Shown: positions 1 through 64,000 of the stretch, piece after piece
Layout: every line of letters begins with the position of its first letter
Position numbering within the stretch: the stretch's first letter is position 1
NCBI RefSeq assembly: GCF_004322855.1
Contig: NZ_CP036402.1
Location: 2,170,001 to 2,234,000 of the forward strand
Direction: 5' to 3'
Length of the DNA stretch: 64,000 bases
Source of the DNA: Egibacter rhizosphaerae
GTDB taxonomy: Bacteria > Actinomycetota > Nitriliruptoria > Euzebyales > Egibacteraceae
Notes under the pieces: generated by a model
What the model saw: only the letters and a program-made list of their open reading frames with translations
Databases searched by the model: none
What the model was told of the DNA's origin: nothing
Made by a program: the position numbers and the translations under genes

Positions 1-951
1 CTGCGCGACACCGCAGCCCAGCCGCCGCTCGATCGTGGCGGCCACCTCGGGGCTCAGAGGTGCAGCGCCGGAGAGCACCATGCGCAGGCTGCTGAGATCG
101 TGCTCGTCGACCGACGGGTCGTGGGCGAGCGCGAGCGCAATGGGCGGGACCACGAAGGCGCGCGTGATGCGCTGCTGCTCGATCACCCCGAGGAACTGGG
201 CGAGATCGAAGCGGGGAAGGGTCACCACGCGCGCGCCCTGCCACAGCCCGAGGTTGAGCACCACGACCATTCCGTAGATGTGAAAGAACGGCAGCACCGC
301 CACGACCCGGTCCCACGGCTCGATCTGCAGGAACGGCTGGCTCTGGCAGAGGTTGGCGACCAGGTTGCGGTGGGTGAGCTCGACGCCCTTCGGTAGGCCG
401 GTGGTGCCGCTCGAGTAGGGCAGCACCGCCAGCGCCGAGTGCGGGTCGCGGGGGTCCTCCTCCAGCCGGGGCTTCGTCGCGAGCAGGTCGTCGAACGCGA
501 GCGCGCCCTGCGGCGCCTCCCCCACGACGACGAGGGTGAGATCGCCCGCCTTCGACGCGGCGGGCTCGGCCGTCGCCAGCAGCGCGTCGGCGGTGACGAG
601 CACCTTCGCGGCCGAGTCCGCGAGCTGGTGGCCGAGCTCCTCGGCGGTGTACAGGGGGTTGACGGTCGTCACGATCGCCCCGGCGAGCAGCACGCCGTGG
701 AACGCCGCGGCGAAGGCCGGACCGTTGGGCAGGTGCAGCGCGACGACGTCGTCGGGGCGGATCCCGAGCCTGCGCAGGGCGGTCGCGAACCCGGCCGCGC
801 TTCGCGCGAGCTCACTCCGCGACACGACCCGGTTGGTGGCACCGTCGACGATCGCGGGCGCGTCACCGTTGCCCTCGACGCCACCCAGCACGAGCTCGGG
901 CACCGTGACGTCGGGGATCTCGACGTTCGGAAAGATGCTCCGAGTGATCAT
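1..951 (-). CDS. Acyl-CoA synthetase (AMP-forming), 4-coumarate-CoA ligase-like, C-terminus outside window
   Basis: ANL-superfamily enzyme that activates a carboxylic acid through an acyl-adenylate and transfers it to CoA. The first 317 codons are present and the frame is open to base 1, so the C-terminal AMP-binding lid domain lies outside. The ATG at 951 follows a GGAGGCGGG ribosome site. The hallmark nucleotide loop SSGTTGLPKG lies near residue 180 (about 400-420), preceded by the usual VNPLYTAEE segment that fits 4CL-type ligases. The substrate cannot be deduced. The gene is divergent from the secreted nuclease gene. Confidence 0.9.
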   Translation of the reverse strand, partial: MITRSIFPNVEIPDVTVPELVLGGVEGNGDAPAIVDGATNRVVSRSELARSAAGFATALRRLGIRPDDVVALHLPNGPAFAAAFHGVLLAGAIVTTVNPLYTAEELGHQLADSAAKVLVTADALLATAEPAASKAGDLTLVVVGEAPQGALAFDDLLATKPRLEEDPRDPHSALAVLPYSSGTTGLPKGVELTHRNLVANLCQSQPFLQIEPWDRVVAVLPFFHIYGMVVVLNLGLWQGARVVTLPRFDLAQFLGVIEQQRITRAFVVPPIALALAHDPSVDEHDLSSLRMVLSGAAPLSPEVAATIERRLGCGVAQ

Positions 952-1323
952 CCCGCCTCCTTCTACTGCCCTCACCTGGACCGTCAGCGCAATGCCTCCC
1001 GAAGGCTGAGCGTAAACGCGGTCGAGTTCCAGTGAAGGACCGCGCCTTCAGGCTCGCGGCTTCGGCACGGCGCCCCTCCGCGCGTGCGACCACCGCATGA
1101 TCCGCGCGGAAGCCGGACTCACGCGCCTCAAGCGCTCGTGGCTCCGTGCGTTCCCGGACCCCTACATGTTGTGTGTCCGGAACGTCCCCTACGGATTCCT
1201 TTCGTTCAACAACTTGGCTTGCAAGGATCCTCGATCCGCTGGGACCCGCACCACGAGGCGGGCCACCCCGGCACCAGCGGTGGCCCCCACATCCACCGCC
1301 CCACAACCTCGAAGGGAGTGGTC
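952..1323. other. Intergenic region between divergent genes
   Basis: This 372-bp stretch separates the divergent acyl-CoA synthetase and nuclease genes and must hold both promoters. I see no convincing coding sequence. The long frame that enters it from the nuclease side (from 1084) has no ribosome site and no signal peptide at its start. I cannot assign a confident -35/-10 pair or operator. Confidence 0.5.
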
Positions 1324-4300
1324 ATGAAGGCATCCCGGGCAGCGTTACTGCTCAGCCTGTCCCTACTCGTCGTGCTGGTGATCGGCGCCCCCGTCATCGC
1401 GGATGAGCACGATGACTTTGACGAAGTGTTGATCAACGAGATGGCGACCCGCGGACCCGGCGGAGCCACGGACAATTTCATCCTCGTCACGAACCACGGG
1501 GACGAGGCGGTCGACGCGTCCGGCTGGGAGATCCAGCGGTGCAACAACACCGGCACCGGGTTCGTGGGCACCCAGGTCACCGTCGAGGACGGGACGACCC
1601 TGGAGCCGGGCGACGAGTACCTCGTCGCGCACGATGACGGTTACACGGGCGATCGCGAGCCCGACGCGACCTACGGCGTCTCCATCTCCGACGACGGCGG
1701 CGCGCGCATCAACGACGACGGCGAGATCCTCGACAGCGTCGGCTTCGGGACCAACGCGAACAACTGCACCGTCGGCGATCCCGGGGATCCACTCACCACC
1801 GGGGAGGGCGACGATGGCCTCAGCCACCACCGCGTGGACGACACCGGTGACAACGCGAGCGACTTCGAGAAGGCCGCACGGTCCGTCGACGACACCGCCG
1901 ACGGTGAGGTCCAGTTGGTGGAGATGTCGACGCGTGGACCTGGGGGTGCGCAGGACAACTTCGTGCGCATCGAGAACGTCGGCGGTTCGAACGTCGATGT
2001 GTCCGGTTGGGCGATCGAGCGGTGCAACAACACCGGAAGTGGTTTCGTCGGTACGCAGGTCTCGATCGACGACGGGACCGTGCTCGGGGCTGGTGAGGAC
2101 TACCTCGTCGCGAAGGACGGCGACTACACCGGGGACCGGACGCCGGACGCGACCTACGGCGTCTCCATCTCCGACGACGGCGGCGCGCGCGTGGTCGATG
2201 GTGACGATGTGGTGGTCGATGGGGTCGGCTTCGGGACGAACAACAACAACTGCACCCAGGGAGACCCCGCCGAGGAGTTGACCTCAGCTGAAGGTGACCA
2301 GGGCCTGTCGCACCACCGGATCGACGACACCGGTGACAACGCGACCGACTTCGAGAAGGACGCACGCAGCGTCGATGACGACAACGGGAACGGCGAGGCG
2401 CCGAGCTGCGACGACCCGACCGCGATCTCCGAGATCAACACCGTCGGCGACGACGGGCTGCCGGACACCGACATGCTCGACGAGGACGTCGCCGTCGAAG
2501 GCGTGGTCACCGCGAACTTCCTGGACGGGCTGAACGCCTTCTTCGTCCAGGAGCCCGAGCTCGACCTCGACGCGGACGGATCGCAGGGGATCATGGTCTA
2601 CGCCCCCGACGATGACGACGACGTCGTGGCCGTGGGCGACGAGGTGTGCGTGACCGGTGAGGTCGACGAGTTCAACGGAACCGTCCAGCTCAGCTGGGCC
2701 GACATCGACGTGCTCGACAGTGAGCAGGAGCTCCCCGAGGCCATCGACCTCGAGATGCCGGTCGACGATCGCACCGAGCTCGCGGCGATCGCCGGGATGC
2801 GTGTGGACATGACCTCCGCCGAAGGGGCCATGACCGTCACCCAGAACTACTTCCAGGGGCAGTTCGGCGAGTTGGACCTGAGCGCCACCGGCCGCCTCTG
2901 GAACCCCACCGAGTTGTACGACCCGCACACCGAACTCGACCTCGTCGAGCAGGAGCAGGAGGACAACCTCAACAGCTGGATCAAGCTCGACGACGCCAGC
3001 AGCGAGGAGAACGCCTCCCCGACGCCGTGGCTGGAGAACGGCGCCGACCGCGCCGGCGCGCAGACCGAGGACGTCATCGAGGGCATCACCCACTACCAGC
3101 ACGGCAACTACCGCGTCCAGCCGACCGACAAGGACGCGATCGAGTTCACTAACGAGGACAACCCGCGGCCGGACGAGCCGCCGGACGTGCTCGCCGGCGC
3201 CGACGAGGGCACGGAGACGGTGACCGTCGCCGGCTTCAACGTCCTCAACTACTTCACGACGCTCGGCGACCGCGGCGCCTCCACCGAGGAGGAGTTCGAG
3301 CTCCAGGCCGCGAAGATCGTCACGGCCATCACGAAGATGGACGCCGACGTCGTCGGGCTCATGGAGATCGAGAACAACTTCGGTGAAGAGGACGCGGCGA
3401 TCGACGACCTCGTCGAGCGCCTCAACGACGAGGCCGGCGAGGGCACCTACGACTACGTCGGTCAGGACGAACTGATCGGCAACGACGCGATCTCGAACGC
3501 GCTGATCTACCAGCCGGAGGAGGTCACCCCCGTCGGCGAGCCGGCGGTCTCCGACCAGGAGGCCATGGTCAACCCGCGCGACGCGGACCAGGAGCGCAAC
3601 CGCCCAGCGGTCACGCAGGCGTTCGAGACCGACACCGGTGACGTCTTCGTCGCCGCCGTGAACCACCTGAAGTCCAAGGGCTCCGGGTGCGACGAGGAAG
3701 GCAACATCGGCGACGACGACGAGTGGCAGGGCAACTGCAACGGGACGCGCACCGACTCCGCCGAGGAGCTCGTGCGCTGGCTCGAGGAGGACGACCCCAC
3801 CGGCACCGGCGCGGACGAGATCGCCATCATCGGCGACATCAACGCCTACGCCCAGGAGGACCCGGTCCAGGCGATCCTCGACGCCGGTTACCAGGACACG
3901 CTCGCCGACCAGCTCGGCGAGGTCTACACCTACGTGTTCGACGGGGAGCACGGCCGGCTCGACCACGGACTCGTCTCCGACGAGTTGGTGGACGCCGGAC
4001 GGCTGGTCGACGCCGACGTCTGGCACATCAACGTCGATGAGCCGGCGGCGTTCGACTACAACGCCTGGAACAACGAGGAGGACCAGGACGAGAGCGAGTT
4101 CCGCTCGTCCGACCACGACCCGATCCTGCTGGGCCTCCAGTTCGAGGAGGAGCCCGAGCCGCAGATCGAGGCCGAGTTCGGCGATCCCCGCGGCCGGGCG
4201 ATGACCGTCCGCACGAACGTCGTGCCGTTCTCCGTGACCGACGCGGAGGGTGACCCCGTCGACGACGCCGACATCACCGTCGAGGTGGAGACCTCGGACG

Positions 4301-4494
4301 GTGAGACCTTCGAGGCCGACGTCAACCAGCGCGGTGGGGACGGCGAGTACCACGCCCGGTTCTCGACCGACACCGCCGGCGATACGACGCTGACCGCCTT
4401 CGACGCCGACGGCAACGAGCTCGGCGACACCGTCATCGAGCTCGAACAGCGTCCCGGCGGCCCGCCGGCAGGCGGGGGCCCGCCGGGCAACTGA
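1324..4494 (+). CDS. Secreted ExeM/NucH-type extracellular nuclease with two lamin-tail domains
   Basis: Predicted secreted endonuclease/exonuclease/phosphatase-family nuclease (1056 aa) for degrading extracellular nucleic acid. The ATG at 1324 is chosen over the upstream frame opening because it follows GAAGGGAG and begins a Sec signal peptide (charged MKASR, hydrophobic LLLSLSLLVVLVIG, cleavage near residue 28). Two lamin-tail domains follow at about 31-150 and 196-315, both with a (M/E)xTRGPGG start. An OB-fold-like segment spans about 365-600 and the EEP catalytic domain about 634-930. That domain shows GFNVLNYF, GLMEIEN, NHLKSKGSGC, IGDINAY and the terminal SSDHDP typical of ExeM-type nucleases. 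A bacterial Ig/invasin-like domain and a Pro-Gly tail end the protein. Linkers are strongly acidic, as in halophile exoproteins. It precedes a secreted 5'-nucleotidase. Confidence 0.9.
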   Translation: MKASRAALLLSLSLLVVLVIGAPVIADEHDDFDEVLINEMATRGPGGATDNFILVTNHGDEAVDASGWEIQRCNNTGTGFVGTQVTVEDGTTLEPGDEYLVAHDDGYTGDREPDATYGVSISDDGGARINDDGEILDSVGFGTNANNCTVGDPGDPLTTGEGDDGLSHHRVDDTGDNASDFEKAARSVDDTADGEVQLVEMSTRGPGGAQDNFVRIENVGGSNVDVSGWAIERCNNTGSGFVGTQVSIDDGTVLGAGEDYLVAKDGDYTGDRTPDATYGVSISDDGGARVVDGDDVVVDGVGFGTNNNNCTQGDPAEELTSAEGDQGLSHHRIDDTGDNATDFEKDARSVDDDNGNGEAPSCDDPTAISEINTVGDDGLPDTDMLDEDVAVEGVVTANFLDGLNAFFVQEPELDLDADGSQGIMVYAPDDDDDVVAVGDEVCVTGEVDEFNGTVQLSWADIDVLDSEQELPEAIDLEMPVDDRTELAAIAGMRVDMTSAEGAMTVTQNYFQGQFGELDLSATGRLWNPTELYDPHTELDLVEQEQEDNLNSWIKLDDASSEENASPTPWLENGADRAGAQTEDVIEGITHYQHGNYRVQPTDKDAIEFTNEDNPRPDEPPDVLAGADEGTETVTVAGFNVLNYFTTLGDRGASTEEEFELQAAKIVTAITKMDADVVGLMEIENNFGEEDAAIDDLVERLNDEAGEGTYDYVGQDELIGNDAISNALIYQPEEVTPVGEPAVSDQEAMVNPRDADQERNRPAVTQAFETDTGDVFVAAVNHLKSKGSGCDEEGNIGDDDEWQGNCNGTRTDSAEELVRWLEEDDPTGTGADEIAIIGDINAYAQEDPVQAILDAGYQDTLADQLGEVYTYVFDGEHGRLDHGLVSDELVDAGRLVDADVWHINVDEPAAFDYNAWNNEEDQDESEFRSSDHDPILLGLQFEEEPEPQIEAEFGDPRGRAMTVRTNVVPFSVTDAEGDPVDDADITVEVETSDGETFEADVNQRGGDGEYHARFSTDTAGDTTLTAFDADGNELGDTVIELEQRPGGPPAGGGPPGN

Positions 4495-4498
4495 GCCC

Positions 4499-4531
4499 TC
4501 GCGGGGGCGGCCGAACCGGGCGCCCCCGCGA
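4499..4531 (+). terminator. GC-rich hairpin after the nuclease gene
   Basis: An 11-bp perfect inverted repeat, TCGCGGGGGCG (4499-4509) and CGCCCCCGCGA (4521-4531), with an 11-nt loop starts 4 nt after the nuclease stop codon. There is no U tract, as is common for actinobacterial terminators. It may separate transcription of the nuclease from the 5'-nucleotidase or act as an mRNA 3' stabiliser. Confidence 0.6.
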
Positions 4532-4664
4532 TCCGACACTCGGAGGTCGAGACGGGGGTCGGCCTCCGAGCAGCACGGCTTCACCGGCAACGGTTCGTGT
4601 CTGGTGCTGGAACCCGGGTCCGAACCGTTCGAGATGCCGGTTCACGTCACCGGAGGTGACCGCT

Positions 4665-6359
4665 ATGTCGAAGACCCACCCGCCACGCACGACCCGTGAC
4701 CACCGACGACCGACGATGGTCCTCATCGGCGCCATCGCCGCGATGATGCTGTTGGCCGCCCCGACCGTGGGGGCCAGTCCCGGCCCGCCGGAGCACGCCG
4801 GGGGTCCGCCGGACCACGCGGTCGGCCCGCCCGACGGTGTACCACCGGGACCCCCGGACGGCGTACCGCCGGGCCCGCCGGACGGGGTCGACCCGCCGGG
4901 TCACGACGTGGACGTGACGATCCTGCACGACACCCATCTGCACGGCTCGTTCGGGGACGCCGACGAGCCGAACCTCGCGACCTACAGCACGCTCGTGGAG
5001 GAGCGCAAGGAAGCCAACGACCATGCGATCTTCGTCGGTAACGGAGACGAGATCGCGCCGTCGGTGATGTCGAGCGTCTTCCGCGGCCAGCACATGATCG
5101 ATGCCCTGAACGAATCTCCGCTGGACGTGACCACGCTCGGGAACCACGAGTTCGACTACGGGCCGGACAACGCCCGTGACCTGCTCGCCGACAGCGAGTT
5201 CCCCTGGGTGACCGCGAACGTGCGCGACCCCGAGACCGGGGACGTGTTCGGGGCCGAGCTCGGCGTCGAGCCGTACATCCTCGAGGAGATGGGCGAGGTC
5301 ACCGTCGGCGTGACCGGGCTCGGTCCCGAGGGGATGGCCACGATCACGTCGCTGAACGGCGAGGCCGAGCAGATCGACGCGAACGAGGCCCTCGACGAGG
5401 TCGTCCCGCAGATGGAGGCCGACGGGGCGGACGTCATCGTCGTCGCCTCCCACCTCTGCGGCTCCGACGCTCGTGATGTCGCCGACGCCCGCGACGACAT
5501 TCACGCGATGGTCGGCGACCACTGCTCCGAGGTGCTCGACGAGCCAGAGGAGCGCAACGGCACGCTGGTCTCGTTCGTGGGTGACGAGTACGACCACCTG
5601 GGCGAACTCACCCTGTCGGTCAACCCGAGCACCGGCGAGGTTCGCGGCCACGACTTCACGCGCCACGACCTCGAGGAGCTGGACCTCGAGCCGCATCCCG
5701 AGGTGCAAGCCGTCATCGACCACTACGAGGAGCAGCTCGACGAAGCCCTAGGCGAGGTGATCGGCGAGCGCACGGTCGAGTGGGACACCCGCACCGACGT
5801 CGTCCGCAATGAGGAAACCGGGATCGGGAACTTCATCGCGGACTCGATGCGCGAGTACCACGACACCGACATCGCGGTCCAGAACAGCGGCGGCATCCGC
5901 TCCGACGAGCTCTACGAGCCGGGCGACATCACCCGGCTCGACGTGGTCGAGATCCTGCCGTTCGACAACTACGTGGTCAGTGCGGAGATCCCCGGCGACA
6001 TCATCGAGGAGATGCTCGAGCACAGCGTGTCGGCGATCGACACCGGAGACGGGCGCTTCCTGCAGGTCAGCGGCATCGAGATGACCTTCGACGGCAGCGC
6101 CCCAGAGGGCGAGCGCGTCACCGAGTTCACGGTGAACGGCGAGCCGGTCGACGAGGACGCGACCTACACGATCGCGACCAACGACTTCACCCTCGGCGGT
6201 GGTGACGCCTACGAGATGCTCGCCGAGGAGGCCGAGGTGATCGTCGACGCCGACGGCGGCCCGCTGCTGTCGCAGTTCATGATGGACACCATCGAGGACC
6301 GGGACGGCGAACCCGTCGACACCGGCGTCGAGGGCCGCATCGAGCGCCTCGACGACTGA
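4665..6359 (+). CDS. Secreted 5'-nucleotidase / 2',3'-cyclic phosphodiesterase family metallophosphatase
   Basis: UshA/YfkN-like enzyme (564 aa) that releases phosphate from nucleotides outside the cell. The ATG at 4665 is preferred over an in-frame GTG at 4656 because GGAGG at 4652-4656 is then 8 nt upstream. A basic N-terminus and hydrophobic segment (about residues 18-36, ending AAPTVGAS) form a signal peptide. A repetitive Pro-Gly-Asp linker (PPDGVPPGP units) follows. The metallophosphatase domain shows ILHDTHLHG near residue 85, GNGDE, and GNHEFDYG near 159. The C-terminal nucleotidase domain shows NFIADSMRE and QNSGGIRSD near 407. The first metal motif reads HDTHLHG rather than the usual TNDLHG. 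It probably works with the upstream nuclease to scavenge phosphate and nucleosides from DNA. Confidence 0.92.
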   Translation: MSKTHPPRTTRDHRRPTMVLIGAIAAMMLLAAPTVGASPGPPEHAGGPPDHAVGPPDGVPPGPPDGVPPGPPDGVDPPGHDVDVTILHDTHLHGSFGDADEPNLATYSTLVEERKEANDHAIFVGNGDEIAPSVMSSVFRGQHMIDALNESPLDVTTLGNHEFDYGPDNARDLLADSEFPWVTANVRDPETGDVFGAELGVEPYILEEMGEVTVGVTGLGPEGMATITSLNGEAEQIDANEALDEVVPQMEADGADVIVVASHLCGSDARDVADARDDIHAMVGDHCSEVLDEPEERNGTLVSFVGDEYDHLGELTLSVNPSTGEVRGHDFTRHDLEELDLEPHPEVQAVIDHYEEQLDEALGEVIGERTVEWDTRTDVVRNEETGIGNFIADSMREYHDTDIAVQNSGGIRSDELYEPGDITRLDVVEILPFDNYVVSAEIPGDIIEEMLEHSVSAIDTGDGRFLQVSGIEMTFDGSAPEGERVTEFTVNGEPVDEDATYTIATNDFTLGGGDAYEMLAEEAEVIVDADGGPLLSQFMMDTIEDRDGEPVDTGVEGRIERLDD

Positions 6360-6390
6360 GGGGTCACCAGCTGCGCCCTTCGTAGGATCG

Positions 6391-6429
6391 GCGTGGGGCC
6401 ACCGGCCATGCGAGGCGGTGGCCCCACGC
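6391..6429. terminator. Bidirectional hairpin between convergent genes
   Basis: A perfect 14-bp inverted repeat (GCGTGGGGCCACCG at 6391-6404 and its complement at 6416-6429) with an 11-nt loop lies between the 5'-nucleotidase (plus) and the AarF kinase (minus). Position and symmetry fit a terminator serving both genes. Confidence 0.75.
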
Positions 6430-6466
6430 GAGGCCACACCGACGCGCGAGCCCGGGGTGGGGAGGG

Positions 6467-8137
6467 TCACGGACCCCGAGGCTCGGCACGCAACACGTCG
6501 AGCAGGACGCGCAACATCAGCACGGTGCCGGCGAACAATCCCGTCCAGCCGAGCACCTCGATCAGGCGCACGTCGGCGCCGGCGAGCTCCGGGCCGACCT
6601 CGGTCCCGAGCATAAGCACCGACAGCAGCCCGACACCCAGCGAGAGCACCGCGAGCACCGCACGGTCGAGCAACCGCTCGACGACGCGGACATCGGCAGC
6701 GTCGGCGAACAGCCGCACCCGCGCGGTCAGCCCACCGTGCTCGACCACGGTGGCGAGGCGGTCGAGGTGGCGAGGGGCACGGCGCAGCAGCGGGCCCAAC
6801 TGGGCCCACTCGTGCTGCACGAACTCGCCCACTGACGCCGGGGTCATGCGCTCACGAGCCTCGGCACCGCCGAGCGCGGCGACCCGCTCGATCAACGGAT
6901 AGCCGGGGGACAGCTGCTCCAGGGTGCCCGCCAGCGTCGCCAGCGCGCGGAACATCGTCGACGCCTGCGGCGGGAGGCGCAGGCCCAGCTCGGTCGTCAG
7001 CCGCAGCAGGTCGGTCAATGCCTGCGCGGGCGGCAGCCCCGGCCCGAGGTTGGCGGCCATGAAGCGTGCCAGTGCGCGCTCGATCTCGTCGGGATCGCGG
7101 GCGGGGCTCAGCGCGCCGACGGCCACCAGTGACTCGTAGAGCAGGGAGGGCTCCTCGAGCTTGATCGCCAGCAGCATCTGGAACATCGACGAGCGCTCGA
7201 ACGTGTCGAGCTTGCCGGTCACCCCGAAGTCGATGAGCCCGAGCGAGCCGTCGGTGCACAGCACGACGTTGCCGGGATGCGGATCGCCGTGGAACCGCTC
7301 GCCGGCCATCATCGCCGTCACCTGCGAGGCGCACAGGTCGTCGCCGAGGACCCCCGCGTCGCCCACCAGCCGCTCGCGGGGGGCCGCCGACAGCGTGGGA
7401 CCCACCAAACGCTCCATGACGAGGAGCCGCTCGGTGGTGTGCGCCTCGTCGATCCAGGGCACCCGCACACCGGGATAATCGGCCACGGCCGCGGCCATCT
7501 CGACGGTGGCCTCGCCCTCGTGGCGAAAGTCCAGCTCGGCGCGCAGCGCGTGCGCGAACTCCTCGGCCAAGGCCGTGACCTCGTACGCGCGGCCCCAGTT
7601 CGTGCGCCGCTCTGCGGTCCGGGCCAACCACACGGCGATCGCCAGATCACGCTCGACGACGTCCTCAAGCGCCGGCCGACGGATCTTGAGGACGACCTCG
7701 CGGCCGTCGTGCAGGCGCGCGGTGTGGGCCTGCGCGATCGACGCGGAGCCCAACGGCTCCCAGTCGATCTCCGCAAAGACCGCGTCGATGTCGCCCACCT
7801 CCGCGGCGATCGCCGCCTGCACCTCCTCGCGGGTCAACGGTCTGGCCGAGGCGTGCAACCGACCGAACTCGGTCAGCGCCTCGGGCGGCAGGAGGTCCGG
7901 GCGGGTCGCGAGCAGTTGCCCGAGCTTGGTGAACATGCCTCCGGCGCCCTCGAGCGCCGTGCGTGCCCGCCGGGCGAGCTCCGCGGGATCGCGCGTGGAC
8001 ACCCGCCCGCGTTTCAGTCCCAGGAACGGCGCGAGTCCGTGACGAGCGGCGAGACGGCTCCTGATCCTGCGCGGTCTCGATGCCGGGCGCGTGGGCCTTT
8101 CCCGGCTGTTGCGGCGCCTCCCACGCCTCCAACCCAT
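6467..8137 (-). CDS. AarF/ABC1/UbiB-family atypical kinase, membrane-anchored
   Basis: Predicted ATP-binding UbiB-like protein (556 aa), a family linked to isoprenoid quinone or lipid metabolism. Visible signatures are the KLGQ motif in MFTKLGQLLATRPDLLP (residues 71-74), the Ala-rich nucleotide loop LGSASIAQAHTA (about 129-140), the lysine in VVLKIRRP (K151), GDPHPGNVV near 282 and LIDFGVTG. Two C-terminal hydrophobic helices (last 70 residues) anchor it. The N-terminal 30 residues are very basic. The gene begins 9 nt after the SulP frame ends and GACGAGG precedes the ATG, so it may be cotranscribed with the sulfur genes upstream. The substrate is unknown. Confidence 0.88.
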   Translation of the reverse strand: MGWRRGRRRNSRERPTRPASRPRRIRSRLAARHGLAPFLGLKRGRVSTRDPAELARRARTALEGAGGMFTKLGQLLATRPDLLPPEALTEFGRLHASARPLTREEVQAAIAAEVGDIDAVFAEIDWEPLGSASIAQAHTARLHDGREVVLKIRRPALEDVVERDLAIAVWLARTAERRTNWGRAYEVTALAEEFAHALRAELDFRHEGEATVEMAAAVADYPGVRVPWIDEAHTTERLLVMERLVGPTLSAAPRERLVGDAGVLGDDLCASQVTAMMAGERFHGDPHPGNVVLCTDGSLGLIDFGVTGKLDTFERSSMFQMLLAIKLEEPSLLYESLVAVGALSPARDPDEIERALARFMAANLGPGLPPAQALTDLLRLTTELGLRLPPQASTMFRALATLAGTLEQLSPGYPLIERVAALGGAEARERMTPASVGEFVQHEWAQLGPLLRRAPRHLDRLATVVEHGGLTARVRLFADAADVRVVERLLDRAVLAVLSLGVGLLSVLMLGTEVGPELAGADVRLIEVLGWTGLFAGTVLMLRVLLDVLRAEPRGP

Positions 8138-8146
8138 CCTCGTCCG

Positions 8147-9641
8147 CTACCCGGGCCGGGCCAGTGCCGGAGGGCCCGGCCGTGCGGGGACCACGGACCT
8201 GTTGCCGTCAGATGCCAGACCCGCCACGATCTCGGCGACCCCGCTGACTGAGGCACGTCGGCCGTAGTGGCTCGATCCAACGCGCAGAAGTCGCGCGCCG
8301 GGCGCACTCGAAGAGGTCGGGGGCCGGTGCTCGTGACCGCTATCGGTGCGTGCGTCGTGGGCGCTCTCCCGACGCCGCCACGCGGCTGCGAGCAGCCCGG
8401 CCACGACGCCGACGCCGAGCCCCGGCTCGACACCGACCGTCAGCGTCGCCACGAACGTGACCCCCGCGACGGTGCCCTCGGCGCGGTGCTCTCGCCACAG
8501 CCGAACGATCTCCGGGAGATCGACTAGGCGCAGCACCGCCACGACGATGACGCCACCGAGCACCGCGCGGGGCAGGGGCTCCAGCAGCGGCGTCGCAACG
8601 GTGGCCACGACCACGATGAGCGCCGCGGTGACCAGGCTCGCCGCCGGTGTGCGGGCACCGGCCTCGTGGTTGACCGCGCTGCGCGAGAATCCCCCCGGCG
8701 ACCGACATCGCGCTGAAGAGCCCCGCGGCGACGTTGGCGCTGCCCACGGCCGCGAGCTCCCGACCGGCACGAGGCTGTTCCCGGGTGGTGCGGGCCAGCG
8801 CCCGTGCGACGCTCCACCCCTCGGCGTGCCCGATCAGCGCGATCGCCACGGCCGAAGGCAGCAACGAGACCGCGACGGCCACGTCGAGGGGCGGCAGCGA
8901 CGGCACGGGGAGACCCGCGGGGATGTCGCCCACGACAGCCACGCCCGCCCCCTCGAGACCCAAGCCGGCGGAGACCGCCACTCCGGCCACGAGCAGCAGG
9001 AGGAAGCCCGGGGCTCGCGGCGCCCATCTCCGGAACGCGAGCAACAGCACGATGGACCCGAGGGCGAGGGCTCCGGTGGGCAGATGCGCACCGTCGAGCC
9101 TGGCTGCGACCGCCCCCACCGTCCCGAGCGCCGTGTCGCCCCGGGCGCCGTCGATACCCAGCAGGTCCTGGGCCTGGCTGAGCGCGATCACGAGCGCGGC
9201 GGCGCTGGTGAACCCGACGATCACCGCGTGGGTGAGGACCTTGGTGAGCCACGACAGGCGCAACAGCGCGAGCGCCACCTGGATCCCCCCGACCAGGAGC
9301 GCGAGCAACGCGGCGAACCCCACGGCCTCGGTGGGGTCGCCGGCGTGCGGAGCGACCGCCGAGCCGGTGAGCAGGGCGACGATGGCGACCGGACCCACCG
9401 CGAGCTGGCCGCTGGTGCCGAGGAACGCGTAGACCACGACCGGCAGCGTCGCCGCGTAGAGCCCGACCACCGGCGGCAGGCCGGCGAGTGTCGCGTAGGC
9501 CATCGCCTGGGGGACCAGCAGCACCGCCACGGTGAGGCCGGCGAGCCCATCAGCGCGCGCCGTGGGCCCGTCGTAGCCACGCAGCCAGGCCGGCACCATC
9601 CTCGGCCGCTGGTGGCGCGGCGAGGCGTGGGTCCTGGACAT
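8147..9641 (-). pseudogene. SulP-family sulfate permease, broken by a single-base frameshift
   Basis: SulP (SLC26-like) anion transporter whose frame is split. The first part runs from ATG 9641 (GAGGA upstream) through the family start AGLTVAVLLVPQAMAYA and about ten membrane segments to GLFSAMSVAGG. There a run of six C on the plus strand (8691-8696) shifts the frame. Reading one base fewer restores GGFSRSAVNHEAGART, a highly conserved SulP motif, and the remaining helices continue to the TAG at 8147. The span of 1495 nt is one more than a multiple of three and gives 497 codons when corrected. No clear STAS domain follows the last helix. The break may be a sequencing error in a homopolymer or a real inactivation. 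It lies between a persulfide dioxygenase and an AarF kinase. Confidence 0.85.
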
Positions 9642-9711
9642 CGGCCGTTGTTCCTCGTGGTCGGGGGTCGGAGGGGGAGGCAAGCGGCTCCGAACGGCTC
9701 ACCGGACGGGT

Positions 9712-11064
9712 TCAGGTCCCGTCGGCGGCCGCGAGCACGTCGTCCATCCCCCCGTCGAGCAGCGGCACCGGCGTGTAGCCGCGGCGGGCGAGCAGCCCGG
9801 CCGCGATCGCGGCGCGCCGACCAGACCCGCAGACCACGTACGGATCGCGCCCGACCGGCAACCAGCGGCCGGGGTCCCCGGCGAGGTCCGGCACGTAGCG
9901 GTGCTGTGCGCCGAGGAGGGTCCCGTCGGCCACCTCGCCGGGGCTGCGCACGTCCAGGACGTCGCGGTTGGCGTCGCGCTCGCTGACACCAGCGACCTCC
10001 GCGACCGTGGCGACCTCCAGCGTCCGCAGCGAACGTCCCGCTGCGGTCCACGCATCGATCGGCAACGCGCCGCGAACGTCGTCGATGCCGATGCGCCCGA
10101 GCTGACGCACGGCCTCGGACACGTCAACCGCCTCGTCGGCGACCAGGACCACGGGCGCATCGAGGTCGATGACCCACCCGGTCCAGACCCCGAAGTCGTC
10201 ACCGAGTTCGATGAGCTGCGAACCGGGGATGTGACCGGCAGCAGCCTCGTGGCGTGGGCGAACGTCTATCAGCTCCGCGGCCCCCTCCAGACGGTCGACG
10301 TCGTCGACGTCGAGCTTCGGGATCGCGGTCGAGGGCATGGGGGTGCGGCCGAGCAGGTTCGCCGATCCCATCCGCGCGTAGAAGTCGGGATACGGCTGCA
10401 GGCCGGCCAGCTGCCAGTCGGCGAAGGCCTCCGCGTCGGCGTGCCCGAGCGCCGGATTGGCCTGACACTCGGCCGCGATGTCGCTCACGCTCTGCCCCGC
10501 GCCGGTGGCGGTGCAGAACGAGCCCTCCCCGTGGGTGGGGTAGACGCCCACGTGCCCGGGAAGCTGCGCCAAGCGCTGCAGGGACCCGTGCTGCAGGCGG
10601 GCCAGCTGGCGGGCCTGGGCCTCGCTGACCAGGTCGGTCCGGCCTGCCGAGCCCACGAGCAGGCTGCCCCCCGTGAACAGCGCGACCGGCTCCCCGTCCA
10701 CGAACACGAGGTAGCTGGTGTGCTCGGGGGTGTGCCCGGGGGTGTGGATCGGGTGGATGACCAGCCCACCCCCGAGGTCGTGGTCCTCGCCGTGGAACGC
10801 CGGCCGATGGGCGTAGGCCGCGCCCGCGGCGGCAGGGAGGACGAGCTCGGCCCCGTGGGCGCTGGCCAGGTGTGGGGCGCCGGAGACGTAGTCGTTGTGC
10901 AGGTGGGTCTCCAGCACGGCGCGAAGGGGCACGTCCGCCTCGGCGAGTGCCGCATCGAACCGCTCCACGTCACGCTGCGGATCGATCAGCACGCCGCGGC
11001 CCTCGTGCGTGACCAGGTAGCTGTGGTCCCCCAGACCGGGGGTGTGCAGGCGTTGCACGTCCAT
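9712..11064 (-). CDS. Persulfide dioxygenase (ETHE1-like) fused to two rhodanese domains
   Basis: Metallo-beta-lactamase-fold sulfur dioxygenase with a C-terminal tandem rhodanese (about 450 aa). The family oxidises glutathione or low-molecular-weight persulfides to sulfite, and rhodanese domains move sulfane sulfur. The MBL part shows ETHLHNDYVSG (HxHxD metal ligands, with Tyr where ETHE1 has His), HTPGHTPEHTSY and FTGGSLLVGSAGRTD. In the last domain YVVCGSGRR supplies the rhodanese active-site Cys loop. The middle rhodanese has ADEAVD there and lacks Cys, so it is probably structural. An ATG at 11076 is in frame, but the ATG at 11064 has GGAG seven bases upstream and is preferred. It lies between a beta-eliminating lyase and a SulP transporter. 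Confidence 0.88.
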   Translation of the reverse strand: MDVQRLHTPGLGDHSYLVTHEGRGVLIDPQRDVERFDAALAEADVPLRAVLETHLHNDYVSGAPHLASAHGAELVLPAAAGAAYAHRPAFHGEDHDLGGGLVIHPIHTPGHTPEHTSYLVFVDGEPVALFTGGSLLVGSAGRTDLVSEAQARQLARLQHGSLQRLAQLPGHVGVYPTHGEGSFCTATGAGQSVSDIAAECQANPALGHADAEAFADWQLAGLQPYPDFYARMGSANLLGRTPMPSTAIPKLDVDDVDRLEGAAELIDVRPRHEAAAGHIPGSQLIELGDDFGVWTGWVIDLDAPVVLVADEAVDVSEAVRQLGRIGIDDVRGALPIDAWTAAGRSLRTLEVATVAEVAGVSERDANRDVLDVRSPGEVADGTLLGAQHRYVPDLAGDPGRWLPVGRDPYVVCGSGRRAAIAAGLLARRGYTPVPLLDGGMDDVLAAADGT

Positions 11065-11079
11065 CGAGGTCTCCATTCA

Positions 11080-11093
11080 TCCGTATGTACGGA
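11080..11093. promoter_or_regulatory. Perfect 6-2-6 palindrome upstream of persulfide dioxygenase
   Basis: TCCGTATGTACGGA is a perfect inverted repeat with 6-bp arms around TG. It sits 15 bp upstream of the favoured start of the dioxygenase, where it would overlap the promoter or initial transcribed region. It looks like the site of a dimeric repressor (ArsR or TetR class), perhaps a sulfide or persulfide sensor. No such regulator is adjacent, so the identity is inference. Confidence 0.5.
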
Positions 11094-11171
11094 CTTTACC
11101 AACGTGGCTCGACCGCCACGCATTCCCTCGCACGACGTCTACTCGGGGCCGGTCGATCATGCCCCGCTCCT

Positions 11172-12556
11172 TCAACCGGTGAGCGGCGCGAGGCGCGCGG
11201 TGAAGTGCCGCAACCAGCGAGGCTGCCGACGATCCGGTAGCCCCCGAGCTCTCCCGCGCGCCCCGCGACCATCGCGATGACCTCCCCCACGTAGTCGACG
11301 TGGCTCTGCGTGTACACCCGGCGGGGCAGCGCGAGCCGCACCAGCTCATAGGGCGCCGCTGTGTCCGGCCCTCCGTGGGGGTCGGGCCGGCCGAACATCA
11401 GCGTGCCGATCTCCACGCCCCGGACGCCCCCCTCGCGATAGAGCTCGAGCGCGAGCGACTGCGCCGGCAGTTCGTGCGGCGGGATGTGCGGCAGCAGGCC
11501 GGCCGCGTCGAGGTACACGGCATGGCCCCCGGGTGGGCGGACCGTCGGAGCGCCCGCCGCCTCGGCGATCTCGGCGAGGTACGCCGCGGTTCGTACGCGG
11601 TACCGCAAGTAGTCAGGGTCGGTGACCTCCTGGAGCCCCTGGGCGATCGCATCGAGGTCGCGTCCGGCCAACCCCCCGTAGGTGGGAAACCCTTCGGTGA
11701 GGATGAGCTGGGTCCGGCACCGCTCGGCGAGCTCGGGATCGCGGAGCGCGAGTAGCCCCCCGATGTTCGCGAAGCCGTCCTTCTTGAAGCTGATCGTGCA
11801 TCCGTCCGCGAGCGCGAAGGCCTCCCGCGCGACCTCCCGGGGCTCGTGCTCGGCGTAACCGGGCTCCCGCTGCGTGACGAACCACGCGTTCTCGGCGAAC
11901 CGACAGGCATCGAGGAACAGGGGGATCCCGTACTCGTCGCACACCTCACGAGCAGCGCGCAGGTTCGCCATCGACACGGGCTGCCCACCGCCGGAGTTGT
12001 TGGTGATCGTGATCATCACCAGCGGCACGCGGTCCGCCCCGACCTCGTCGATCGTCGCCCTCAGCCCAACGATGTCGAGGTCGCCCTTGAAATCGACCTC
12101 GCTGCGTAGGTCGCGTGCGGCCTCGCAGGCCAGGTCCACCGCCACCGCCCCGGTCTGCTCGACATTGGCGCGGGTGGTGTCGAAGTGGGTGTTGTTCGGC
12201 ACGATCGAGTCCGCGCCGGCCACCTGACGGAAGAGGATGCTCTCCGCGGCCCGGCCCTGGTGGGTCGGGATCACGTACGGCATCCCCGTCAGATCGTGCA
12301 CCGCGCGCTCGAACCGAGCGAACGAGCGCGCTCCCGCGTACGACTCGTCGCCGCGCATGAGTGCCGCCCACTGCTCGGTGGACATCGCGCCGGTGCCCGA
12401 GTCGGTGAGCAGGTCGATGAGCACGTCGTCGGCGGCGAGCGTGAACAGGTTGTAGCCGGCCTCGGCGAGCGCCCGTTCGCGTTCGGCGGCAGTGGTGAAT
12501 CGGATCGGCTCGACGCTCTTGATACGGAACGGCTCGATGGTCGTGCGGTACGGCAC
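11172..12556 (-). pseudogene. Tryptophanase/tyrosine phenol-lyase family, C-terminus frameshifted
   Basis: PLP-dependent beta-eliminating lyase. The GTG start at 12556 follows GGAAGGGGGCGAGG. The frame matches the family through residue 430 or so: IPTHQGRAAE, NNTHFDTTRANVE, ITNNSGGGQPVS, LDACRFAENAWF and the PLP-lysine region SFKKDGFANIGG. After GGYRIVGSLAG the reading frame wanders into basic nonsense. The next frame reads LRHFTARLAPLTG and stops at 11172, matching the conserved LRHFTA(R/K) end of this family. One base is therefore missing near 11225-11235. The corrected length is 461 aa, the usual size. Substrate could be Trp, Tyr or Cys. The neighbouring persulfide dioxygenase favours a sulfur amino acid, as inference. 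Confidence 0.85.
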
Positions 12557-12820
12557 CCTCGCCCCCTTCCTCGCTTGAGGCCCGGCATCGCCCGAATCCG
12601 ATCACTTGAATCACTCGGTAGCCGGTGGAGGACCGAGCCTACGAGCGATCCGACCCGACTCGTGGCCGAAAACGGCATCCCGAGACCCGCAGCGGACCGG
12701 TCGGCCCTTCGACGCGGGGACCTTCGTCGTGGACACGCCTCGCTCCCGGCTGGAAGGCTGAACCGAATCGGACGTCGCTCTCACCCCACTCAAGACCGTG
12801 ATAGGAGAACGTGAACCCGC

Positions 12821-13048
12821 ATGCCGGTCGCTCACTCCTTGACCCAGTCGCAACGGTGCCGGCACTGCCGACGCCGGTTCGCGACCTCGACGGATGCCCC
12901 CAGCGGGCCCCCGTCGCTCTGCCGGGCCTGCCGCGGGAGGCTCACAGGCGCCGCGCAATCCCTCCCTGCCGGCCGGCAGGGCCCGGTGCGCTCGGACATC
13001 GCGGCGCAGCCGCTCAGGCACGTCCCGAGTGACTACTGGCACGGCTGA
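12821..13048 (+). CDS. Small zinc-ribbon-like protein (75 aa), unrecognised
   Basis: A short frame with two CxxC pairs, RCRHCRRRF (residues 12-20) and SLCRACRGRL (33-42), spaced as in a zinc ribbon or treble-clef knuckle, plus a Gln/Arg-rich tail. The start ATG has AGGAG about 10 nt upstream. A competing 73-aa frame opens at a GTG at 12811 and has no recognisable pattern. I choose this one for its ordered cysteines. Function unknown. It lies alone between the minus-strand lyase and hydrolase genes and is followed by a hairpin. Confidence 0.45.
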   Translation: MPVAHSLTQSQRCRHCRRRFATSTDAPSGPPSLCRACRGRLTGAAQSLPAGRQGPVRSDIAAQPLRHVPSDYWHG

Positions 13049-13079
13049 CCTTCGGCGACCGGGCCCGACGGGCGCGGAA

Positions 13080-13097
13080 GGACCCGGAATCGGGTCC
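13080..13097. terminator. Hairpin between convergent genes
   Basis: GGACCCG (13080-13086) and CGGGTCC (13091-13097) form a 7-bp stem with a GAAT loop. It lies between the small zinc-ribbon frame and the convergent hydrolase gene that ends at 13099. Confidence 0.5.
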
Positions 13098-13098
13098 G

Positions 13099-13893
13099 TC
13101 AGGCGCGGAAGAACTCCATCAGCACCGGAGCGAGCTCCTCGTCGGCCACGCCGTGCCATTCGCCGGGGAGGCGCCGGTGCGCGCCGAGAGGCAACGCTTC
13201 GGCCACCGCGGCCGCCCCACCGGTGAGGTCGTCGGAGCTGGCCTCGCTGTCCATCACGAGCGCGGGCACGGTCACCTCGCCGAGCAGCTCCAGCGGGGTC
13301 GACTCGGCGATCGTGCAGTCGTAGACGAGCGTGTGCGCGACCCTCTCGAGCGCGGGCTTGACCGGTCCCATCCCGGCGATCACCTCGTCCGGGACGCCGA
13401 TCGACCCGAGGAAGAGGTCCACCGCCTCGCCGCGCTCGCCCGCGTCGACGCGCTCGGCGACCCGCGACGACAGGTCGTCGCCCGGCTGGCCATCAGGGTC
13501 GATCGGTGGCTCGAACAACGCCAGCTTCCGGATCGGGAGCCCGCTGGCCGCCGCGTGCACGGCCAACAACGCCCCGGACGACAGGCCGTACACCATCGCG
13601 GCTCCACCGGCCGCATCGATGACCGCCTCCAGATCGTCGACCTCGCGCTGGATGGCGTACGGCTGCGTGTCCGTGCTGTTGCCTCGGCCCCGACGGTCGT
13701 ACGTGTGGACCGTGAAGTGCTCCGCGAGCAGCGCACCCAGCCCGCGGATGTTGTCGAAGTCCCGGTAGCCGCCGGCGGGGTCGACCATGACGACCGGCGG
13801 ACCGGCGCCGCCGCGTTGCAACGCGATCATGGTGCCGTCGGCCGAACGGACGCGATGCTCGTCGGTGGCGGCGTCTTGGTGTTGTCCGCTCAT
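13099..13893 (-). CDS. Alpha/beta hydrolase
   Basis: Cytoplasmic alpha/beta-hydrolase-fold enzyme (264 aa). The ATG at 13893 is selected inside a longer open frame because GAGGGGGCACC precedes it and the upstream extension is Arg-rich shadow sequence. Seen motifs are the oxyanion region VVMVDPAGG, TYDRRGRGNS after strand 4, the nucleophile elbow YGLSSGALLA (GxSxG) and the catalytic His in GEWHGVADEEL near the C-terminus. A Lys or Arg after DRRGRGNS is typical of esterase and haloperoxidase-like members. The substrate is not predictable. It is the last gene before a 135-bp gap to the LigD polymerase gene. Confidence 0.85.
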   Translation of the reverse strand: MSGQHQDAATDEHRVRSADGTMIALQRGGAGPPVVMVDPAGGYRDFDNIRGLGALLAEHFTVHTYDRRGRGNSTDTQPYAIQREVDDLEAVIDAAGGAAMVYGLSSGALLAVHAAASGLPIRKLALFEPPIDPDGQPGDDLSSRVAERVDAGERGEAVDLFLGSIGVPDEVIAGMGPVKPALERVAHTLVYDCTIAESTPLELLGEVTVPALVMDSEASSDDLTGGAAAVAEALPLGAHRRLPGEWHGVADEELAPVLMEFFRA

Positions 13894-14028
13894 GGTGCCC
13901 CCTCGGCTCCGGCGGTCGGCACGGTCAGCCCTCGTGCCCTTCCCGGCGGGATCGACGATGCGGGGCACCGGAACTCATCGGTGCCTGCACCTGGGCTCGG
14001 TGTCTGCCCTGCGGCCCGCCCACCCCGA

Positions 14029-15081
14029 CTACGCGCCCTCCCCTTGCTGGGCGCCGTCGGCCTCCGACGAGCCCTTGGCCCGGCTCGGGGCGACGCGTGG
14101 CGGCTCGTCGGGCATCTTGGGATAGACCGGCGGCCACGGCGCGTCCATGAGGCCGTTCGCTCGATCGCGCTCGTTCATGGCGAGCAGCGGCTCCAGCGAC
14201 TGCGGGCGGGAGACCATCGGTGCCCACGGATCCCCTCGCTCGGCGACCCGCTGCGGCACGGTGGCGATCGTGAGCTCGTCGGGATCCAGCTCGTCGAGCT
14301 CGTCCCAGTGGAACGGGGTGGAGACCTGCGCGCCGCGGCGGGCACGCACGCACCAGGCGCCGAACACGGTCTTGTGCGGCGCGTTCTGGTTGTAGTCGAC
14401 GAAGATGCGCCGCCCCCGCTCCTCCTTCCACCACTGAGCGGTCAGCAGGTCGGGGCGCCGGCGCTCGAGCTCGCGGGCCACCGCCACCGCCGCCGAGCGC
14501 ACCTCGTAAGGATCCCAGTGCGGCTCGAGCCGCAGGTACACGTGGATCCCGCGCTTGCCGGTGGTCTTGGGGTAACCCTCGAGGCCCACCTCGTGGAGGA
14601 GGGTCCGCAGCTCCTTGGCGGCCTCCCGGGCCTCCGCGAACCCCGTGCCCGGTTGCGGGTCGAGGTCGAGGCGCAGCTCGTCGGAGTGGTTCTGGTCCGC
14701 GGCGGTGCTCGGCCAGACGTGAAAACCCAGGCAGCCGAGGTTGACCGCCCAGGCCACGTGGGCCAGGTCGGCGGCCACGAGCGCGTCGGAGACGGTGCCG
14801 TTGACCGTGCTGACCTTGGTGGTGATCAGCCACGACGGCGCCGACTTGGGCACGCGCTTCTGGAAGAACGACGACCCGCTCGCGCCGTCCGGGTGGCGTT
14901 CGAGCAGCACCGGTCGTCCGCCCATCGCGGCGAGCAGCGGTTCGGCCACCGCTTGGTAGTAGCCGATCAGGTCGCGCTTGGTCTCGCCCCGCTCGGCGAA
15001 GAACACCTTGTCGGGACTCGACACCCGGACCTCGTGGCCATCGAGCTCGAGCATCACCGCGTCATCCCGGGCACCACCCAT
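14029..15081 (-). CDS. LigD-type primase-polymerase (NHEJ polymerase domain, stand-alone)
   Basis: Archaeo-eukaryotic primase-superfamily polymerase (PolDom of LigD), which fills ends or adds ribonucleotides during non-homologous end joining. Motifs include SSPDKVFF at the N-terminus, LVAADLAHVAWAVNLGCLGFHVWP, the catalytic DxD in ELRLDLDPQPG, KTTGKRGIHVY, and the third acidic site in RIFVDYNQNA. It is a single-domain form of 350 aa without ligase or phosphoesterase domains. Ku and the ligase are not in the window. The ATG at 15081 is chosen because TAACTT lies exactly 6 nt upstream (15088-15093), the leaderless pattern seen at several genes here. A GTG at 15087 is an alternative. Confidence 0.9.
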   Translation of the reverse strand: MGGARDDAVMLELDGHEVRVSSPDKVFFAERGETKRDLIGYYQAVAEPLLAAMGGRPVLLERHPDGASGSSFFQKRVPKSAPSWLITTKVSTVNGTVSDALVAADLAHVAWAVNLGCLGFHVWPSTAADQNHSDELRLDLDPQPGTGFAEAREAAKELRTLLHEVGLEGYPKTTGKRGIHVYLRLEPHWDPYEVRSAAVAVARELERRRPDLLTAQWWKEERGRRIFVDYNQNAPHKTVFGAWCVRARRGAQVSTPFHWDELDELDPDELTIATVPQRVAERGDPWAPMVSRPQSLEPLLAMNERDRANGLMDAPWPPVYPKMPDEPPRVAPSRAKGSSEADGAQQGEGA

Positions 15082-15156
15082 GGGCACAAGTTACGAGGAG
15101 CAACGCCGCGCTGGCGACCTGTCCGTCCGCCCGCCACGCCGCAGGCACGTGCGAGG

Positions 15157-16110
15157 TCACGCGGTCGTGTCCTCTGGCCGCCGGTTCGGGAACGCGGCGA
15201 GCTTGGCCGGGTTGCGGATCCCGCGAATCGCGCTGACCCGCCCGTCGGTGACCTCGAAAACGAGGACCGACGAGGTGCTGCCGTCCGGCTCCCGGACCCA
15301 CACCGCCGGGGCCGCGTTGACCTCCATCGGCTGCGAGCGCAGGCCCTTGCGCTCCCCGGTGACATAGAGCCCGCGGACGAGCTTGGCGACCCGCTCGGCG
15401 CCCACGATCGGTGCCGGCACCGCCGGCACGACGCCCCCGCCGTCGCCGACGAACGCCACGTCGGGCGCCAGCAGCTCCATCATCGCCTCCAGGTCCCCGT
15501 CGCCGCAGGCCACCTGGAACGCCTCGACGACCTCGCGCTGGCGGTCCGGGTCGGTCTCGTAGCGATGGGACCGCGAGGCGACGTGGTCGCGGGCACGCCG
15601 CACGAGCTGGCGGACCGCGGCGGGCTTGCGGTCGAGCATCGCGGCGACCTCGTCGTGGGCGTAGCCGAACACGTCGTGCAGCAGGAACGCCGCGCGCTCG
15701 AGCGGTGACAACGCCTCGAGCAGGATGAGGAACGCGATGCTCAGAGAATCCGCCGTGCTCGCGGCGTCGGCGGGATCGACCGCGGTCGCGACGGGCTCGG
15801 GCAGCCACGAACCGACGTACGTCTCGCGCTGGCGTTGCGCCGACCGCAGCCGGTCGACACAGATCCTGGTGACGACGGTGGTGAGCCACGCGGCGGGCTC
15901 GTCGATCTGCGTGGTGTCGATGCGCGACCAGCGCAGGTACGCCTCCCCGACGGCGTCCTCGGCCTCGGCGACCGATCCGAGCATGCGGTAGGCGAGGCCG
16001 AACAGCCGGTCCTGCTCGTCGCGGACGAGGCGCTCGTGCACCGCGGCCGCGTCCGCCGCGCCGGCGGGCTCGGTCCGCTCGCGGTCAACCTCGCGATCAA
16101 CCCGGGACAT
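15157..16110 (-). CDS. ECF sigma factor, SigJ-like, with C-terminal SnoaL-fold domain
   Basis: Alternative RNA polymerase sigma factor of 317 aa. Region 2 is seen at about residues 26-95 (LFGLAYRMLGSVAEAEDAVG) and region 4 at about 130-180 (LSPLERAAFLLHDVFGYAHDEVAAMLDRKPAAVRQL). A SnoaL/NTF2-like extension follows (195-310; ends RGIRNPAKLAAFP), the architecture of SigJ/ECF41-type factors, in which the extension modulates activity in place of an anti-sigma factor. The ATG has GGAGG 8 nt upstream and lies 14 bp inside the upstream epimerase gene, so the two are translationally coupled. Such factors often control the adjacent oxidoreductase gene. Confidence 0.93.
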   Translation of the reverse strand: MSRVDREVDRERTEPAGAADAAAVHERLVRDEQDRLFGLAYRMLGSVAEAEDAVGEAYLRWSRIDTTQIDEPAAWLTTVVTRICVDRLRSAQRQRETYVGSWLPEPVATAVDPADAASTADSLSIAFLILLEALSPLERAAFLLHDVFGYAHDEVAAMLDRKPAAVRQLVRRARDHVASRSHRYETDPDRQREVVEAFQVACGDGDLEAMMELLAPDVAFVGDGGGVVPAVPAPIVGAERVAKLVRGLYVTGERKGLRSQPMEVNAAPAVWVREPDGSTSSVLVFEVTDGRVSAIRGIRNPAKLAAFPNRRPEDTTA

Positions 16111-17017
16111 CCACGACCTCCAGCACCTCCAGCACCTCCCGCCAACCCGTCCGTGGCGACGGATGCGCCGGCTGCCAGCTTGCCACCTCCCGGAACCGGG
16201 CGTTCGAGACGCGGTGCGAGCGCGCGAGCGCCCGCAGCATGGGATGGCGACCGAGCAACCGCGGCATGGGGCGCACCCTCCGCACAGCGAGGAGCTCGGT
16301 GAGGATCGCCGCGTGCTCGGCCCGGGTGGTGGGCTCGTCCTCGACGACGTTGTACACGCCCGGCGGCACGCCCAACGCCGCGACCACCGCCGTGGCCGCG
16401 TCGTCGACGTGGATCAGCGAGACGTAGCCTCCCGGCTCCCCGGGAAGGCGCAGCCGACCCTTGCGAGCCGCGGCGAGCAGCTCCCCCGACGCCTCCGGGC
16501 CGTAGAACAGCCCGAAGCGCAGGGCCACTCCGGCGCCGGCCGCGTCGGTGACCTGCTTCGCGCTCGCCTCCGCATCGGGCACGGTGGCGGTCTGCGCGAC
16601 CGGTTCGAGGGGCACGTCCTCGGTGATCCACGCCGGCCCGCGATCGGGGTAGGCCGGCGCGAAGGACTCCTGCACGAACCTCGCGCCCGCGCCGATCGCC
16701 GCGGTGGCGAGTGCCCGCGACGCGTCCCGGCGCAGCCGATCGTGGGTCCGCCACGCCCCGGGCCGCAGCGCGGCGTTGCCTCGCGGGACGTGGGTCGCGA
16801 GGTTCAGCACGGCCTCGATCCGCTCACCGGCCGCGAGCGCCGTGGTCGCGTCCGCGTCGAAGACGTCGAGGCGGACCGGCGTCGCGCCGGTGTCGCGCAG
16901 GAACCGGTCCGAGGTATCGCGACGCGAGACGCCGAGCACCTCGTGACCGGCCCCGTACAGCCTCGGCACGACCGCTCGACCGAGCACGCCGGTCGCGCCG
17001 GCAACCAGGATGCGCAC
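16097..17017 (-). CDS. NAD(P)-dependent epimerase/dehydratase (extended SDR)
   Basis: Rossmann-fold oxidoreductase or NAD(P)-binding protein of 306 aa. It begins with the dinucleotide-binding motif VAGATGVLGRAVVPRL. The catalytic YxxxK of classical epimerases is not evident: the region reads FAPAYPDRGP, with Lys further on. It may be an atypical SDR with a non-epimerase role. GTG at 17017 follows AAGGAG at good spacing. It overlaps the SigJ-like gene by 14 bp and is likely cotranscribed with it and partly controlled by that sigma factor, as is common for this pair. Confidence 0.85.
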   Translation of the reverse strand: MRILVAGATGVLGRAVVPRLYGAGHEVLGVSRRDTSDRFLRDTGATPVRLDVFDADATTALAAGERIEAVLNLATHVPRGNAALRPGAWRTHDRLRRDASRALATAAIGAGARFVQESFAPAYPDRGPAWITEDVPLEPVAQTATVPDAEASAKQVTDAAGAGVALRFGLFYGPEASGELLAAARKGRLRLPGEPGGYVSLIHVDDAATAVVAALGVPPGVYNVVEDEPTTRAEHAAILTELLAVRRVRPMPRLLGRHPMLRALARSHRVSNARFREVASWQPAHPSPRTGWREVLEVLEVVDVPG

Positions 17018-17090
17018 GATCGCTCCTTCCTGTCGTCGTCACCCTCCTTGACGAGCAGGTCGACCGCGCTGTGACATCGACTTGGGGGCG

Positions 17091-17522
17091 CTACCCCTCC
17101 CGAGCCTGGGTGAGGCTGAACCAGTTCCCCGAGTCGTCGCGCAGCACCGCCTCGATGCCGTAGGGCCGCTCGGTCGGCTCCTGCACGAACTCGACGCCGC
17201 GGGCAGACAGCTCCTCGTAGGCCTTCTGGCAGTCGTCGGTGGCGAGGACCCCGGCGCCGAAGGTGCCCTTGGCGACGAGGTCTCGGAGCGTCGCGGCGGT
17301 GCCCTCGTCGTTGCCCATCCGGTAGTCGGAGAGGATCAGCTTCAGGTCGGGCTGATCCGGGGGGCTGACCGTCAGCCAGCGGAAGCCGGCGCCGGCACCC
17401 TCGAACGCGTCGCCCATCGAGATGTCGTCGGCGACCCGGAAGCCGAGCTTCTCGGTGTAGAACGCCTTCGCCGAGTCCTGGTCGAGCACGTACACGTTCG
17501 CGTGGGACAGGTGGGTGAGCAT
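17091..17522 (-). CDS. VOC/glyoxalase-fold protein
   Basis: A 143-aa vicinal-oxygen-chelate family protein. The N-terminal half has LSHANVYVLDQDSAKAFYTEKLGF, the standard beta-alpha start with a possible metal-ligand His. The C-terminal half has PYGIEAVLRDDSGNWFSL, with the second-half Glu and Asp positions. GAGAGGAA precedes the ATG. It lies 42 bp after an AraC-type regulator gene on the same strand, a pairing seen for many VOC proteins in Actinobacteria, and may be controlled by it. Substrate unknown. It could be a dioxygenase, resistance protein or glyoxalase-like isomerase. Confidence 0.85.
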   Translation of the reverse strand: MLTHLSHANVYVLDQDSAKAFYTEKLGFRVADDISMGDAFEGAGAGFRWLTVSPPDQPDLKLILSDYRMGNDEGTAATLRDLVAKGTFGAGVLATDDCQKAYEELSARGVEFVQEPTERPYGIEAVLRDDSGNWFSLTQAREG

Positions 17523-17564
17523 CGCGATTCCTCTCGTCGACGGCTGGAGCCTGACGAGGTGACC

Positions 17565-18026
17565 CTACGCCCGCGCCGGACCCCCGCGCTTCTCCCCGCT
17601 TGCGCTCCCGTCCGCGCGTTCGACTGTGGCCTCGCCACGAGGTCGGGCCCACGCCATCACGAAGCAGCCCGGGACCGGTGGCGGGCCGCCACGGGCGGCT
17701 TGCCGGCGCCGGTACTCGCTCGGGGGGACGCCCACGAGCTCGGTGAACCGCGAGCTGAACGAGCCGAGGCTCGCGAACCCGACGAGGTCGCACACCTCGG
17801 TGACAGTGAGGTTCGCGTTCGCGAGCAGGTGCTTGGCCCGCTCGACACGCCGGCGGGTGAGATAGGCGCGCGGGGTCTCCCCGAACGCCTCACGAAACAG
17901 GCGGGCGAAGTGATAGGTCGAGAACCCCGCCTCCGTCGCCAACGCATGCAGGTCGAGCGGCTCGGCGTACCGCCGATCGGCCAGGTCGCGCGCGCGGCGC
18001 AGGTGCGGGAGGGCGTCGGGGGTCAT
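17565..18026 (-). CDS. AraC-family transcriptional regulator (short form)
   Basis: A 153-aa regulator made almost entirely of the AraC DNA-binding domain. The first helix-turn-helix reads LDLHALATEAGFSTYHFARLFREAFGE and the second LTVTEVCDLVGFASLGSFSSRFTELVG, ending with the family motif PPSEYRR. There is no N-terminal effector-binding domain. The C-terminal 30 residues are a Gly/Arg-rich tail. It is likely cotranscribed with the VOC protein gene downstream, which may be its target. No strong ribosome site precedes the ATG. A TATCCT box 9 nt upstream suggests a very short or absent leader. Confidence 0.9.
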   Translation of the reverse strand: MTPDALPHLRRARDLADRRYAEPLDLHALATEAGFSTYHFARLFREAFGETPRAYLTRRRVERAKHLLANANLTVTEVCDLVGFASLGSFSSRFTELVGVPPSEYRRRQAARGGPPPVPGCFVMAWARPRGEATVERADGSASGEKRGGPARA

Positions 18027-18125
18027 CGTGTCCGCAGGATACGCCCTGTGGGCGCCTCCGGGGGCGCGGGCAGCCGCGGTCGTGCGGCCGACACGCCGCG
18101 GTTCGAAGTCCGCCTCGGGGCTCGC

Positions 18126-19211
18126 TCACGGCGCACCCACGGTGAGCCGGCTCAGTTCGCGCTCGCGGAACGTCGCGTAGTGCCAGGCGGCTCGCTCGAG
18201 CGCCTCACCCGCAGCGCCGGCGAACGCCTCGTCGGCGGCGAGGTCGATGTCGACGTGTGCACTGCGGACATGGCGCCGCCACGAGCCGACGAGCCGACCG
18301 TCGAGCGTGACCAGACCGCTGTACCGCGGCCACCGGGCGGCGCGGAGCAGATCCCCGGGGTCGTGGACGTCGCGGCTGTCGGCCGCGCCGCTGACGTACT
18401 CGTCGTACGGCTGGAGCAACAGCACCGACGGTCGTGGCGGCGCAGGCGGCTCGGGCACCGGGGCCAGGTGGTACGTCCGCCCGCCGCCCTCGACCCGGAC
18501 CAGCACGTCGCCGGCAGCATCGAGCGCGCGGTCGGCGGCGGCAGCCGTGAGCGAGGCCCACCACTGCAGGTCACCGCGGGTGGCCGGGCCGTGCCCCGTG
18601 ACGAATCGGAGCGCGAGCTCACGCAGCGCGGTGTCGCGGTCGAAGGTGCCGGCGTCGGGGGCCAACTCGTCGAGCGCCGCGTAGGTCTGCGTGGTGCCGC
18701 GGCGCGGCCCGCTGCACACGACCTGCTCGAGCTCGGCGTACATGAGGATGTGGGCGAGACGCTGACCCGAGGCACCGTCAATGCCCGCGTCGGTGAGGAC
18801 CTCCCCGATCTCGGCACGGCTCAGCGCGGTGCCCTTGACCGCCTCCCGGATGATGCCGGCCGCGCGGTCGAGCAGTGCGGCGTCGAGGTGCAGGTCGGCG
18901 TAGCGGGGGCGATTGCGCACGTGCACCCGCGGCGCGGTGAGCGAGAGCAGCCACCGCAGGTCGTCGCGGTGGACCAGATGCCAGGTCGGGCGCAGGACAT
19001 GGGTGCGCAGGAGCGCGCCTCCGTCGATCGCGGCGCGGATCGAGTCGAGCGTCGCGTCGGCGGCACGCATCCCGATCGACCACTCCGACGGTTCGACGTC
19101 CTGGGCCTGTACCGCGAGCAGTGCGCGCACGACACCCTCGGCGTGGTCGAACGGCTCGCCGTGCAGCCGCTGGACCGCCAGCCGCCGTCGGGCGACCTCC
19201 TCATCGTCCAC
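18126..19211 (-). CDS. Winged-helix AlkX/YcaQ-like protein (HTH_42 family)
   Basis: A 361-aa member of the winged-helix DNA-binding family that includes the AlkZ/YcaQ glycosylases and the related AlkX group. Diagnostic segments are ALLAVQAQD, LRTHVLRPTWHLVHRDDL, GDLQWWASL, LLQPYDEYVSG and a C-terminal region LVGSWRRH. The QAQD and RPTWHLV segments are conserved across the group. It is inferred to act in DNA-lesion repair or DNA binding, but the AlkX-type subgroup is not firmly characterised. GTG at 19211 follows GGAGTGAGGTC, which overlaps the stop codon of the truncated TetR gene. The two were probably an operon before the upstream rearrangement. Confidence 0.8.
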   Translation of the reverse strand: MDDEEVARRRLAVQRLHGEPFDHAEGVVRALLAVQAQDVEPSEWSIGMRAADATLDSIRAAIDGGALLRTHVLRPTWHLVHRDDLRWLLSLTAPRVHVRNRPRYADLHLDAALLDRAAGIIREAVKGTALSRAEIGEVLTDAGIDGASGQRLAHILMYAELEQVVCSGPRRGTTQTYAALDELAPDAGTFDRDTALRELALRFVTGHGPATRGDLQWWASLTAAAADRALDAAGDVLVRVEGGGRTYHLAPVPEPPAPPRPSVLLLQPYDEYVSGAADSRDVHDPGDLLRAARWPRYSGLVTLDGRLVGSWRRHVRSAHVDIDLAADEAFAGAAGEALERAAWHYATFRERELSRLTVGAP

Positions 19212-19215
19212 GACC

Positions 19216-19488
19216 TCACTCCCGTCGCCCGCGCCTTGCCGATGGCGCGGATTCTGACGGTCGTTGCGGACGGATCTCGTCCGCAGGCGGGGTGGAGAAC
19301 GACGCGAGGTTGGCCGAACGAGGGTCCCCCGAGAAGCCCATCGCGGGCAGGTAGCCGCGGGCCGCGAACGCGAGGAACCAGCCGGCGATCTGGTCGGCCG
19401 GCGGCGGGTCGGGATGCTCCAGCCACCACGACAGCGCGCCGACGAATGCGCTGGAAACCATCGCGAGACCGAGGTCGGCGGGAACCAG
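19216..19488 (-). pseudogene. C-terminal remnant of a TetR-family regulator
   Basis: The minus strand reads LVPADLGLAMVSSAFVGALSWWLEH, then PDPPPADQIAGWFLAF, ARGYLPAMG and a basic tail to the stop at 19216. This is the usual C-terminal helix pair of TetR/AcrR regulators. No helix-turn-helix part exists upstream. At about 19480-19490 the sequence changes to the truncated hydrolase read on the other strand. The regulator gene therefore lost its N-terminal 100 or so codons. The stop codon lies 4 nt before the AlkX-like start. Confidence 0.7.
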
Positions 19489-19492
19489 GGAG

Positions 19493-20275
19493 ATGTACTT
19501 CCTCGCTGGCGTGCCGACCGCGCTCGAGCACGGCTACAACGTCGTCCTGTTCCACGCGCCCGGCCAGCGTGGGGTGTTGCACCGTGACCCGACGCAGGTG
19601 TTCCGCCCCGACAGCGAGATGCCGATCGGCGCGGTCATCGAGGACGTCGCGGACCGCCAGTGGGCCGAGGCCGACCGCACCGCGCTCTACGGCCTGAGCT
19701 TCGGCGGATACCATGTCCTGCGGGCAGCTGCGCGGCTCGACCGTGTCGCCGCGGTGATCGCGAGCGCACCGCTGCCCGACCTGTTCGAGACGCTGCTCGA
19801 CACTGCCGCCGAGCGCGCCCCGGGGCCGCTGGGCCCGTGGCTGCGGGACCCCCTCGATCGACTCTCACCTCAGGCGTGGAGCCGAATCGTCGCCCCCGCG
19901 CGCCGGGCGAACTGGGCGATCGACAACATGATCGACGGCTACATGATGTGGACCAGCGGTGCGCAGAGTCCCGGCGAGGCGATCACCGGGCTCCGGCGCT
20001 TCCGCCTCGGCGCGCTCGAGACAGAGATCACCGTTCCGGTGCTGTCCCTGTGGTCCGAAGGCGAGGGGGAGGCGGTGCGCCGCCGCGCCGAGGCGCTGCA
20101 GCGGACCGCACCCGCGCCGACCACGCTCACTCACCTCGTCGCCGCCGATGGCGCCGACGGGCATTGCGGCGTGGGTAACGTCGTCCATACCGCGGGGCTC
20201 GTTTACGACTGGCTCGACCGGACGCTGTCCCACCAAGCCAACGAGCCCGCCCCTGCGCTCACGCCGAGCCCGTGA
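19493..20275 (+). pseudogene. Alpha/beta hydrolase (dihydroxypseudooxynicotine hydrolase/FrsA-like), N-terminally truncated
   Basis: The frame encodes the core of a hydrolase of about 370-390 aa whose first 120 or so residues are missing. It opens with EMYFLAGVPTALEHGYNVVL and APGQRGVL, which in complete relatives follow an N-terminal cap domain and the GG-xDGTAEE segment. The nucleophile elbow LYGLSFGGYHVLRAAA and the catalytic His near GADGHCGVGN are present. The ATG at 19493 has no ribosome site, and the homology begins right at the junction with a TetR remnant on the opposite strand. It was probably half of a divergent TetR-hydrolase pair that lost the central segment. It may be non-functional. 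Confidence 0.75.
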
Positions 20276-20298
20276 CCGGGTGAGTCTCGTCCCGCGCG

Positions 20299-21054
20299 TC
20301 AGCCGCTGTTCGTGCCGCGCCGCTCCAACAGGGCCGCGACGCCGTCGAGGATCCGCGCCAGCCCGAACTCGAAGACCAGCTCCGGATCGGTGTGCGGAGC
20401 GCCCACCGCCTCGCCCACCCGCGCCGAGACCGCCAGGTCACGATCGGCCAGCACGCGGGTGAACACCGGGAACACGTGCTCCCACCACTCGTCGTCGGTC
20501 ATGCCGCTGCGCTCGGCGTCGCGGGAGATCTCCACCCGGCGGCGAGCCATCCCGTCGACGTGCCCGTACACCAGCTCGAGCACCGCGTTCATCTCGACCT
20601 CCGCGAGACCGATCCCGTCAACCACGCGCAGCTGCTCCTCCCACCGGTCCACCGCGTTGGGCCCCACGAGCGGCCGTGTCAGGGGGAGATCCACCAGCCA
20701 GGGATGACGCTCGTGCAGCGCCCACAGCCCCCGCGCGACCTCCTCGAGGCCCGCCCTCCAGTCGCCGTCGCCCGGGACGCCCGCGGGGACCTCCCCGTAC
20801 ACGTGGTCGAACATCAGGTGGGCGAGTTCCTCCTTGCCCGGCACGTAGTTGTAGAGCGACATCGTGCTGACGCCGAGCCCCTGGGCGACCCGGCGCATCG
20901 TGACCGCCTTCAGGCCCTCCCGGTCGGCGATGTCCACCGCCGCTTCGACGATCCTCGAGACCGTGAGGCCCGATCGCGCCGACGGCGCCTCCTCCCGCCT
21001 CCAGAGGAGTTGGAGGACGCGCAGGTCGTCCGGGTAGTCGTGGGCTCTCGGCAT
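20299..21054 (-). CDS. TetR-family regulator next to DrrABC-like operon
   Basis: A 251-aa TetR repressor with a Tet-repressor-like C-terminal domain. The N-terminal DNA-binding domain at about 25-75 reads GLTVSRIVEAAVDIADREGL then VTMRRVAQGLGVSTMSLYNYVPGKEEL. The C-terminal part ends PELVFEFGLARILDGVAALL, typical of this subclass. The ATG at 21054 follows GGGAGACGTC, and a longer frame opening at 21105 lacks this. It is divergent from the ABC exporter operon starting at 21250, with an inverted repeat over that promoter, so it probably represses both and responds to a drug-like ligand. Confidence 0.92.
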   Translation of the reverse strand: MPRAHDYPDDLRVLQLLWRREEAPSARSGLTVSRIVEAAVDIADREGLKAVTMRRVAQGLGVSTMSLYNYVPGKEELAHLMFDHVYGEVPAGVPGDGDWRAGLEEVARGLWALHERHPWLVDLPLTRPLVGPNAVDRWEEQLRVVDGIGLAEVEMNAVLELVYGHVDGMARRRVEISRDAERSGMTDDEWWEHVFPVFTRVLADRDLAVSARVGEAVGAPHTDPELVFEFGLARILDGVAALLERRGTNSG

Positions 21055-21156
21055 GACGTCTCCCAGCAGGCGGACGCGATCAAGCGTACTGACCGCGCCC
21101 GGCACCCGTTCCCGAGTCCGTGCCCCTTGCGCCCTTGGGCCCTACTCCCTTGTCCC

Positions 21157-21197
21157 TTGCTTCCCTTTGTGCCTTGCTTCCCTTTGTGCCTTGCTTT
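21157..21197. repeat. 17-bp tandem repeat (2.4 copies) of a -35-like unit
   Basis: TTGCTTCCCTTTGTGCC is repeated perfectly at 21157-21173 and 21174-21190, then continues as TTGCTTTG. It sits in a longer C/T-rich tract of CCCTT-like words from 21111. Each unit begins with TTGCTT, and the third TTGCTT is the probable -35 box of the DrrA-like gene. The repeat stacks -35-like hexamers at 17-bp intervals. Confidence 0.85.
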
Positions 21198-21228
21198 GTC
21201 GGGCGTACAGTGTATAGTACGTTGTACG
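21191..21228 (+). promoter_or_regulatory. Promoter with overlapping TetR-type operator
   Basis: TTGCTT (21191-21196), a 16-bp spacer and TATAGT (21213-21218) form a plausible sigma-A-type promoter 32 nt before the ATG of the DrrA-like gene. The inverted repeat CGTACA (21204-21209) and TGTACG (21223-21228) brackets the -10 box. Occupation by the divergent TetR protein would block transcription. Confidence 0.6.
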
Positions 21229-21249
21229 TTTAGCGATCGGGAGGCAGGG

Positions 21250-22245
21250 ATGATCCACACCGACGGACTGACCAAGTGGTTCAAGGTGACGCGCGGCGAG
21301 TACGTCCACGCCGTCCGCGCCATCGACCTATCCGTGGGCGAGGGGGAGCTCGCGGCGGTGCTGGGACCGAACGGCGCCGGCAAGTCCACGACCCTGCGCA
21401 TGCTCACCACGCTGCTGGAGCCCAGCGAGGGCCGCGCCACGGTGGCCGGCCACGACGTCCGCTCCGCACGGGCGGCGGTGCGCCAGCGCATCGGCTACAT
21501 CGGCCAGGGCAACGGGGCGGGCCACTACCAGCGGGTCCGCGATGAACTGGTCGTGCAAGGCTACGCCTACGGCCTGCGCCGCAGGGAGGCGCACCGCCGC
21601 GCGGACGAGCTGCTCGACACCCTGCAGCTGACCGAGCTGGCCAAACGCACCGTCGCGACGCTGTCCGGAGGGCAGCGCCGTCGCCTCGACATCGCGCTCG
21701 GGCTCATGCACGCCCCCCCGGTGCTCTTCCTCGACGAGCCCTCCACCGGGCTCGACCCGCAGAACCGGGCGAACCTCTGGGAGCACGTCCTCGCCGTGCG
21801 CGAGCAGTTCGGCACCACGCTGTTGCTTACCACCCACTACCTCGACGAGGCCGACGCGATGGCCGAACGGGTCGTGATCATCGACCACGGGCGGATCATC
21901 GCCGACGACACGTCCGAGCGTCTCAAGGCCGGGTTGGCCGGGGATCGCGTCAGCGTCGTCGCCGCCGACCCGGAGGACGCCGCACGAGTCGCGGAGCTGG
22001 CGGTGACGGCCGGCGAGGTCCACGAGGCCTCCACCGACGGGCCCGTGGTGACCGTCCGCGCGCCGGAGGGGCGCGCGCTGCTTCCCGCCTGGCTGCGCAC
22101 GCTCGACGCCGAAGGGCTCAAGGTGTCGAGCGCCGACGTCGCCCGGCCCACCCTCGACGACGTCTTCCTGTCCCTGACCGGTCGCAGCCTTCGCGAGGAG
22201 GCCGGCGACCTGCCCGTCGCCACCCCCGAGCAGGTCGCCGCATGA
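21250..22245 (+). CDS. ABC transporter ATP-binding protein, DrrA-like drug exporter
   Basis: Cytoplasmic ATPase of an antibiotic or lipid exporter (331 aa). Walker A GPNGAGKST is at residues 39-47, signature LSGGQRRRLDIA near 139, Walker B VLFLDEPSTGLDP near 156, and the switch His in LLTTHYLDEADAM. The C-terminal DUF4162-like extension ends RPTLDDVFLSLTGRSL, typical of DrrA/daunorubicin-resistance ATPases. GGGAGGCAGGG precedes the ATG. Its last bases overlap the permease start (ATGA), so ATPase and permease are translationally coupled. The operon also includes a UvrA-like protein, recalling drrABC. Confidence 0.95.
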   Translation: MIHTDGLTKWFKVTRGEYVHAVRAIDLSVGEGELAAVLGPNGAGKSTTLRMLTTLLEPSEGRATVAGHDVRSARAAVRQRIGYIGQGNGAGHYQRVRDELVVQGYAYGLRRREAHRRADELLDTLQLTELAKRTVATLSGGQRRRLDIALGLMHAPPVLFLDEPSTGLDPQNRANLWEHVLAVREQFGTTLLLTTHYLDEADAMAERVVIIDHGRIIADDTSERLKAGLAGDRVSVVAADPEDAARVAELAVTAGEVHEASTDGPVVTVRAPEGRALLPAWLRTLDAEGLKVSSADVARPTLDDVFLSLTGRSLREEAGDLPVATPEQVAA

Positions 22246-23021
22246 GCCGCGTGCTTCGCGATGCCCGCACGGTCTTCGTCCGCGAGTCGCTGCCCGGCTG
22301 GCGCGAGCCATGGGGCCACGCGTTCGGCATGGTCCAGCCGCTCGTGTTCCTGGGATTGTTCGGGCCGCTGCTGGAGGGCGTACCTGGGATGGCCGGCGCC
22401 ATGCCGGATGGGGCCGCCGACGCGCACTGGCAGTGGTTCGTCCCGGCGATCCTCGTGATGCTGTCGCTGTTCGGCACCGCCGGCACGGGTTACACCGTGT
22501 TGACCGAGATCCAGACCGGGGCGCACGAGCGCATGCTCGTCACCCCGATGAGCCGCCATGCGATGCTGGTCGGCCGCACGCTCAAGGACGTCCAGGAGCT
22601 GCTCGCCCAGGCAGTGCTCATCGTCGTGGTGATGCTGCCGTTCGGCTTCACGCTCCACCCCGCCGGCGCGCTGCTCGGCCTCGCCATGCTCGCGGTCCTC
22701 GGGGTGAGCATGGGCTCGCTGTCGCACGCCCTCGCCATCGCGTGCCGCAAGCAGCAGGAGATGTTCTACCTCGTCCAGACCTCACTGCTGTTCCCGCTCG
22801 TGTTCCTGTCCGGAATGATGCTGCCGCTCGAGATGGGGCCCGGCTGGATGCGGACCGCCGGCGACCTCAACCCCCTGACCTACATCGTCGAGGCGCTGCG
22901 TGCGCTGTTCGCCGGGCGGATCGCCGAGGCCGTGGTCCTCCAGGGCTGGCTCGTCGCCGCGGCACTCGCCGTGGTCGGCGTGGCCCTCGGCACGCGCGCG
23001 ATGAGCCGGTCACACACCTGA
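22242..23021 (+). CDS. ABC-2 type permease, DrrB-like
   Basis: Integral membrane half-transporter (259 aa) of the DrrB/ABC-2 type. It shows about six membrane helices: [18 protein letters not shown], a second at [15 protein letters not shown], and the conserved ABC-2 segment [20 protein letters not shown] followed by the [14 protein letters not shown] motif. It overlaps the ATPase gene by 4 bp. With DrrA it should export an amphipathic compound, but the substrate cannot be inferred from sequence. Confidence 0.93.
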
Positions 23022-23100
23022 ACTCATGGCCGCTGCGCGTCCGCTCGGCCGACGGCGACCGGTGGCCCGCACGACCTCCGGCCCCCGGAAAGGACGATCC

Positions 23101-25368
23101 GTGTATCCCGATGCGATCCGTGTGACCGGCGCACGCCAGCACAATCTCAAGAGCGTCGACGTCGAGATCCCCAAGGGCCAGTTCACCGTCGTAACAGGCG
23201 TATCCGGATCGGGGAAGTCGTCGCTGGTGTTCGACACGATCGCGGCAGAGGCCCAACGGCAGTTGAACGAGACGTTCTCCGCCTTCCAGCGGGGGTTCCT
23301 GCCGAGCTACGGCCAGCCGGACGCCGACCTCATCGAGCACCTCTCACCGGCGATCGTGGTGGACCAGAAGCGCCTCGGTGGCGGCTCCCGATCGACGCTC
23401 GGGACGATCAGCGACATCGCGCCGCTGCTGCGCCTGCTGTTCTCCCGCGCCGGCGAGCCATGGGTCGGCTACGCCCACACGTTCTCATTCAACGACCCCG
23501 AGGGGATGTGCCCCCGGTGCCAGGGGCTCGGCGACGTTGTCGACGTCGACCTCGACGCGTTCGTCGACTGGTCGCGCTCGCTCAACGAGGGCGCCCTGCG
23601 ACACCCGAACTTCAAGGTCGGCACCTGGATGTGGCAGGTCTACGCCAACTCCGGCCGCTTCGACCCCGACAAGCCGCTCGCCGAGTACACCGACGCCGAG
23701 TGTCACGATCTGCTCTTCGCCACCGAGGGCAGGGTACCCATCGGCGACGGTCCCGCCCAGGTGAACGCGAGCTACGAGGGCGCGGCCACCAAGTTCCGGC
23801 GACTGTCGATCGAACGCGACGTCGCCGAGATGAGCGAGCGCACCCGCGAGATCGCCGCGCGTTTCACGACGTCGAGGTCCTGTCCTGCCTGCGAGGGCGC
23901 ACGGCTGAACGACACGGTGCTCGGCTGCCGCGTGCACGGCTACAACATCGCCGAAATGGCGGCGATGGAGGCACGCGAGCTCCACATGCTTCTCGATGAG
24001 CTCGACCTCCCGGGAGCCGGCCCCGTGGCCGGCCACCTGCGCGAGCGAGTTGGCCACCTCGTCGACATGGGCCTGGGGTACCTCAGCCTCGACCGGCGCA
24101 CGGCGACGCTGTCGGGCGGCGAGTCGCAGCGAATCAAGATGGTTCGCCACCTCACGAGCAGCCTCACAGACATGCTTTACGTGTTCGACGAACCGACGGT
24201 CGGGTTGCACGCCCGCGACGTCGACCGGTTCGTCGCGCTCCTCCTCGAGCTGCGCGACAAAGGCAACACGGTGCTGGTCGTCGAGCACGACCGCGACGTC
24301 ATCACCGCCGCCGACCACGTTGTCGACATCGGCCCCGGCGCGGGCATTGACGGCGGCGAAGTCGTGTTCACCGGCGCCGTCGCCGCGCTCGCGACCGCCG
24401 CGACGCCGACCGGCGAGCACGTGCGCCGGCTGCCGACCCTGCGCCAGGACCCGCGCGAGCCCGCCGGCGTGCTCGAGATCCGCAATGCCTACCAGCACAA
24501 CCTCCGCGGCCTCGACCTCGACCTCCCGGCCGGGACCCTCACCGTCGTGTCCGGCGTCGCGGGCTCCGGCAAGAGCTCCCTCGTGCACGGCGCGTTCGTC
24601 GCCGGCCACACCGACGCGATCGTCGTCGACCAGACCGCGGTCAGCACGAACCGCCGGTCGAACACCGCGACCTACACCGGCATGCTCGACCCGATCCGGA
24701 AGGCCTTCGCGCGCGCCAACGGCGTCAGCGCGTCGCTGTTCAGCGCGAACTCCACGGGGGCGTGCCCGTCCTGCCAGGGCCTCGGCGTGATCTACACCGA
24801 CCTTGCGTTCCTCGAGGGGTTCACGTCGACCTGCGACGCCTGTGGCGGCCAACGCTTCACCGACGACGTCCTCGCCCACCGGCTGCGGGGGGCGAGCATT
24901 GGGGACGTGCTCGAGATGACCGCCGGGGTGGCGCTGGACTTCTTCACGGTCGAGCGCAAGGTCCAAACGATCCTCGGGGCGATTGTCGATGTCGGCCTGG
25001 ACTACCTGCGGCTCGGACAGCCGCTCACAACGCTGTCTGGCGGGGAGTGCCAGCGGATCAAGCTCGCCGCGCAGCTGCACCGTGAGGGCGCGGTCTACGT
25101 GCTCGACGAGCCCACCACGGGGCTGCACGCCTCCGACATCGATACGCTCCTCGCCGTCCTCGACCGCCTCGTCGATGGGGGGAACACCGTCCTGGTTATC
25201 GAGCACGACCTGCAGGTCATCGCCCACGCCGACTGGGTCGTCGACCTCGGGCCCGAGGGGGGCGACGATGGTGGCGCGGTGCTCTTCGAAGGCCCGCCGA
25301 CCGATTTGCTACGCGCGAGCGGCTCGCACACGGCTGCCGCGCTGCGACGAGCCGTCGACCGCAGTTGA
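23101..25368 (+). CDS. UvrA-like ABC protein of the DrrC/UvrA2 drug-resistance type
   Basis: A 755-aa duplicated ATPase resembling UvrA but shorter (UvrA is about 950 aa). GTG at 23101 is chosen because GGAAAGGA lies 7 nt upstream, and the extended frame from 23026 is Arg-rich. First half: GVSGSGKSS (33-41), zinc-binding CPRCQGLGD and CPACEGARL, signature [10 protein letters not shown], Walker [15 protein letters not shown]. Second half: [17 protein letters not shown] with [33 protein letters not shown]. In daunorubicin producers the equivalent DrrC protects DNA from an intercalating drug. The DrrAB-like transporter upstream supports a resistance role, as inference. Confidence 0.9.
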
Positions 25369-25383
25369 GGGGAGGAGGCGGCG

Positions 25384-25848
25384 TTGGGTCGGACGGTGGC
25401 CCAGAAGATGGGGCTGCGCGAAGGGGCGCGCGCGTTCGTCGTCGATCCTCCCGCGGCCTCGTGGCTCGCGATCGACGCGCCGCCGTTGGACGTCGCCGAC
25501 GAGCTCGACGGGCTGTTCGACTACATCCACCTGTTCACCCGGGGCGCGGTCGAACTGGAGCGGGAACTGCCGCGGCTCAGACCGCACCTGGGTTCCACCG
25601 GGTCCCTCTGGGTGTCATGGCCGAAGGGGCGCAAGCAGGGCACCGACCTTACCCTCCCGAGGGTCATTGAGATCGGCTACCGGCACGTGCTCGTCGAGAG
25701 CACGTGCCTGAGCGTCGACGCGACCTGGTCCGCCCTGAAGTTCACCCGTCCCAAGCCGGGCAAGGTCTACCGCAACAGCTACGGGCGTCTGCCTGACAGG
25801 TGGGGCGACGCCTCTACGGGCACGTCGGGGGACCGCGATGGGGACTGA
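25384..25848 (+). CDS. DUF3052 family protein
   Basis: A 154-aa protein of the DUF3052 family, a Rossmann-like fold of unknown function that is common in Actinobacteria. Recognisable segments are VAQKMGLREGARAFVVDPP, DYIHLFTRGAVELERELPRL, GSLWVSWPKGRKQGTDLT and DATWSALKFTRPK. The start is TTG at 25384, preceded by GGAGGAGGCGGCG. It starts 15 bp after the UvrA-like gene and may be cotranscribed, but no functional link is known. Confidence 0.85.
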   Translation: MGRTVAQKMGLREGARAFVVDPPAASWLAIDAPPLDVADELDGLFDYIHLFTRGAVELERELPRLRPHLGSTGSLWVSWPKGRKQGTDLTLPRVIEIGYRHVLVESTCLSVDATWSALKFTRPKPGKVYRNSYGRLPDRWGDASTGTSGDRDGD

Positions 25849-25957
25849 GGGCGAGGGAGTAACGCCGCCCGCCGAGGCGCTGGCCGATGAGGTCGAGCGC
25901 CGTGCCGGGAGGTTGCTCCCGGCGTGCACGCTCGCGGCACGTGGGTACGGTCGCGGC

Positions 25958-26110
25958 ATGGCTCGCTCACGCTCGAACGACTTCCTCGAGAACTGGCGCT
26001 CCTCGCACGGGTCGTTGACCGACAAGGCGCGCATGGCGCTGCGCAACACGTGGATCAAGGCGCGCACGGGATCGAGCTGCTGCGGCAACCACGGCCAGCC
26101 GGGCTGTTGA
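25958..26110 (+). CDS. 50-aa Cys-rich microprotein with CCGNxGxPGC end
   Basis: The frame encodes MARSRSNDFLENW followed by an amphipathic stretch with NTWIKARTG and the terminal SCCGNHGQPGC. Short proteins ending in SCCGxxGxPGC recur in Actinobacteria and Chloroflexi as far as I recall. The three closely spaced Cys and one His could bind iron or zinc. TACGGT lies exactly 6 nt before the ATG, so the mRNA is probably leaderless. A longer frame from 25838 overlaps the DUF3052 gene and has no support. Function unknown. Confidence 0.65.
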   Translation: MARSRSNDFLENWRSSHGSLTDKARMALRNTWIKARTGSSCCGNHGQPGC

Positions 26111-26121
26111 GTGGGCAGGGG

Positions 26122-26140
26122 GGCGTCCGGTCCGGACGCC
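26122..26140. terminator. Hairpin between convergent genes
   Basis: GGCGTCCG (26122-26129) and CGGACGCC (26133-26140) form an 8-bp perfect stem with a 3-nt loop. It lies 12 bp after the microprotein stop and 40 bp before the convergent reductase gene end. Confidence 0.65.
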
Positions 26141-26179
26141 GATCACGATCACCACGACGACTGACCGCACGCACTCCGA

Positions 26180-26830
26180 CTATCCGGCCCGGTGCAGGTG
26201 ATAGTGCGTGACCGCGTCCGACGGGGTCTGACCCGTGCACGTGTAACCGCTGGCGAGGTTCTCCGCGTCGGTGAACAGGCGCTCGCCCGCGCCGAGCAGG
26301 ATCGGCGTCACCGCGAGGTGGACCTCGTCGACCAGTCCGGCATCGAGGAACTGCCGCACCGTCGCGGGGCCGCCTCCGATGCGCACATCCGCGTCGCCGG
26401 CCGCGTCCTGCGCCCGCTTGAGGACGACCTCGATCCCCTCGGTGACGAAGTGGAAGGTCGTACCGCCCTCCATCTCGATCGGGTCCCGCGGGTGGTGGGT
26501 GAGCACGAACGCCGAGTGCCCGAAGGGTGGGGCGGCTCCCCACCAGCCCCTCCAGTCGCTGTCGCCCCAGGGACCACGGATCGGGCCGAACATGTTGCGC
26601 CCGATGATCGTCGCGCCCACCCCGCCGTTGCCCTTCGCGACGAGGTCGTCGTCGACTCCTCCGCGCACGCCGCCCTCCATGCCGAGCGGCTCGCGGAACG
26701 AGCGGGTCGCGAACGCCCACTCGTGGAGTTGCTCGCCGCCAATGCCGAGCGGCGCGTCCATCGACTGGTCCGGCCCGGCGGCGTACCCGTCGAGCGAGAC
26801 CGAGAAGTTGCTGACTCGCACGTTGCCCAT
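26180..26830 (-). CDS. Dihydrofolate reductase-fold protein (RibD C-terminal domain family)
   Basis: NAD(P)H-dependent reductase-like protein of 216 aa in the RibD_C/DHFR superfamily, not a classical folate enzyme. Seen are VSNFSVSLDGYAAG at the start, GATIIGRNMFGPIRGPW, the glycine loop VRIGGGPATVRQFLDAGLVDEVHLAVTP (split conserved motif IGGGxxTVxxxL), and ILLGAGERLF. The ATG follows GGAAGGAACATTGCG. It lies 108 bp downstream of a TetR gene on the same strand and could be in its operon. The physiological substrate is unknown. Confidence 0.85.
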   Translation of the reverse strand: MGNVRVSNFSVSLDGYAAGPDQSMDAPLGIGGEQLHEWAFATRSFREPLGMEGGVRGGVDDDLVAKGNGGVGATIIGRNMFGPIRGPWGDSDWRGWWGAAPPFGHSAFVLTHHPRDPIEMEGGTTFHFVTEGIEVVLKRAQDAAGDADVRIGGGPATVRQFLDAGLVDEVHLAVTPILLGAGERLFTDAENLASGYTCTGQTPSDAVTHYHLHRAG

Positions 26831-26938
26831 CGCAATGTTCCTTCCGATGCGCTGTTTCTCCCATCAGGGGCGACGAACACGGCTGCTCCGACTCATCGCG
26901 CGCGAGGCAGCCGATCGTCGACCACGATCCTGCACCGC

Positions 26939-27550
26939 TCACGCATGGCGCCGGTGCGGGCCGAGGAACCGCTCGACGGTCAGACGCAACGTTGTTCGCT
27001 GCGCCGCGGCGTCGAAGCGCTCGTCGGTGGCCGCGCGGAGGTAGACCGCGCCGACCATCGCCATCACCCAGTCGGCGGTGTGATCGACGTCGAGGGACAC
27101 GTCGAGCATCCCGGCCTCGACGCTCCGATCGAGAATTGCGACCACGCCGGCGCGCTCGTCGTCCGCGTCGTGCGCGAGCAGCTCCGCGAGCTCGGGGTCG
27201 CGTTTGGCCTGCAGCATCGCCTCCAGGACGAGGCCTGGCACCAGCGGCTCGGCAGCGGGCGCGACGAGGTGGTCGACGAAGCCGAGCAGCGCCTCCCACG
27301 GGTCGTCGTCAGCCAGCGCGGCGACCAGCGCCTCCTCGGTCGCCGTCGTGCCGTCCCGCAGCAGCGCGGCGAAGACCTCGCGCTTGCTGGCGAAGTAGTG
27401 GAACAGGTTGCCGGTGCTGATCCCCGCCGCCCGGCAGATGTCCGAGACCGACGTCCCGTCGAACCCTTTGGCGGCGAACAGCTCCGCCGCAGCGTGCAGG
27501 ATGTGCTCGCGCCGCGCGCGATGTCGCTGCGGATCGACCGTTCGGGCCAC
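26939..27550 (-). CDS. TetR-family regulator downstream of amidohydrolase
   Basis: A 203-aa repressor. The helix-turn-helix domain reads ILHAAAELFAAKGFDGTSVSD then ICRAAGISTGNLFHYFASKREV (residues 16-60). The C-terminal ligand domain is of the common TetR_C type. GTG at 27550 has GGAAGGTGAGTC upstream. It is encoded 34 bp after the amidohydrolase stop on the same strand, and the palindrome ACCGANNNNTCGGT in that operon's promoter (29118-29131) is a good candidate for autoregulation. Confidence 0.9.
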   Translation of the reverse strand: MARTVDPQRHRARREHILHAAAELFAAKGFDGTSVSDICRAAGISTGNLFHYFASKREVFAALLRDGTTATEEALVAALADDDPWEALLGFVDHLVAPAAEPLVPGLVLEAMLQAKRDPELAELLAHDADDERAGVVAILDRSVEAGMLDVSLDVDHTADWVMAMVGAVYLRAATDERFDAAAQRTTLRLTVERFLGPHRRHA

Positions 27551-27584
27551 GACTCACCTTCCGTTGGCTCGCCCTCGTCGGGGC

Positions 27585-29102
27585 TCACCCCACGACCCTG
27601 CGACCGTCCCGCAGCACCGCGCGCACGTCGCGGAGCGCATCGATGTCGACCAGCGGATCGCCGTCGACCACGAGCAGATCCGCCGCACGTCCCGCCTCGA
27701 CGGCTCCGATGTGCCCGACGCCGAGCACATCCGCCGCGTCGCTGGTCGCGGCCCGCAACGCGGCGCGCGGCGTGAGGCCGCTGTCGACGAGCAGCGCGAG
27801 CTCGCGGTGGACACCGGAACCGAACCCGACGCCGGGCCGCGCGGCGTCGCTGCCGACCACCACACGTCCGCCGACAGCGTGCAGCTCGCCCACACGCTCG
27901 CGCAGCACGCCCATCACGTCCTCCGGGAGCGAGGCCTCCGCCACGGCGAGCGTGGCCGTGACCGGCAGCCCACGATCCACGAGCTCGGCGAGGACGTCGT
28001 CGGGCCACCCCTCGAGGAGGTCTCGCGAGTCGAGGTGCTCGAGGCCGTCGACCCCCGCGTTCAGGAGCTCGCGGAGGTCGTCGAACGTGCCCCAGTGCGC
28101 GGTCACGGCGAACCCCTGCGCGTGCGCCTCGTCAACGATCGCCTCGAGGACGTCGGTCGTGAGCGGTTCGAGCGCTCGGTCGGGGCCGCCGCGCTCCTGC
28201 ACCACCTTTACGAGGTCGACGGGATCGTCGGCGGTGGCCAACGCTCGCACCGCGGCACGAGCGGACGCCGGCGTGGTGGGCACGCGCACCGCATCCCCGT
28301 CAGGGTCCGCGCCGAACGTCGCGACCGGGTGCCCGCCACGGGTGGTGAACATGGGGCCGGCGAGGAACAGCCGTGGCCCCTCGAGGTCGCGGTCGCCGAC
28401 CTGCCGGCGGAGGTCGGCGATCCACGGGTGCTCGTCGCCGAGGCTGCGAACAGCGGTCACGCCGTGCTCGAGCGCGGAGCGACGATGCCGCGGGAAGTAG
28501 CGCACCCAATCCGCCACCAGGCCCGGCATCGCGAGCAGGCCCGGCTCCTCCCCCGCGTCGAGTTCGGGGGAGCCGACGTGCACGTGCAGATCGATCAGCC
28601 CGGGCAGGATGGTCGCGCCATCGGCGTCGAGAACGGTGGCGTCGCCGGGGACGTCGAGGTCGCCCACGTCCTCGATCACCCCGTCGCGGACCACCACCGT
28701 TGCCCGACGCGGGTCGAGCCCCGGACCGACGAGGACGGTTCCCCCGATGATCGCGAGCGCGCCCCGATGCGCGGAGCCGGCGGGATAGCGCGTCGCGAGG
28801 TAGAAGCCGGCGCCGCCCGCGACCGCCGCGACCCCGAGCCCGAGTCCCCCGAGAACCACTCGCCGGCTGATGGTCCCGTCCTCGCCTGCTCCGGCGCCCC
28901 CACTCGTGGCGGGCGTCTCGGGTGAGGGCTCCCGACGCGCTCGTCGCTGCCACGCGGCCACGACGACCGCCACGACGGCGACGCAGATCGGTGCCAGCCA
29001 GCGGAGGCCTCCCCAGACTCCGGTCGAGAGGAGCGCCGCCACCAGGGCCCCGCCGACGAGGCCGGCCACGCCCTTCGATCGGCCCCCACATTCGCTCTCC
29101 AT
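27585..29102 (-). CDS. Membrane-anchored amidohydrolase
   Basis: Amidohydrolase-superfamily metalloenzyme (505 aa) with an unusual N-terminus. There are two membrane helices at about 12-30 and 35-51, then a Tat-like ISRRVVLGG motif at 78-86 leading a third hydrophobic segment (to about 103). The catalytic TIM barrel follows: GLIDLHVHVG (H173, H175), FAVTAHWGTFD, LNAGVDGLEHLD, VVVGSDAARPGVGFGSG and the C-terminal beta element GRAADLLVVDGDPLVDI. The carboxylated-Lys position appears to be VDLVKVVQ. Members hydrolyse cyclic amides, esters or dipeptides such as Xaa-Pro. The substrate here is open. Transcription is probably leaderless from the promoter at 29111-29138. Confidence 0.88.
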   Translation of the reverse strand: MESECGGRSKGVAGLVGGALVAALLSTGVWGGLRWLAPICVAVVAVVVAAWQRRARREPSPETPATSGGAGAGEDGTISRRVVLGGLGLGVAAVAGGAGFYLATRYPAGSAHRGALAIIGGTVLVGPGLDPRRATVVVRDGVIEDVGDLDVPGDATVLDADGATILPGLIDLHVHVGSPELDAGEEPGLLAMPGLVADWVRYFPRHRRSALEHGVTAVRSLGDEHPWIADLRRQVGDRDLEGPRLFLAGPMFTTRGGHPVATFGADPDGDAVRVPTTPASARAAVRALATADDPVDLVKVVQERGGPDRALEPLTTDVLEAIVDEAHAQGFAVTAHWGTFDDLRELLNAGVDGLEHLDSRDLLEGWPDDVLAELVDRGLPVTATLAVAEASLPEDVMGVLRERVGELHAVGGRVVVGSDAARPGVGFGSGVHRELALLVDSGLTPRAALRAATSDAADVLGVGHIGAVEAGRAADLLVVDGDPLVDIDALRDVRAVLRDGRRVVG

Positions 29103-29110
29103 TCCGTCAG

Positions 29111-29138
29111 ATCATAGACCGATCGCTCGGTTTTTCAA
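29111..29138 (-). promoter_or_regulatory. Promoter with TetR-type operator in the spacer
   Basis: On the minus strand, TTGAAA (29138-29133), a 16-bp spacer and TATGAT (29116-29111) make a near-consensus promoter. Only 8 nt separate the -10 box from the ATG at 29102, so the transcript should be leaderless or nearly so. The spacer holds ACCGATCGCTCGGT on the plus strand (29118-29131), with perfect 5-bp arms, a typical TetR operator. The likely binder is the TetR protein encoded at the end of the same operon. Confidence 0.75.
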
Positions 29139-29216
29139 TAACCCACACCTACCCACTGTCCGCAAGGCCAACCCGTATCCCACGCCACTTCTGAGGAACT
29201 GGCGTAGCTTGCGTCC

Positions 29217-29738
29217 ATGCTGATCAGACGTGAGAGGGCCGACGACCGCTCCGCCGTGGCGAGCGTGCACGGCGCGGCCTTCCCGACCCCCGAGGGCGCG
29301 AACGCCCCGGTGGAGGTGGGTCTGCTGGCGGAGCTCCGAGACGACCCCGGATGGTTGCCACACCTCTCCGTGGTGGCCGTCGGAGACGCTGGCGTGGTGG
29401 GACACGCCGTGTGCACGCGCGGGACCATCGAGCCCGAGGGCACGCCCGCGCTCGGCCTCGGGCCGATCGCCGTGCTCCCCGAGCACCAGGGGAGCGGGAT
29501 CGGCTCAGCCCTGATGCACACCGTGCTCGAGGCCGCCGACGCCCGCGGTGAGGCGCTGGTGTGCCTGCTCGGCGACCCGGGGTACTACCGCCGCTTCGGC
29601 TTCGTGACGGCGTCGGAGCTGGCCATCGAAGCGCCCGACCCACAGTGGGGCGAGTACTTCCAAGCACGCCCCCTCGCCGCTTATACCCCGCAACTGCAGG
29701 GGCGCTTTCGATACGCCCCACCGTTCGAACGCCTTTAA
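29217..29738 (+). CDS. GNAT-family N-acetyltransferase (YhbS-like)
   Basis: Acetyl-CoA-dependent N-acetyltransferase of 173 aa. The acetyl-CoA-binding signature is visible in LGPIAVLPEHQGSGIGSALM (V/I-x-P-xx-Q-x-x-G-x-G). It is followed by ALVCLLGDPGYYRRFGF, characteristic of the YhbS/YjjW-like subgroup. No ribosome site precedes the ATG. TAGCTT lies exactly 6 nt upstream, so leaderless translation is likely. It diverges from the amidohydrolase operon. Substrate unknown. Confidence 0.9.
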   Translation: MLIRRERADDRSAVASVHGAAFPTPEGANAPVEVGLLAELRDDPGWLPHLSVVAVGDAGVVGHAVCTRGTIEPEGTPALGLGPIAVLPEHQGSGIGSALMHTVLEAADARGEALVCLLGDPGYYRRFGFVTASELAIEAPDPQWGEYFQARPLAAYTPQLQGRFRYAPPFERL

Positions 29739-29769
29739 CCGATCGACGTCCTGCGGGAATCACCGGACC

Positions 29770-30468
29770 TCACGCAGCGGGAGCCCTGCGGTCGGCGTCG
29801 GGATGGGGCACCGTGCGGTAGAGATGCACCGACGTCGCGGCGAGCCAGGCCCATCCGGCGACGACGGCGACCCAGAGCGCGACCACGCCGAGTGTCTGGG
29901 TGGACAGCGCAGCCCCGCCGAGGAACCCGAGCACGATGATCGCGCTGCTCGCACGCGTGAAGGCGGCCCACGCCCGAGCCCCTCGCTGCGCGCACCACGA
30001 CGCCACCACGAGCGCGCCCGCGGCCAGGCTCACGAAGCCGACCGCGCCGGAGGCGAGGTGGAGGATGCCCGAGAGGCTCGCCTCCCCTCCGGCCGCACCG
30101 GGTGGGAAGCCAGCCATCGCGTCGGGAGCGAAGGCCGCGCTCGCCAGCAGCGCGGCGCCGTACAGGCCGAGGAGCCCCCCGGCGTAGGCCGCGTGCCGCG
30201 AGCCCCCCAGCGCGCGGGCGACCCCGATCGCCGCGACGAGGACCATCGCGCCGGCGACGACGAGGTTCGCGCGCTGCATCCACCCGCCGTCGCCGAGCAT
30301 CAGCAGGCTCAACGGGTGGCGGGCGAGCTCGAAGCCCTCCCGGGTGAGCGCGAGCACGAGACCCGCGCCGAGGTACACCGCCCCGGCGAGGACGCCATAG
30401 CCGAGCAGCGAGCGGGTGACCGCCGCCGAACGGTCGAAGCCCTCGGACGGACCTGACGCCGTATCCAT
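29770..30468 (-). CDS. DUF998 family membrane protein
   Basis: Integral membrane protein of 232 aa with about six helices, of the DUF998 family of unknown function. Typical features are LLGYGVLAGAVYLGAGLVLA, the FELARHPLSLLMLGDGGWMQ segment that marks the family, and later helices ending in SVHLYRTV. The ATG at 30468 follows GAGAGGGAGCGGGA. The long upstream extension of the frame is Arg-rich and not real. It is divergent from the TetR gene at 30597, which may regulate it. Confidence 0.85.
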   Translation of the reverse strand: MDTASGPSEGFDRSAAVTRSLLGYGVLAGAVYLGAGLVLALTREGFELARHPLSLLMLGDGGWMQRANLVVAGAMVLVAAIGVARALGGSRHAAYAGGLLGLYGAALLASAAFAPDAMAGFPPGAAGGEASLSGILHLASGAVGFVSLAAGALVVASWCAQRGARAWAAFTRASSAIIVLGFLGGAALSTQTLGVVALWVAVVAGWAWLAATSVHLYRTVPHPDADRRAPAA

Positions 30469-30596
30469 TCCCGCTCCCTCTCGTTGCCCGCTGTCGGTCG
30501 CCTGGACACTGAAGAGTGCAATACGAAACTCATGAGAGCAAGAGATACCCTCGGCTCCAGCGCGCCTCAGGCAGCGAGCGAAGGGAGCGACCCGCG

Positions 30597-31262
30597 ATGG
30601 CCGTGCAGGAACCGGCGGGCACCGACCCCGCTCCCGCCGCCGTGCGGGTCGATCCGCGGATCGCGCGGTCCCGCGCGGTGATCGTCGAAGCCGCGACCGC
30701 GCACTACCTCGCCCACGGCTACCGCGAGGCCAACCTCGACGACGTCGCGCGCGAGGCGCGGGTATCAAAGCGCACGATCTACAACGTCATCGGCGGTAAG
30801 GAACAGCTGTTCCGTGCCGTCCTCGCCGAGGCGATCGACACCGCCGAGCGGTTCTCGGTCGAGGTCGCCGCGGGGATCGGCGACACCGACGACGTCGCGA
30901 CGGAGCTCGGCGGGGTTGCCTCCACGCTGGCCGCGTCGGTGCTCGGCGGGCGGATCGTGTCGCTGCGCCGCCTGCTCATCGCCGAGGCGACACGGTTTCC
31001 CGAACTCGCCCGTGACTACTACGAGCGCGCGCCCGGGAGGGTGATGACGACCCTCGCGGACGGCCTCGCCCGCCTCGCCGCACGCGGGTTGCTGGATATC
31101 GACGATGCCGAGCTCGCAGCCGAGCACCTCGCGTTCCTCGTCCTCGGGGCCTCACTCGATCGGGCCCTCTTCGAAGCGGACGCGCCCTCGGCCACGACGG
31201 TCGAGACCCGGGCACGCGCCGGCGTCGAGGTCTTCCTCCGCGCCTACGCTTGCCGACCGTGA
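30597..31262 (+). CDS. TetR-family regulator divergent from DUF998 gene
   Basis: A 221-aa regulator whose DNA-binding part at about residues 25-75 reads VIVEAATAHYLAHGYREANLDDVA then EARVSKRTIYNVIGGKEQLF. The C-terminal half is of the TetR_C_7-like type. The ATG at 30597 is preferred over an upstream in-frame ATG at 30516 because AAGGGAG stands 10 nt before it and the N-terminus would otherwise be 27 residues longer than usual. It probably controls the adjacent membrane protein gene and itself. Confidence 0.9.
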   Translation: MAVQEPAGTDPAPAAVRVDPRIARSRAVIVEAATAHYLAHGYREANLDDVAREARVSKRTIYNVIGGKEQLFRAVLAEAIDTAERFSVEVAAGIGDTDDVATELGGVASTLAASVLGGRIVSLRRLLIAEATRFPELARDYYERAPGRVMTTLADGLARLAARGLLDIDDAELAAEHLAFLVLGASLDRALFEADAPSATTVETRARAGVEVFLRAYACRP

Positions 31263-31336
31263 GTCGCTTCCCGACCGAGGTGGCCGCACCCGGGGGAGGC
31301 CAGGGCCTGGCCGTCGTTCTCGCTGGCCGGGCGCGG

Positions 31337-32276
31337 TCATCGCCGAGGTCGGTCCCCCGGGATGACCTCCTCGAGGAAGGCGCGGATCGCCTCGCCCATC
31401 GTGCGCACCCCCGGCTCTTCGACTGGAAAGTGGCCGCAGGCGGGGAGGTGGACGTAACCGCGTGGCGCCGCGCAGGCGGCGGAGAAAGGCCTGGGACACG
31501 TTCGGCGGCGTCCAGCGATCGTCGCCTGGGTGAACGAGCAGGATCGGCCGATCAAACCGCTCCGGGGGCACTTCCCGTCGCGACCCGAGCCACGAAGCCA
31601 GGAACGACAGCGGCACCGCATCGCCCCCGCCGACCGGATCCCGGGCGCACGCCGCAGCAAGCTCGGGATCGTTCGCGATCGCCCGCATGTTCGCGAGCGC
31701 ACGGACCGGCACACGGACCCGGCCGGCGACCGTCGCGAGCGGGAAGAGCAGCGGGACGCCGCTCGCCAGGCTCGGGTGACGGACGACCGCCCGGCGCACT
31801 CGACGATCCCGGGGATCCAGCAGGTTCGTCGCGATGACACCCCGGACCGCCGGCGAGCGCACCGCGGCGTTGTAGGCGAGCATTCCGCCCATGCTCGCGC
31901 CGAACAGCACGACCGGGCGTCCGTCGCGGGGCTGCTCGCTCGCGACGAGGTCGGCGACGACCTCGACCCAGTCGTGGTAGGTGTAAGCACGGCGCGCGCC
32001 GAGCTCGGTGTGCCCGTAGCCGGGGAGGTCGGGGGCGACGGTCTCGGCGATCCCGCTCGCGGCGAGGCCTACCGAGGCGATGAGTCGCCCGTGTCCGCCC
32101 GCGCCGGGCAGGGCGACGAGCTTCCGGGGCGCCTGTTCGTCGACGTGGCGGTCGAGGTGCACCCGCATGTCCCCGTGGGCCCAGAACTCCTCACGCGGGA
32201 CGCGGTCGCCCTCGCAGCGCAGCTCGGGCGGCAGGAAGGCCTGATACTCCACCCACGATCGTTGGTGTGCGTACAC
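31337..32276 (-). pseudogene. Alpha/beta hydrolase with a C-terminal frameshift
   Basis: The GTG start at 32276 follows GAGGGGACG. The frame gives a normal hydrolase with KLVALPGAGGHGRL, PDLPGYGHTELGARR, the nucleophile elbow LFGASMGGMLAYNAA and the acid region ILLVHPGDDRWTPP. After FLRRLRGATR it turns into Arg/Pro-rich sequence. One base further on, the alternative frame reads GYVHLPACGHFPVEEPGVRT and AIRAFLEEVIPGDRPRR, with the catalytic His, and stops at 31337. The 940-nt span is one base too long, so one base is inserted near 31459-31463. The corrected product would be 312 aa. Either an assembly error or a recent mutation. Confidence 0.8.
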
Positions 32277-32415
32277 CGTCCCCTCGTTCTGTGAGCAGTC
32301 CCGCCTTCACGAGGGCAGAGCGTCCCCCTCGTACGCCATCCCAACCGTTCGGAGGAGACAGCGACCGTTCGGCGAAGCAGTGAGGCTGCGGCGACAACGC
32401 CGGCCTGAACGCCCC

Positions 32416-32958
32416 TCACGCGTCCTCGTCGGCGAGCAGCTTCTCGGTGATCGTCGCGAGCCGGGTGATGTCGTCCCAGGACAGGCGCGAGAAGAAGCGC
32501 TCGTCGAGATCGGCGAGGTGGGTCTCCTGTGCGCGGCGGAACACGTCGACCCCGGCGTCAGTGATCGCCACGTCGACGCCTCGCGCGTCATCGGGGTCGT
32601 GCTCGCGGGTGACCAATCCATCGGCCTCGAGGCGGGCAACCATGCGGGAGACGCGGCTTTGGCTGAGGGGCGCCTGCTCGACGAGCTGGCGGAGGCCGAG
32701 ACGCCCGTCGGGAGAGAAGACCGCGAGATGCAACAGCACCTCGAACGCGTGGAGGCTGAGGCCGTGACGAGCCTCGAGTCGCGCGCTCAGGTCCCGGGAC
32801 AGCGCCGTGCCGGCGCGCACGAGGCCGAGGAAGGCGTGGGCCCGGGTGGGCGGCAGGTGCTTGAGCCCGTCGGCGCGCTCGACGACCAGCGGCTCTGGGC
32901 CGTCGTCGGCGCTCGTGTCGTCGGGGTTGGCGCGTTCGCGGGAATCGGCTGTGTCCAT
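32416..32958 (-). CDS. MarR-family transcriptional regulator
   Basis: A 180-aa winged-helix regulator. The recognition region reads LRQLVEQAPLSQSRVSRMVARLEADGLVTREHDPDDARGVDVAITDAG, the standard MarR helix-wing. It is divergent from a DUF6069 membrane protein gene. Two copies of an ATGCTTGCGC palindrome lie between the genes (32979-33022), an ideal arrangement for autoregulation plus control of the neighbour. TAGGGT lies exactly 6 nt before its ATG with no ribosome site, so its mRNA is probably leaderless, and the first operator overlaps the upstream promoter region. Confidence 0.92.
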   Translation of the reverse strand: MDTADSRERANPDDTSADDGPEPLVVERADGLKHLPPTRAHAFLGLVRAGTALSRDLSARLEARHGLSLHAFEVLLHLAVFSPDGRLGLRQLVEQAPLSQSRVSRMVARLEADGLVTREHDPDDARGVDVAITDAGVDVFRRAQETHLADLDERFFSRLSWDDITRLATITEKLLADEDA

Positions 32959-32978
32959 GGCTGCACCCTATCAAAAAG

Positions 32979-33022
32979 ATGCTTGCGCACGCATCCGAAC
33001 AGATATATGCTTGCGCAAGCAT
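32979..33022. promoter_or_regulatory. Paired MarR operators
   Basis: ATGCTTGCGCAAGCAT at 33007-33022 is a perfect 16-bp palindrome. ATGCTTGCGCACGCAT at 32979-32994 matches it at 15 of 16 positions. Their centres are 28 bp apart, close to three helical turns, on the same DNA face. They lie between the divergent MarR and DUF6069 genes and are the probable MarR binding sites. Confidence 0.85.
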
Positions 33023-33044
33023 AGACAAGCGGAAGGGGATCGCC

Positions 33045-33503
33045 ATGGATGAACCCGATCGCACCGACCAGCCACAGGACCGCGGCTGGAACCGACCGCG
33101 CATCGCGGCCCGCGCCCTCACCGTGGGTGGGGCCGTGGTCGCCGCCCTCGCCGTGTGGGCCCTCGCCGTCGCCGTGATCGGGGTCGAGCTTCAGGTCGAA
33201 CCCGGCACGACCGAGCCCGAGACCGTCGGCCCGGCCATGGTCACCATTGCCAGCCTCGCCGCTGGCCTTGCCGGATGGGGTCTGTTGGCGCTCCTCGAGC
33301 GCCTGACTTCGCGCGCTCGTGGCGTGTGGACCGCCACCGCGCTCGCCGCCCTCCTGATGTCCCTGGCCGGCCCGCTCGCCGGGGTCAGCGCCGCGGCCAC
33401 CGCCACGCTCGCGGCGATGCACGTTGCGGTCGCCGCCGTGCTCGTGCCCGGACTGCGGAGGGGGACAAGGGCGCAGGCCAGGGATGCCTCCGCGTCGAGC
33501 TGA
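33045..33503 (+). CDS. DUF6069-like four-helix membrane protein
   Basis: A 152-aa membrane protein. ATG at 33045 follows GGAAGGGGATCGCC. The frame opens earlier at 32979, but that start falls inside the operator. Four hydrophobic helices are seen: LTVGGAVVAALAVWALAVAV, AMVTIASLAAGLAGWGLLALL, TALAALLMSLAGPLAGV and TATLAAMHVAVAAVLVPGL. The pattern fits the DUF6069 family often paired with MarR or TetR regulators. Function unknown. Likely derepressed when the divergent MarR protein is inactivated. Confidence 0.8.
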   Translation: MDEPDRTDQPQDRGWNRPRIAARALTVGGAVVAALAVWALAVAVIGVELQVEPGTTEPETVGPAMVTIASLAAGLAGWGLLALLERLTSRARGVWTATALAALLMSLAGPLAGVSAAATATLAAMHVAVAAVLVPGLRRGTRAQARDASASS

Positions 33504-33536
33504 GCACCCGGTGGCCAGCGGGTGGCGGTGACCCCG

Positions 33537-34130
33537 TCACCCGCCTTCAGGAAGCAGACTCAGCCGCATGAGCACGCGCGGGAATCCGCCGGAGACCGAC
33601 TGGGTGTCGGCGGCCTTGGTGAAGCCGGCCCCCTCGAAGAGCTTGCGCGTGCCGACGAAGGCCAAGGTGAGGTCGACCTTCTCGCCCCGGTTGTCCACGG
33701 GGTAGCCCTCGACCGCCGGGGCGCCCTGGGAACGCGCGTACGCGACGGCGCCGGCGAGAAGATGGTGCGAGATCCCTTGCCGTCGGTGACCCGGCCGCAC
33801 GCGGATGCACCACACCGACCACACCGGCAGGTCGTCGACGTGGGGGATCTTGCGCGAGCGCGCGAAGGGCAGCTCCGACCGCGGGGCGACCGCGGCCCAA
33901 CCGCAGACCTCGCCATCGTCGTAGGCCAACACCCCCGGCCCCTCGTCGCGGCCGCACAGCGACCGGACGTACTCCCCCCGCGCCGGCCCGACCAGCTGGC
34001 GGTTCGTCGTCGCATCGAGCCGGTGGCTCAGACACCAACAGGTGGTGGCGTCGGGGTCCTTCTTCGGTCCGAGCATGGTGGCGACGTCGTCGAACCGGTC
34101 CGCCGTCGCCGCTATGACCTCGATGGCCAT
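33537..34130 (-). CDS. GNAT-family N-acetyltransferase
   Basis: An acetyltransferase of 197 aa. ATG 34130 follows GAGGGAGCGGGCCG and the upstream extension is Arg-rich shadow. It starts MAIEVIAATADRFDDVATML and has the segment ATTCWCLSHRL, then WSVWCIRVRPGHRRQGISHHLL, the acetyl-CoA-binding motif A (RxxGI/V). VEGYPVDNR follows in the usual place. An inverted repeat at 34204-34226, shared almost exactly with the upstream region of the VOC gene at 54043, lies 74 bp before the start and may regulate both. Substrate unknown. Confidence 0.87.
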   Translation of the reverse strand: MAIEVIAATADRFDDVATMLGPKKDPDATTCWCLSHRLDATTNRQLVGPARGEYVRSLCGRDEGPGVLAYDDGEVCGWAAVAPRSELPFARSRKIPHVDDLPVWSVWCIRVRPGHRRQGISHHLLAGAVAYARSQGAPAVEGYPVDNRGEKVDLTLAFVGTRKLFEGAGFTKAADTQSVSGGFPRVLMRLSLLPEGG

Positions 34131-34174
34131 CGGCCCGCTCCCTCGATCGCGCTCGGGGGACCACTCCGGGGAGA

Positions 34175-34226
34175 GTGCCCGAGATCCAGGGAAGCGTGCC
34201 TGAGATCCCGGACAGCTGGTGTCCGC
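34175..34226. promoter_or_regulatory. Direct repeat and CGGACA-N5-TGTCCG element upstream of GNAT gene
   Basis: A 16-bp word starting GTGCC is present at 34175-34190 and 34196-34211, period 21 bp. It runs into the inverted repeat CGGACA-N5-TGTCCG. The 23 bp at 34204-34226 match 54119-54141 at 20 positions. Both copies lie 74-76 bp upstream of a minus-strand start codon (34130 and 54043), which argues for a shared regulator. Confidence 0.55.
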
Positions 34227-34264
34227 ATGGTCGGGCTGAGGCGGGAGGTGTGCCGGTGCGGTCC

Positions 34265-35734
34265 CTACGCCGCGTGGGCCGGGCTGCGCACCATACGGGG
34301 CACGAGCACCGCGAGGGCGACCGCCGTCGTCGCGACGGCCGCGAGCACCGAGAGCGCCGCGGTCGCCGGCGTGGATGCCCAGAGTGCCTGGGCCGCCCAC
34401 GCGGTCGGCACGACCCCGAGCAGCCATGCCCCCGGCGTGTCGAGGAACCACCACGCGACCGGCAGGTACAACGGCACCGTCGTCGCCTTGAGCAGCGCGA
34501 CGGCCTGGACCCGGTCCCGGGCGAACCCACCCACGAGCGCCACCGGTACCGCCGCGACCACGCCGCCCGCGGCGGCGGTCGCGACCAGCCCGCTGACGCC
34601 GGCTCCCGGCGCTGCGCCGGCGAGGAGCAGCACGGCAGCGACGGCGAGGGCACCGGCGACCATCGCGGCCCCGAGCCGATAGGCGGCCACCACGCGCAAG
34701 CCCGCCGGCGTAAGCGCGAGCACCGGCAACAACCCCGCGTCGCGGTCCTCGGACCACAGCAGCCCGACCAGGGACCCGACGATCACCGGGACGTGGATCG
34801 CGACCACGAACGCCCACACCGCGGGCAGGTGAGGGGCGAGATCGAGCCCGTAACGCTCCGCGACGAAGGCGACACCGCCACCGCTCAGCCACCGCGTGGC
34901 GATCGCGATGAGCGGCAGCCCCGCCAGCAGCATAAGCAGCAGCCGGTCGCCGAGCAGGGTGGCGCGGTCGACCGCCGCAAGCGAGCGTACCGCCTGCCAC
35001 CCGCTACCGGGCTCGCGCCGCCTGATGCGCCCGCGCCGGTGGCGGCGGCCCGTGGCCGGGCCGGCCGCGGGGCGCGGGTCCAGGCTGCGGCGCACGGCAA
35101 TGACCCACACCACGGCGACCGCGGCGAGCAGCCACGTCGCAGCCGGCCACGAGGGTTCGCCGCCGAGCAGCTCAAGTGCGCCGGTCAGCGGCGACACCGC
35201 CAGCAGCGGGTGCGCGAACAACCCGAGACCGTCAACGAGCGCGGGACCGATGAGCAGCGCGGCGAGCAGAGGGACGCGGGCGAGGTAGGCCGTCAGGGTC
35301 TCGGCCGCGCCGACGACCGCGATCGCCACGAGCGTGAGCAGCACCGTCGCGCCGACGGCGCCGCCGAGGACCGTCGGAGCCCAGCCTTCTCCGGCGACGA
35401 GGAGCAGGACGATGGCGACCGCCAGCGCGTAAGCGCCGAGCAGCGCCGTGCGCACCGTCACCGCGACCGCGGGGGTGAGGCCGGCGAGGCGCAGCGCGCC
35501 GGCGAGCCCGTTCGCGCGCTCGACGACGGTGAGCGCGGGAGCGGCGACGAACCCGAGGCCGGCGACCTCGAGGAGCAGGAGCCACGGCACGAGCTCGGTG
35601 CGCCACTCCTCCGGCAGCGCGAGAAGGACCGCGCCCCACGCGAGCGCGGTCGCAGCGGTGAGCCCCCACACGCCGTGGCGGCGGTGCAGCCGCAGTTCGG
35701 TCGCGACGACGGAGCGCCAGGCACGCGCGTTCAC
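34265..35734 (-). CDS. ABC transporter permease (fluoroquinolone/bacteriocin exporter-like)
   Basis: Integral membrane permease of 489 aa with about 12 helices in two halves (VPWLLLLEVAGLGFVAAPAL, TVLLTLVAIAVVGAAETL, ALLIGPALVDGLGLFA and later VWAFVVAIHVPVIVGSLVGL). GTG at 35734 overlaps the stop of the ATPase gene (GTGA), so expression is coupled. A long open frame continuing upstream through the ATPase gene is shadow. The size and layout, with VVERANGLAGALRLAGLTP in the middle, resemble exporters of the fluoroquinolone type. Substrate unknown. Confidence 0.87.
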   Translation of the reverse strand: MNARAWRSVVATELRLHRRHGVWGLTAATALAWGAVLLALPEEWRTELVPWLLLLEVAGLGFVAAPALTVVERANGLAGALRLAGLTPAVAVTVRTALLGAYALAVAIVLLLVAGEGWAPTVLGGAVGATVLLTLVAIAVVGAAETLTAYLARVPLLAALLIGPALVDGLGLFAHPLLAVSPLTGALELLGGEPSWPAATWLLAAVAVVWVIAVRRSLDPRPAAGPATGRRHRRGRIRRREPGSGWQAVRSLAAVDRATLLGDRLLLMLLAGLPLIAIATRWLSGGGVAFVAERYGLDLAPHLPAVWAFVVAIHVPVIVGSLVGLLWSEDRDAGLLPVLALTPAGLRVVAAYRLGAAMVAGALAVAAVLLLAGAAPGAGVSGLVATAAAGGVVAAVPVALVGGFARDRVQAVALLKATTVPLYLPVAWWFLDTPGAWLLGVVPTAWAAQALWASTPATAALSVLAAVATTAVALAVLVPRMVRSPAHAA

Positions 35735-36588
35735 AGCGCGTGTCCCGTGACCGCGCGGAAGACGTCGTCGAGGCTCGCCTCGGTCGTGTGCACCGTCTCG
35801 ACGATGGCGCCCTCGGGGAGCCCGGCGAGCTGGCGCGCGGCCTCCTCGAGCGACAGCGCCGCGACGTGGACCTCGCCACCGACCCGGTACTCGACCCGCA
35901 GGCGCCGCTCCCCGTGGTCGAGCTGCAGTGCCCGCGGGGTGTCGCACGCGACGATCCGGCCGCCGACGACGAACGCGACGCGGTCGCAGACGCTCGCGGC
36001 GGTGGCCATGTCGTGGGTGGTGAGAAAGATCGTCGCGCCGCGCGCCTGCTCGGCGTGAACGAGCGCGCGGACCTCGGCGGCGTTGACGGGGTCGAGCCCG
36101 CTGGTCGGCTCGTCGAGGAACAGCAGTTCTGGCTCGTGCTGGATGGCCCGCGCGAGGTTCAGCCGGGCGCGCATCCCTTTTGAGAAGCTGCCCACCGGCT
36201 CGTCGGCGGCGTCCCCGAGACCGACGGCGCCGAGCACGTCGGCGACGCCCCGGCCTGCCCGCCGGTGCAGGTTCGCGAAGTGCGTGAGGTCCTCCCGGGC
36301 GGTGAGGCGCGGATAGCCGACCGGCAGCTCGAACGACACCCCGATCCGGTCGTGGAGATCGCGGCCCCACCACCGTCGATCGCGATCGAGCAGGCGGATC
36401 CGCCCCTCCCAGCCGTCGACGAGGCCGAGCACCGCCCGCTGGGCGGTCGTCTTCCCGGCGCCGCTGGGGCCGAGAAACCCGAACACCTCGCCGGGCTCGA
36501 CCGCGAACGTCATCCCGTCCACGGCGAGGGCTTCGGCACGGGGATAACGGTAGGCGAGGTCGGCGACTTCGATGGCGGTGCGCAGCAT
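35731..36588 (-). CDS. ABC transporter ATP-binding protein
   Basis: A 285-aa ATPase partner of the downstream permease. Walker A is FLGPSGAGKTTA at about 38-49, followed by a Q-loop region in RIGVSFELPVGYPRL, where the usual Gln is Glu. The signature is GSFSKGMRARLNLARA, the Walker B LLFLDEPTSGLDP and the switch His LTTHDM. The C-terminal part ends EASLDDVFRAVTGH, as in DrrA-like ATPases. GGAGGGAGCG precedes the ATG. It is divergent from the TetR gene at 36751, with symmetrical sites between. Confidence 0.93.
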   Translation of the reverse strand: MLRTAIEVADLAYRYPRAEALAVDGMTFAVEPGEVFGFLGPSGAGKTTAQRAVLGLVDGWEGRIRLLDRDRRWWGRDLHDRIGVSFELPVGYPRLTAREDLTHFANLHRRAGRGVADVLGAVGLGDAADEPVGSFSKGMRARLNLARAIQHEPELLFLDEPTSGLDPVNAAEVRALVHAEQARGATIFLTTHDMATAASVCDRVAFVVGGRIVACDTPRALQLDHGERRLRVEYRVGGEVHVAALSLEEAARQLAGLPEGAIVETVHTTEASLDDVFRAVTGHAL

Positions 36589-36681
36589 CGCTCCCTCCGG
36601 TTGAGCGCGCGGCCGCCCGATCGCGGCCGCGCCGGGCCGGACGTTGCTCCTTCGCGGCCCGAGCCCGAATCGTACCCGGGT

Positions 36682-36730
36682 TGATAGTCACTGTCTATAC
36701 ATAGATACTTCTATTTAGGAGCCACTATCA
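36682..36730. promoter_or_regulatory. Nested inverted repeats between TetR gene and ABC exporter
   Basis: TGATAGT (36682-36688) is mirrored by ACTATCA (36724-36730), and TCTATACATAGA (36694-36705) is a palindrome inside. The AT-rich block stands out from the GC-rich surroundings and is the likely operator and promoter zone for the divergent TetR and ABC genes. TAGGCT at 36739-36744 is the probable -10 box of the TetR gene. Confidence 0.6.
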
Positions 36731-36750
36731 GCTCGTGCTAGGCTGCCCTC

Positions 36751-37341
36751 ATGGCGAAGACGGGATTGCGGGAGCGAAAGCGGCTCGCGGCGATGCGTCG
36801 GATCCAGGAGACCGCGTTCGAGCTGTTCGAGCGTGACGGCTACGACGCGGTGACCATCGAGCAGATCGCCGACCAGGCCGAAGTGTCGCCGAGCTCGGTC
36901 TATCGCTACTTCGGCACGAAGGAGCGGGTCGTCCTCTGGGACGAGTACGACCCGCCCGCCTTCGAGCGCTTCGCCGCCGAGCTCCGCGAGCATCCCCCGC
37001 TCGAGGCGATGCGTCTGGCGATCGATCTCGTGGGCGCGCAGTTCCTCGGACCGGATCGCGCCCGGGTGGAGCGCACCACGCGGCTCGCGTTCGAGGAGCC
37101 GGCGGTCACCGCGGCGATGCGCCAGGAGCTCGACGCGGCGGCGGAGGCGATCGCGGAGCTCGTGGCCGACGCGCGCGCGATGCACCGCGACGACCTCGCC
37201 GTCCAGGTGTTCGCACGGGCCGTGGTCGCGGCGATCGAAGCCGCACTGCGGACGTGGCACGCGGGCGGCTTCGAGGCCTCGCTCGTCGACCTGCTGCACG
37301 ACGCGCTCGGAGCGCTCGAGGGTGGCCTCGACCTCCGCTGA
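36751..37341 (+). CDS. TetR-family regulator of the adjacent ABC exporter
   Basis: A 196-aa repressor. The DNA-binding domain is clear: RRIQETAFELFERDGYDAVTIEQIADQ then AEVSPSSVYRYFGTKERVV (residues 15-55). The C-terminal domain is alpha-helical and Ala-rich. There is no ribosome site. TAGGCT stands exactly 6 nt before the ATG, so the transcript should be leaderless. It is divergent from the exporter genes with shared operators at 36682-36730. Its last codons lie in the first unit of a 31-bp tandem repeat that continues past the stop codon. Confidence 0.92.
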   Translation: MAKTGLRERKRLAAMRRIQETAFELFERDGYDAVTIEQIADQAEVSPSSVYRYFGTKERVVLWDEYDPPAFERFAAELREHPPLEAMRLAIDLVGAQFLGPDRARVERTTRLAFEEPAVTAAMRQELDAAAEAIAELVADARAMHRDDLAVQVFARAVVAAIEAALRTWHAGGFEASLVDLLHDALGALEGGLDLR

Positions 37342-37418
37342 ACCCGGCGCGCTCGACCTCGACCTCCCCTGAACCCGTCGTGCGCGGCCTCGACCTCCCC
37401 TGAGCCCGTCGTGCTCGC
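37326..37418. repeat. Three 31-bp tandem repeats spanning a stop codon
   Basis: Units begin CCTCGACCTCC at 37326, 37357 and 37388, exactly 31 bp apart, and run to 37418. Each contains a TGA. The first supplies the last five codons and stop of the TetR gene and the next two repeat them downstream. The first and second share 24 or more of 31 positions and the second and third share 28. It looks like replication slippage that copied the gene end. Confidence 0.85.
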
Positions 37419-37585
37419 AGCCGTGGCGCGGACAGAGCATGACCACGGCGCTCCCCGCGTCTGCCATCCCCACGCACGAGGTGCGACCCTTGTGGGAGGG
37501 CTCGATGTCGAGACCGCGGGCCCGGCGACGTCATGGGGGTGTGCGGCGCAGACGGAACGTCGCCCGAGCAACGGAGGGCCTGGAA

Positions 37586-37990
37586 ATGCGGTTCATGCTG
37601 ATGCAGTACTACGCGCCCATCGATGGCGTGCCGCCGATGACGGAGTGGGCTCAGGAGGACATCAAGGCGCACATCGCCTTCCAACAGGGGTTCAACGCAG
37701 AGCTCACCGAGCTCGGCGAGCTGGTCGATGCACAAGGGCTCGCCGCCCCCGAGCTCGCGACGTTCGTCGTCTCCGACGGCGCCAGCGCGCCGGTGATCAC
37801 CGACGGGCCGTTCCCCGAGTCCAAGGAGCTGCTCGCGGGCTTCCGAATCGTCGACGTCGACTCACAGGAGCGGGCCATCGAGATCGCCGCGCGCTCCTCG
37901 GCCGCCCCCGGCCCGAACGGCGCGCCAATCCGCCAGCCCATCGAGGTGCGCGAGGTCATGGGTGCACCGCCCGACGACCTGACCGCCTGA
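37586..37990 (+). CDS. YCII-related (DGPF domain) protein
   Basis: A 134-aa member of the YCII/DGPF family. It starts MRFMLMQYYAPIDGVPPM after GGAGGGCCTGGAA, and the upstream frame extension to 37439 is disregarded. The hallmark ITDGPFPESKELLAGF contains DGPF. The family is a ferredoxin-like fold and often accompanies ECF42-type sigma factors, as here: the sigma gene starts 12 bp downstream. Its exact function is unknown. It is thought to belong to a stress or resistance response controlled by the sigma factor. Confidence 0.9.
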   Translation: MRFMLMQYYAPIDGVPPMTEWAQEDIKAHIAFQQGFNAELTELGELVDAQGLAAPELATFVVSDGASAPVITDGPFPESKELLAGFRIVDVDSQERAIEIAARSSAAPGPNGAPIRQPIEVREVMGAPPDDLTA

Positions 37991-38002
37991 CGGGCCGAGG
38001 AC

Positions 38003-39250
38003 GTGACCGACGCGACCGACACCGAGGGCCTGCTGCGCGCGCTCGCGCCGCGGGCCCTCGGGGCACTCACGCGGCGGTACGGTGACTTCGCCGCGGCGGA
38101 GGACGCCCTCCAGGAGGCGTTGGTGGCGGCAACCACCACGTGGCCACGTGAGGGACGCCCGGCGAACCCGCTGGGCTGGCTGATCCGTGTCGCCTCCCGT
38201 CGGCTGCTCGACCACCACCGCAGCGAGGGCCGCCGACGCCGACGCGAGGCACAGGCCGCCGCATGGGCGCTGGCCGATCCACCGACCGTCCCCGGCCACG
38301 ACGACACCCTCGACCTCATGCTGCGGTGCTGTCACCCGGCGCTGACGCCGGGCGCGGCCATCCCCCTCACGCTGCGTGCGATCGGCGGGCTCACCACGCG
38401 TGAGATCGCGACGGCCTTCGGCATGCCGGAAGCCACGATGGCGCAGCGCATCAGTCGGGCCAAGGCCAAGGTGCGCGCCTCGGCGACCCCGTTCGCGCTA
38501 CCCGAAGCCGACGACCGCACCGAGCGCCTGCGCTCGGTGCGGCACGTGCTCTACCTCATGTTCAACGAGGGCTACGCGAGCCACTCCGGGCCCGACCTCA
38601 TCCGCGTCGACCTCTCGGCAGAGGCCATCCGGCTCACGCGCATGCTGTCGGCGGCCGTTCCCGAGGACCCGGAGTCAGCGGGCCTGCTCGCCCTCATGCT
38701 GCTGACGGATGCCCGCCGGCCCGCCCGCACCGGACCCGACGGCGAACTGATCCCCCTGGCGGAGCAGGACCGGGAGCGTTGGGACCGAGCCTCGATCGCC
38801 GACGGGATCGGGATACTCGACCAGGCGTTGGGACGCCGTCAGATCGGGGAGTACCAGCTCCAGGCCGCCATCGCTGCGGCCCACAGCCGGGCGCCGAGTC
38901 ACGAGGCCACCGACTGGGCCGAGATCTCCTCGCTGTACCGCCTGCTCGAGCAGCTGACCGGGAACCCGGTCGTCAGCCTCAACCGCGCGGTCGCGGTCGC
39001 GATGACCGACGGCCCGACCGCTGCGCTGGAGGTGCTCGACCACATCGAGTCCGACCTCGGCGACCACCACCGCTTCCACGCCGTGCGTGCGCACCTGCTC
39101 GAGCTGGCCGGGGACGCGGCGGCCGCGCTCCGGGCCTACGACACCGCGGCCGCCCGCGCGACCAATCCGCGTGAGCGGCAGTACCTGGTGACCCGGGCAG
39201 CCGGCCTCGCCCCGGAACAGCCGCCTACTGACGAGCAGCCGACCGCCTGA
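38003..39250 (+). CDS. ECF42-type sigma factor with C-terminal TPR-like domain
   Basis: A 415-aa sigma factor. Region 2 is at about 15-75 (YGDFAAAEDALQEALVAATTTWPREGRP, ending NPLGWLIRVASRRLLD) and region 4 at about 120-165 (ALTPGAAIPLTLRAIGGLTTREIATAFGMPEATMAQRISRAK). A long C-terminal TPR-like extension follows (NEGYASHSGPDLIRVDLSAEA onward, with YQLQAAIAAAHSRA and NPVVSLNRAVAVAM). That architecture and the preceding DGPF gene match the ECF42 group, in which the extension and not an anti-sigma factor modulates activity. The GTG start lacks a strong ribosome site and is coupled to the DGPF gene. Confidence 0.92.
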   Translation: MTDATDTEGLLRALAPRALGALTRRYGDFAAAEDALQEALVAATTTWPREGRPANPLGWLIRVASRRLLDHHRSEGRRRRREAQAAAWALADPPTVPGHDDTLDLMLRCCHPALTPGAAIPLTLRAIGGLTTREIATAFGMPEATMAQRISRAKAKVRASATPFALPEADDRTERLRSVRHVLYLMFNEGYASHSGPDLIRVDLSAEAIRLTRMLSAAVPEDPESAGLLALMLLTDARRPARTGPDGELIPLAEQDRERWDRASIADGIGILDQALGRRQIGEYQLQAAIAAAHSRAPSHEATDWAEISSLYRLLEQLTGNPVVSLNRAVAVAMTDGPTAALEVLDHIESDLGDHHRFHAVRAHLLELAGDAAAALRAYDTAAARATNPRERQYLVTRAAGLAPEQPPTDEQPTA

Positions 39251-39291
39251 GCGACCGCCCACTCACAGCAGCCGACCGCCTGAGCGGTCGG
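39235..39291. repeat. Direct repeat across the ECF42 stop codon with terminator hairpin
   Basis: A 19-bp word starting GCAGCCGACC occurs at 39235-39253, covering the last codons and stop of the sigma gene, and again at 39268-39286, a 33-bp shift. The second copy begins the hairpin CCGACCGC (39272-39279) and GCGGTCGG (39284-39291) with a CTGA loop, a likely terminator. This echoes the stop-spanning repeat of the TetR gene at 37326. Confidence 0.7.
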
Positions 39292-39349
39292 ACCGCGACC
39301 GGCGGAAGCTGCGCGCCCCTCTGCCCCGTATCGGGTGGCGTCAAGAGTC

Positions 39350-39394
39350 GCCGTACGGTTACTCGCGCATGCGCGGGTAACCGTGCTGTACGGC
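39350..39394. repeat. Large imperfect hairpin/cruciform between convergent genes
   Basis: GCCGTAC-GGTTAC (39350-39362) pairs with GTAACC-GTGCT-GTACGGC (39377-39394), giving a 13-bp stem with one 5-nt bulge. The loop holds CGCGCATGCGCG, itself a palindrome. It lies between the ECF42 gene and the convergent TetR gene, 42 bp before the TetR gene end. A bidirectional terminator is the simplest reading, but the structure is unusually elaborate. Confidence 0.6.
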
Positions 39395-39435
39395 CAGCGC
39401 ACGCACCCGTGTGTGCCCGACCGTCAAGTGTTGGG

Positions 39436-40170
39436 TCAGCGCCTCTGCACCCGCGCCTCGACCCCGTCGAGCAGCGCGTCGAGCGCGCTCGCGAAGGCAC
39501 CCTCGTAGTCGATCGGGTCCTCGTACTGGTCCGTGTCCGGTGACCCGAAGGCACCTGCCTCGTCAAGGGCCGCGAAGGTGGGGTATCGCTCCGGGTCGAA
39601 GACCTCTCCGATAACTGCTTCCTGCGCGCCCCACCACTCTTCGTTCGTGATCCCGGTACGGCGCGCGGCGAGCGCGCTGTCGACCGACGCGCGGGCGGCC
39701 CCGTCAGCGAGAAAGCCCACGGCGGCCACCAGCCGCACGACGTCCCGGGGTGGGAGCCCTGTCTCGTCGGCGGCGTGCAGCACGGACTCGTACGCGGCGA
39801 GCATGTTGGGGCCCGCGACCGGCCGCGCGTAGGTGGCCGGCACCGCGAGAACCCACGGGTGGGCGTGCGCGAGCTGCCACTCCGCCCATGCATAGGCCTC
39901 GAGCTTCGCCCGCCACCCGCCGGGCCGTTCACCGACTCGGGGTGCCTCGCCGACCACGCGGTCGACCATCAGCGCGAGCAGCTCATCCTTGCCCGGGACG
40001 TGACGGTAGAGCGACATCGTCCCGACGTCGAGCGCCTTCGCGACAGCACGCATCGAGACGGCGTCGAGCCCCTCGGCATCGGCGATCCGCACCGCCTCTT
40101 CCACGATCGCGTCCCGCGAGATCGTCGCCTTCGGGCCACGTCGAGGCGGATCGTCGAGCCCCCAGAGCAC
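39436..40170 (-). CDS. TetR-family regulator upstream of second DrrAB exporter
   Basis: A 244-aa TetR protein of the same subclass as the one at 20299. The N-terminal domain is ISRDAIVEEAVRIADAEGLDA then VSMRAVAKALDVGTMSLYRHVPGKDELLALM. The C-terminal part has YEGAFASALDALLDGVEARV. GTG at 40170 lies 2 nt after the stop of a small upstream gene, so the two form a translationally coupled operon. Both are divergent from the DrrA-like gene at 40483 and share its operator region. Confidence 0.92.
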   Translation of the reverse strand: MLWGLDDPPRRGPKATISRDAIVEEAVRIADAEGLDAVSMRAVAKALDVGTMSLYRHVPGKDELLALMVDRVVGEAPRVGERPGGWRAKLEAYAWAEWQLAHAHPWVLAVPATYARPVAGPNMLAAYESVLHAADETGLPPRDVVRLVAAVGFLADGAARASVDSALAARRTGITNEEWWGAQEAVIGEVFDPERYPTFAALDEAGAFGSPDTDQYEDPIDYEGAFASALDALLDGVEARVQRR

Positions 40171-40172
40171 CG

Positions 40173-40379
40173 TCAGGCTTCGACGAACCTCCGCGGCTCG
40201 ACCCCCACCTCCCCGCGGGCCTCTCGGGCCGCATCCGCGAGCTCCCGACGCACCTCGCCCGCGGCGTCCGCGAGCTCGCGGCGCACCTCGTACCCCGCGC
40301 TCCTCAACTCGTCGCGGAGCTCGTCGGCAGCGCGACGGCCCTCGCCCCCATCGCCGGATTCCTCAACGTCCTGGTCCAT
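40173..40379 (-). CDS. 68-aa microprotein with 11-residue helical repeats
   Basis: A short frame with start ATG 40379 and stop 2 nt before the TetR gene. After an acidic Gly-rich head (residues 1-19) come near-perfect 11-residue repeats: ELRDELRSAGY (20-30), EVRRELADAAG (31-41), EVRRELADAAR (42-52) and EARGEVGVEPR (53-63). They form a highly charged amphipathic helix. TAGGCT lies 8 nt before the ATG. I do not recognise a family. It could be an intrinsically helical partner or lipid-binding peptide, or an unannotated part of TetR regulation. Coupling to the TetR gene and codon bias support translation. Confidence 0.6.
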   Translation of the reverse strand: MDQDVEESGDGGEGRRAADELRDELRSAGYEVRRELADAAGEVRRELADAAREARGEVGVEPRRFVEA

Positions 40380-40403
40380 CGATGCAAAGCCTATGCGCCC
40401 CAC

Positions 40404-40459
40404 TTGCCTCTCGAGACCGATATGGATACGGTGTACGCTGTTTGCGTATAGCGTACGCA
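40404..40459 (+). promoter_or_regulatory. Promoter and TetR-type operator of the second DrrAB operon
   Basis: TTGCCT (40404-40409), a 17-bp spacer and TACGGT (40427-40432) form a plausible promoter. Downstream, TGCGTA (40443-40448) and TACGCA (40454-40459) make an inverted repeat with a 5-bp spacer, and a related GTGTACGC word overlaps the -10 box. GAGGAGGTAATCG then leads to the ATG at 40483. The divergent TetR protein is the likely binder. Confidence 0.6.
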
Positions 40460-40482
40460 GTTCATTGCCGAGGAGGTAATCG

Positions 40483-41481
40483 ATGGTCGCACCCCCTGGT
40501 CCTGGACCCACGACCCCCTGCGCGGTCCGCGCGCAGGGGCTGGTCAAGCGTTACGGCACCACCACGGCCCTCGACGGTCTCGACCTCGCCGTCGAGTCCG
40601 GGACCGTGCACGGCCTGCTGGGCCCCAACGGCGCCGGTAAGACAACGGTGGTGCGCGTGCTCGCGACGCTGCTTCGAGCCGAGGCGGGGACGGCACAGGT
40701 CGCTGGTTTCGATGTTCACCGCGAGCCGGCGCGGGTCCGCGCGCGGATCGGCCTCACCGGACAATTCGCGGCGGTGGACCAGCTGCTCACCGGCCGGGAG
40801 AACCTCGCGCTGTTCGGACGGCTGCTGCACCTCGGGCGGCGGGACGCGCGGCGTCGCGCCGACGAGCTGCTCGCCCAGTTCGACCTCACCGACGCGGCCG
40901 ACCGTCCGGTCCGCGAGTACTCGGGGGGCATGGGCCGCCGCCTCGACCTGGCGGCGAGCCTGATCCTCGACCCCGACGTCCTGTTCCTCGACGAACCGAC
41001 CACCGGCCTCGACCCACGGAGCCGCGCAGCGGTGTGGGAGGCGGTGCGCGCGCTGGCCGGCGCTGGCACGACGGTCCTGCTCACCACGCAATACCTGGAG
41101 GAGGCCGACCGGCTCGCCGACCGCGTCTCGGTGATCGATCGCGGTCTGGTCATCGCCGAGGGCCCGGTCGATGATCTCAAGCAGCGCACAGGAGCCGAGC
41201 GGCTCGAACTCGTGCTGAGCGCCGACGACGATCCCGAGCTCGCCCAACGGATCCTCGAACGCGTTGGCACGACGGATCCGCACTACGAGCCAGCGAGCCG
41301 CCGCCTGTACGTCCCGGTCGCGGACGGCGTCGCGGCGCTCGTCACCGCCGCCCGAGACCTCCACTCCGCCGGCGTGACCCCCGAGGACCTCGGGATACGC
41401 CGACCCACCCTCGACGACGTGTTCCTGCAGCTCACTGGACACGCCACCACGTCGGCCGCCGACGAGGAGGTCCCCGCATGA
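40483..41481 (+). CDS. ABC transporter ATP-binding protein, DrrA-like (second copy)
   Basis: A 332-aa ATPase with an N-terminal Pro-rich tail. Walker A GPNGAGKTT near residue 47, signature YSGGMGRRLDLAASL, Walker [14 protein letters not shown] and the switch region LLTTQYLEEADRLADR are present, with Gln at the usual His position as in DrrA. The C-terminal domain ends IRRPTLDDVFLQLTG. GAGGAGGTAATCG precedes the ATG. It overlaps the permease start by 4 bp (ATGA). It is related to, but clearly diverged from, the DrrA-like protein at 21250. Confidence 0.95.
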   Translation: MVAPPGPGPTTPCAVRAQGLVKRYGTTTALDGLDLAVESGTVHGLLGPNGAGKTTVVRVLATLLRAEAGTAQVAGFDVHREPARVRARIGLTGQFAAVDQLLTGRENLALFGRLLHLGRRDARRRADELLAQFDLTDAADRPVREYSGGMGRRLDLAASLILDPDVLFLDEPTTGLDPRSRAAVWEAVRALAGAGTTVLLTTQYLEEADRLADRVSVIDRGLVIAEGPVDDLKQRTGAERLELVLSADDDPELAQRILERVGTTDPHYEPASRRLYVPVADGVAALVTAARDLHSAGVTPEDLGIRRPTLDDVFLQLTGHATTSAADEEVPA

Positions 41482-42338
41482 GCCCGGTACAGAGCACCTC
41501 CGCCGAGGCGACGTCGAAAGGCCAGCCCGTCCGCGTGCTCGACCGGCCACCAATCGTCCGCGCAGCGGTCGAGGCCGGGAACCTCGTCGGTCGTGCCCTC
41601 CTGCAGCTACGGCGAGAGCCCGCGGAGCTGATCTCGGCCCTGGCCTTCCCCGTGGTCGCGGTGCTGCTGTTCGGCTACGTCTTCGGCAGCGCGATCTCGG
41701 TCCCGGGCGGGGGCGACTACCGCGCGTTCCTCATGCCCGGACTGTTCGGCATGACGATGGTGTTCGGGCTCGCGGGCACGGCCATGTACGTGGTGACCGA
41801 CACCAGCCGTGGCGTCACCGACCGCCTTCGGGCCATGCCCCTGACGCCGGGGTCGGTGCTCCTCGGCCGCAGTGGCGCCGACCTGGCGCTCGCGCTCGTG
41901 GACCTCGTCGCGCTCGTGGGCGTCGGATTGTTGGTCGGTTGGCGCATCGAGTCCGGGCCGGCGGCGGCCGTGGCCGCGATCGGGTTGCTCCTATGGCTGC
42001 GGATCGCCCTGGTCTGGGTCGGCATCTGGCTCGGCTTGCTGATGCGCACACCCGAAACCGCGATGCGCACCTTCGGCCTCATGCTGCCGGTGGCGATGTT
42101 GTCGAACGCGTTCGTGGCTCCGGACCTCATGCCGCGGTGGCTTCAGGCGGTGGCCGAGTGGAACCCGCTGTCGTCGACGGTCGCGGCGGCGCGTGAGCTG
42201 TTCGGCAATCCCGGATCACCGTCCGACGGTTCGTGGGTCGCCACCCACGCGATCGAGATGGCCGTCGTCTGGCCCGCCGTGTTGCTGCTCGTGTTCGTCC
42301 CCGCGGCGCTGCACCGCTACCGGGGACTCGGCCGATGA
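41478..42338 (+). CDS. ABC-2 permease, DrrB-like (second copy)
   Basis: A 286-aa membrane permease. It begins with a cytosolic stretch, then LISALAFPVVAVLLFGYVFG, MPGLFGMTMVFGLAGTAMYV, a DRLRAMPLTPGSVLLGR segment typical of the DrrB group, three more helices and the NPLSSTVAAARELFGNPG motif. Start codon overlaps the ATPase stop. Together they form an exporter controlled by the divergent TetR gene. No UvrA-like partner follows, unlike in the first operon. Confidence 0.93.
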   Translation: MSPVQSTSAEATSKGQPVRVLDRPPIVRAAVEAGNLVGRALLQLRREPAELISALAFPVVAVLLFGYVFGSAISVPGGGDYRAFLMPGLFGMTMVFGLAGTAMYVVTDTSRGVTDRLRAMPLTPGSVLLGRSGADLALALVDLVALVGVGLLVGWRIESGPAAAVAAIGLLLWLRIALVWVGIWLGLLMRTPETAMRTFGLMLPVAMLSNAFVAPDLMPRWLQAVAEWNPLSSTVAAARELFGNPGSPSDGSWVATHAIEMAVVWPAVLLLVFVPAALHRYRGLGR

Positions 42339-42346
42339 GCCGGCGC

Positions 42347-42377
42347 CGCGGCACCCGGACACGAGCACGGTGCCGCG
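42347..42377 (+). terminator. Hairpin after the DrrB-like gene
   Basis: CGCGGCACC (42347-42355) and GGTGCCGCG (42369-42377) form a 9-bp perfect stem with a 13-nt loop, starting 8 nt after the permease stop codon. Confidence 0.6.
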
Positions 42378-42480
42378 CGCTCGTCGTCGTATCCAACGTC
42401 GCCGGTCAGCAGCGCGTCGACACGGCTGCCGCGGGCAATGCTCACCACCGGGCCAACGGATCCGAGAGCAAGGCAACGCC

Positions 42481-42657
42481 GTGGCTGACTACTACTGGTG
42501 TTTCGCGCACGACACGGTCGAGGAAGGGCCCGGCTGCCGCGGCGTCGACCGCCTCGGCCCCTACGAGTCGCCGGAGGCCGCCCGCGGGTGGCGGCAGCGT
42601 GTCGAGCGACGCAACCGCGAATGGGACGCCGCCGATCGCCAGTACCGCGGGAGCTAG
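42481..42657 (+). CDS. 58-aa conserved hypothetical protein
   Basis: A short protein starting GTG (42481), reading MADYYWCFAHDTVEEGPGC and DRLGPYESPEAARGW and ending in a charged helix RVERRNREWDAADRQY. Short actinobacterial proteins with YYWC-x-H, GC-x-x-x-DRLGPY and a charged tail recur in this form, as I recall, and have no known function. Cys7 and His10 together with Cys19 could bind a metal. It stands alone between the exporter hairpin and the MFS gene, and no strong ribosome site is visible. Confidence 0.6.
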   Translation: MADYYWCFAHDTVEEGPGCRGVDRLGPYESPEAARGWRQRVERRNREWDAADRQYRGS

Positions 42658-42786
42658 ACACACGAACCGTTGACACGGCCCCGCACGCTGCGGGGACACC
42701 TCGTCCGGTGATCGCGGGCAGGCGATGAGCCCCGCCGTCCCCGAACGTCCCACCCCTCGAGACCACGAATCGGGGAGGGTGGGCAC

Positions 42787-44331
42787 GTGCTGGAACAGGG
42801 GATGCGGGCGGGCGACACCGGCCGCGCGGGGCCACGGGAGTGGCTCGGGGTCGCGGTGCTAGCCCTGCCGACGATGCTGTTGTCGCTCGACCTGAGCGTG
42901 CTCTACCTCGCCCTCCCCCATCTCAGCGCCGACCTCGGGGCCACCAGCACCCAGCAGCTGTGGATCACCGACAGCTATGTCTTCATGACGGCGGGCTTCC
43001 TCGTGACGATGGGCGCCGTCGGGGACGCCATCGGGCGGCGACGCCTACTGCTGATCGGCGCCCCCGCGTTCGGGGTCGCATCCGTGCTCGCGGCCTACGC
43101 GCCCACCGCGGAGCTGCTCATCCTGGCCCGCGGGCTCCTCGGGATCGCGGGCGCCATGCTCCTGCCGTCGACGTTGTCGCTGCTGCGGAGCATGTTCGGC
43201 GAGCCCAAGCAGCTCGGCATCGCCGTCGCCGCGTGGACGACGGCGTACATGGCCGGCGTCACCCTCGGCCCGGTGATCGGTGGCTTGATGCTGCAACGGT
43301 TCTGGTGGGGCTCGGTCTTCCTGCTGGGCGTGCCGGTCATGGCCCTGCTGCTCGCCGTCGGACCCTGGCTGCTGCCCGAGCACCGCAAGCCCGGCCCGGC
43401 CGTGGTCGACCTCCCGAGCGTGGGCCTGTCCCTTGGCGCCGTGCTGTCGCTGGTCTTCGGCCTGAAGGAGGTGGCCAACGCCGGCTGGGCGCCGCTGCCC
43501 GCGGCCGCCCTGGCGGTCGGTCTCGCGCTCGGAGCCGTCTTCGTTGGGCGGCAACGGCGACTGCTCACCCCGCTGATCGACCTCCGCCTGCTCCGGATCC
43601 CCGCGATCGGGGCCACGCTCCTGATCGCCCTGCTCGTCGCGGCCACGCAGAACGGCACCGTCCTGGTCCTCACCCAGTTCCTCCAACTGGTCGAGGGCCT
43701 CTCGCCGCTGCGCGCGGGGCTCTGGCTCGCGATCCCCTCGCTCGCGCTGATCGTCACGATCAACGCGACACCCCATCTTGCCCACCGCGTGCGACCGGGG
43801 CGGCTCCTCGCGACGGGCCTGGTGGTCGCCGCGGGCGGGGCGTTGGTGCTCGCCTCGGTGCCGGGCGTCGGCCGGACCGGTCTCCTCCTCGCCGGCGCGG
43901 TCGTGCTGTTCGCCGGGATCGGGGTGCCGGGCGCGTTGTTCAACCAGCTCGTGCTCGGGGCCGCGCCGTCGGAGCGCGCCGGCTCGGCGGCGTCCATGGC
44001 GTCGACGAGCGGCGAACTCGGCATCGCGCTGGGCATCGCCACGTTCGGGAGCCTCGCCACGATCACCTACCGCGGGCGCTTGCATTTGCCACCGGACACG
44101 CCCTCGGCTGCCGCCGGCACCGCCCGCGAGAGCATCGTCGACGCGGTCGCCACAGCTCGGGAGCTGCCCGTCGTCCTCGGCGCCGAGGTCCTCGACGCCG
44201 CCCACGCCGCCTTCCTCGCGACCCTCCGCACCGTCACGATCGCCAACGCCGGGGTGTTCCTCGCCGTGGCCGTCGTCGCGGCGGTCACCCTGCGCGAGGT
44301 GCGACCGACGGGCGAGCGCCCGAGCGAGTGA
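42787..44331 (+). CDS. MFS transporter, DHA2 (EmrB/QacA) family
   Basis: A 514-aa exporter with 14 predicted membrane helices. The N-terminal domain has LDLSVLYLALPHLSADLGA, WITDSYVFMTAGFLVTMGAVGDAIGRRRLLLIG (motif A, GxxxDrxGrr) and ARGLLGIAGAMLLPSTLSLL. Motif C is seen in AGVTLGPVIGGLM. GTG at 42787 follows GGGGAGGGTGGGCAC. DHA2 members are drug:H+ antiporters. The substrate is not predictable. No regulator is adjacent. A hairpin lies 23 bp after its stop. Confidence 0.92.
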   Translation: MLEQGMRAGDTGRAGPREWLGVAVLALPTMLLSLDLSVLYLALPHLSADLGATSTQQLWITDSYVFMTAGFLVTMGAVGDAIGRRRLLLIGAPAFGVASVLAAYAPTAELLILARGLLGIAGAMLLPSTLSLLRSMFGEPKQLGIAVAAWTTAYMAGVTLGPVIGGLMLQRFWWGSVFLLGVPVMALLLAVGPWLLPEHRKPGPAVVDLPSVGLSLGAVLSLVFGLKEVANAGWAPLPAAALAVGLALGAVFVGRQRRLLTPLIDLRLLRIPAIGATLLIALLVAATQNGTVLVLTQFLQLVEGLSPLRAGLWLAIPSLALIVTINATPHLAHRVRPGRLLATGLVVAAGGALVLASVPGVGRTGLLLAGAVVLFAGIGVPGALFNQLVLGAAPSERAGSAASMASTSGELGIALGIATFGSLATITYRGRLHLPPDTPSAAAGTARESIVDAVATARELPVVLGAEVLDAAHAAFLATLRTVTIANAGVFLAVAVVAAVTLREVRPTGERPSE

Positions 44332-44353
44332 TCGTCGGCTCGGCCATCGTGAG

Positions 44354-44371
44354 CGCGGTGCCCCCACCGCG
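44354..44371 (+). terminator. Hairpin after the MFS gene
   Basis: CGCGGTG (44354-44360) and CACCGCG (44365-44371) form a 7-bp stem with a CCCC loop, 23 nt after the MFS stop and 56 nt before the methyltransferase start. Confidence 0.5.
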
Positions 44372-44426
44372 TCCGAACGGCCCAGGTCGGTAAGGTGCCG
44401 CGGCATCACGAGGCCGAGGAGGCGCC

Positions 44427-45080
44427 ATGGACGAGGAGCTCGTGCACGCCACCGTGCGGGCCTACGACGCCACGGCCGACCGGTACCGTCAGCGATGGCA
44501 CGGCACCGACCCGCTCGTCGGGGCCAAGCGCGCCTTCCTCGAGCTCCTGCCGGCCGATGCGCGAGTGCTCGACGTGGGGTGCGGCACCGGCCGCGACCTC
44601 GCGTGGTTCGTCGGGGCTGGTCTCGCTGCGGTGGGCGTCGACCGGTCGACGGGGATGCTCGCGACCCCCGAGGTGCGCGGGCGTGCCGCCGCCGCGGACA
44701 TGCGTCAGATCCCGCTGCCCGACGGGAGCCTCGACGGCTGGTGGGCCGCCGCGAGCCTGTTGCACCTTGACCGCCGGGGTCTGCACGCCGCGCTCGAGGA
44801 GTTGCACCGCCTCACGCGCCCTGCGGGCGTGGGCTTCGCCTGCGTCAAGCGCGGCGACGGCGAGGCGTGGGAGCCGACCAGCGACAGCGAGCTGCGATAC
44901 TTCCGCTACTGGCAGCCCACCGAGCTCGACGACGAGCTCACCGCGGCCGGGTGGCACGTCGAACGCGCCTGGATCAGCGAGGACACCCTCGGCCGGCAGC
45001 CGTGGATCTCGCGGTTCGTACGGCGACGCTGCGCGGCGGCCTTTCCTGACCCGACCCGAGAACGAGAGGCGGCGCCGTGA
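44427..45080 (+). CDS. Class I SAM-dependent methyltransferase
   Basis: A 217-aa methyltransferase. It begins with VRAYDATADRYRQRW, then RVLDVGCGTGRDLAWF (motif I, residues 46-61), VGVDRSTGML (acidic motif II) and a Trp-rich post-motif. GAGGAGGCGCC precedes the ATG. Its stop overlaps the GTG of the downstream ThDP enzyme (GTGA), so they are translationally coupled. The substrate is unknown, and no close partner indicates a biosynthetic role. Confidence 0.9.
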   Translation: MDEELVHATVRAYDATADRYRQRWHGTDPLVGAKRAFLELLPADARVLDVGCGTGRDLAWFVGAGLAAVGVDRSTGMLATPEVRGRAAAADMRQIPLPDGSLDGWWAAASLLHLDRRGLHAALEELHRLTRPAGVGFACVKRGDGEAWEPTSDSELRYFRYWQPTELDDELTAAGWHVERAWISEDTLGRQPWISRFVRRRCAAAFPDPTREREAAP

Positions 45081-46732
45081 GCGACACCCCGACCGAGCCG
45101 GGCCCCGTGGAGACCTTCGTGCACGCCCTGCGGGAGGCCGGGAGCGAGGCGGTGTTCTCGGTCCCCGGTGGCGGGGTGAACCTCGCGATCGGCGAGGCCG
45201 CCGTCGAGGCTGGGATGCAGTACGTGCTCATGCACGGCGAAACCGCTGCCTGCATCGCCGCCGGGGTCAGTGGCAAGGTGCGCGGCGGGGTCGAGCTGGC
45301 CAGCGTGACGCGCGGGCCCGGCGCGGCCTCTGCGGCCAACGGCGCGGCGCAGTCGACCCTCGACCGGTTCCCGCTCGTGTTGGCGTGCGACACGGTGCAG
45401 CAGGACCAGCGGCATCGGGTACGCCACCAACTCGTGGATCAGCAGGCCCTGTTCGCGCCCGTCACGAAGGCCACCGGGGTGCTGGGCCGCCAGATGGACG
45501 GCCGCCGGTTCGCGGAGGCGTGCGACGAGCACGCACGCGGATGGCCTCCGGGAGCGGTCTACGTCGAGGTGGACGCCTCCGCCCCGGGCGCGTTGCCGAG
45601 CCCACCGGAAGAGGTGGTGGCCACGCCGCTCCCGATCGACGCCGCCCACCGGCTGGACGAGGCCCTCGACCTGGTGCGCCGCGCCCGACGCCCGGTGTGG
45701 CTGGTGGGCATCGGCGCGCTCGAGTGGGCCGGCGAGCTGCGGAGCCTCCTCGCGGACACGCCCTGCCCGGTGCTCACCACCTACCAGGCGAAGGGGCTCG
45801 TTCCCGACACGTGGCCGCAGACGGGACCGCCCTTCACGAACGGGCGACCGGAGCACGACCTGCTCGAGCGGGCCGACGTGATCTGCGCGATCGGCCTCGA
45901 TCCCGTCGAACCCCGCGGCGGGCCCTGGCCCTACCGGGCACCGGTCGTGACGATGAGCCCGCAGCCGCTGGACAGCGCCTACTTCGGGGCGACGGTCGAC
46001 CTCGTCGGATCGCCCGCCGAGGTGCTGCACCCGTTGGTCGACGCCGCACGCGACGCCGACTGGCACGGCGCCGAGGGGGAGGACGCGCGCGAAGGCTTGC
46101 GCCGAGCGGTGCGCGAGGCCACGGGCGCGCATGCCGCCGGCAACGGCGGTCGCGGGTCCGGGGCCGCTCCGGCCGGGGCGGGACTCGCGCCGCAACGCGT
46201 CGTCGACGTGGTCGCGGCCGCCACCGGGCCGCGGTCTCGGATCACCGTCGACGCGGGCGCGCACATGCTCGCGGTGATGCCGCTGGTCGAGGCGCACGAG
46301 CCGCTCGACGTCCTGATCTCCAACGGGCTGTCCACGATGGGGTTCGCGCTGCCGGCCGCCATCGGTGCGGCGCGCGCCGAGCCGGAGCGGCCCGTGGTGT
46401 GCTTCACCGGCGACGGCGGCCTCGGCATGTGCCTCGCCGAGCTCGAGACGCTCGCCCGGCTGCAGCTGAACGTGACGGTCGCCGTGCTGAACGACCGCAA
46501 GCTCTCACTGATCGACGTGAAGGCCTCGCCGCGCGCAGCCGGTCTGCGGCTCGCCGACTACAGCGAGATGGCGTTTGCGCGCGTCGCGGAGGGCTGCGGC
46601 GTGCCGGCCACCACAGTGGACCGTGAGAGCGGGCTGGTTGACGCGGTCTCGGGCGGCCCGGCGGGGCCGCGGTTACTCGATGTCCGAGTCGACCCTGCTC
46701 ATTACCGCGACATCATGGACGCCAGCCGGTAG
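45077..46732 (+). CDS. Thiamine-diphosphate-dependent enzyme (acetolactate synthase-like superfamily)
   Basis: A 551-aa ThDP enzyme. The N-terminal PYR domain has VFSVPGGGVNLAIGEAAV and the catalytic glutamate in LMHGETAACIAAG. The central domain (about 190-320) has RPVWLVGIGAL, and the C-terminal PP domain has FTGDGGLGMCLAELETL then LNVTVAVLND, the GDG-N metal-ThDP signature. Family members include acetolactate synthase, 2-oxoacid decarboxylases and oxalyl-CoA decarboxylase. None is clearly identified here. It is coupled to a methyltransferase and is convergent with the TRAP transporter genes, so any link to the selenoprotein locus is speculative. Confidence 0.88.
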   Translation: MSDTPTEPGPVETFVHALREAGSEAVFSVPGGGVNLAIGEAAVEAGMQYVLMHGETAACIAAGVSGKVRGGVELASVTRGPGAASAANGAAQSTLDRFPLVLACDTVQQDQRHRVRHQLVDQQALFAPVTKATGVLGRQMDGRRFAEACDEHARGWPPGAVYVEVDASAPGALPSPPEEVVATPLPIDAAHRLDEALDLVRRARRPVWLVGIGALEWAGELRSLLADTPCPVLTTYQAKGLVPDTWPQTGPPFTNGRPEHDLLERADVICAIGLDPVEPRGGPWPYRAPVVTMSPQPLDSAYFGATVDLVGSPAEVLHPLVDAARDADWHGAEGEDAREGLRRAVREATGAHAAGNGGRGSGAAPAGAGLAPQRVVDVVAAATGPRSRITVDAGAHMLAVMPLVEAHEPLDVLISNGLSTMGFALPAAIGAARAEPERPVVCFTGDGGLGMCLAELETLARLQLNVTVAVLNDRKLSLIDVKASPRAAGLRLADYSEMAFARVAEGCGVPATTVDRESGLVDAVSGGPAGPRLLDVRVDPAHYRDIMDASR

Positions 46733-46799
46733 CCAGCGTGCGGTCACAGGGGCATCCCCGGCCAGGCCCATCCGCGGCCAGCAACCGCCCCACCCGCAA

Positions 46800-46863
46800 C
46801 CGCCCCGCCCGGAACCGCTGTGGGGTGATCGTCGGCGGCGCACAGCCTCCACCGGCGGGGCGG
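46800..46863. terminator. Bipartite hairpin between convergent genes
   Basis: CCGCCCCGCC (46800-46809) pairs with GGCGGGGCGG (46854-46863), with a nested GCTGTG/CACAGC stem inside. It lies between the ThDP enzyme gene (plus) and the DctM gene (minus), and a repeated CAACCGCCCC(A/G)CCCG word stands just before it. Probable bidirectional terminator. Confidence 0.6.
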
Positions 46864-46867
46864 CCGT

Positions 46868-48187
46868 CTACGTCGTCATGAGCCCCGGAAGCCACGTCAC
46901 CAGTGTCGGGACCGCGATCAGCAGGCCAATGACCACGAGGTCGGAGCCGATGAACGGGAGCGCCGACAGGTACACCGTGCCCATCCGCGTCTCCGGCGGC
47001 GCGACGCCCTTCATGACGAACAGGTTCAGGCCGAACGGGGGCGTGGTCCCGGCGATCTGGAGGTTGATCAGCATCAGGATCCCGAACCAGATCGGGTTCC
47101 ACGCCTGCGCCTCGACGATCGGCATGAACAGCGGGATCGTCACCAGCATGATCGACACCTGGTCGAGGAAGGCGCCCAGGAAGAGCACCGCGAGCATCAT
47201 CAGCAACAGCATCAGCAGCGGCGCCAGCTCTGCGTCGGTCATAGCGCCGATGAGCCCGCGCGTGGCCCCGCTGAAACTGAGCAGCTGACTGTAGAGCACC
47301 GAGCCGGCCACGATGAAGAAGATCATCGTGTTCGTCTGGATCGTGCCCACCATCGCCGCGCGGAGGGTCGTGCGGTTCAGCCTGCCGGCGAGCACCACCA
47401 CCCCGAACGCCGCGAGCGCACCGACGGCCGCGGACTCGGTGGGCGTTGCGATGCCGAAGAAGATGAGCCCGAGCACCAGCAGGATCACGAGCGCGAGCGG
47501 CGCGACGTGGCGCAAGAGCCCACGCGCGGTCTCCCGGCGGGACGCGCGGGCGACCTCCTCGTCGCGAGGCGCCCCGCGCAGCGCCACGCTCCAGTAGGCG
47601 ATCACCACCAGGTAGCCGACCGCCATGAGCAGGCCCGGCACGATCCCCGCGATCAACAGCGGACCCACCGAGACCTGCGCGATCGCGCCCCACAGCACGG
47701 CGAGCGCGCTCGGGGGGATGATCATCGCCAGTCCCCCGGAGGCGAGGATCGATCCCATCGACAGCCGCTCGGAGTAGCCGAACCGGTTCATCTCCGGCAG
47801 CAGGCTCGAGCCGAACAACGCCGTGTTGGCGAGCGTGGAGCCGGACAGGAGCCCGAAGAGCGCACCGCCCCCGGTCGCCAGGACCGGCAGCCTGCCCGGC
47901 ACGCGGCCGAGCACCCGGTTCAGGACCTGGAGCGCGTCGTGGGCGACGCCTGCCCGGAACAGGACCTCGCCCATCAGGATGAACAGCGGCACGGGCGTGA
48001 GCACGAAGCTGTCGATGCTCTGCACCGCGCTCAACGCGACCTGCTGCAGGCCCGAATCCCAACCCCCGAACATGATGACGGAGGCGACGGTCCCCACCCC
48101 GAGCATCGCGAAGGCGATCGGCACCCGCACGAGCAACAGCAGAACCAGCGCGCCGAGGAACAGCAGGAGGAACGCCCACCACTCCAC
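46868..48187 (-). CDS. TRAP transporter large permease, DctM-like
   Basis: The 439-aa DctM/SiaM-type channel subunit of a tripartite ATP-independent periplasmic transporter, with about 12 helices. Typical segments are LVRVPIAFAMLGVG, FVLTPVPLFILMGEVLFRAG, LPVLATGGGALFGLLSGSTLANTALFG, RLSMGSILASGGLAMIIPPSALAV and the C-terminal INLQIAGTTPPFGLNLFVMKG. GTG at 48187 has GGAGGGG upstream. It is the last gene of a DctPQM operon transcribed away from the selenoprotein operon. TRAP systems take up carboxylates with Na+ symport. Confidence 0.95.
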   Translation of the reverse strand: MEWWAFLLLFLGALVLLLLVRVPIAFAMLGVGTVASVIMFGGWDSGLQQVALSAVQSIDSFVLTPVPLFILMGEVLFRAGVAHDALQVLNRVLGRVPGRLPVLATGGGALFGLLSGSTLANTALFGSSLLPEMNRFGYSERLSMGSILASGGLAMIIPPSALAVLWGAIAQVSVGPLLIAGIVPGLLMAVGYLVVIAYWSVALRGAPRDEEVARASRRETARGLLRHVAPLALVILLVLGLIFFGIATPTESAAVGALAAFGVVVLAGRLNRTTLRAAMVGTIQTNTMIFFIVAGSVLYSQLLSFSGATRGLIGAMTDAELAPLLMLLLMMLAVLFLGAFLDQVSIMLVTIPLFMPIVEAQAWNPIWFGILMLINLQIAGTTPPFGLNLFVMKGVAPPETRMGTVYLSALPFIGSDLVVIGLLIAVPTLVTWLPGLMTT

Positions 48188-48226
48188 TACGGCCCCCCTC
48201 CACTGGTGCGCGGATGGCGAGGGGGC

Positions 48227-48757
48227 TCAGCCACGGGTCACCCGCCCGGTCCGCACGCGCTGCACGAGCGTGCGCAGGAGCTGGAGGAGCAACAGACCGG
48301 TCCCGAGCGGGATGATCGCGGTGATCGGCCAGCGGTCGAGCCGCAGATAGCCCCCGGTGGTGGTCCCTTGGTCGAGGTCGTTGAGAACCAGGGCCGCGGA
48401 AGCGTAGAACAGCGCGGCGGTCACGAGGATCTGGATGGTGAGCGCGAGGACGTCGAGTCCACGGATGGCCCGCGGAGACAGGACCATGTCGAGCAGCTCG
48501 AGCCGCACGTGGGCGTCCTGACGCGCCACGTAGGCCGTCGCGAGGAACGTCATGAACAACAGCGCCGTGCCGCTCAACTCCAGCACCCACGGCAAGGGGC
48601 TGGCGAACACGGCCCGGCCGACGATCCCCGCCACCACACTCAGCATCACGAGCAGCAGGAGGACCCCGGCCAGGGCTTGGCCGGTCCAGACCGCCCCATC
48701 GAGCAGATCCGGCCGACCGGAGGACCTGGTTGACCGCCCCGACGGCTCGGCGTTCAT
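48227..48757 (-). CDS. TRAP transporter small permease, DctQ-like
   Basis: A 176-aa four-helix membrane protein. Helices are seen at ALAGVLLLLVMLSVVAGIVG, WVLELSGTALLFMTFLATAYV, LDVLALTIQILVTAALFYASAAL and ITAIIPLGTGLLLLQLLRTLV. The FMTFLATAYVARQDAHVRLELL segment is the usual DctQ signature. It starts 9 nt after the stop of the binding protein gene and 39 bp before the DctM gene, which fits one operon. Confidence 0.93.
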   Translation of the reverse strand: MNAEPSGRSTRSSGRPDLLDGAVWTGQALAGVLLLLVMLSVVAGIVGRAVFASPLPWVLELSGTALLFMTFLATAYVARQDAHVRLELLDMVLSPRAIRGLDVLALTIQILVTAALFYASAALVLNDLDQGTTTGGYLRLDRWPITAIIPLGTGLLLLQLLRTLVQRVRTGRVTRG

Positions 48758-48766
48758 GCCAGCCCG

Positions 48767-49903
48767 CTACTCCCCGTCGCGCGTGACGGTGGCCCCACCG
48801 GGGACCGCATCCTCGAAGTCGTCACCGTAGCCCTCCTCGAAGATGTCCCGGATCTCCTCCGCCTGCGGTGTCTGCTCGACGATGCCGTCCCAGTCGATCG
48901 CGTCCCAGCCCGGGTCGCCGTACGCGAGCTCCAGGACCTCGGCGGCCTCGTCGTCGGTGAACTCGATGAGCTCGACGCCGCCCTCCTCGCGCCAGGTCTC
49001 GACCTCCTCGAGCGCGATGTCCTCGTAGATGTCGACGATCTCCGGCTCCACCTCGGCGGTGATCTCCATCAGCGTGTCCTGGGTCTCGCTGTCGAGCTCG
49101 TCCCAGGTGTCGGCGTTCACGACGATGCTCTGCGCGGAGTCGTAGAAGCGGGGCGCGAGCTCGTACTCGACCTGCTCGTACCAGCCGAAGCCACGGGGGC
49201 CGACACCGGCCCAGCCGAAGCCGTCGACCGTCCCTCGCTCGAGTGCGGTGTAGATCTCCTCAGCGGGGATGTCGGCACTGGCGCCGCCGAGCCCGGTTAC
49301 CACGGGTTCTGTCGCGGGTGAGGTTCGAACGGTCAGCCCTTCCAGGTTGGGCGTCTCGATCTGCTCGTCGGTCAGGAAGAGCACCTGCCCGACCCCGGCC
49401 ATGCTGCGGCCCAGGTACTGGACGTCGAGCGCCTCCCGGTGGATCTCCTCGTAGAGCTCGAAGACGCCGTTCTCTCGCTCCTCGGCGGGCGTGTACGGCG
49501 TGTACCGCATCATGTCGGCGAACGGCGCCTGCTGGACGTAGTAGTCGCCCGGCATCGTGCCGGCCTCGAGCGCCCCGGAGCCGATCCCCTCGATCTGCTG
49601 GGTCGGGTCCATCACGTCGGGACCACCCGCGTACTCGATCTCCACCCACGGGGCCTGCTCCTCGACCTCCTCGACCCAGTGCCAGAAGCCGTCGTTCAAC
49701 TCCTCGTCCTCGGGGAACGCGGTGACGAACTCCAGGGTCACGGGGTCCGGATCGGTGTCGTCGTCGTCGGCCGCCTCGACATCCTCCTCGGGTGCCTGGT
49801 CAGCCTCGTCCTCGCCGTCGTCCTCGGCACACCCGACCACCACCAAGGCCAGGGCTCCGAGCAGGAATCCCAGCGTGACCGAACGGCTGCGGTTGCTGCG
49901 CAT
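48767..49903 (-). CDS. TRAP transporter substrate-binding lipoprotein, DctP-like
   Basis: A 378-aa extracytoplasmic solute-binding protein. ATG 49903 follows GGGGAGAGGACG and an in-frame start at 50038 lacks support. The signal is RSVTLGFLLGALALVVVGCAEDD, with a lipobox ending in Cys. An extremely acidic linker follows. The fold matches DctP: VTLEFVTAFPEDEE, then GLTVRTSPATEPVVTGLGGASADIPAEEIYTALERGTVDG, the conserved ligand Arg-containing motif and aromatic segments. It resembles binding proteins for 2-oxo or aromatic carboxylates, but ligand identity cannot be read. Confidence 0.93.
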   Translation of the reverse strand: MRSNRSRSVTLGFLLGALALVVVGCAEDDGEDEADQAPEEDVEAADDDDTDPDPVTLEFVTAFPEDEELNDGFWHWVEEVEEQAPWVEIEYAGGPDVMDPTQQIEGIGSGALEAGTMPGDYYVQQAPFADMMRYTPYTPAEERENGVFELYEEIHREALDVQYLGRSMAGVGQVLFLTDEQIETPNLEGLTVRTSPATEPVVTGLGGASADIPAEEIYTALERGTVDGFGWAGVGPRGFGWYEQVEYELAPRFYDSAQSIVVNADTWDELDSETQDTLMEITAEVEPEIVDIYEDIALEEVETWREEGGVELIEFTDDEAAEVLELAYGDPGWDAIDWDGIVEQTPQAEEIRDIFEEGYGDDFEDAVPGGATVTRDGE

Positions 49904-50044
49904 CGTCCTCTCCCCTTCTAGCGTGGGTCGTTCCGAGCTTCCTCGGGTCGTGGAGGAGCTGGGCACGTGCCGGCGCACCGTGGCCCGGGCGCCCACGAAC
50001 GACACTGCGCACTCAGCTCGGATCTGAGCTTGTATCACATGTCA

Positions 50045-50103
50045 CTTGTACGCAAGGGGCCGACGGTGTGACCTTGCCAGGTCGTATGCGACTGTATACA
50101 GTC
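50045..50103. promoter_or_regulatory. Divergent promoter with GntR-type operator
   Basis: TTGCCA (50074-50079), a 17-bp spacer and TACAGT (50097-50102) make a promoter for the selenoprotein operon 20 nt before the ATG. GACTGTATACAGTC (50090-50103) is a perfect 14-bp palindrome centred on TGTATACA, the core preferred by many FCD-type GntR repressors, and covers the -10 box. A weaker CTTGTACGCAAG (50045-50056) lies nearer the TRAP side. GGGAGGTAATCG precedes the first gene. The GntR gene at the operon end is the likely regulator. Confidence 0.75.
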
Positions 50104-50122
50104 GCCGCCTGGGAGGTAATCG

Positions 50123-51217
50123 ATGACCGAATCCGCCACACTGCCCGCCTCGCTCGCGGAGTGCGAGGACGGGGCCTGCGAGCTCCCGTCCACGTACGAC
50201 GACGCCGAGGCCGCGCACGAAGCGCTCGCTGACGCCGGCTGGACGGACGGCCACCCCGTCCGCCTGCCCACCGCCCGAGCGGTCCGCCGACTCCTCGACG
50301 CCCACGGCCTCGACCCCGACGACGGCATCGGTGGGATCCCGCCCGTGTGGGGCGACGCGACCTACGGACGGATCGCCGCGAACGCCGTCATGGCCGGGTG
50401 CCCGGCCGAGACCTTCCCCGCGGTGGTGGCCGCGCTCCGCGCGATGAAGGACGATCGGTTCAACCTCCACGGCGTTCAGTGCACGACCCACGTGGTGGCC
50501 CCGCTGCTGCTCGTCAACGGCCCTGCGCGGGACACGATGGGCGTCAACAGCGGCCACAACTGCCTGGGACAGGGAACCCGCGCGAACGCCGCGATCGGAC
50601 GTGCGGTCCGGCTCGCCATGGTCAACATCGGCGGTGCCGCACCAGGAACCCTGGACAAGGCCACGTTCGGGCATCCCGGCAAGTACGCCTACCTCTTCGG
50701 CGAGAACGAGGAGGAGAGCCCCTTTTCCCCGTTCCACACCACACGCGGCTTCGACCCCCAGGAGAGCGCCATCACCGTCTTCCCCGGGGAAGCGCCGCAC
50801 AACATCAACAACCACGCGGCCGACCCGATGGAACTGCTCGGCGCGATCGCGCACACGATGGCGTCCCTCGGCAACAACAACATGTACGTCTCCGGCGAGG
50901 TGATGGTCGTGCTCGGCGTCGACCACGCGGGCCTCGTCGCGGAAGCCGGGTTCAAGCGCCACACCGTGCAGGAGTTCCTGTTCGAGAACGCGCGCCTGCC
51001 GGTCGGGCTGCTGCGCACCGGGGGGATGTACGGCCACGACGTGGACCGCAACCTGTGGCCGCGGTGGGTCGACCGCCGCCGGGACGACGCGATGGTGCCG
51101 ATCGTGCGACGGCCCGACGACATTCACGTGGTCGTCGCCGGTGGCGTGGGGCCGCACTCGCTGTTCATCCCCGGCTGGGGGACCCGCGCCGCCACCGAAC
51201 CGATCGCCCTGTCGTAG
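50123..51217 (+). CDS. Unknown 364-aa protein encoded before the UGSC selenoprotein
   Basis: The first gene of the selenoprotein operon. GGGAGGTAATCG precedes ATG 50123. I do not recognise a named domain. Conserved-looking blocks are GWTDGHPVRLPTARAVR, MAGCPAETFPAVVAALRAM, TTHVVAPLLLVNGPAR, GVNSGHNCLGQGTRANAAIGRAVRLAMVNIGG, ATFGHPGKYAYLFGENEE, SPFSPFHTTRGF and YGHDVDRNLWPRW. Cys residues sit in MAGCP, GVQCTTH and HNCLGQG. There is no signal peptide or membrane helix, so the protein is cytosolic. The stop lies 11 bp before the selenoprotein ATG, with AGGAG in between. It is probably a catalytic or structural partner of the selenoprotein. Confidence 0.88.
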   Translation: MTESATLPASLAECEDGACELPSTYDDAEAAHEALADAGWTDGHPVRLPTARAVRRLLDAHGLDPDDGIGGIPPVWGDATYGRIAANAVMAGCPAETFPAVVAALRAMKDDRFNLHGVQCTTHVVAPLLLVNGPARDTMGVNSGHNCLGQGTRANAAIGRAVRLAMVNIGGAAPGTLDKATFGHPGKYAYLFGENEEESPFSPFHTTRGFDPQESAITVFPGEAPHNINNHAADPMELLGAIAHTMASLGNNNMYVSGEVMVVLGVDHAGLVAEAGFKRHTVQEFLFENARLPVGLLRTGGMYGHDVDRNLWPRWVDRRRDDAMVPIVRRPDDIHVVVAGGVGPHSLFIPGWGTRAATEPIALS

Positions 51218-51228
51218 AGGAGCCACCG

Positions 51229-51786
51229 ATGGACCTGAACGCCGCGATCCGCGACTTCCAGCTCGTGCCGCCGGTCGACCCGAAGGTCGTCGAGGGCACC
51301 CCGATGGCCGAGCGGTTGGCCTCGCTCGACGGCGCCCGGATCGCGCTGCTCGACAACCGCAAGGGCAACGCGAACGTCCTGCTGGACGCCCTCGGTGGGA
51401 TCCTGCGCGAGCGACACGGCGTCGCCGACACCCAGCTCACGGAGAAGCCGATCTTCTCGCGTCCGTCGCCGGCCGAGCTGCTGGCGGACCTCGAGGGCTA
51501 CGATGCCGCGCTGACCGCGATCGGCGATTGAGGCTCGTGCACGTCGTGCAGTTTGCACGACATGTCGGTCCTGGAAGGCCGGGGCGTCCCGACCGTGACC
51601 CTGTGCACCAGTCAGTTCGCGTACGAGGCCGCCCAGCAGTGGCAGGCCCTGGGGCACCGGGAGGCGACCGTGGTCGAGGTGCGCCACCCGTTCGGGCACC
51701 TGCCGACCGAGGAGGTGCGGGCCGAGGCCGAACGCGTCGTCGGCGAGGTCGTCGCGTGTCTCACCCCCACCGGGGCCACCCGATGA
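51229..51786 (+). CDS. UGSC-family selenoprotein, in-frame UGA decoded as selenocysteine
   Basis: A 185-codon protein read across TGA at 51529-51531 (residue 101). Codons 1-100 end LEGYDAALTAIGD. Continuing in the same frame gives U-GSCTSCSLHDMSVLEGRG and then VPTVTLCTSQF, AYEAAQQWQALGHREATVV and a C-terminal helix. U-G-S-C with a second Cys two residues later is the hallmark of the UGSC selenoprotein family, known from environmental and actinobacterial sequences, where Cys can replace Sec. A perfect hairpin follows the UGA (51543-51561). AGGAG precedes the ATG at 51229, and the gene ends by overlapping the CoA-transferase start (ATGA). Without Sec decoding, only a 100-residue fragment without its redox motif would be made. 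Activity is unknown. A UxxC redox centre suggests thiol-type or reductase chemistry. The Sec-tRNA and SelA, SelB and SelD genes must be elsewhere. Confidence 0.92.
51529..51561 (+). promoter_or_regulatory. Bacterial SECIS element: UGA plus hairpin
   Basis: The Sec codon UGA (51529-51531) is followed by GTCGTGCA (51543-51550), loop GTT (51551-51553) and TGCACGAC (51554-51561), an 8-bp perfect stem. The apical loop begins with G and is 20 nt downstream of the UGA, inside the range of 16-37 nt known for bacterial SECIS elements. The TGCA-G...TGCA apex resembles that of the E. coli fdhF element. The stem also codes for the conserved TSCSLHD protein segment. Confidence 0.85.
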
Positions 51787-52976
51787 GCGGGCTGCCGCTG
51801 GACGGTATCCGGGTCATCGATCTGAGCCGCAACATCGCGGGGCCGTTGTGCACCATGCTGCTCGGCGACCTCGGCGCGGACGTCGTCAAGGTGGAGCGTC
51901 CCGGAGGCGGCGACGAGGCCCGCAACCACTCGGACGATCCGGGCACCTCGCCGTACTTCGCGTCGCTGAACCGCAACAAGCGCTCGATCTGCCTCGACCT
52001 CAAGGACGGCGGCGACGCCGACAGGCTGGCGCGGCTCCTCACCCACGCCGACGTCTGCGTCGAGAACCTGCGCCCTGGCGCCCTCGCCCGCCTCGGCTTC
52101 GACGACGATCGCCTGGCACGGGACTTCCCCGAACTCATCATGTGCCATGTCAGCGGCTTCGGCCGCACCGGCCCCTGGGCCGATGCGGCGGCCTACGACC
52201 ACATCATCCAGGGCTTCAGCGGCCTGATGAGCCTCACCGGCCCGCCCGGCGAAGGCGGGTACCGCACCAACACCTCGGTGGCGGACGTGGTCACCGGGCT
52301 GTTCGCGGCGACGAGCCTCGCCGCCTCGCTGCGAGGACGCCGCCCCGAACAAGGTCCCCAGGGCGAGACGGGCGACGTCATCGACGTCTCGCTGCTCGGC
52401 AGCCTCCTCAACGCCCTCTGCTACCAGTCGGCGACCTACCTCTCGACGGGGGTGGCGCCCGAGCCCACCGGCAACGAGCATCCCTACATCGTCCCCTACG
52501 GCACGTACCCGACGAACGACGGACACGTGAGCGTCTGCGTCGGCAACAACGCCTTGTTCGCGCGCTTCTGCCGTGCGCTGGGGATCGAGGGCGCGCTCGA
52601 CGACGAACGCTTCGCGGACAATCACGCCCGCGTGCGCCATCGGGACGAGCTCAACGCCCTCGTCCGGCCCGCGCTCGCCCTGCGCACGAGCGACGAGTGG
52701 CTCGCGGCGTTCGCGGCCGAGGGGATCCCCAGCGGCCCCATCCACACGCTGCCGGAAGCGCTCGACCACCCGCAGGTCGCCGCCCTCGACCTCGTCCACG
52801 AGGTCGACAACGGCGTCGGCGGGCGCTACGCCCACCTCCGCGCCCCCTTCTCGTCTCCCCGCCTCGGCGGGATGATCCGACGGAGGCCGCCCCTCGTGGG
52901 CGAGCACACCGCGGAGGTCCTGGCCGAGGTCGGCGAGCCGACCACCCCGACGGTCGCCGACCGCGCTCGACCATGA
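51783..52976 (+). CDS. CaiB/BaiF family (class III) CoA-transferase
   Basis: A 397-aa enzyme of family III CoA-transferases, which swap CoA between a donor thioester and an organic acid. Seen are LDGIRVIDLSRNIAGPLCTMLLGDLGADVVKVE at the N-terminus, the conserved NRNKRSICLDLKD, ENLRPGALARLGFD and the catalytic Asp region AYDHIIQGFSGLMSLTG (Asp about residue 137). The C-terminal PIHTLPEALDHPQVAALDLV matches the family. Start ATG 51783 overlaps the selenoprotein stop, and its own stop overlaps the GntR start. It probably activates the imported acid, or an intermediate, as a CoA thioester. Confidence 0.93.
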   Translation: MSGLPLDGIRVIDLSRNIAGPLCTMLLGDLGADVVKVERPGGGDEARNHSDDPGTSPYFASLNRNKRSICLDLKDGGDADRLARLLTHADVCVENLRPGALARLGFDDDRLARDFPELIMCHVSGFGRTGPWADAAAYDHIIQGFSGLMSLTGPPGEGGYRTNTSVADVVTGLFAATSLAASLRGRRPEQGPQGETGDVIDVSLLGSLLNALCYQSATYLSTGVAPEPTGNEHPYIVPYGTYPTNDGHVSVCVGNNALFARFCRALGIEGALDDERFADNHARVRHRDELNALVRPALALRTSDEWLAAFAAEGIPSGPIHTLPEALDHPQVAALDLVHEVDNGVGGRYAHLRAPFSSPRLGGMIRRRPPLVGEHTAEVLAEVGEPTTPTVADRARP

Positions 52977-53632
52977 GCGGCCAGCGAGCCACCGTCCGCG
53001 GCTCGGGGGCCCGCGAGGCCTACGAGGGTCTTCGCACGGCCATCCTCGCCGGACGTCTCGCTGCGGGCTCGGCACTGGTCGAGGACTCGCTCGCCGCGCG
53101 GTTCGGGGTCAGCCGGACGCCGGTGCGCGAGGCACTGCGGCGTCTCGAGCAGGACGGCCTCGTGCAGCGCGCCCCCCACGGCGGCCTCGAGGTCCGCCGC
53201 TACTCCGCCGACGAGCTCGACGAGGTGTACGAGATCCGACAGCTGCTCGAGGGGTACGCCGCGCGCCGAGCGGCGGAGGCCCGGCGCAGCAGCGACCTCG
53301 CCCGTATCGACACCGCCCACGAGCAGATGGCCGCACTGCGCGACGAGGCGGACGGCGCCACCCGCATCGCCGCGAACGAACGGTTCCACCGCGCCATCTG
53401 GGACGCGGCGCGCAAACCCACCCTGCGGCAGAGCATCGAGCGCCTCCACCTGCACTCGGTGCACCACACCACCCTCGCCGACCCCGAGCGGTGGGCAGCG
53501 GCGCTGCGTGAGCACGCCGCCGTCCGGGACGCGATCGCCGAGCGTGATCCCGAAGCCGCAGCGGAGGCCATGAGCGGGCATCTCGCCACCGGCCGTGAGG
53601 TCGCGGTCCGCCACGCGCTCGACGAGGGCTGA
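52973..53632 (+). CDS. GntR-family regulator with FCD effector domain
   Basis: A 219-aa FadR-subfamily repressor. The winged helix at about 20-85 shows LVEDSLAARFGVSRTPVREALRRLEQDGLV, and the all-helical FCD ligand domain spans 90-210 with ERFHRAIWDAARKPTL and REHAAVRDAIAERDPEAAAEAMSGHL (metal-ligand-type His and Asp positions). The ATG overlaps the CoA-transferase stop. As the last gene of the operon whose promoter carries a TGTATACA palindrome, it is the probable local repressor, relieved by the imported acid or a metabolite, and may control the divergent TRAP operon too. Confidence 0.92.
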   Translation: MSGQRATVRGSGAREAYEGLRTAILAGRLAAGSALVEDSLAARFGVSRTPVREALRRLEQDGLVQRAPHGGLEVRRYSADELDEVYEIRQLLEGYAARRAAEARRSSDLARIDTAHEQMAALRDEADGATRIAANERFHRAIWDAARKPTLRQSIERLHLHSVHHTTLADPERWAAALREHAAVRDAIAERDPEAAAEAMSGHLATGREVAVRHALDEG

Positions 53633-53653
53633 CCCCGGCCGCGGAGCGTGGGA

Positions 53654-54043
53654 TCAGGTCGTCACCGCGTCGGGGTGCAGCACCAGGCAGAAGGGGTGGC
53701 CCGCGGGGTCGAGGTAGACGCGGAAGCTCTCACCCGGCTGCACCTCGGTCTTGCGGGCGCCCAGGGCGAGGACCTGCTCCTCGCCAGCGTCGAGGTCGCG
53801 CACCTCGAAGTCGAGGTGGGCTTGCTGCGACCGGTCCGAGCTCGGCCACACCGGCGGCTGATGGTCCGGGGCCTCCTGGAACGCGAGCGTGGCGCCCGCG
53901 TCACTGCGCAACTGGACCCAGTCCCCCGCGTCCTCGTCGAGTTCCCACCCGGTGATCGCGGCGTAGAAGTCGGCCAGGGCCCGCGGGTCCGGACAGTCGA
54001 ACGCGACCAGCTGCAGGCGGGCGATGCCGTTCGTGGAGGTCAT
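53654..54043 (-). CDS. VOC/glyoxalase-fold protein
   Basis: A 129-aa VOC-superfamily protein. The N-terminal half is IARLQLVAFDCPDPRALADFYAAITGW and the C-terminal half QAHLDFEVRDLDAGEEQVLALGARKTE, with FRVYLDPAGHPFCLVL at the end, the typical pair of beta-alpha modules. It belongs to the small bacterial glyoxalase-like group that carries SF-R/YLDPxGHPFCL. GGAGTTGCGC precedes ATG 54043. It is last in a run of minus-strand genes but separated by 142 bp from the aldo/keto reductase, with a shared regulatory element in that gap. Confidence 0.88.
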   Translation of the reverse strand: MTSTNGIARLQLVAFDCPDPRALADFYAAITGWELDEDAGDWVQLRSDAGATLAFQEAPDHQPPVWPSSDRSQQAHLDFEVRDLDAGEEQVLALGARKTEVQPGESFRVYLDPAGHPFCLVLHPDAVTT

Positions 54044-54114
54044 GCGCAACTCCGTTCGTTCGGCCAACGGATGGTCGGGATCAAGCCGCGTGCGGGCGGC
54101 TCGCCGCACACTGC

Positions 54115-54141
54115 CCGGGAACCCGGACAACTGTTGTCCGC
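54115..54141. promoter_or_regulatory. Palindromic element upstream of VOC gene
   Basis: CCGGG-AA-CCCGG (54115-54126) runs into GGACAACTGTTGTCC (54125-54139), a 7-bp-arm inverted repeat. The 23 bp at 54119-54141 match 34204-34226 at 20 positions, and both copies are 74-76 bp from a minus-strand start codon. A shared operator is likely, but a hairpin terminating the upstream aldo/keto reductase transcript is possible. Confidence 0.55.
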
Positions 54142-54185
54142 GGACGAGGCGCAGACCGTGCAGGGATCGAGGCGGTGGGGTCGGG

Positions 54186-55207
<1,022 letters not shown>

Positions 55208-55211
<4 letters not shown>

Positions 55212-56326
55212 GGCGACTCCTCGGGTTCGGACCGGCCCGACCCGGCGAGCATCCTCTCGGCGGCGAGCTCGGGCGGGAAGTGGCCGTAGCGCAGCAGCTC
55301 GTCGTGGAACGCCCGCAGCCCACCGCCGTGGCGGGCCCGCCAGGCCGCGCGGAGCTCGCGGATCTGCTCGGCGCCGTAGAGGTAGGTGAACGGCTGGTCG
55401 GGGGTGAACGTGTAGCGGTCGACCTCGCCCGCGGCGGTGGAGCGCGCGAGGTCGGCCTCGTGCGCCAGGCGGTCGACGGCCTCCTCCGGGGACATCGCCC
55501 CGGTCTGCAGCCCCATGTCGACACAGATCCGCACCGCCCGCAGCTTGGTCATCGCGAGCTGGGCGAGGCGCGCCGCGTCGTCGTAGGCACCGACCTCGGC
55601 CATCAGCTCCTCGCAGTACAGGCCCCACCCCTCGGTCATCAGCGTCGACACGCGCATCCGGCGAGCAATGCCCGGGTTGCGTCCCACCGCGGTCAGCTGG
55701 AGATGGTGGCCGGGATAGCCCTCGTGGGCCGAGACCGACTGGATCGTGGCGAAGTTGTGGTCGGTCAAGCCTCCGTCGTCACCCGGCGGTGTCACCCAGA
55801 ATCGGCCGGCACCGGCGAGCTCGTCGAAGGCTCCGGGCGCGAGGTAGGCGGCGTAGCTCAGCATCGGCCGCAGGAACTCGGGGGTGGCCTCGACCGTGAG
55901 CGGCACGCCCGGATCGGTGACCACCCCGGCCTCGGCGCAGCGCGCGGTCATGCGCTCGGCGGCCTCGCGGTAGGCCGGCAGCAATCCCTCGTGGTCGGGC
56001 CGGTGCTGCTTGGCCTCGTGCAGCGCCGCTCGCCAGTCGCCCTGCGGCGCGAGCTCGGCCATCGCCTCGTCGGTGCGGGCGCAGAGCGCCTCGCCGCGGG
56101 CCGCGACAGCCGCCGGTGACTCGTCGAGCAGATGGTGGTCGGCCAGCAACCGGCCGAGCGCCTCCTCGCCGAGAGGGAAGTGACCGCGGGCCTGCGGTGC
56201 GAGCTCGTCGGTGAGCCACGCCCCGAACGCGGCCAAGGCGTCGGCCGCGGCGTCAGCGTCGTCCGGGCGGTGGTGGGGACGCGCAACTGGGGCTCCTCGG
56301 GGTCGGATCGGCCCGAGCCTACCCAC
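55208..56326 (-). CDS. DUF885 family protein, apparently N-terminally truncated
   Basis: The frame (up to 372 aa) matches the C-terminal two-thirds of DUF885, a zinc-metallopeptidase-like family with the HExxH-type motif HEGYPGHHLQL. Other family segments are FWVTPPGDDGGLTDHNFATIQSVSAHE, MTEGWGLYCEELM, ARSTAAGEVDRYTF and QPFTYLYGAEQI. Complete members are about 550-600 aa, and the first 200 residues are absent: the upstream DNA is a methyltransferase gene. GTG 56326 has no ribosome site, and a GAGGAG at 56294-56299 precedes no good in-frame start, so the true start is uncertain. It may be a shortened functional form or a decaying gene. Confidence 0.7.
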
Positions 56327-56333
56327 GCAGCGA

Positions 56334-56969
56334 TCACACGCGAGAGGCCTGCGGCCGCCGCCCTAGTATCCACTGGAACGTCGCCACACCCTGGGGCTCC
56401 TCGATGGTGACGATCTCCTCGCGGGTGACGTCGAGACCCGCACCGGCCACTCGCGCGCGGTTCGTGGCCACGTCGTGACTGGAGAACACCATCGGCACGC
56501 CGAGCCACTCGCCCTCGTCGTCGACCTGCCCTGCCCCGAACGAGGCGAGCAGCCGGCCTCCCGGACGCAACCATCCCGCCATCCGTCTCAGCGCGTCGCC
56601 CTCCTCCTCGCGGGGAAGGTGGTGCAGCGTGTACAGCGCGACAACCGCGTCGAACTCCTCACGGGGCAGCTCCACCGCCGCGAGATCACCGGCGATGAAG
56701 TGTGCGTTGGGGACGTTGCGGCGTGCCTGGGCAATCTGTCCGGGCGCGATGTCGACCCCGACGACTTCGAACCGCTCCGCGAGCCGCCGCGTCCAGGGCA
56801 GGCCGTCGTTGCAGCCCAGATCGACGACCTGGGCCCCGGTGGCGAGCCGGCAGGCGAGCTCATCGAGCAGCCGCTCGCGTGGGTCGCCAACGATCCGCGT
56901 GCTCCACTCACGGTACGCGTCCGCAAGCGCGTCGTAGCCACGACCGACGATGGCCTTGCGCCGGTCCAT
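56334..56969 (-). CDS. Class I SAM-dependent methyltransferase
   Basis: A 211-aa methyltransferase. Motif I is VVDLGCNDGLPW (Asn replaces the usual Gly), followed by VGVDIAPGQI, FIAGDLAAVEL and VALYTLHHLPREEEGDALRRMAGWLRPGGRLLASFG. ATG 56969 lies 1 nt after the stop of the SEC-C gene, so the two are translationally coupled. The substrate is unknown. It lies 8 bp before the DUF885 frame in the same transcription unit. Confidence 0.88.
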   Translation of the reverse strand: MDRRKAIVGRGYDALADAYREWSTRIVGDPRERLLDELACRLATGAQVVDLGCNDGLPWTRRLAERFEVVGVDIAPGQIAQARRNVPNAHFIAGDLAAVELPREEFDAVVALYTLHHLPREEEGDALRRMAGWLRPGGRLLASFGAGQVDDEGEWLGVPMVFSSHDVATNRARVAGAGLDVTREEIVTIEEPQGVATFQWILGRRPQASRV

Positions 56970-56970
56970 C

Positions 56971-59796
56971 TCAATCACGGCCGACCTGGTCGGCGGACCG
57001 TCGCCACTCGTCGATCGACGTCGCCGCCGGAACCGCACGCAGGAAGGCTGCCTGAACGTGCTCCTGCCGGGCCTCGCTCAGCGTCTCGATGAGCGCCCGG
57101 TCACCGTCGAGCGTGATCGTGCCCGACCGCCAGCTCGCGCCGTGGACGTGCGTCCGGCCGAGCCAGGTGCCCGGCTCGGCCTCCTCGAAGTGGGCGCTCA
57201 GCGCCTCCCCGGCCGCCGCCGGCTCCGGCACGCGGTACGTCGCGCGGCAACGGATCATCGGGTCCCCGTCGACCGTGACGGGTGCCGATGTCACCAGCGA
57301 CCCGACCCAGAGAGCGAGGTCGAGCGCATCGGGGTCGCTCGCCAGCACCGAGGCCGCCCGGCTGCGCTCGTCGGACGGGACCCGCACCACGCCGCGGCCG
57401 ACGAGGTGGCCGTTGCCGGTGTCCAGAAGCCGCGCGCAGGCGGCCTCGTCACCCGTCGGCGCCGGCTCGTCGAACGACCATAGGGCGTCGAACTCCTCGC
57501 CGCTCTGCGCATCGCGCAGCACCGCCTTCCCGTCCGCGGGACCAGCGACGGGGTCGATCAGTCGGCGAGGACTGTCGAGCCAGCGCCGGGCGAGGTCGCG
57601 CTCGTCGAGCGGAAGGAACTCGCCGCGGCGCGCGAGGAAGCGCTCCAGCAACCCGCCCTCGAACAGCGCGAGCTCGGCGACGAGCGAGCCGCGCACGGCG
57701 CTCATCAGCCGTGAGGAGTCCGCGGCATCACCCGCGCACGCCTCGGCCAGCGGGATCCCGGACGGGCGCTGCCGCGGCCGCTGGGCGAACTCGGCGGCCT
57801 TGTCGAGCAGCCAGGCCGCGCGACGCTCCAGCGGTGGTGACCCGCCGCCCCCGCAGCACTTCTTGAACTTCCGCCCCGAGCCGCACGGGCACGGCTCGTT
57901 CCGACCGGCGGCGCGGCGCGGCGCCGGGGCGGCCCACGCGGTGACCCGCACCAGTTGCGCGTCGTCGTCGCGCACCCCGCCGTCACGGAGGAGCCGGGCC
58001 GCCCGTGCCGCGTGGCCACGGTCCTCGGCGTGCCACGCGGCGTCCAGCAACGCGGGCCCGTAGGTCCCGGCGGCGGTGAGCGCCGCCTCGACGTGGCCCT
58101 CCGCCTCGGCGTCCCGACCGTCGTGCTCGGCGCAGCGTGCCCGCAGGAACGCGCACGCGGCCGCGCCGGTACGCGTCGTGTGCGGTGCCACCACGGCGGC
58201 CAGCGCGTCCAGGGACTCCACGTCCCCGCGACCCGACCCCAGGATGTCGTCGACGACGGCGGGAGCGACCTCCGGCTCGGCCAGCTGCGCGCCGAGGCGC
58301 ACGAGGGACCGGTCCTCCAGCGCCCCGACGCCGTGGACGCGCACGGTCTCGATCGCACCGCGCACCTCGTGCCACGCCGCGAGCCGCTCCTCGTCGAGTC
58401 CGTGCACCTCGCGGGCGATGAGCTCGCGCTCGTCGGGGTGGTCCTCCCCGTACAGCGCGTCCTGGTACCCACGGAGGTCGGAGCGGTCGTCCCAGTCCCA
58501 GTCGCCATCGAGATCGACGCCAGCGGCATCGCAGAGCTCCCCGAGCGGGGGCTGCGGGCGGTCGAGCAGGTCCGGGTCGGCGCCGACGGCCTCGAGCAGC
58601 AGCTCGGGGAGGTCGAGCGGCCCCCCAGCGACGTTGCTGGCCCCCAGGGCGACGTAGGTCTCGGCCAGCCGCTCGACGGTGTCCTCGCCCCGCGCGGTGT
58701 CGAGGTCGGCCTCGGCGACCGTCTCGACCGCGAGCCGACCATCGGTGAGGCGGAGCGCGACGAGGTCGCCGGGCTCGGCGTCGCCCAGCCAGCCCGCAGG
58801 GCCCACCAGACCGACGGTGAAGCTTGTCTCGCCGTCGTGGCGGTAGCGCACGCCGACCGTCCCACCCTCCTCGAGCGGCAGGTCCTCGCGGTCCACCCAC
58901 CTGAAGTGGGGCAGATCCGGGTCGAGTGCCAGCGCCTCGTGGCCCACCTCCTCGTCGGTGAGGCGGTGCGTGGCCACGACCCGCCCGAAGAGCGCGGACA
59001 GCTCGACGACGCGCCCGTCCCGCAGGGGCAGCGTGCCGCCCGAGGGCTCCTCGCCCGCCTCGCCCTCGGGATCGTCGTCGGTGAGGTCGCGCGGGCGCAC
59101 CCAGCCGCGGGCGCGCGCGTAACGGGGCTGGTGGGTGTCCGGGTCGTCGAAGTCGCTGTCCCAGGCTCGACAGGCGGCCCGTGGCAGCAGCCAGGCCCCG
59201 AGCTCGGTGAGGCGGCGCTCCTCGTCGAGGACCCCGACCAGCTGCCACAGGGGCACGACGAGCTCGAAGCCATAGGCCAGCAGATCGAAGTCGCCATCGG
59301 CGGCGGGGCCACCGTCGGCGAGGGCGCGCTCGGCCAGCGCGGACGCGTCAGCGTCGGCGCCGGGGCCCTCCAACAGCAGGTGCGAGATGGTCGACAGCCA
59401 GTCGGCGAACTCGATCGCCATGACCGCGGAGTCCTCCTCGGGGTCGCCGCCCGGGTCGCCCTGTAGTTCGATCGTGGCCGCGACGAGGCGCACCAGTGTG
59501 GGCTCGTCGGCCTCCTGGAGGTCGGCACGGTCGAGTTCGGCGGCCGCGAGACCCCAGGCAAGGGCCGGGTCACCCCGCTCGGCCGCGGCGGCCAGGCGCT
59601 CCCGTGCCCCCTCGATACCTGACCGCGGCGCCGGCACGCCGCGAGCCTCGGGGAAGTGGCGCCGAAGGACCCCGGCCGCCCGCGCGTGCGCGAGCGCCCA
59701 CTGCTCGTCGAGGAAGTCGGCCTCGTCCTCGAGCGTGGGAAGCGCCTCCGACGCCCCCGGTGGGTCGGAGGCCTCGCCCGGATGGTCGCTGCCCAT
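56971..59796 (-). CDS. Large SEC-C zinc-motif protein (941 aa), unknown function
   Basis: A 941-aa soluble acidic protein. The only clear domain is a SEC-C zinc finger at about 632-648, NEPCPCGSGRKFKKCC, as in the SecA C-terminus. The N-terminal 600 residues are mostly helical and charged, with a short beta-like segment (EGGTVGVRYRHDGETSFTVG), and resemble TPR-type repeats (DAEAEGHVEAALTAAGTYGPALLDAAWHAE). The C-terminal 290 residues have VVRVPSDERSRAAS and WLGRTHVHGASWRSG. GAAGGAGGAACC gives a near-perfect ribosome site for ATG 59796. It leads a coupled operon with a methyltransferase. No function is assigned. Confidence 0.85.
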   Translation of the reverse strand: MGSDHPGEASDPPGASEALPTLEDEADFLDEQWALAHARAAGVLRRHFPEARGVPAPRSGIEGARERLAAAAERGDPALAWGLAAAELDRADLQEADEPTLVRLVAATIELQGDPGGDPEEDSAVMAIEFADWLSTISHLLLEGPGADADASALAERALADGGPAADGDFDLLAYGFELVVPLWQLVGVLDEERRLTELGAWLLPRAACRAWDSDFDDPDTHQPRYARARGWVRPRDLTDDDPEGEAGEEPSGGTLPLRDGRVVELSALFGRVVATHRLTDEEVGHEALALDPDLPHFRWVDREDLPLEEGGTVGVRYRHDGETSFTVGLVGPAGWLGDAEPGDLVALRLTDGRLAVETVAEADLDTARGEDTVERLAETYVALGASNVAGGPLDLPELLLEAVGADPDLLDRPQPPLGELCDAAGVDLDGDWDWDDRSDLRGYQDALYGEDHPDERELIAREVHGLDEERLAAWHEVRGAIETVRVHGVGALEDRSLVRLGAQLAEPEVAPAVVDDILGSGRGDVESLDALAAVVAPHTTRTGAAACAFLRARCAEHDGRDAEAEGHVEAALTAAGTYGPALLDAAWHAEDRGHAARAARLLRDGGVRDDDAQLVRVTAWAAPAPRRAAGRNEPCPCGSGRKFKKCCGGGGSPPLERRAAWLLDKAAEFAQRPRQRPSGIPLAEACAGDAADSSRLMSAVRGSLVAELALFEGGLLERFLARRGEFLPLDERDLARRWLDSPRRLIDPVAGPADGKAVLRDAQSGEEFDALWSFDEPAPTGDEAACARLLDTGNGHLVGRGVVRVPSDERSRAASVLASDPDALDLALWVGSLVTSAPVTVDGDPMIRCRATYRVPEPAAAGEALSAHFEEAEPGTWLGRTHVHGASWRSGTITLDGDRALIETLSEARQEHVQAAFLRAVPAATSIDEWRRSADQVGRD

Positions 59797-59976
59797 GGTT
59801 CCTCCTTCGTTCACGGTCCACCGCGTCGCGATGGCGGGACTGGTCCGCACGCCGCTGCCCGCCCCCGTCACGACTCGGAGCGTATCGGGCCGAAAGGTTC
59901 GCGCCTCCCGCGAATCGTTCGTGAGCGGGGACGGCTGCGCCTGCCGAGAAGCGCCCCGGAGGGTAGGGATGGGACG
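59797..59976. other. Divergent intergenic region between SEC-C and endonuclease IV-like genes
   Basis: 180 bp hold both promoters. An inverted repeat TTCGCG-N5-CGCGAA lies at about 59908-59926 and the word CGAATCGTTCG follows it. I cannot assign a -10 and -35 pair with confidence, and no gene is seen. Confidence 0.35.
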
Positions 59977-60858
59977 ATGACCCCCACGTCCCCGCCACGC
60001 CGGGTGGGCGCCCACGTCCCCGCCGCCTCCGCCGCTCGGCAGGTGCGGCTGCAGGACGCGGACGTCGCGCAGGTGTTCCTGGCCTCGCCCCGCGCCTGGC
60101 GGCCTCCCGCCGACGATGCGCACCCGCACCTGCGTGACCTCCCGGTGCCGGTGGTCGCCCACGCCTCGTACCTGTGCAACCCCGCGAGCGGTGACCCCGA
60201 GGTGCGCCGCAAGACGCGCGAGGTCGTCGTCGCGAGCCTGCGAACCGCGGACGCGCTCGCGCTCGACGGCGTCGTGGTCCACGGGGGGCACGTTACTGCC
60301 GGTGCAGCCGACGAGGTCGGCTCGCGAGGGTGGACCGAGTTGCTGCGAGCGGTCGCCGACGTCAGGACGCGCACGCCGCTGCTCATCGAGAACACCGGCA
60401 ACGGCGATCGGGCGATGGCCCGCACGCTCGAGCAACTCGCACACCTGTGGGGGCTCGTCGACGCGAGCGACGTGCCGGTCGGCTTCTGCCTGGACACGTG
60501 TCACACCTTCGCCGGCGATCCGGCGTTCATCCACGATCCGGAGTCGTGGCTGCGCGGTCTGCTCGACATCGTGGGAACGGTGCAGCTCGTGCACGTCAAC
60601 GGCTCCGCGGCCCCCGCCGGCTCGCGACAGGACCGGCACGCGAACCTCGCCGCACCCGCGAACCTGCTCCCCGACGAGCTCATCGCCGTCCAGCTCGCGG
60701 CCGCCGACGGCGCGCCGGCGGTGGTGGAGACCCCCGGTGACGCCCGGGCGCGCGCCGACGACATCGCGTACGTCCGCGACCTCGAGGCCCGGTTCGGGCT
60801 CGCCGACCCCAGAGGTGTCCACAGCGGCACGGCCCACGACCGGGTCACCCGGGAGTGA
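59977..60858 (+). CDS. Deoxyribonuclease IV / AP endonuclease (Nfo-like) family TIM-barrel
   Basis: A 293-aa xylose-isomerase-like TIM barrel of the endonuclease IV type. Metal ligands seen: AHVPAAS, VVHGGHV, TPLLIENTGNGD, GFCLDTCHTFAGD, VHVNGSAAPAGSRQDRHANLAAP and VVETPGD. The ATG at 59977 follows GGAGGGTAGGGATGGGACG, and the extension to 59656 is shadow. It is likely a base-excision repair enzyme for abasic sites, with sequence features of short actinobacterial Nfo proteins. It is convergent with and overlaps the acetyltransferase by 14 bp. Confidence 0.85.
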   Translation: MTPTSPPRRVGAHVPAASAARQVRLQDADVAQVFLASPRAWRPPADDAHPHLRDLPVPVVAHASYLCNPASGDPEVRRKTREVVVASLRTADALALDGVVVHGGHVTAGAADEVGSRGWTELLRAVADVRTRTPLLIENTGNGDRAMARTLEQLAHLWGLVDASDVPVGFCLDTCHTFAGDPAFIHDPESWLRGLLDIVGTVQLVHVNGSAAPAGSRQDRHANLAAPANLLPDELIAVQLAAADGAPAVVETPGDARARADDIAYVRDLEARFGLADPRGVHSGTAHDRVTRE

Positions 60859-61426
60859 CGCGGTCGTCGTCGGTGATCGCCCGCACCACACGGGCGGGCG
60901 TCCCGGCAGCCACGACCCCGCCGGGCAGGTCCCCGGTCACGACCGCGCCGGCCCCGACGACCGTGTCCTCCCCGATGCGCGCGCCGGGGCACACGATCAC
61001 GCCTCCTCCGAGCCAGACGTTGTCCTCGAGCGTGATCGGCTCGCCGTACTCCCACCCCTGCCGTCGAGCGACCGGGTCGACCGGGTGGGTGGCGGTGAGC
61101 AGCTGCACCCGAGGCGCGATCTGGCAGGAGGCGCCGATCGTGATCGGCGCCTCGTCGAGCAGGACGCAGTCGTAGTTCACGAACGTGCCGGCACCGACAC
61201 TGATGGGGAACCCGTAGTCGCAGCGCAGCGTCGGCAGGATCTCGGAGCCCTCACCGAGATGGCCGACCAGCTCACGCAACGCCGCGGCGCGCTCCCCGTG
61301 CGCGTCGTGCGCCGCACGGTTGAAGCGATCGAGCAGCGCCTGGGCGCGCGCCCGGTCGTCCGCGAGCTCCCGATCGTCGGCGAGGTAGAGCTCCCCGTTC
61401 AGCATCCGCTGCTTCATCTCGCTCAC
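60845..61426 (-). CDS. Maltose/galactoside O-acetyltransferase (left-handed beta-helix)
   Basis: A 193-aa acetyl-CoA-dependent sugar O-acetyltransferase of the LacA/Maa type. Hexapeptide repeats are clear: VGAGTFVNYDCVLLDEA, ITIGASCQIAPRVQLLTATHPVD with the catalytic His, and ITLEDNVWLGGGVIVCPGARIGEDTVVGAGAVVTGDLP. The N-terminal maltose-acetyltransferase helix is MKQRMLNGELYLADDREL. GTG 61426 overlaps the TetR stop (GTGA) with GAGGAG upstream; ATG 61417 is an alternative. It is cotranscribed with and probably controlled by the TetR gene. Confidence 0.92.
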   Translation of the reverse strand: MSEMKQRMLNGELYLADDRELADDRARAQALLDRFNRAAHDAHGERAAALRELVGHLGEGSEILPTLRCDYGFPISVGAGTFVNYDCVLLDEAPITIGASCQIAPRVQLLTATHPVDPVARRQGWEYGEPITLEDNVWLGGGVIVCPGARIGEDTVVGAGAVVTGDLPGGVVAAGTPARVVRAITDDDRVTPG

Positions 61427-62070
61427 GCTTGCTCCTCGCTCGCACCCAACCGGGCCTGCACCCGTTTCGAGGGGATGCCGACGACGCCGTGGAGCAGGTC
61501 GTCCACCATCGTCTCGAGCGGCGGCCACGGGAACTGGGTGCGCAGGGAGGTCAACGTCGCGAGCCCGTGGAGCGAGGCCCAGACCAGTGCGGCCGTCGCT
61601 CGGGCGTCGTCGACGCCGCTGACGCCGGCTTCCTGACACGCGCGGATGCCGCCGACGAGGCTGTCGAAAGCGACCGAGGCGACCTCCTCGGTGGTGACGA
61701 GCTGGGTGTCGCGCCGGACGCGGAACAACACGGCGTAGCCACCGGGGTTCTCGCGCGCCCAGTCGAGGTACGCGAGGCAGCCGGCGCGGAGGGCGGCGGC
61801 CGCCTCGCCTCGGTCCGCGGGGTCGGCCACGGCATGCTCGATGGCCGCACCGAGGGCCGCGAACCGGCGGCCGACGACCGCCTTGACGAGCTCCTGCTTG
61901 TTCGCGAAGTGCAGGTAGAGCGCCGGCGGGGTGACCCCGACCCGGTCCACGATCGCCCGGATCGTGACCTGCCGCTCGTCGTCGCGCTCGGCGAGCAGCG
62001 ACTCGGCCGCGTCGAGGAGCTCCTCGCGGAGCTCGTCACCGTGGCCGCGCGCTCGACGTTCCCGATTCAC
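61423..62070 (-). CDS. TetR-family regulator divergent from DoxX-like gene
   Basis: A 215-aa repressor. The helix-turn-helix reads LREELLDAAESLLAERDDERQVTIRAI then DRVGVTPPALYLHFANKQELV (residues 14-60), and the C-terminal TetR_C_13-like domain contains ALYL-xxx then YLDWARENPGGYAVLF. GTG 62070 is the start. The inverted repeats at 62086-62127 lie just upstream, between it and the DoxX-like gene, and are probably its operator. It overlaps the acetyltransferase start. Confidence 0.9.
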   Translation of the reverse strand: MNRERRARGHGDELREELLDAAESLLAERDDERQVTIRAIVDRVGVTPPALYLHFANKQELVKAVVGRRFAALGAAIEHAVADPADRGEAAAALRAGCLAYLDWARENPGGYAVLFRVRRDTQLVTTEEVASVAFDSLVGGIRACQEAGVSGVDDARATAALVWASLHGLATLTSLRTQFPWPPLETMVDDLLHGVVGIPSKRVQARLGASEEQA

Positions 62071-62085
62071 CGTTGCCCTCTCGGC

Positions 62086-62127
62086 TATCGACCGTTAACC
62101 TAGCCATCGCTCACTTAACAATCGATA
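62086..62127. promoter_or_regulatory. Inverted TATCGAYYGTTAA repeats between TetR and DoxX-like genes
   Basis: TATCGACCGTTAA (62086-62098) and the inverted TTAACAATCGATA (62115-62127) match at 11 of 13 positions, with a 16-bp spacer. This AT-rich block contrasts with the local GC content and lies 16 bp from the TetR start codon and 35 bp from the DoxX-like start. It is the probable TetR binding site. Confidence 0.7.
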
Positions 62128-62161
62128 ACCCTAACAGACACCGGAGAGGGAGGCACGAGCG

Positions 62162-62581
62162 ATGAGTACGACGCGAGTGGACAAGCCGTCGGGGCCGGAA
62201 GCGCACGGGCGATGGGTCCGGCTTCCGGTCCGCCCCGTGTGGGCGCTGCGGCTGGGGTGGCTGCTGGGATGGTTCTTCGCGGGGGCAGGGGTGATGCGCC
62301 TGTTGCCGGTGCCCTTCGATGTCGCGATGTTCGCGGACTGGGGGCTGTCGATGGGGTTCCGGACGCTGGTGGGCACCGCCGAACTCGCGGTCGGGGCGCT
62401 CGCGCTGTGGCCCCGCACCCGACCGGTGGGCCTGATCGGGATCGGTGTCGTGATGGTCTCTGCCGGCACGGTCCACGCGGTGCTCGGGCACTCACCCATC
62501 GTGGCGATGGTGCTGAACGGCTCCCTGGCCGCCGCCGCGTTCGGGACCGCGTGGGCGCTGCGCGCCGAGATCCTACGATGA
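62162..62581 (+). CDS. DoxX-like four-helix membrane protein
   Basis: A 139-aa integral membrane protein with four helices: LGWLLGWFFAGAGVMRLLPV, LVGTAELAVGALALWP, LIGIGVVMVSAGTVHAVLG and VAMVLNGSLAAAAFGTAWAL. The layout and the AGAGVMRL segment fit the DoxX/DUF-like family of quinone- or redox-associated membrane proteins. GGAGAGGGAGGCACGAGCG precedes the ATG. It is divergent from the TetR gene with shared operator repeats, so it is probably TetR-regulated. Confidence 0.75.
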   Translation: MSTTRVDKPSGPEAHGRWVRLPVRPVWALRLGWLLGWFFAGAGVMRLLPVPFDVAMFADWGLSMGFRTLVGTAELAVGALALWPRTRPVGLIGIGVVMVSAGTVHAVLGHSPIVAMVLNGSLAAAAFGTAWALRAEILR

Positions 62582-62761
62582 CCGGATCCGCTGTGGCGCC
62601 CTGATCAGGGTGCCTCGGCGCGGCCGCCGATGCGATCAAGGCGGCACGTGCTGCCGCACGGGACCGTCAGGACGCGGTGACGCGAGCCGCGGACATCCCG
62701 TCATCCAGGGGGGGTCGAATCTGGGGCGGTGGATCCCGACCCGGTGCTCTACGCTGCCAGC

Positions 62762-64000
62762 GTGGAGCTGGTGGAGCGGGAGGGGGCACTGGCCGCCCTT
62801 GGGACGTGGCTGGGGGAGGCCAGCACCGGCGTGGGCCGGCTGGTGCTGGTGGCCGGTGAGGCGGGGATCGGCAAGACCTCGCTGGTCCGGGCGTTCTGCG
62901 ACGACCGTGACGACGCGGCCCGGGTGTGGTGGGGCTCCTGCGACGCGCTGAGCACACCACGGCCGTTGGGCCCGTTGTACGACATCGCCCGGACGGCGCA
63001 CGGGGAACTGGCGTCGTTGATGGCCAGTGGTGCGTCCCGCCACGAGCGGTTCTCGGGGTTCCTGGAGGCGTTGTCGTGGCCCTTGCAGCCGACGATCGCG
63101 GTGTTCGAGGACGTCCATTGGGCGGATGACGCGACCCGGGACCTGTTGGTGTTCGTGGCGCGGCGCCTGACTGGTGTGAACGCGTTGGTGGTCGCGACCT
63201 ACCGGGACGACGAGGTCGGCAGCGACCATCCGCTCCGGCAGGTGCTCGGCAGCGTGGCGACGCTCGCTGCGGCCAGGCGCCTGGCCCTGCCACGGTTGTC
63301 GCCGTCCGCGGTGACCGGTCTCGCCACGGAACGCAACGCCGACGGCCAACAGGTCTACCGGGTGACGGGCGGCAACCCGTTCTTCGTCACCGAGGTGCTG
63401 GCGGGCGATACGGAGCAGGTGCCCGACACCGTCACCGACGCGGTGCTGGCTCGTGCGGGTCGGCTCTCACCATCGGCGCGTTCGCTGTTGGAGGTGGCCG
63501 CGGTCGTCCCGGATCGAGTCGACCCCGAGCTGGTGTACACGGTCGCGACCGGTGGCACCGAGGCGATCGAGGCGTGTGTTCAGGCCGGCCTGCTGCTCAC
63601 GACGGGACGGTCGCTGAGGTTCCGCCACGAGCTGGCCCGGCTCGCGGTCGAGCGGTCGATCTCGGTCCCGCGGCGGCTCTCGCTCCATGCGGCCGTACTG
63701 GGCCACCTCACCGAGCAGCCGGGAGCGGACCCCGCTCGCTTGGCTTACCACGCCGAGCAGGCCGGGGACCGCGACGCGGTCCTCGCCCATGCGCCGGTGG
63801 CGGGTGAGCGGGCGAGCCGGCTCGGCGCTCATCGTGAGGCTGCGGCCCACTACGAGCGGGCGGTCGCCCACGCCGAGGGGATCGAGCCTCGCGTCCGGGC
63901 GGAGCTTTTCGAACACCACGCCGACGAGTGCACGGCGATCGACGAGGAAGCCGCCGCCCTGCGCTCCTACGACGGGGCCGTGACGGCCTGGCGCGAGGTC
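62762..64000 (+). CDS. LuxR-type large ATPase regulator (AAA/CyaA-like), 5' part
   Basis: The first 413 codons of a large signalling ATPase, cut by the window end. Walker A is VAGEAGIGKTS at about residues 31-40, Walker B is IAVFEDVHWADD near 118, and VVATYRDDEV is the sensor-like segment. TPR-type repeats follow (AAAHYERAVAHAE and DEEAAALRSYDGAVTAW). This is the AAA domain of LAL-type LuxR regulators, with the LuxR helix-turn-helix expected beyond the window. GTG 62762 has no ribosome site. TACGCT lies exactly 6 nt upstream, so leaderless translation is likely. Confidence 0.85.
   Translation, partial: MELVEREGALAALGTWLGEASTGVGRLVLVAGEAGIGKTSLVRAFCDDRDDAARVWWGSCDALSTPRPLGPLYDIARTAHGELASLMASGASRHERFSGFLEALSWPLQPTIAVFEDVHWADDATRDLLVFVARRLTGVNALVVATYRDDEVGSDHPLRQVLGSVATLAAARRLALPRLSPSAVTGLATERNADGQQVYRVTGGNPFFVTEVLAGDTEQVPDTVTDAVLARAGRLSPSARSLLEVAAVVPDRVDPELVYTVATGGTEAIEACVQAGLLLTTGRSLRFRHELARLAVERSISVPRRLSLHAAVLGHLTEQPGADPARLAYHAEQAGDRDAVLAHAPVAGERASRLGAHREAAAHYERAVAHAEGIEPRVRAELFEHHADECTAIDEEAAALRSYDGAVTAWREV

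Follow-up and report, generated by a model that had tools for sequence, protein, structure and literature searches.

In glycine reductase, protein B uses its selenocysteine (Sec) to attack the carbon adjacent to the carboxylate, with thioredoxin as the donor (PMC10298544), and relatives of this enzyme reach fluoroacetate through the reductase FarB/FarE (PMC10838667). GrdB/GrdE, PrdB/PrdA and FarB/FarE share with the locus described here, as we model it, a two-component logic, in which a Sec subunit is combined with a larger substrate subunit; unlike in those systems, the setting of the present pair includes haloarchaea and typical aerobes. The Sec protein of this pair belongs to the UGSC family, on which the literature that we found consists of surveys, and whose function is listed as uncharacterised in a 2026 review (PMC13188914).

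The passages on UGSC in a 2008 survey suppose a thioredoxin (Trx)-like fold and a redox role, and they describe a 'UGSC/Unknown_1' fusion from Global Ocean Sampling marine metagenomes (Fig. S1A), in which a conserved domain with a conserved Cys is joined to UGSC (PMC2398784). Unknown_1 is probably the protein family analysed in this study, which we call P, and this fusion is the prior glimpse of the pairing that those passages offer. They place the fused domain in a few aquatic organisms and give no mechanism, whereas we find P to be a near-universal partner of UGSC across bacteria and haloarchaea. As far as the literature that we found extends, the generality of the pairing, the covariation of its dithiol parts and the link to GrdB are new.

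The P–UGSC locus of Egibacter rhizosphaerae

We analysed a 64,000-nucleotide stretch of the E. rhizosphaerae genome (contig NZ_CP036402.1, positions 2,170,001 to 2,234,000; the window), the features of which are collected in Table 1. The initial annotation had pointed to a 364-aa open reading frame encoded 11 bp before a selenoprotein gene and without a recognisable domain. Reading the sequence directly, we confirmed a real ATG-initiated frame, a Shine-Dalgarno-like GGGAGG seven bases 5' of its start and a gap of exactly 11 bp between its stop and the ATG of the UGSC gene on the same strand. The absence of a known family was likewise borne out, as P matched none in Pfam, NCBIfam or the PDB sequences, whether it was searched as a single sequence or through profiles built from 16 and 86 sequences.

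Translated with TGA as Sec (...TAIGDUGSCTSCSLHDM...), the downstream gene falls clearly within the UGSC family by both PF24696 (E 1.6e-46, 159 bits against a cut-off of 25) and NF041046 (132 bits, cut-off 125). P, in contrast, is its constant companion from outside this family, and the PF24696 model gave no match to P itself. Judged by its gene content, the source genome is able to decode Sec, with a tRNA-Sec of 72.5 bits (gathering threshold 47) and a SelB of 295 bits (cut-off 242). The candidate bacterial SECIS hairpin, GUCGUGCA-GUU-UGCACGAC, has a predicted minimum free energy of -21.1 kcal/mol and is weak on its own, because its z-score against shuffled sequences is only -1.77; an Rfam search for a SECIS returned no match.

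Table 1. Features of the P–UGSC locus, in coordinates of the window
Feature	Position	Strand	Basis
TPP enzyme, acetolactate-synthase-like	45077–46732		below equivalog cut-offs
TRAP transporter, whole, upstream of P and divergent	46868–50038	-	PF06808, PF03480
DctM (TRAP transporter)	46868–48187	-	
Presumed DctQ (TRAP transporter)	48227–48757	-	position and look only
DctP (TRAP transporter)	48767–50038	-	
Shine-Dalgarno-like GGGAGG of P	50111–50116	+	read directly
Partner protein P, 364 aa, unnamed family	50123–51217	+	ORF, homologues, AF2 model
CEDGAC motif (C14, C19), N-terminal in P, candidate dithiol tail	50162–50179	+	
Codon of C93, sole family-wide Cys of P	50399–50401	+	conservation
UGSC selenoprotein, 185 aa, GDUGSCTSC with third Cys (UxxCxxC)	51229–51786	+	PF24696, NF041046
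TGA read as Sec (U101)	51529–51531	+	in-frame TGA, same place in nearly all homologues
Candidate bacterial SECIS hairpin	51543–51561	+	predicted folding
CaiB/BaiF family III CoA-transferase	51783–52976	+	PF02515, E 1.4e-115
GntR/FCD transcription factor, start approximate	52976–53632	+	PF07729, PF00392

The start of the CaiB gene overlaps the stop of UGSC (ATGA). The window thus combines CaiB with the TRAP transporter and, near the operon, the TPP enzyme; the Roseovarius locus has TRAP and CaiB genes as well. Across the loci, the genes that recur nearby encode TctC receptors (25 loci), CaiB (17), enoyl-CoA hydratases (16), SDRs (12), MmgE/PrpD (7) and TPP enzymes (5). Since such genes are common in these bacteria and the counts carry no background, they support 'organic-acid metabolism' in general and no particular substrate; their variety (MmgE/PrpD, enoyl-CoA hydratase, SDR, amidase) points either to a range of substrates or to a redox function of a general kind. 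ComA-like and PEP-mutase-like neighbours were considered as a clue to the substrate and set aside, as they occur in only one and three loci, respectively. TPP enzymes also adjoin the UGSC–P pair in three Chloroflexota loci (L047, L055, L106).

Pairing of P with UGSC across genomes

Of the 101 related genomes, 17 encode homologues of P, at 30–82% identity, and in genome contigs we counted at least 568 stretches with a homologue. They are also found on 24 plasmid records, including those of haloarchaea, Alpha- and Betaproteobacteria, Arthrobacter and Sporomusa, and where annotated at all they are called 'hypothetical protein'. Going by this distribution of sequences, P is a family far beyond a chance ORF.

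To quantify the pairing, we drew 396 genomes from the source phylum and counted UGSC over its curated cut-off and P at full length. Full-length P was present in 27 genomes and UGSC in 26, and all 26 UGSC genomes have P (Fisher p 7e-40). The single genome with full-length P and no UGSC is G014, and two further genomes contain short, weak P fragments. For 38 of the 44 full-length P copies, a UGSC gene on the same strand is no more than 400 bp away, and in the nearer sample of 101 genomes UGSC is present in 16 of the 17 that have P. Copy numbers of P and UGSC also track each other (3/3 in G006, 2/2 in G024, 2/2 in G029, 3/3 in G050). Many genomes hold several paralogues, G046 five to six. A UGSC domain was found in 104 of 115 fetched loci, a set that is biased to near relatives and in which some loci are repeated. 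Beyond adjacency, P and UGSC occur as single chains, in which one uninterrupted frame encodes UGSC, its Sec included, and then P (L042, L046, L049, L067, L069, L095, L102, L108, L109 and others). In the AlphaFold model of one such natural fusion (L042, Smithella, 539 aa; pLDDT 94.0, pTM 0.93), UGSC appears to be placed against P with confidence, because the pTM is that high over both parts.

From the co-occurrence across genomes, the close spacing on one strand whichever gene comes first, and the single-chain fusions, we are nearly certain that P is the obligate partner of UGSC. The partnership had been proposed in the initial annotation, together with a check on whether homologues cluster with UGSC genes; they do, and we found neither an unrelated enzyme family for P nor an absence of UGSC genes near its homologues. 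The same annotation had also read the first position of P as a clue to a catalytic or acceptor role. This argument from gene order is invalid, because P-first and UGSC-first loci both occur and the order is a clade trait.

Several loci depart from the simple pair. In G014, contig C272 encodes tandem duplicated, fused P–P proteins (L016 and L024; open frames of 664 and 782 aa) with no UGSC over the cut-off, and in Poribacteria (L093, L115) P homologues without UGSC, matched over about 278 aa, lie in identical neighbourhoods adjoining PLP enzyme and POR-type oxidoreductase genes. One locus has the order UGSC-P-P-P (L075:5358-9056), and L092, L105 and L112 likewise have two or three P genes in tandem behind UGSC; such tandem P proteins may form hetero-oligomers. 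The last P of L075 belongs to a separate, diverged clade without H268 and H345. On the conjugative plasmid p2-T1 of Acidovorax sp. T1 (L169:6365-7966), the annotation of a Sec-containing UGSC–P fusion stops at the TGA, listing no more than a hypothetical protein of 97 aa and leaving out the P part; transposases of IS1071 and ISPps1 are located upstream.

Conserved residues, dithiol parts and the relation to glycine reductase

Over 126 sequences of P, residues D42, G43, G92, G133, R160 and E194 are invariant, C93 (NAVMAGC) is kept in 124, N155 varies in at most two, and N142, D178, T122 and G340 are nearly fixed. The family-wide core thus comprises D42-G43, C93, N155, R160 and E194, with C93 in a predicted loop. 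The blocks HNCLGQGTRAN and GVQCTTH, which the initial annotation had singled out as conserved-looking for their Cys and His, are indeed present, but their conservation does not hold family-wide: among 86 homologues, C120 of GVQCTTH is Cys in five and C147 of HNCLGQG in 32, and H145 is kept in 16. By this alignment both blocks are subfamily traits, and the strict Cys is C93, which had gone unmentioned. A fusion on plasmid pSPTER of Sporomusa termitida (L034:7281-9005) combines an intact P core with a UGSC-like domain (GDMGTSSA) that has neither Sec nor the second Cys, which suggests a non-redox derivative. The persistence of the core there makes it probable that P is the part for substrate binding or catalysis and that C93 is more than the resolving Cys of Sec. 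As far as sequence conservation can tell, an invariant D/C/N/R/E core that persists where UGSC has lost Sec favours a catalytic or substrate role of P.

The AlphaFold model of P is of high confidence (pLDDT 92.2, pTM 0.91), but the structure searches gave no relative that convinces. Encapsulin, chorismate mutase and cyclic amide hydrolases were discarded as relatives, with VIA-align Z-scores of 4–5.5 that lie under the noise level stated for the tool, and an internal repeat, seen by eye as a similar strand-helix order in both halves, was unsupported by profile self-comparison.

A tree of P separates two clades, and gene order follows them. A third Cys in UGSC (UxxCxxC) is present in 27 of 34 P-first loci and in none of the 74 readable UGSC-first loci, where Trp usually takes its place; the split (p about 2e-19) is uncorrected for shared ancestry and is read as a clade trait. 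The source locus is P-first and has the third Cys. In this clade, P itself carries a dithiol in several distinct forms, namely as an N-terminal CEDGAC (the source P and G006), as a C-terminal CGPDGC, CADGVC, CVDGTC or CIDGTC (CxDGxC/CxPDGC), or within a Trx-like domain at the N-terminus that shows CPTC or a comparable motif together with PGCGS. The Trx-like domain is weak in Pfam (E 0.018–0.09), and its assignment leans also on the position of the CxxC and on its look. We found CxDGxC tails and Trx-like fusions only on P proteins paired with a third-Cys UGSC, and at least two origins of the tails are likely, because they sit at opposite ends in different subclades. Ten loci contain trxB-like genes, with the orders trxB-trxA-P-UGSC on an Arthrobacter ERGS1:01 plasmid and P-UGSC-trxB in Roseovarius THAF8; most loci of the UGSC-first clade have no local Trx partner.

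Comparing a profile of 55 UGSC sequences with one of seven GrdB from actinobacterial genomes, hhalign aligned 81 columns spanning Sec (E 1.8e-5, prob 78), in which ..TSTUGTGTRCGSTLAKELERAGIPT.. of GrdB faces ..GDUGSCTSWSVHDxxELEKRGxPT.. of UGSC. A faint TIGR01917 match in the source UGSC falls in the same place. By this modest match, the Sec half of UGSC is a distant relative of the GrdB Sec domain. Only this half aligns, as GrdB's N-terminal two thirds have no counterpart in the 185-aa UGSC, and full-length GrdB (PF07355) had no match in the source genome. No relation of P to GrdE was detectable (prob only 0.5 between profiles), and P resembles neither GrdE nor GrdB by profile, so the parallel with glycine reductase rests on the UGSC side. 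We know of no solved GrdE structure. Glycine reductase is for us a model of mechanism, that is, an analogy with one homologous part and not a case of membership.

Candidate mechanisms of the pair

On balance, we lean towards P–UGSC being a thioredoxin-coupled, Sec-dependent reductase, with P as the substrate or catalytic subunit and UGSC as the Sec nucleophile; the reductase chemistry, the residue roles, the electron path and the substrate class are what we infer. P, the larger subunit, would bind the substrate, probably a small carboxylic acid imported by the adjoining TRAP transporter, and would contribute D42, C93, N155, R160 and E194 as catalytic residues. UGSC would dock on P, and its selenolate would attack a polarised carbon-heteroatom bond or a redox-active group of the substrate. 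The oxidised selenenyl-sulfide (Sec-x-x-Cys) would be re-reduced by thioredoxin-type dithiols, in the P-first clade through a relay of the third Cys of UGSC and the dithiol on P that is fed by TrxA/TrxB. This dithiol would be the CEDGAC tail in the E. rhizosphaerae protein and, in other members of the clade, either the C-terminal CxDGxC tail or the fused Trx-like domain. The downstream CoA-transferase may activate the product or the substrate. With a named partner, a GrdB-related Sec domain and a Trx-fed relay, the orphan selenoprotein UGSC would become a testable enzyme, and the model would give one reason for the Trx-like fusions, the CxDGxC tails and the trxB neighbours.

A different role is suggested by the best and only significant Foldseek match of P, chain 7xky_A, the alpha subunit of the two-subunit class I fumarase of M. 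jannaschii (E 4.8e-4, prob 0.91). P could be a self-contained lyase, hydratase or isomerase with a fold distantly like this subunit, and UGSC could have an accessory role as its redox sensor, its protector or its repair protein, which would agree with the P core being kept where UGSC lost Sec, with the few P that exist without UGSC and with MmgE/PrpD, enoyl-CoA hydratase and CaiB neighbours that fit acid metabolism. We consider this unlikely, since near-absolute pairing and fusion exceed the needs of an accessory role and the structural likeness is low (TM-scores of only 0.28/0.34; VIA-align Z 4.5, 5.3 Å over 183 residues). Nor did hhalign find profile similarity (prob 0.3) between P and ten class I fumarases (PF05681 proteins), which were taken from the genomes of other loci because a search in near relatives gave none. 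The alpha subunit of class I fumarase has three Cys ligands of a [4Fe-4S] cluster, and P lacks this triad, C93 being its only conserved Cys. The Foldseek lead to class I fumarase found no confirmation in the profile comparison, the Z-score or the Cys ligands and was set aside.

The UxxC motif, the trxB/trxA neighbours, the Trx-like fusions and the CxDGxC tails would also suit an antioxidant system for thiols, peroxides or disulfides, with UGSC as a peroxidatic Sec protein and P as its resolving or reductase partner, in keeping with the fold and role supposed in the 2008 survey's passages on UGSC. In the fusion model, however, the UGSC part resembles Rossmann/flavodoxin/response-regulator-like folds (Z up to 10.8), and a thioredoxin fold is absent among the matches listed for it. 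The operons hold substrate importers and CoA-transferases and not stress genes, and the many paralogues per genome fit several substrates better, so we regard this system as rather improbable. That P and UGSC detoxify or assemble something, such as a metal, selenium or sulfur carrier, is in our estimate very improbable. The uncharacterised status of UGSC in reviews leaves room for it, and metal binding has been suggested for some selenoproteins (PMC13188914), but the neighbourhoods are catabolic, with acid transporters, and no metal-resistance genes are among the recurring neighbours.

The reductase reading can be carried further, to a version that is speculative and that we would not expect to hold in full. 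P–UGSC would then be a selenoenzyme class of its own, an oxygen-tolerant analogue of glycine reductase for the reductive cleavage of carbon-heteroatom bonds in organic acids, in which P would be a new fold that forms its own electrophilic cofactor at C93 (such as a pyruvoyl group arising from cleavage at G92-C93) and would, with its own dithiol tail, replace GrdE and GrdA.

Among actinobacterial GrdB themselves, seven loci (L128-L134, in G189, G160, G157, G163, G179, G011 and G150) encode a protein with an in-frame TGA and the motif UGTGTRC, in which the second Cys of UxxC is missing; a GrdE homologue with an NLQTQG motif lies nearby in five of the seven.
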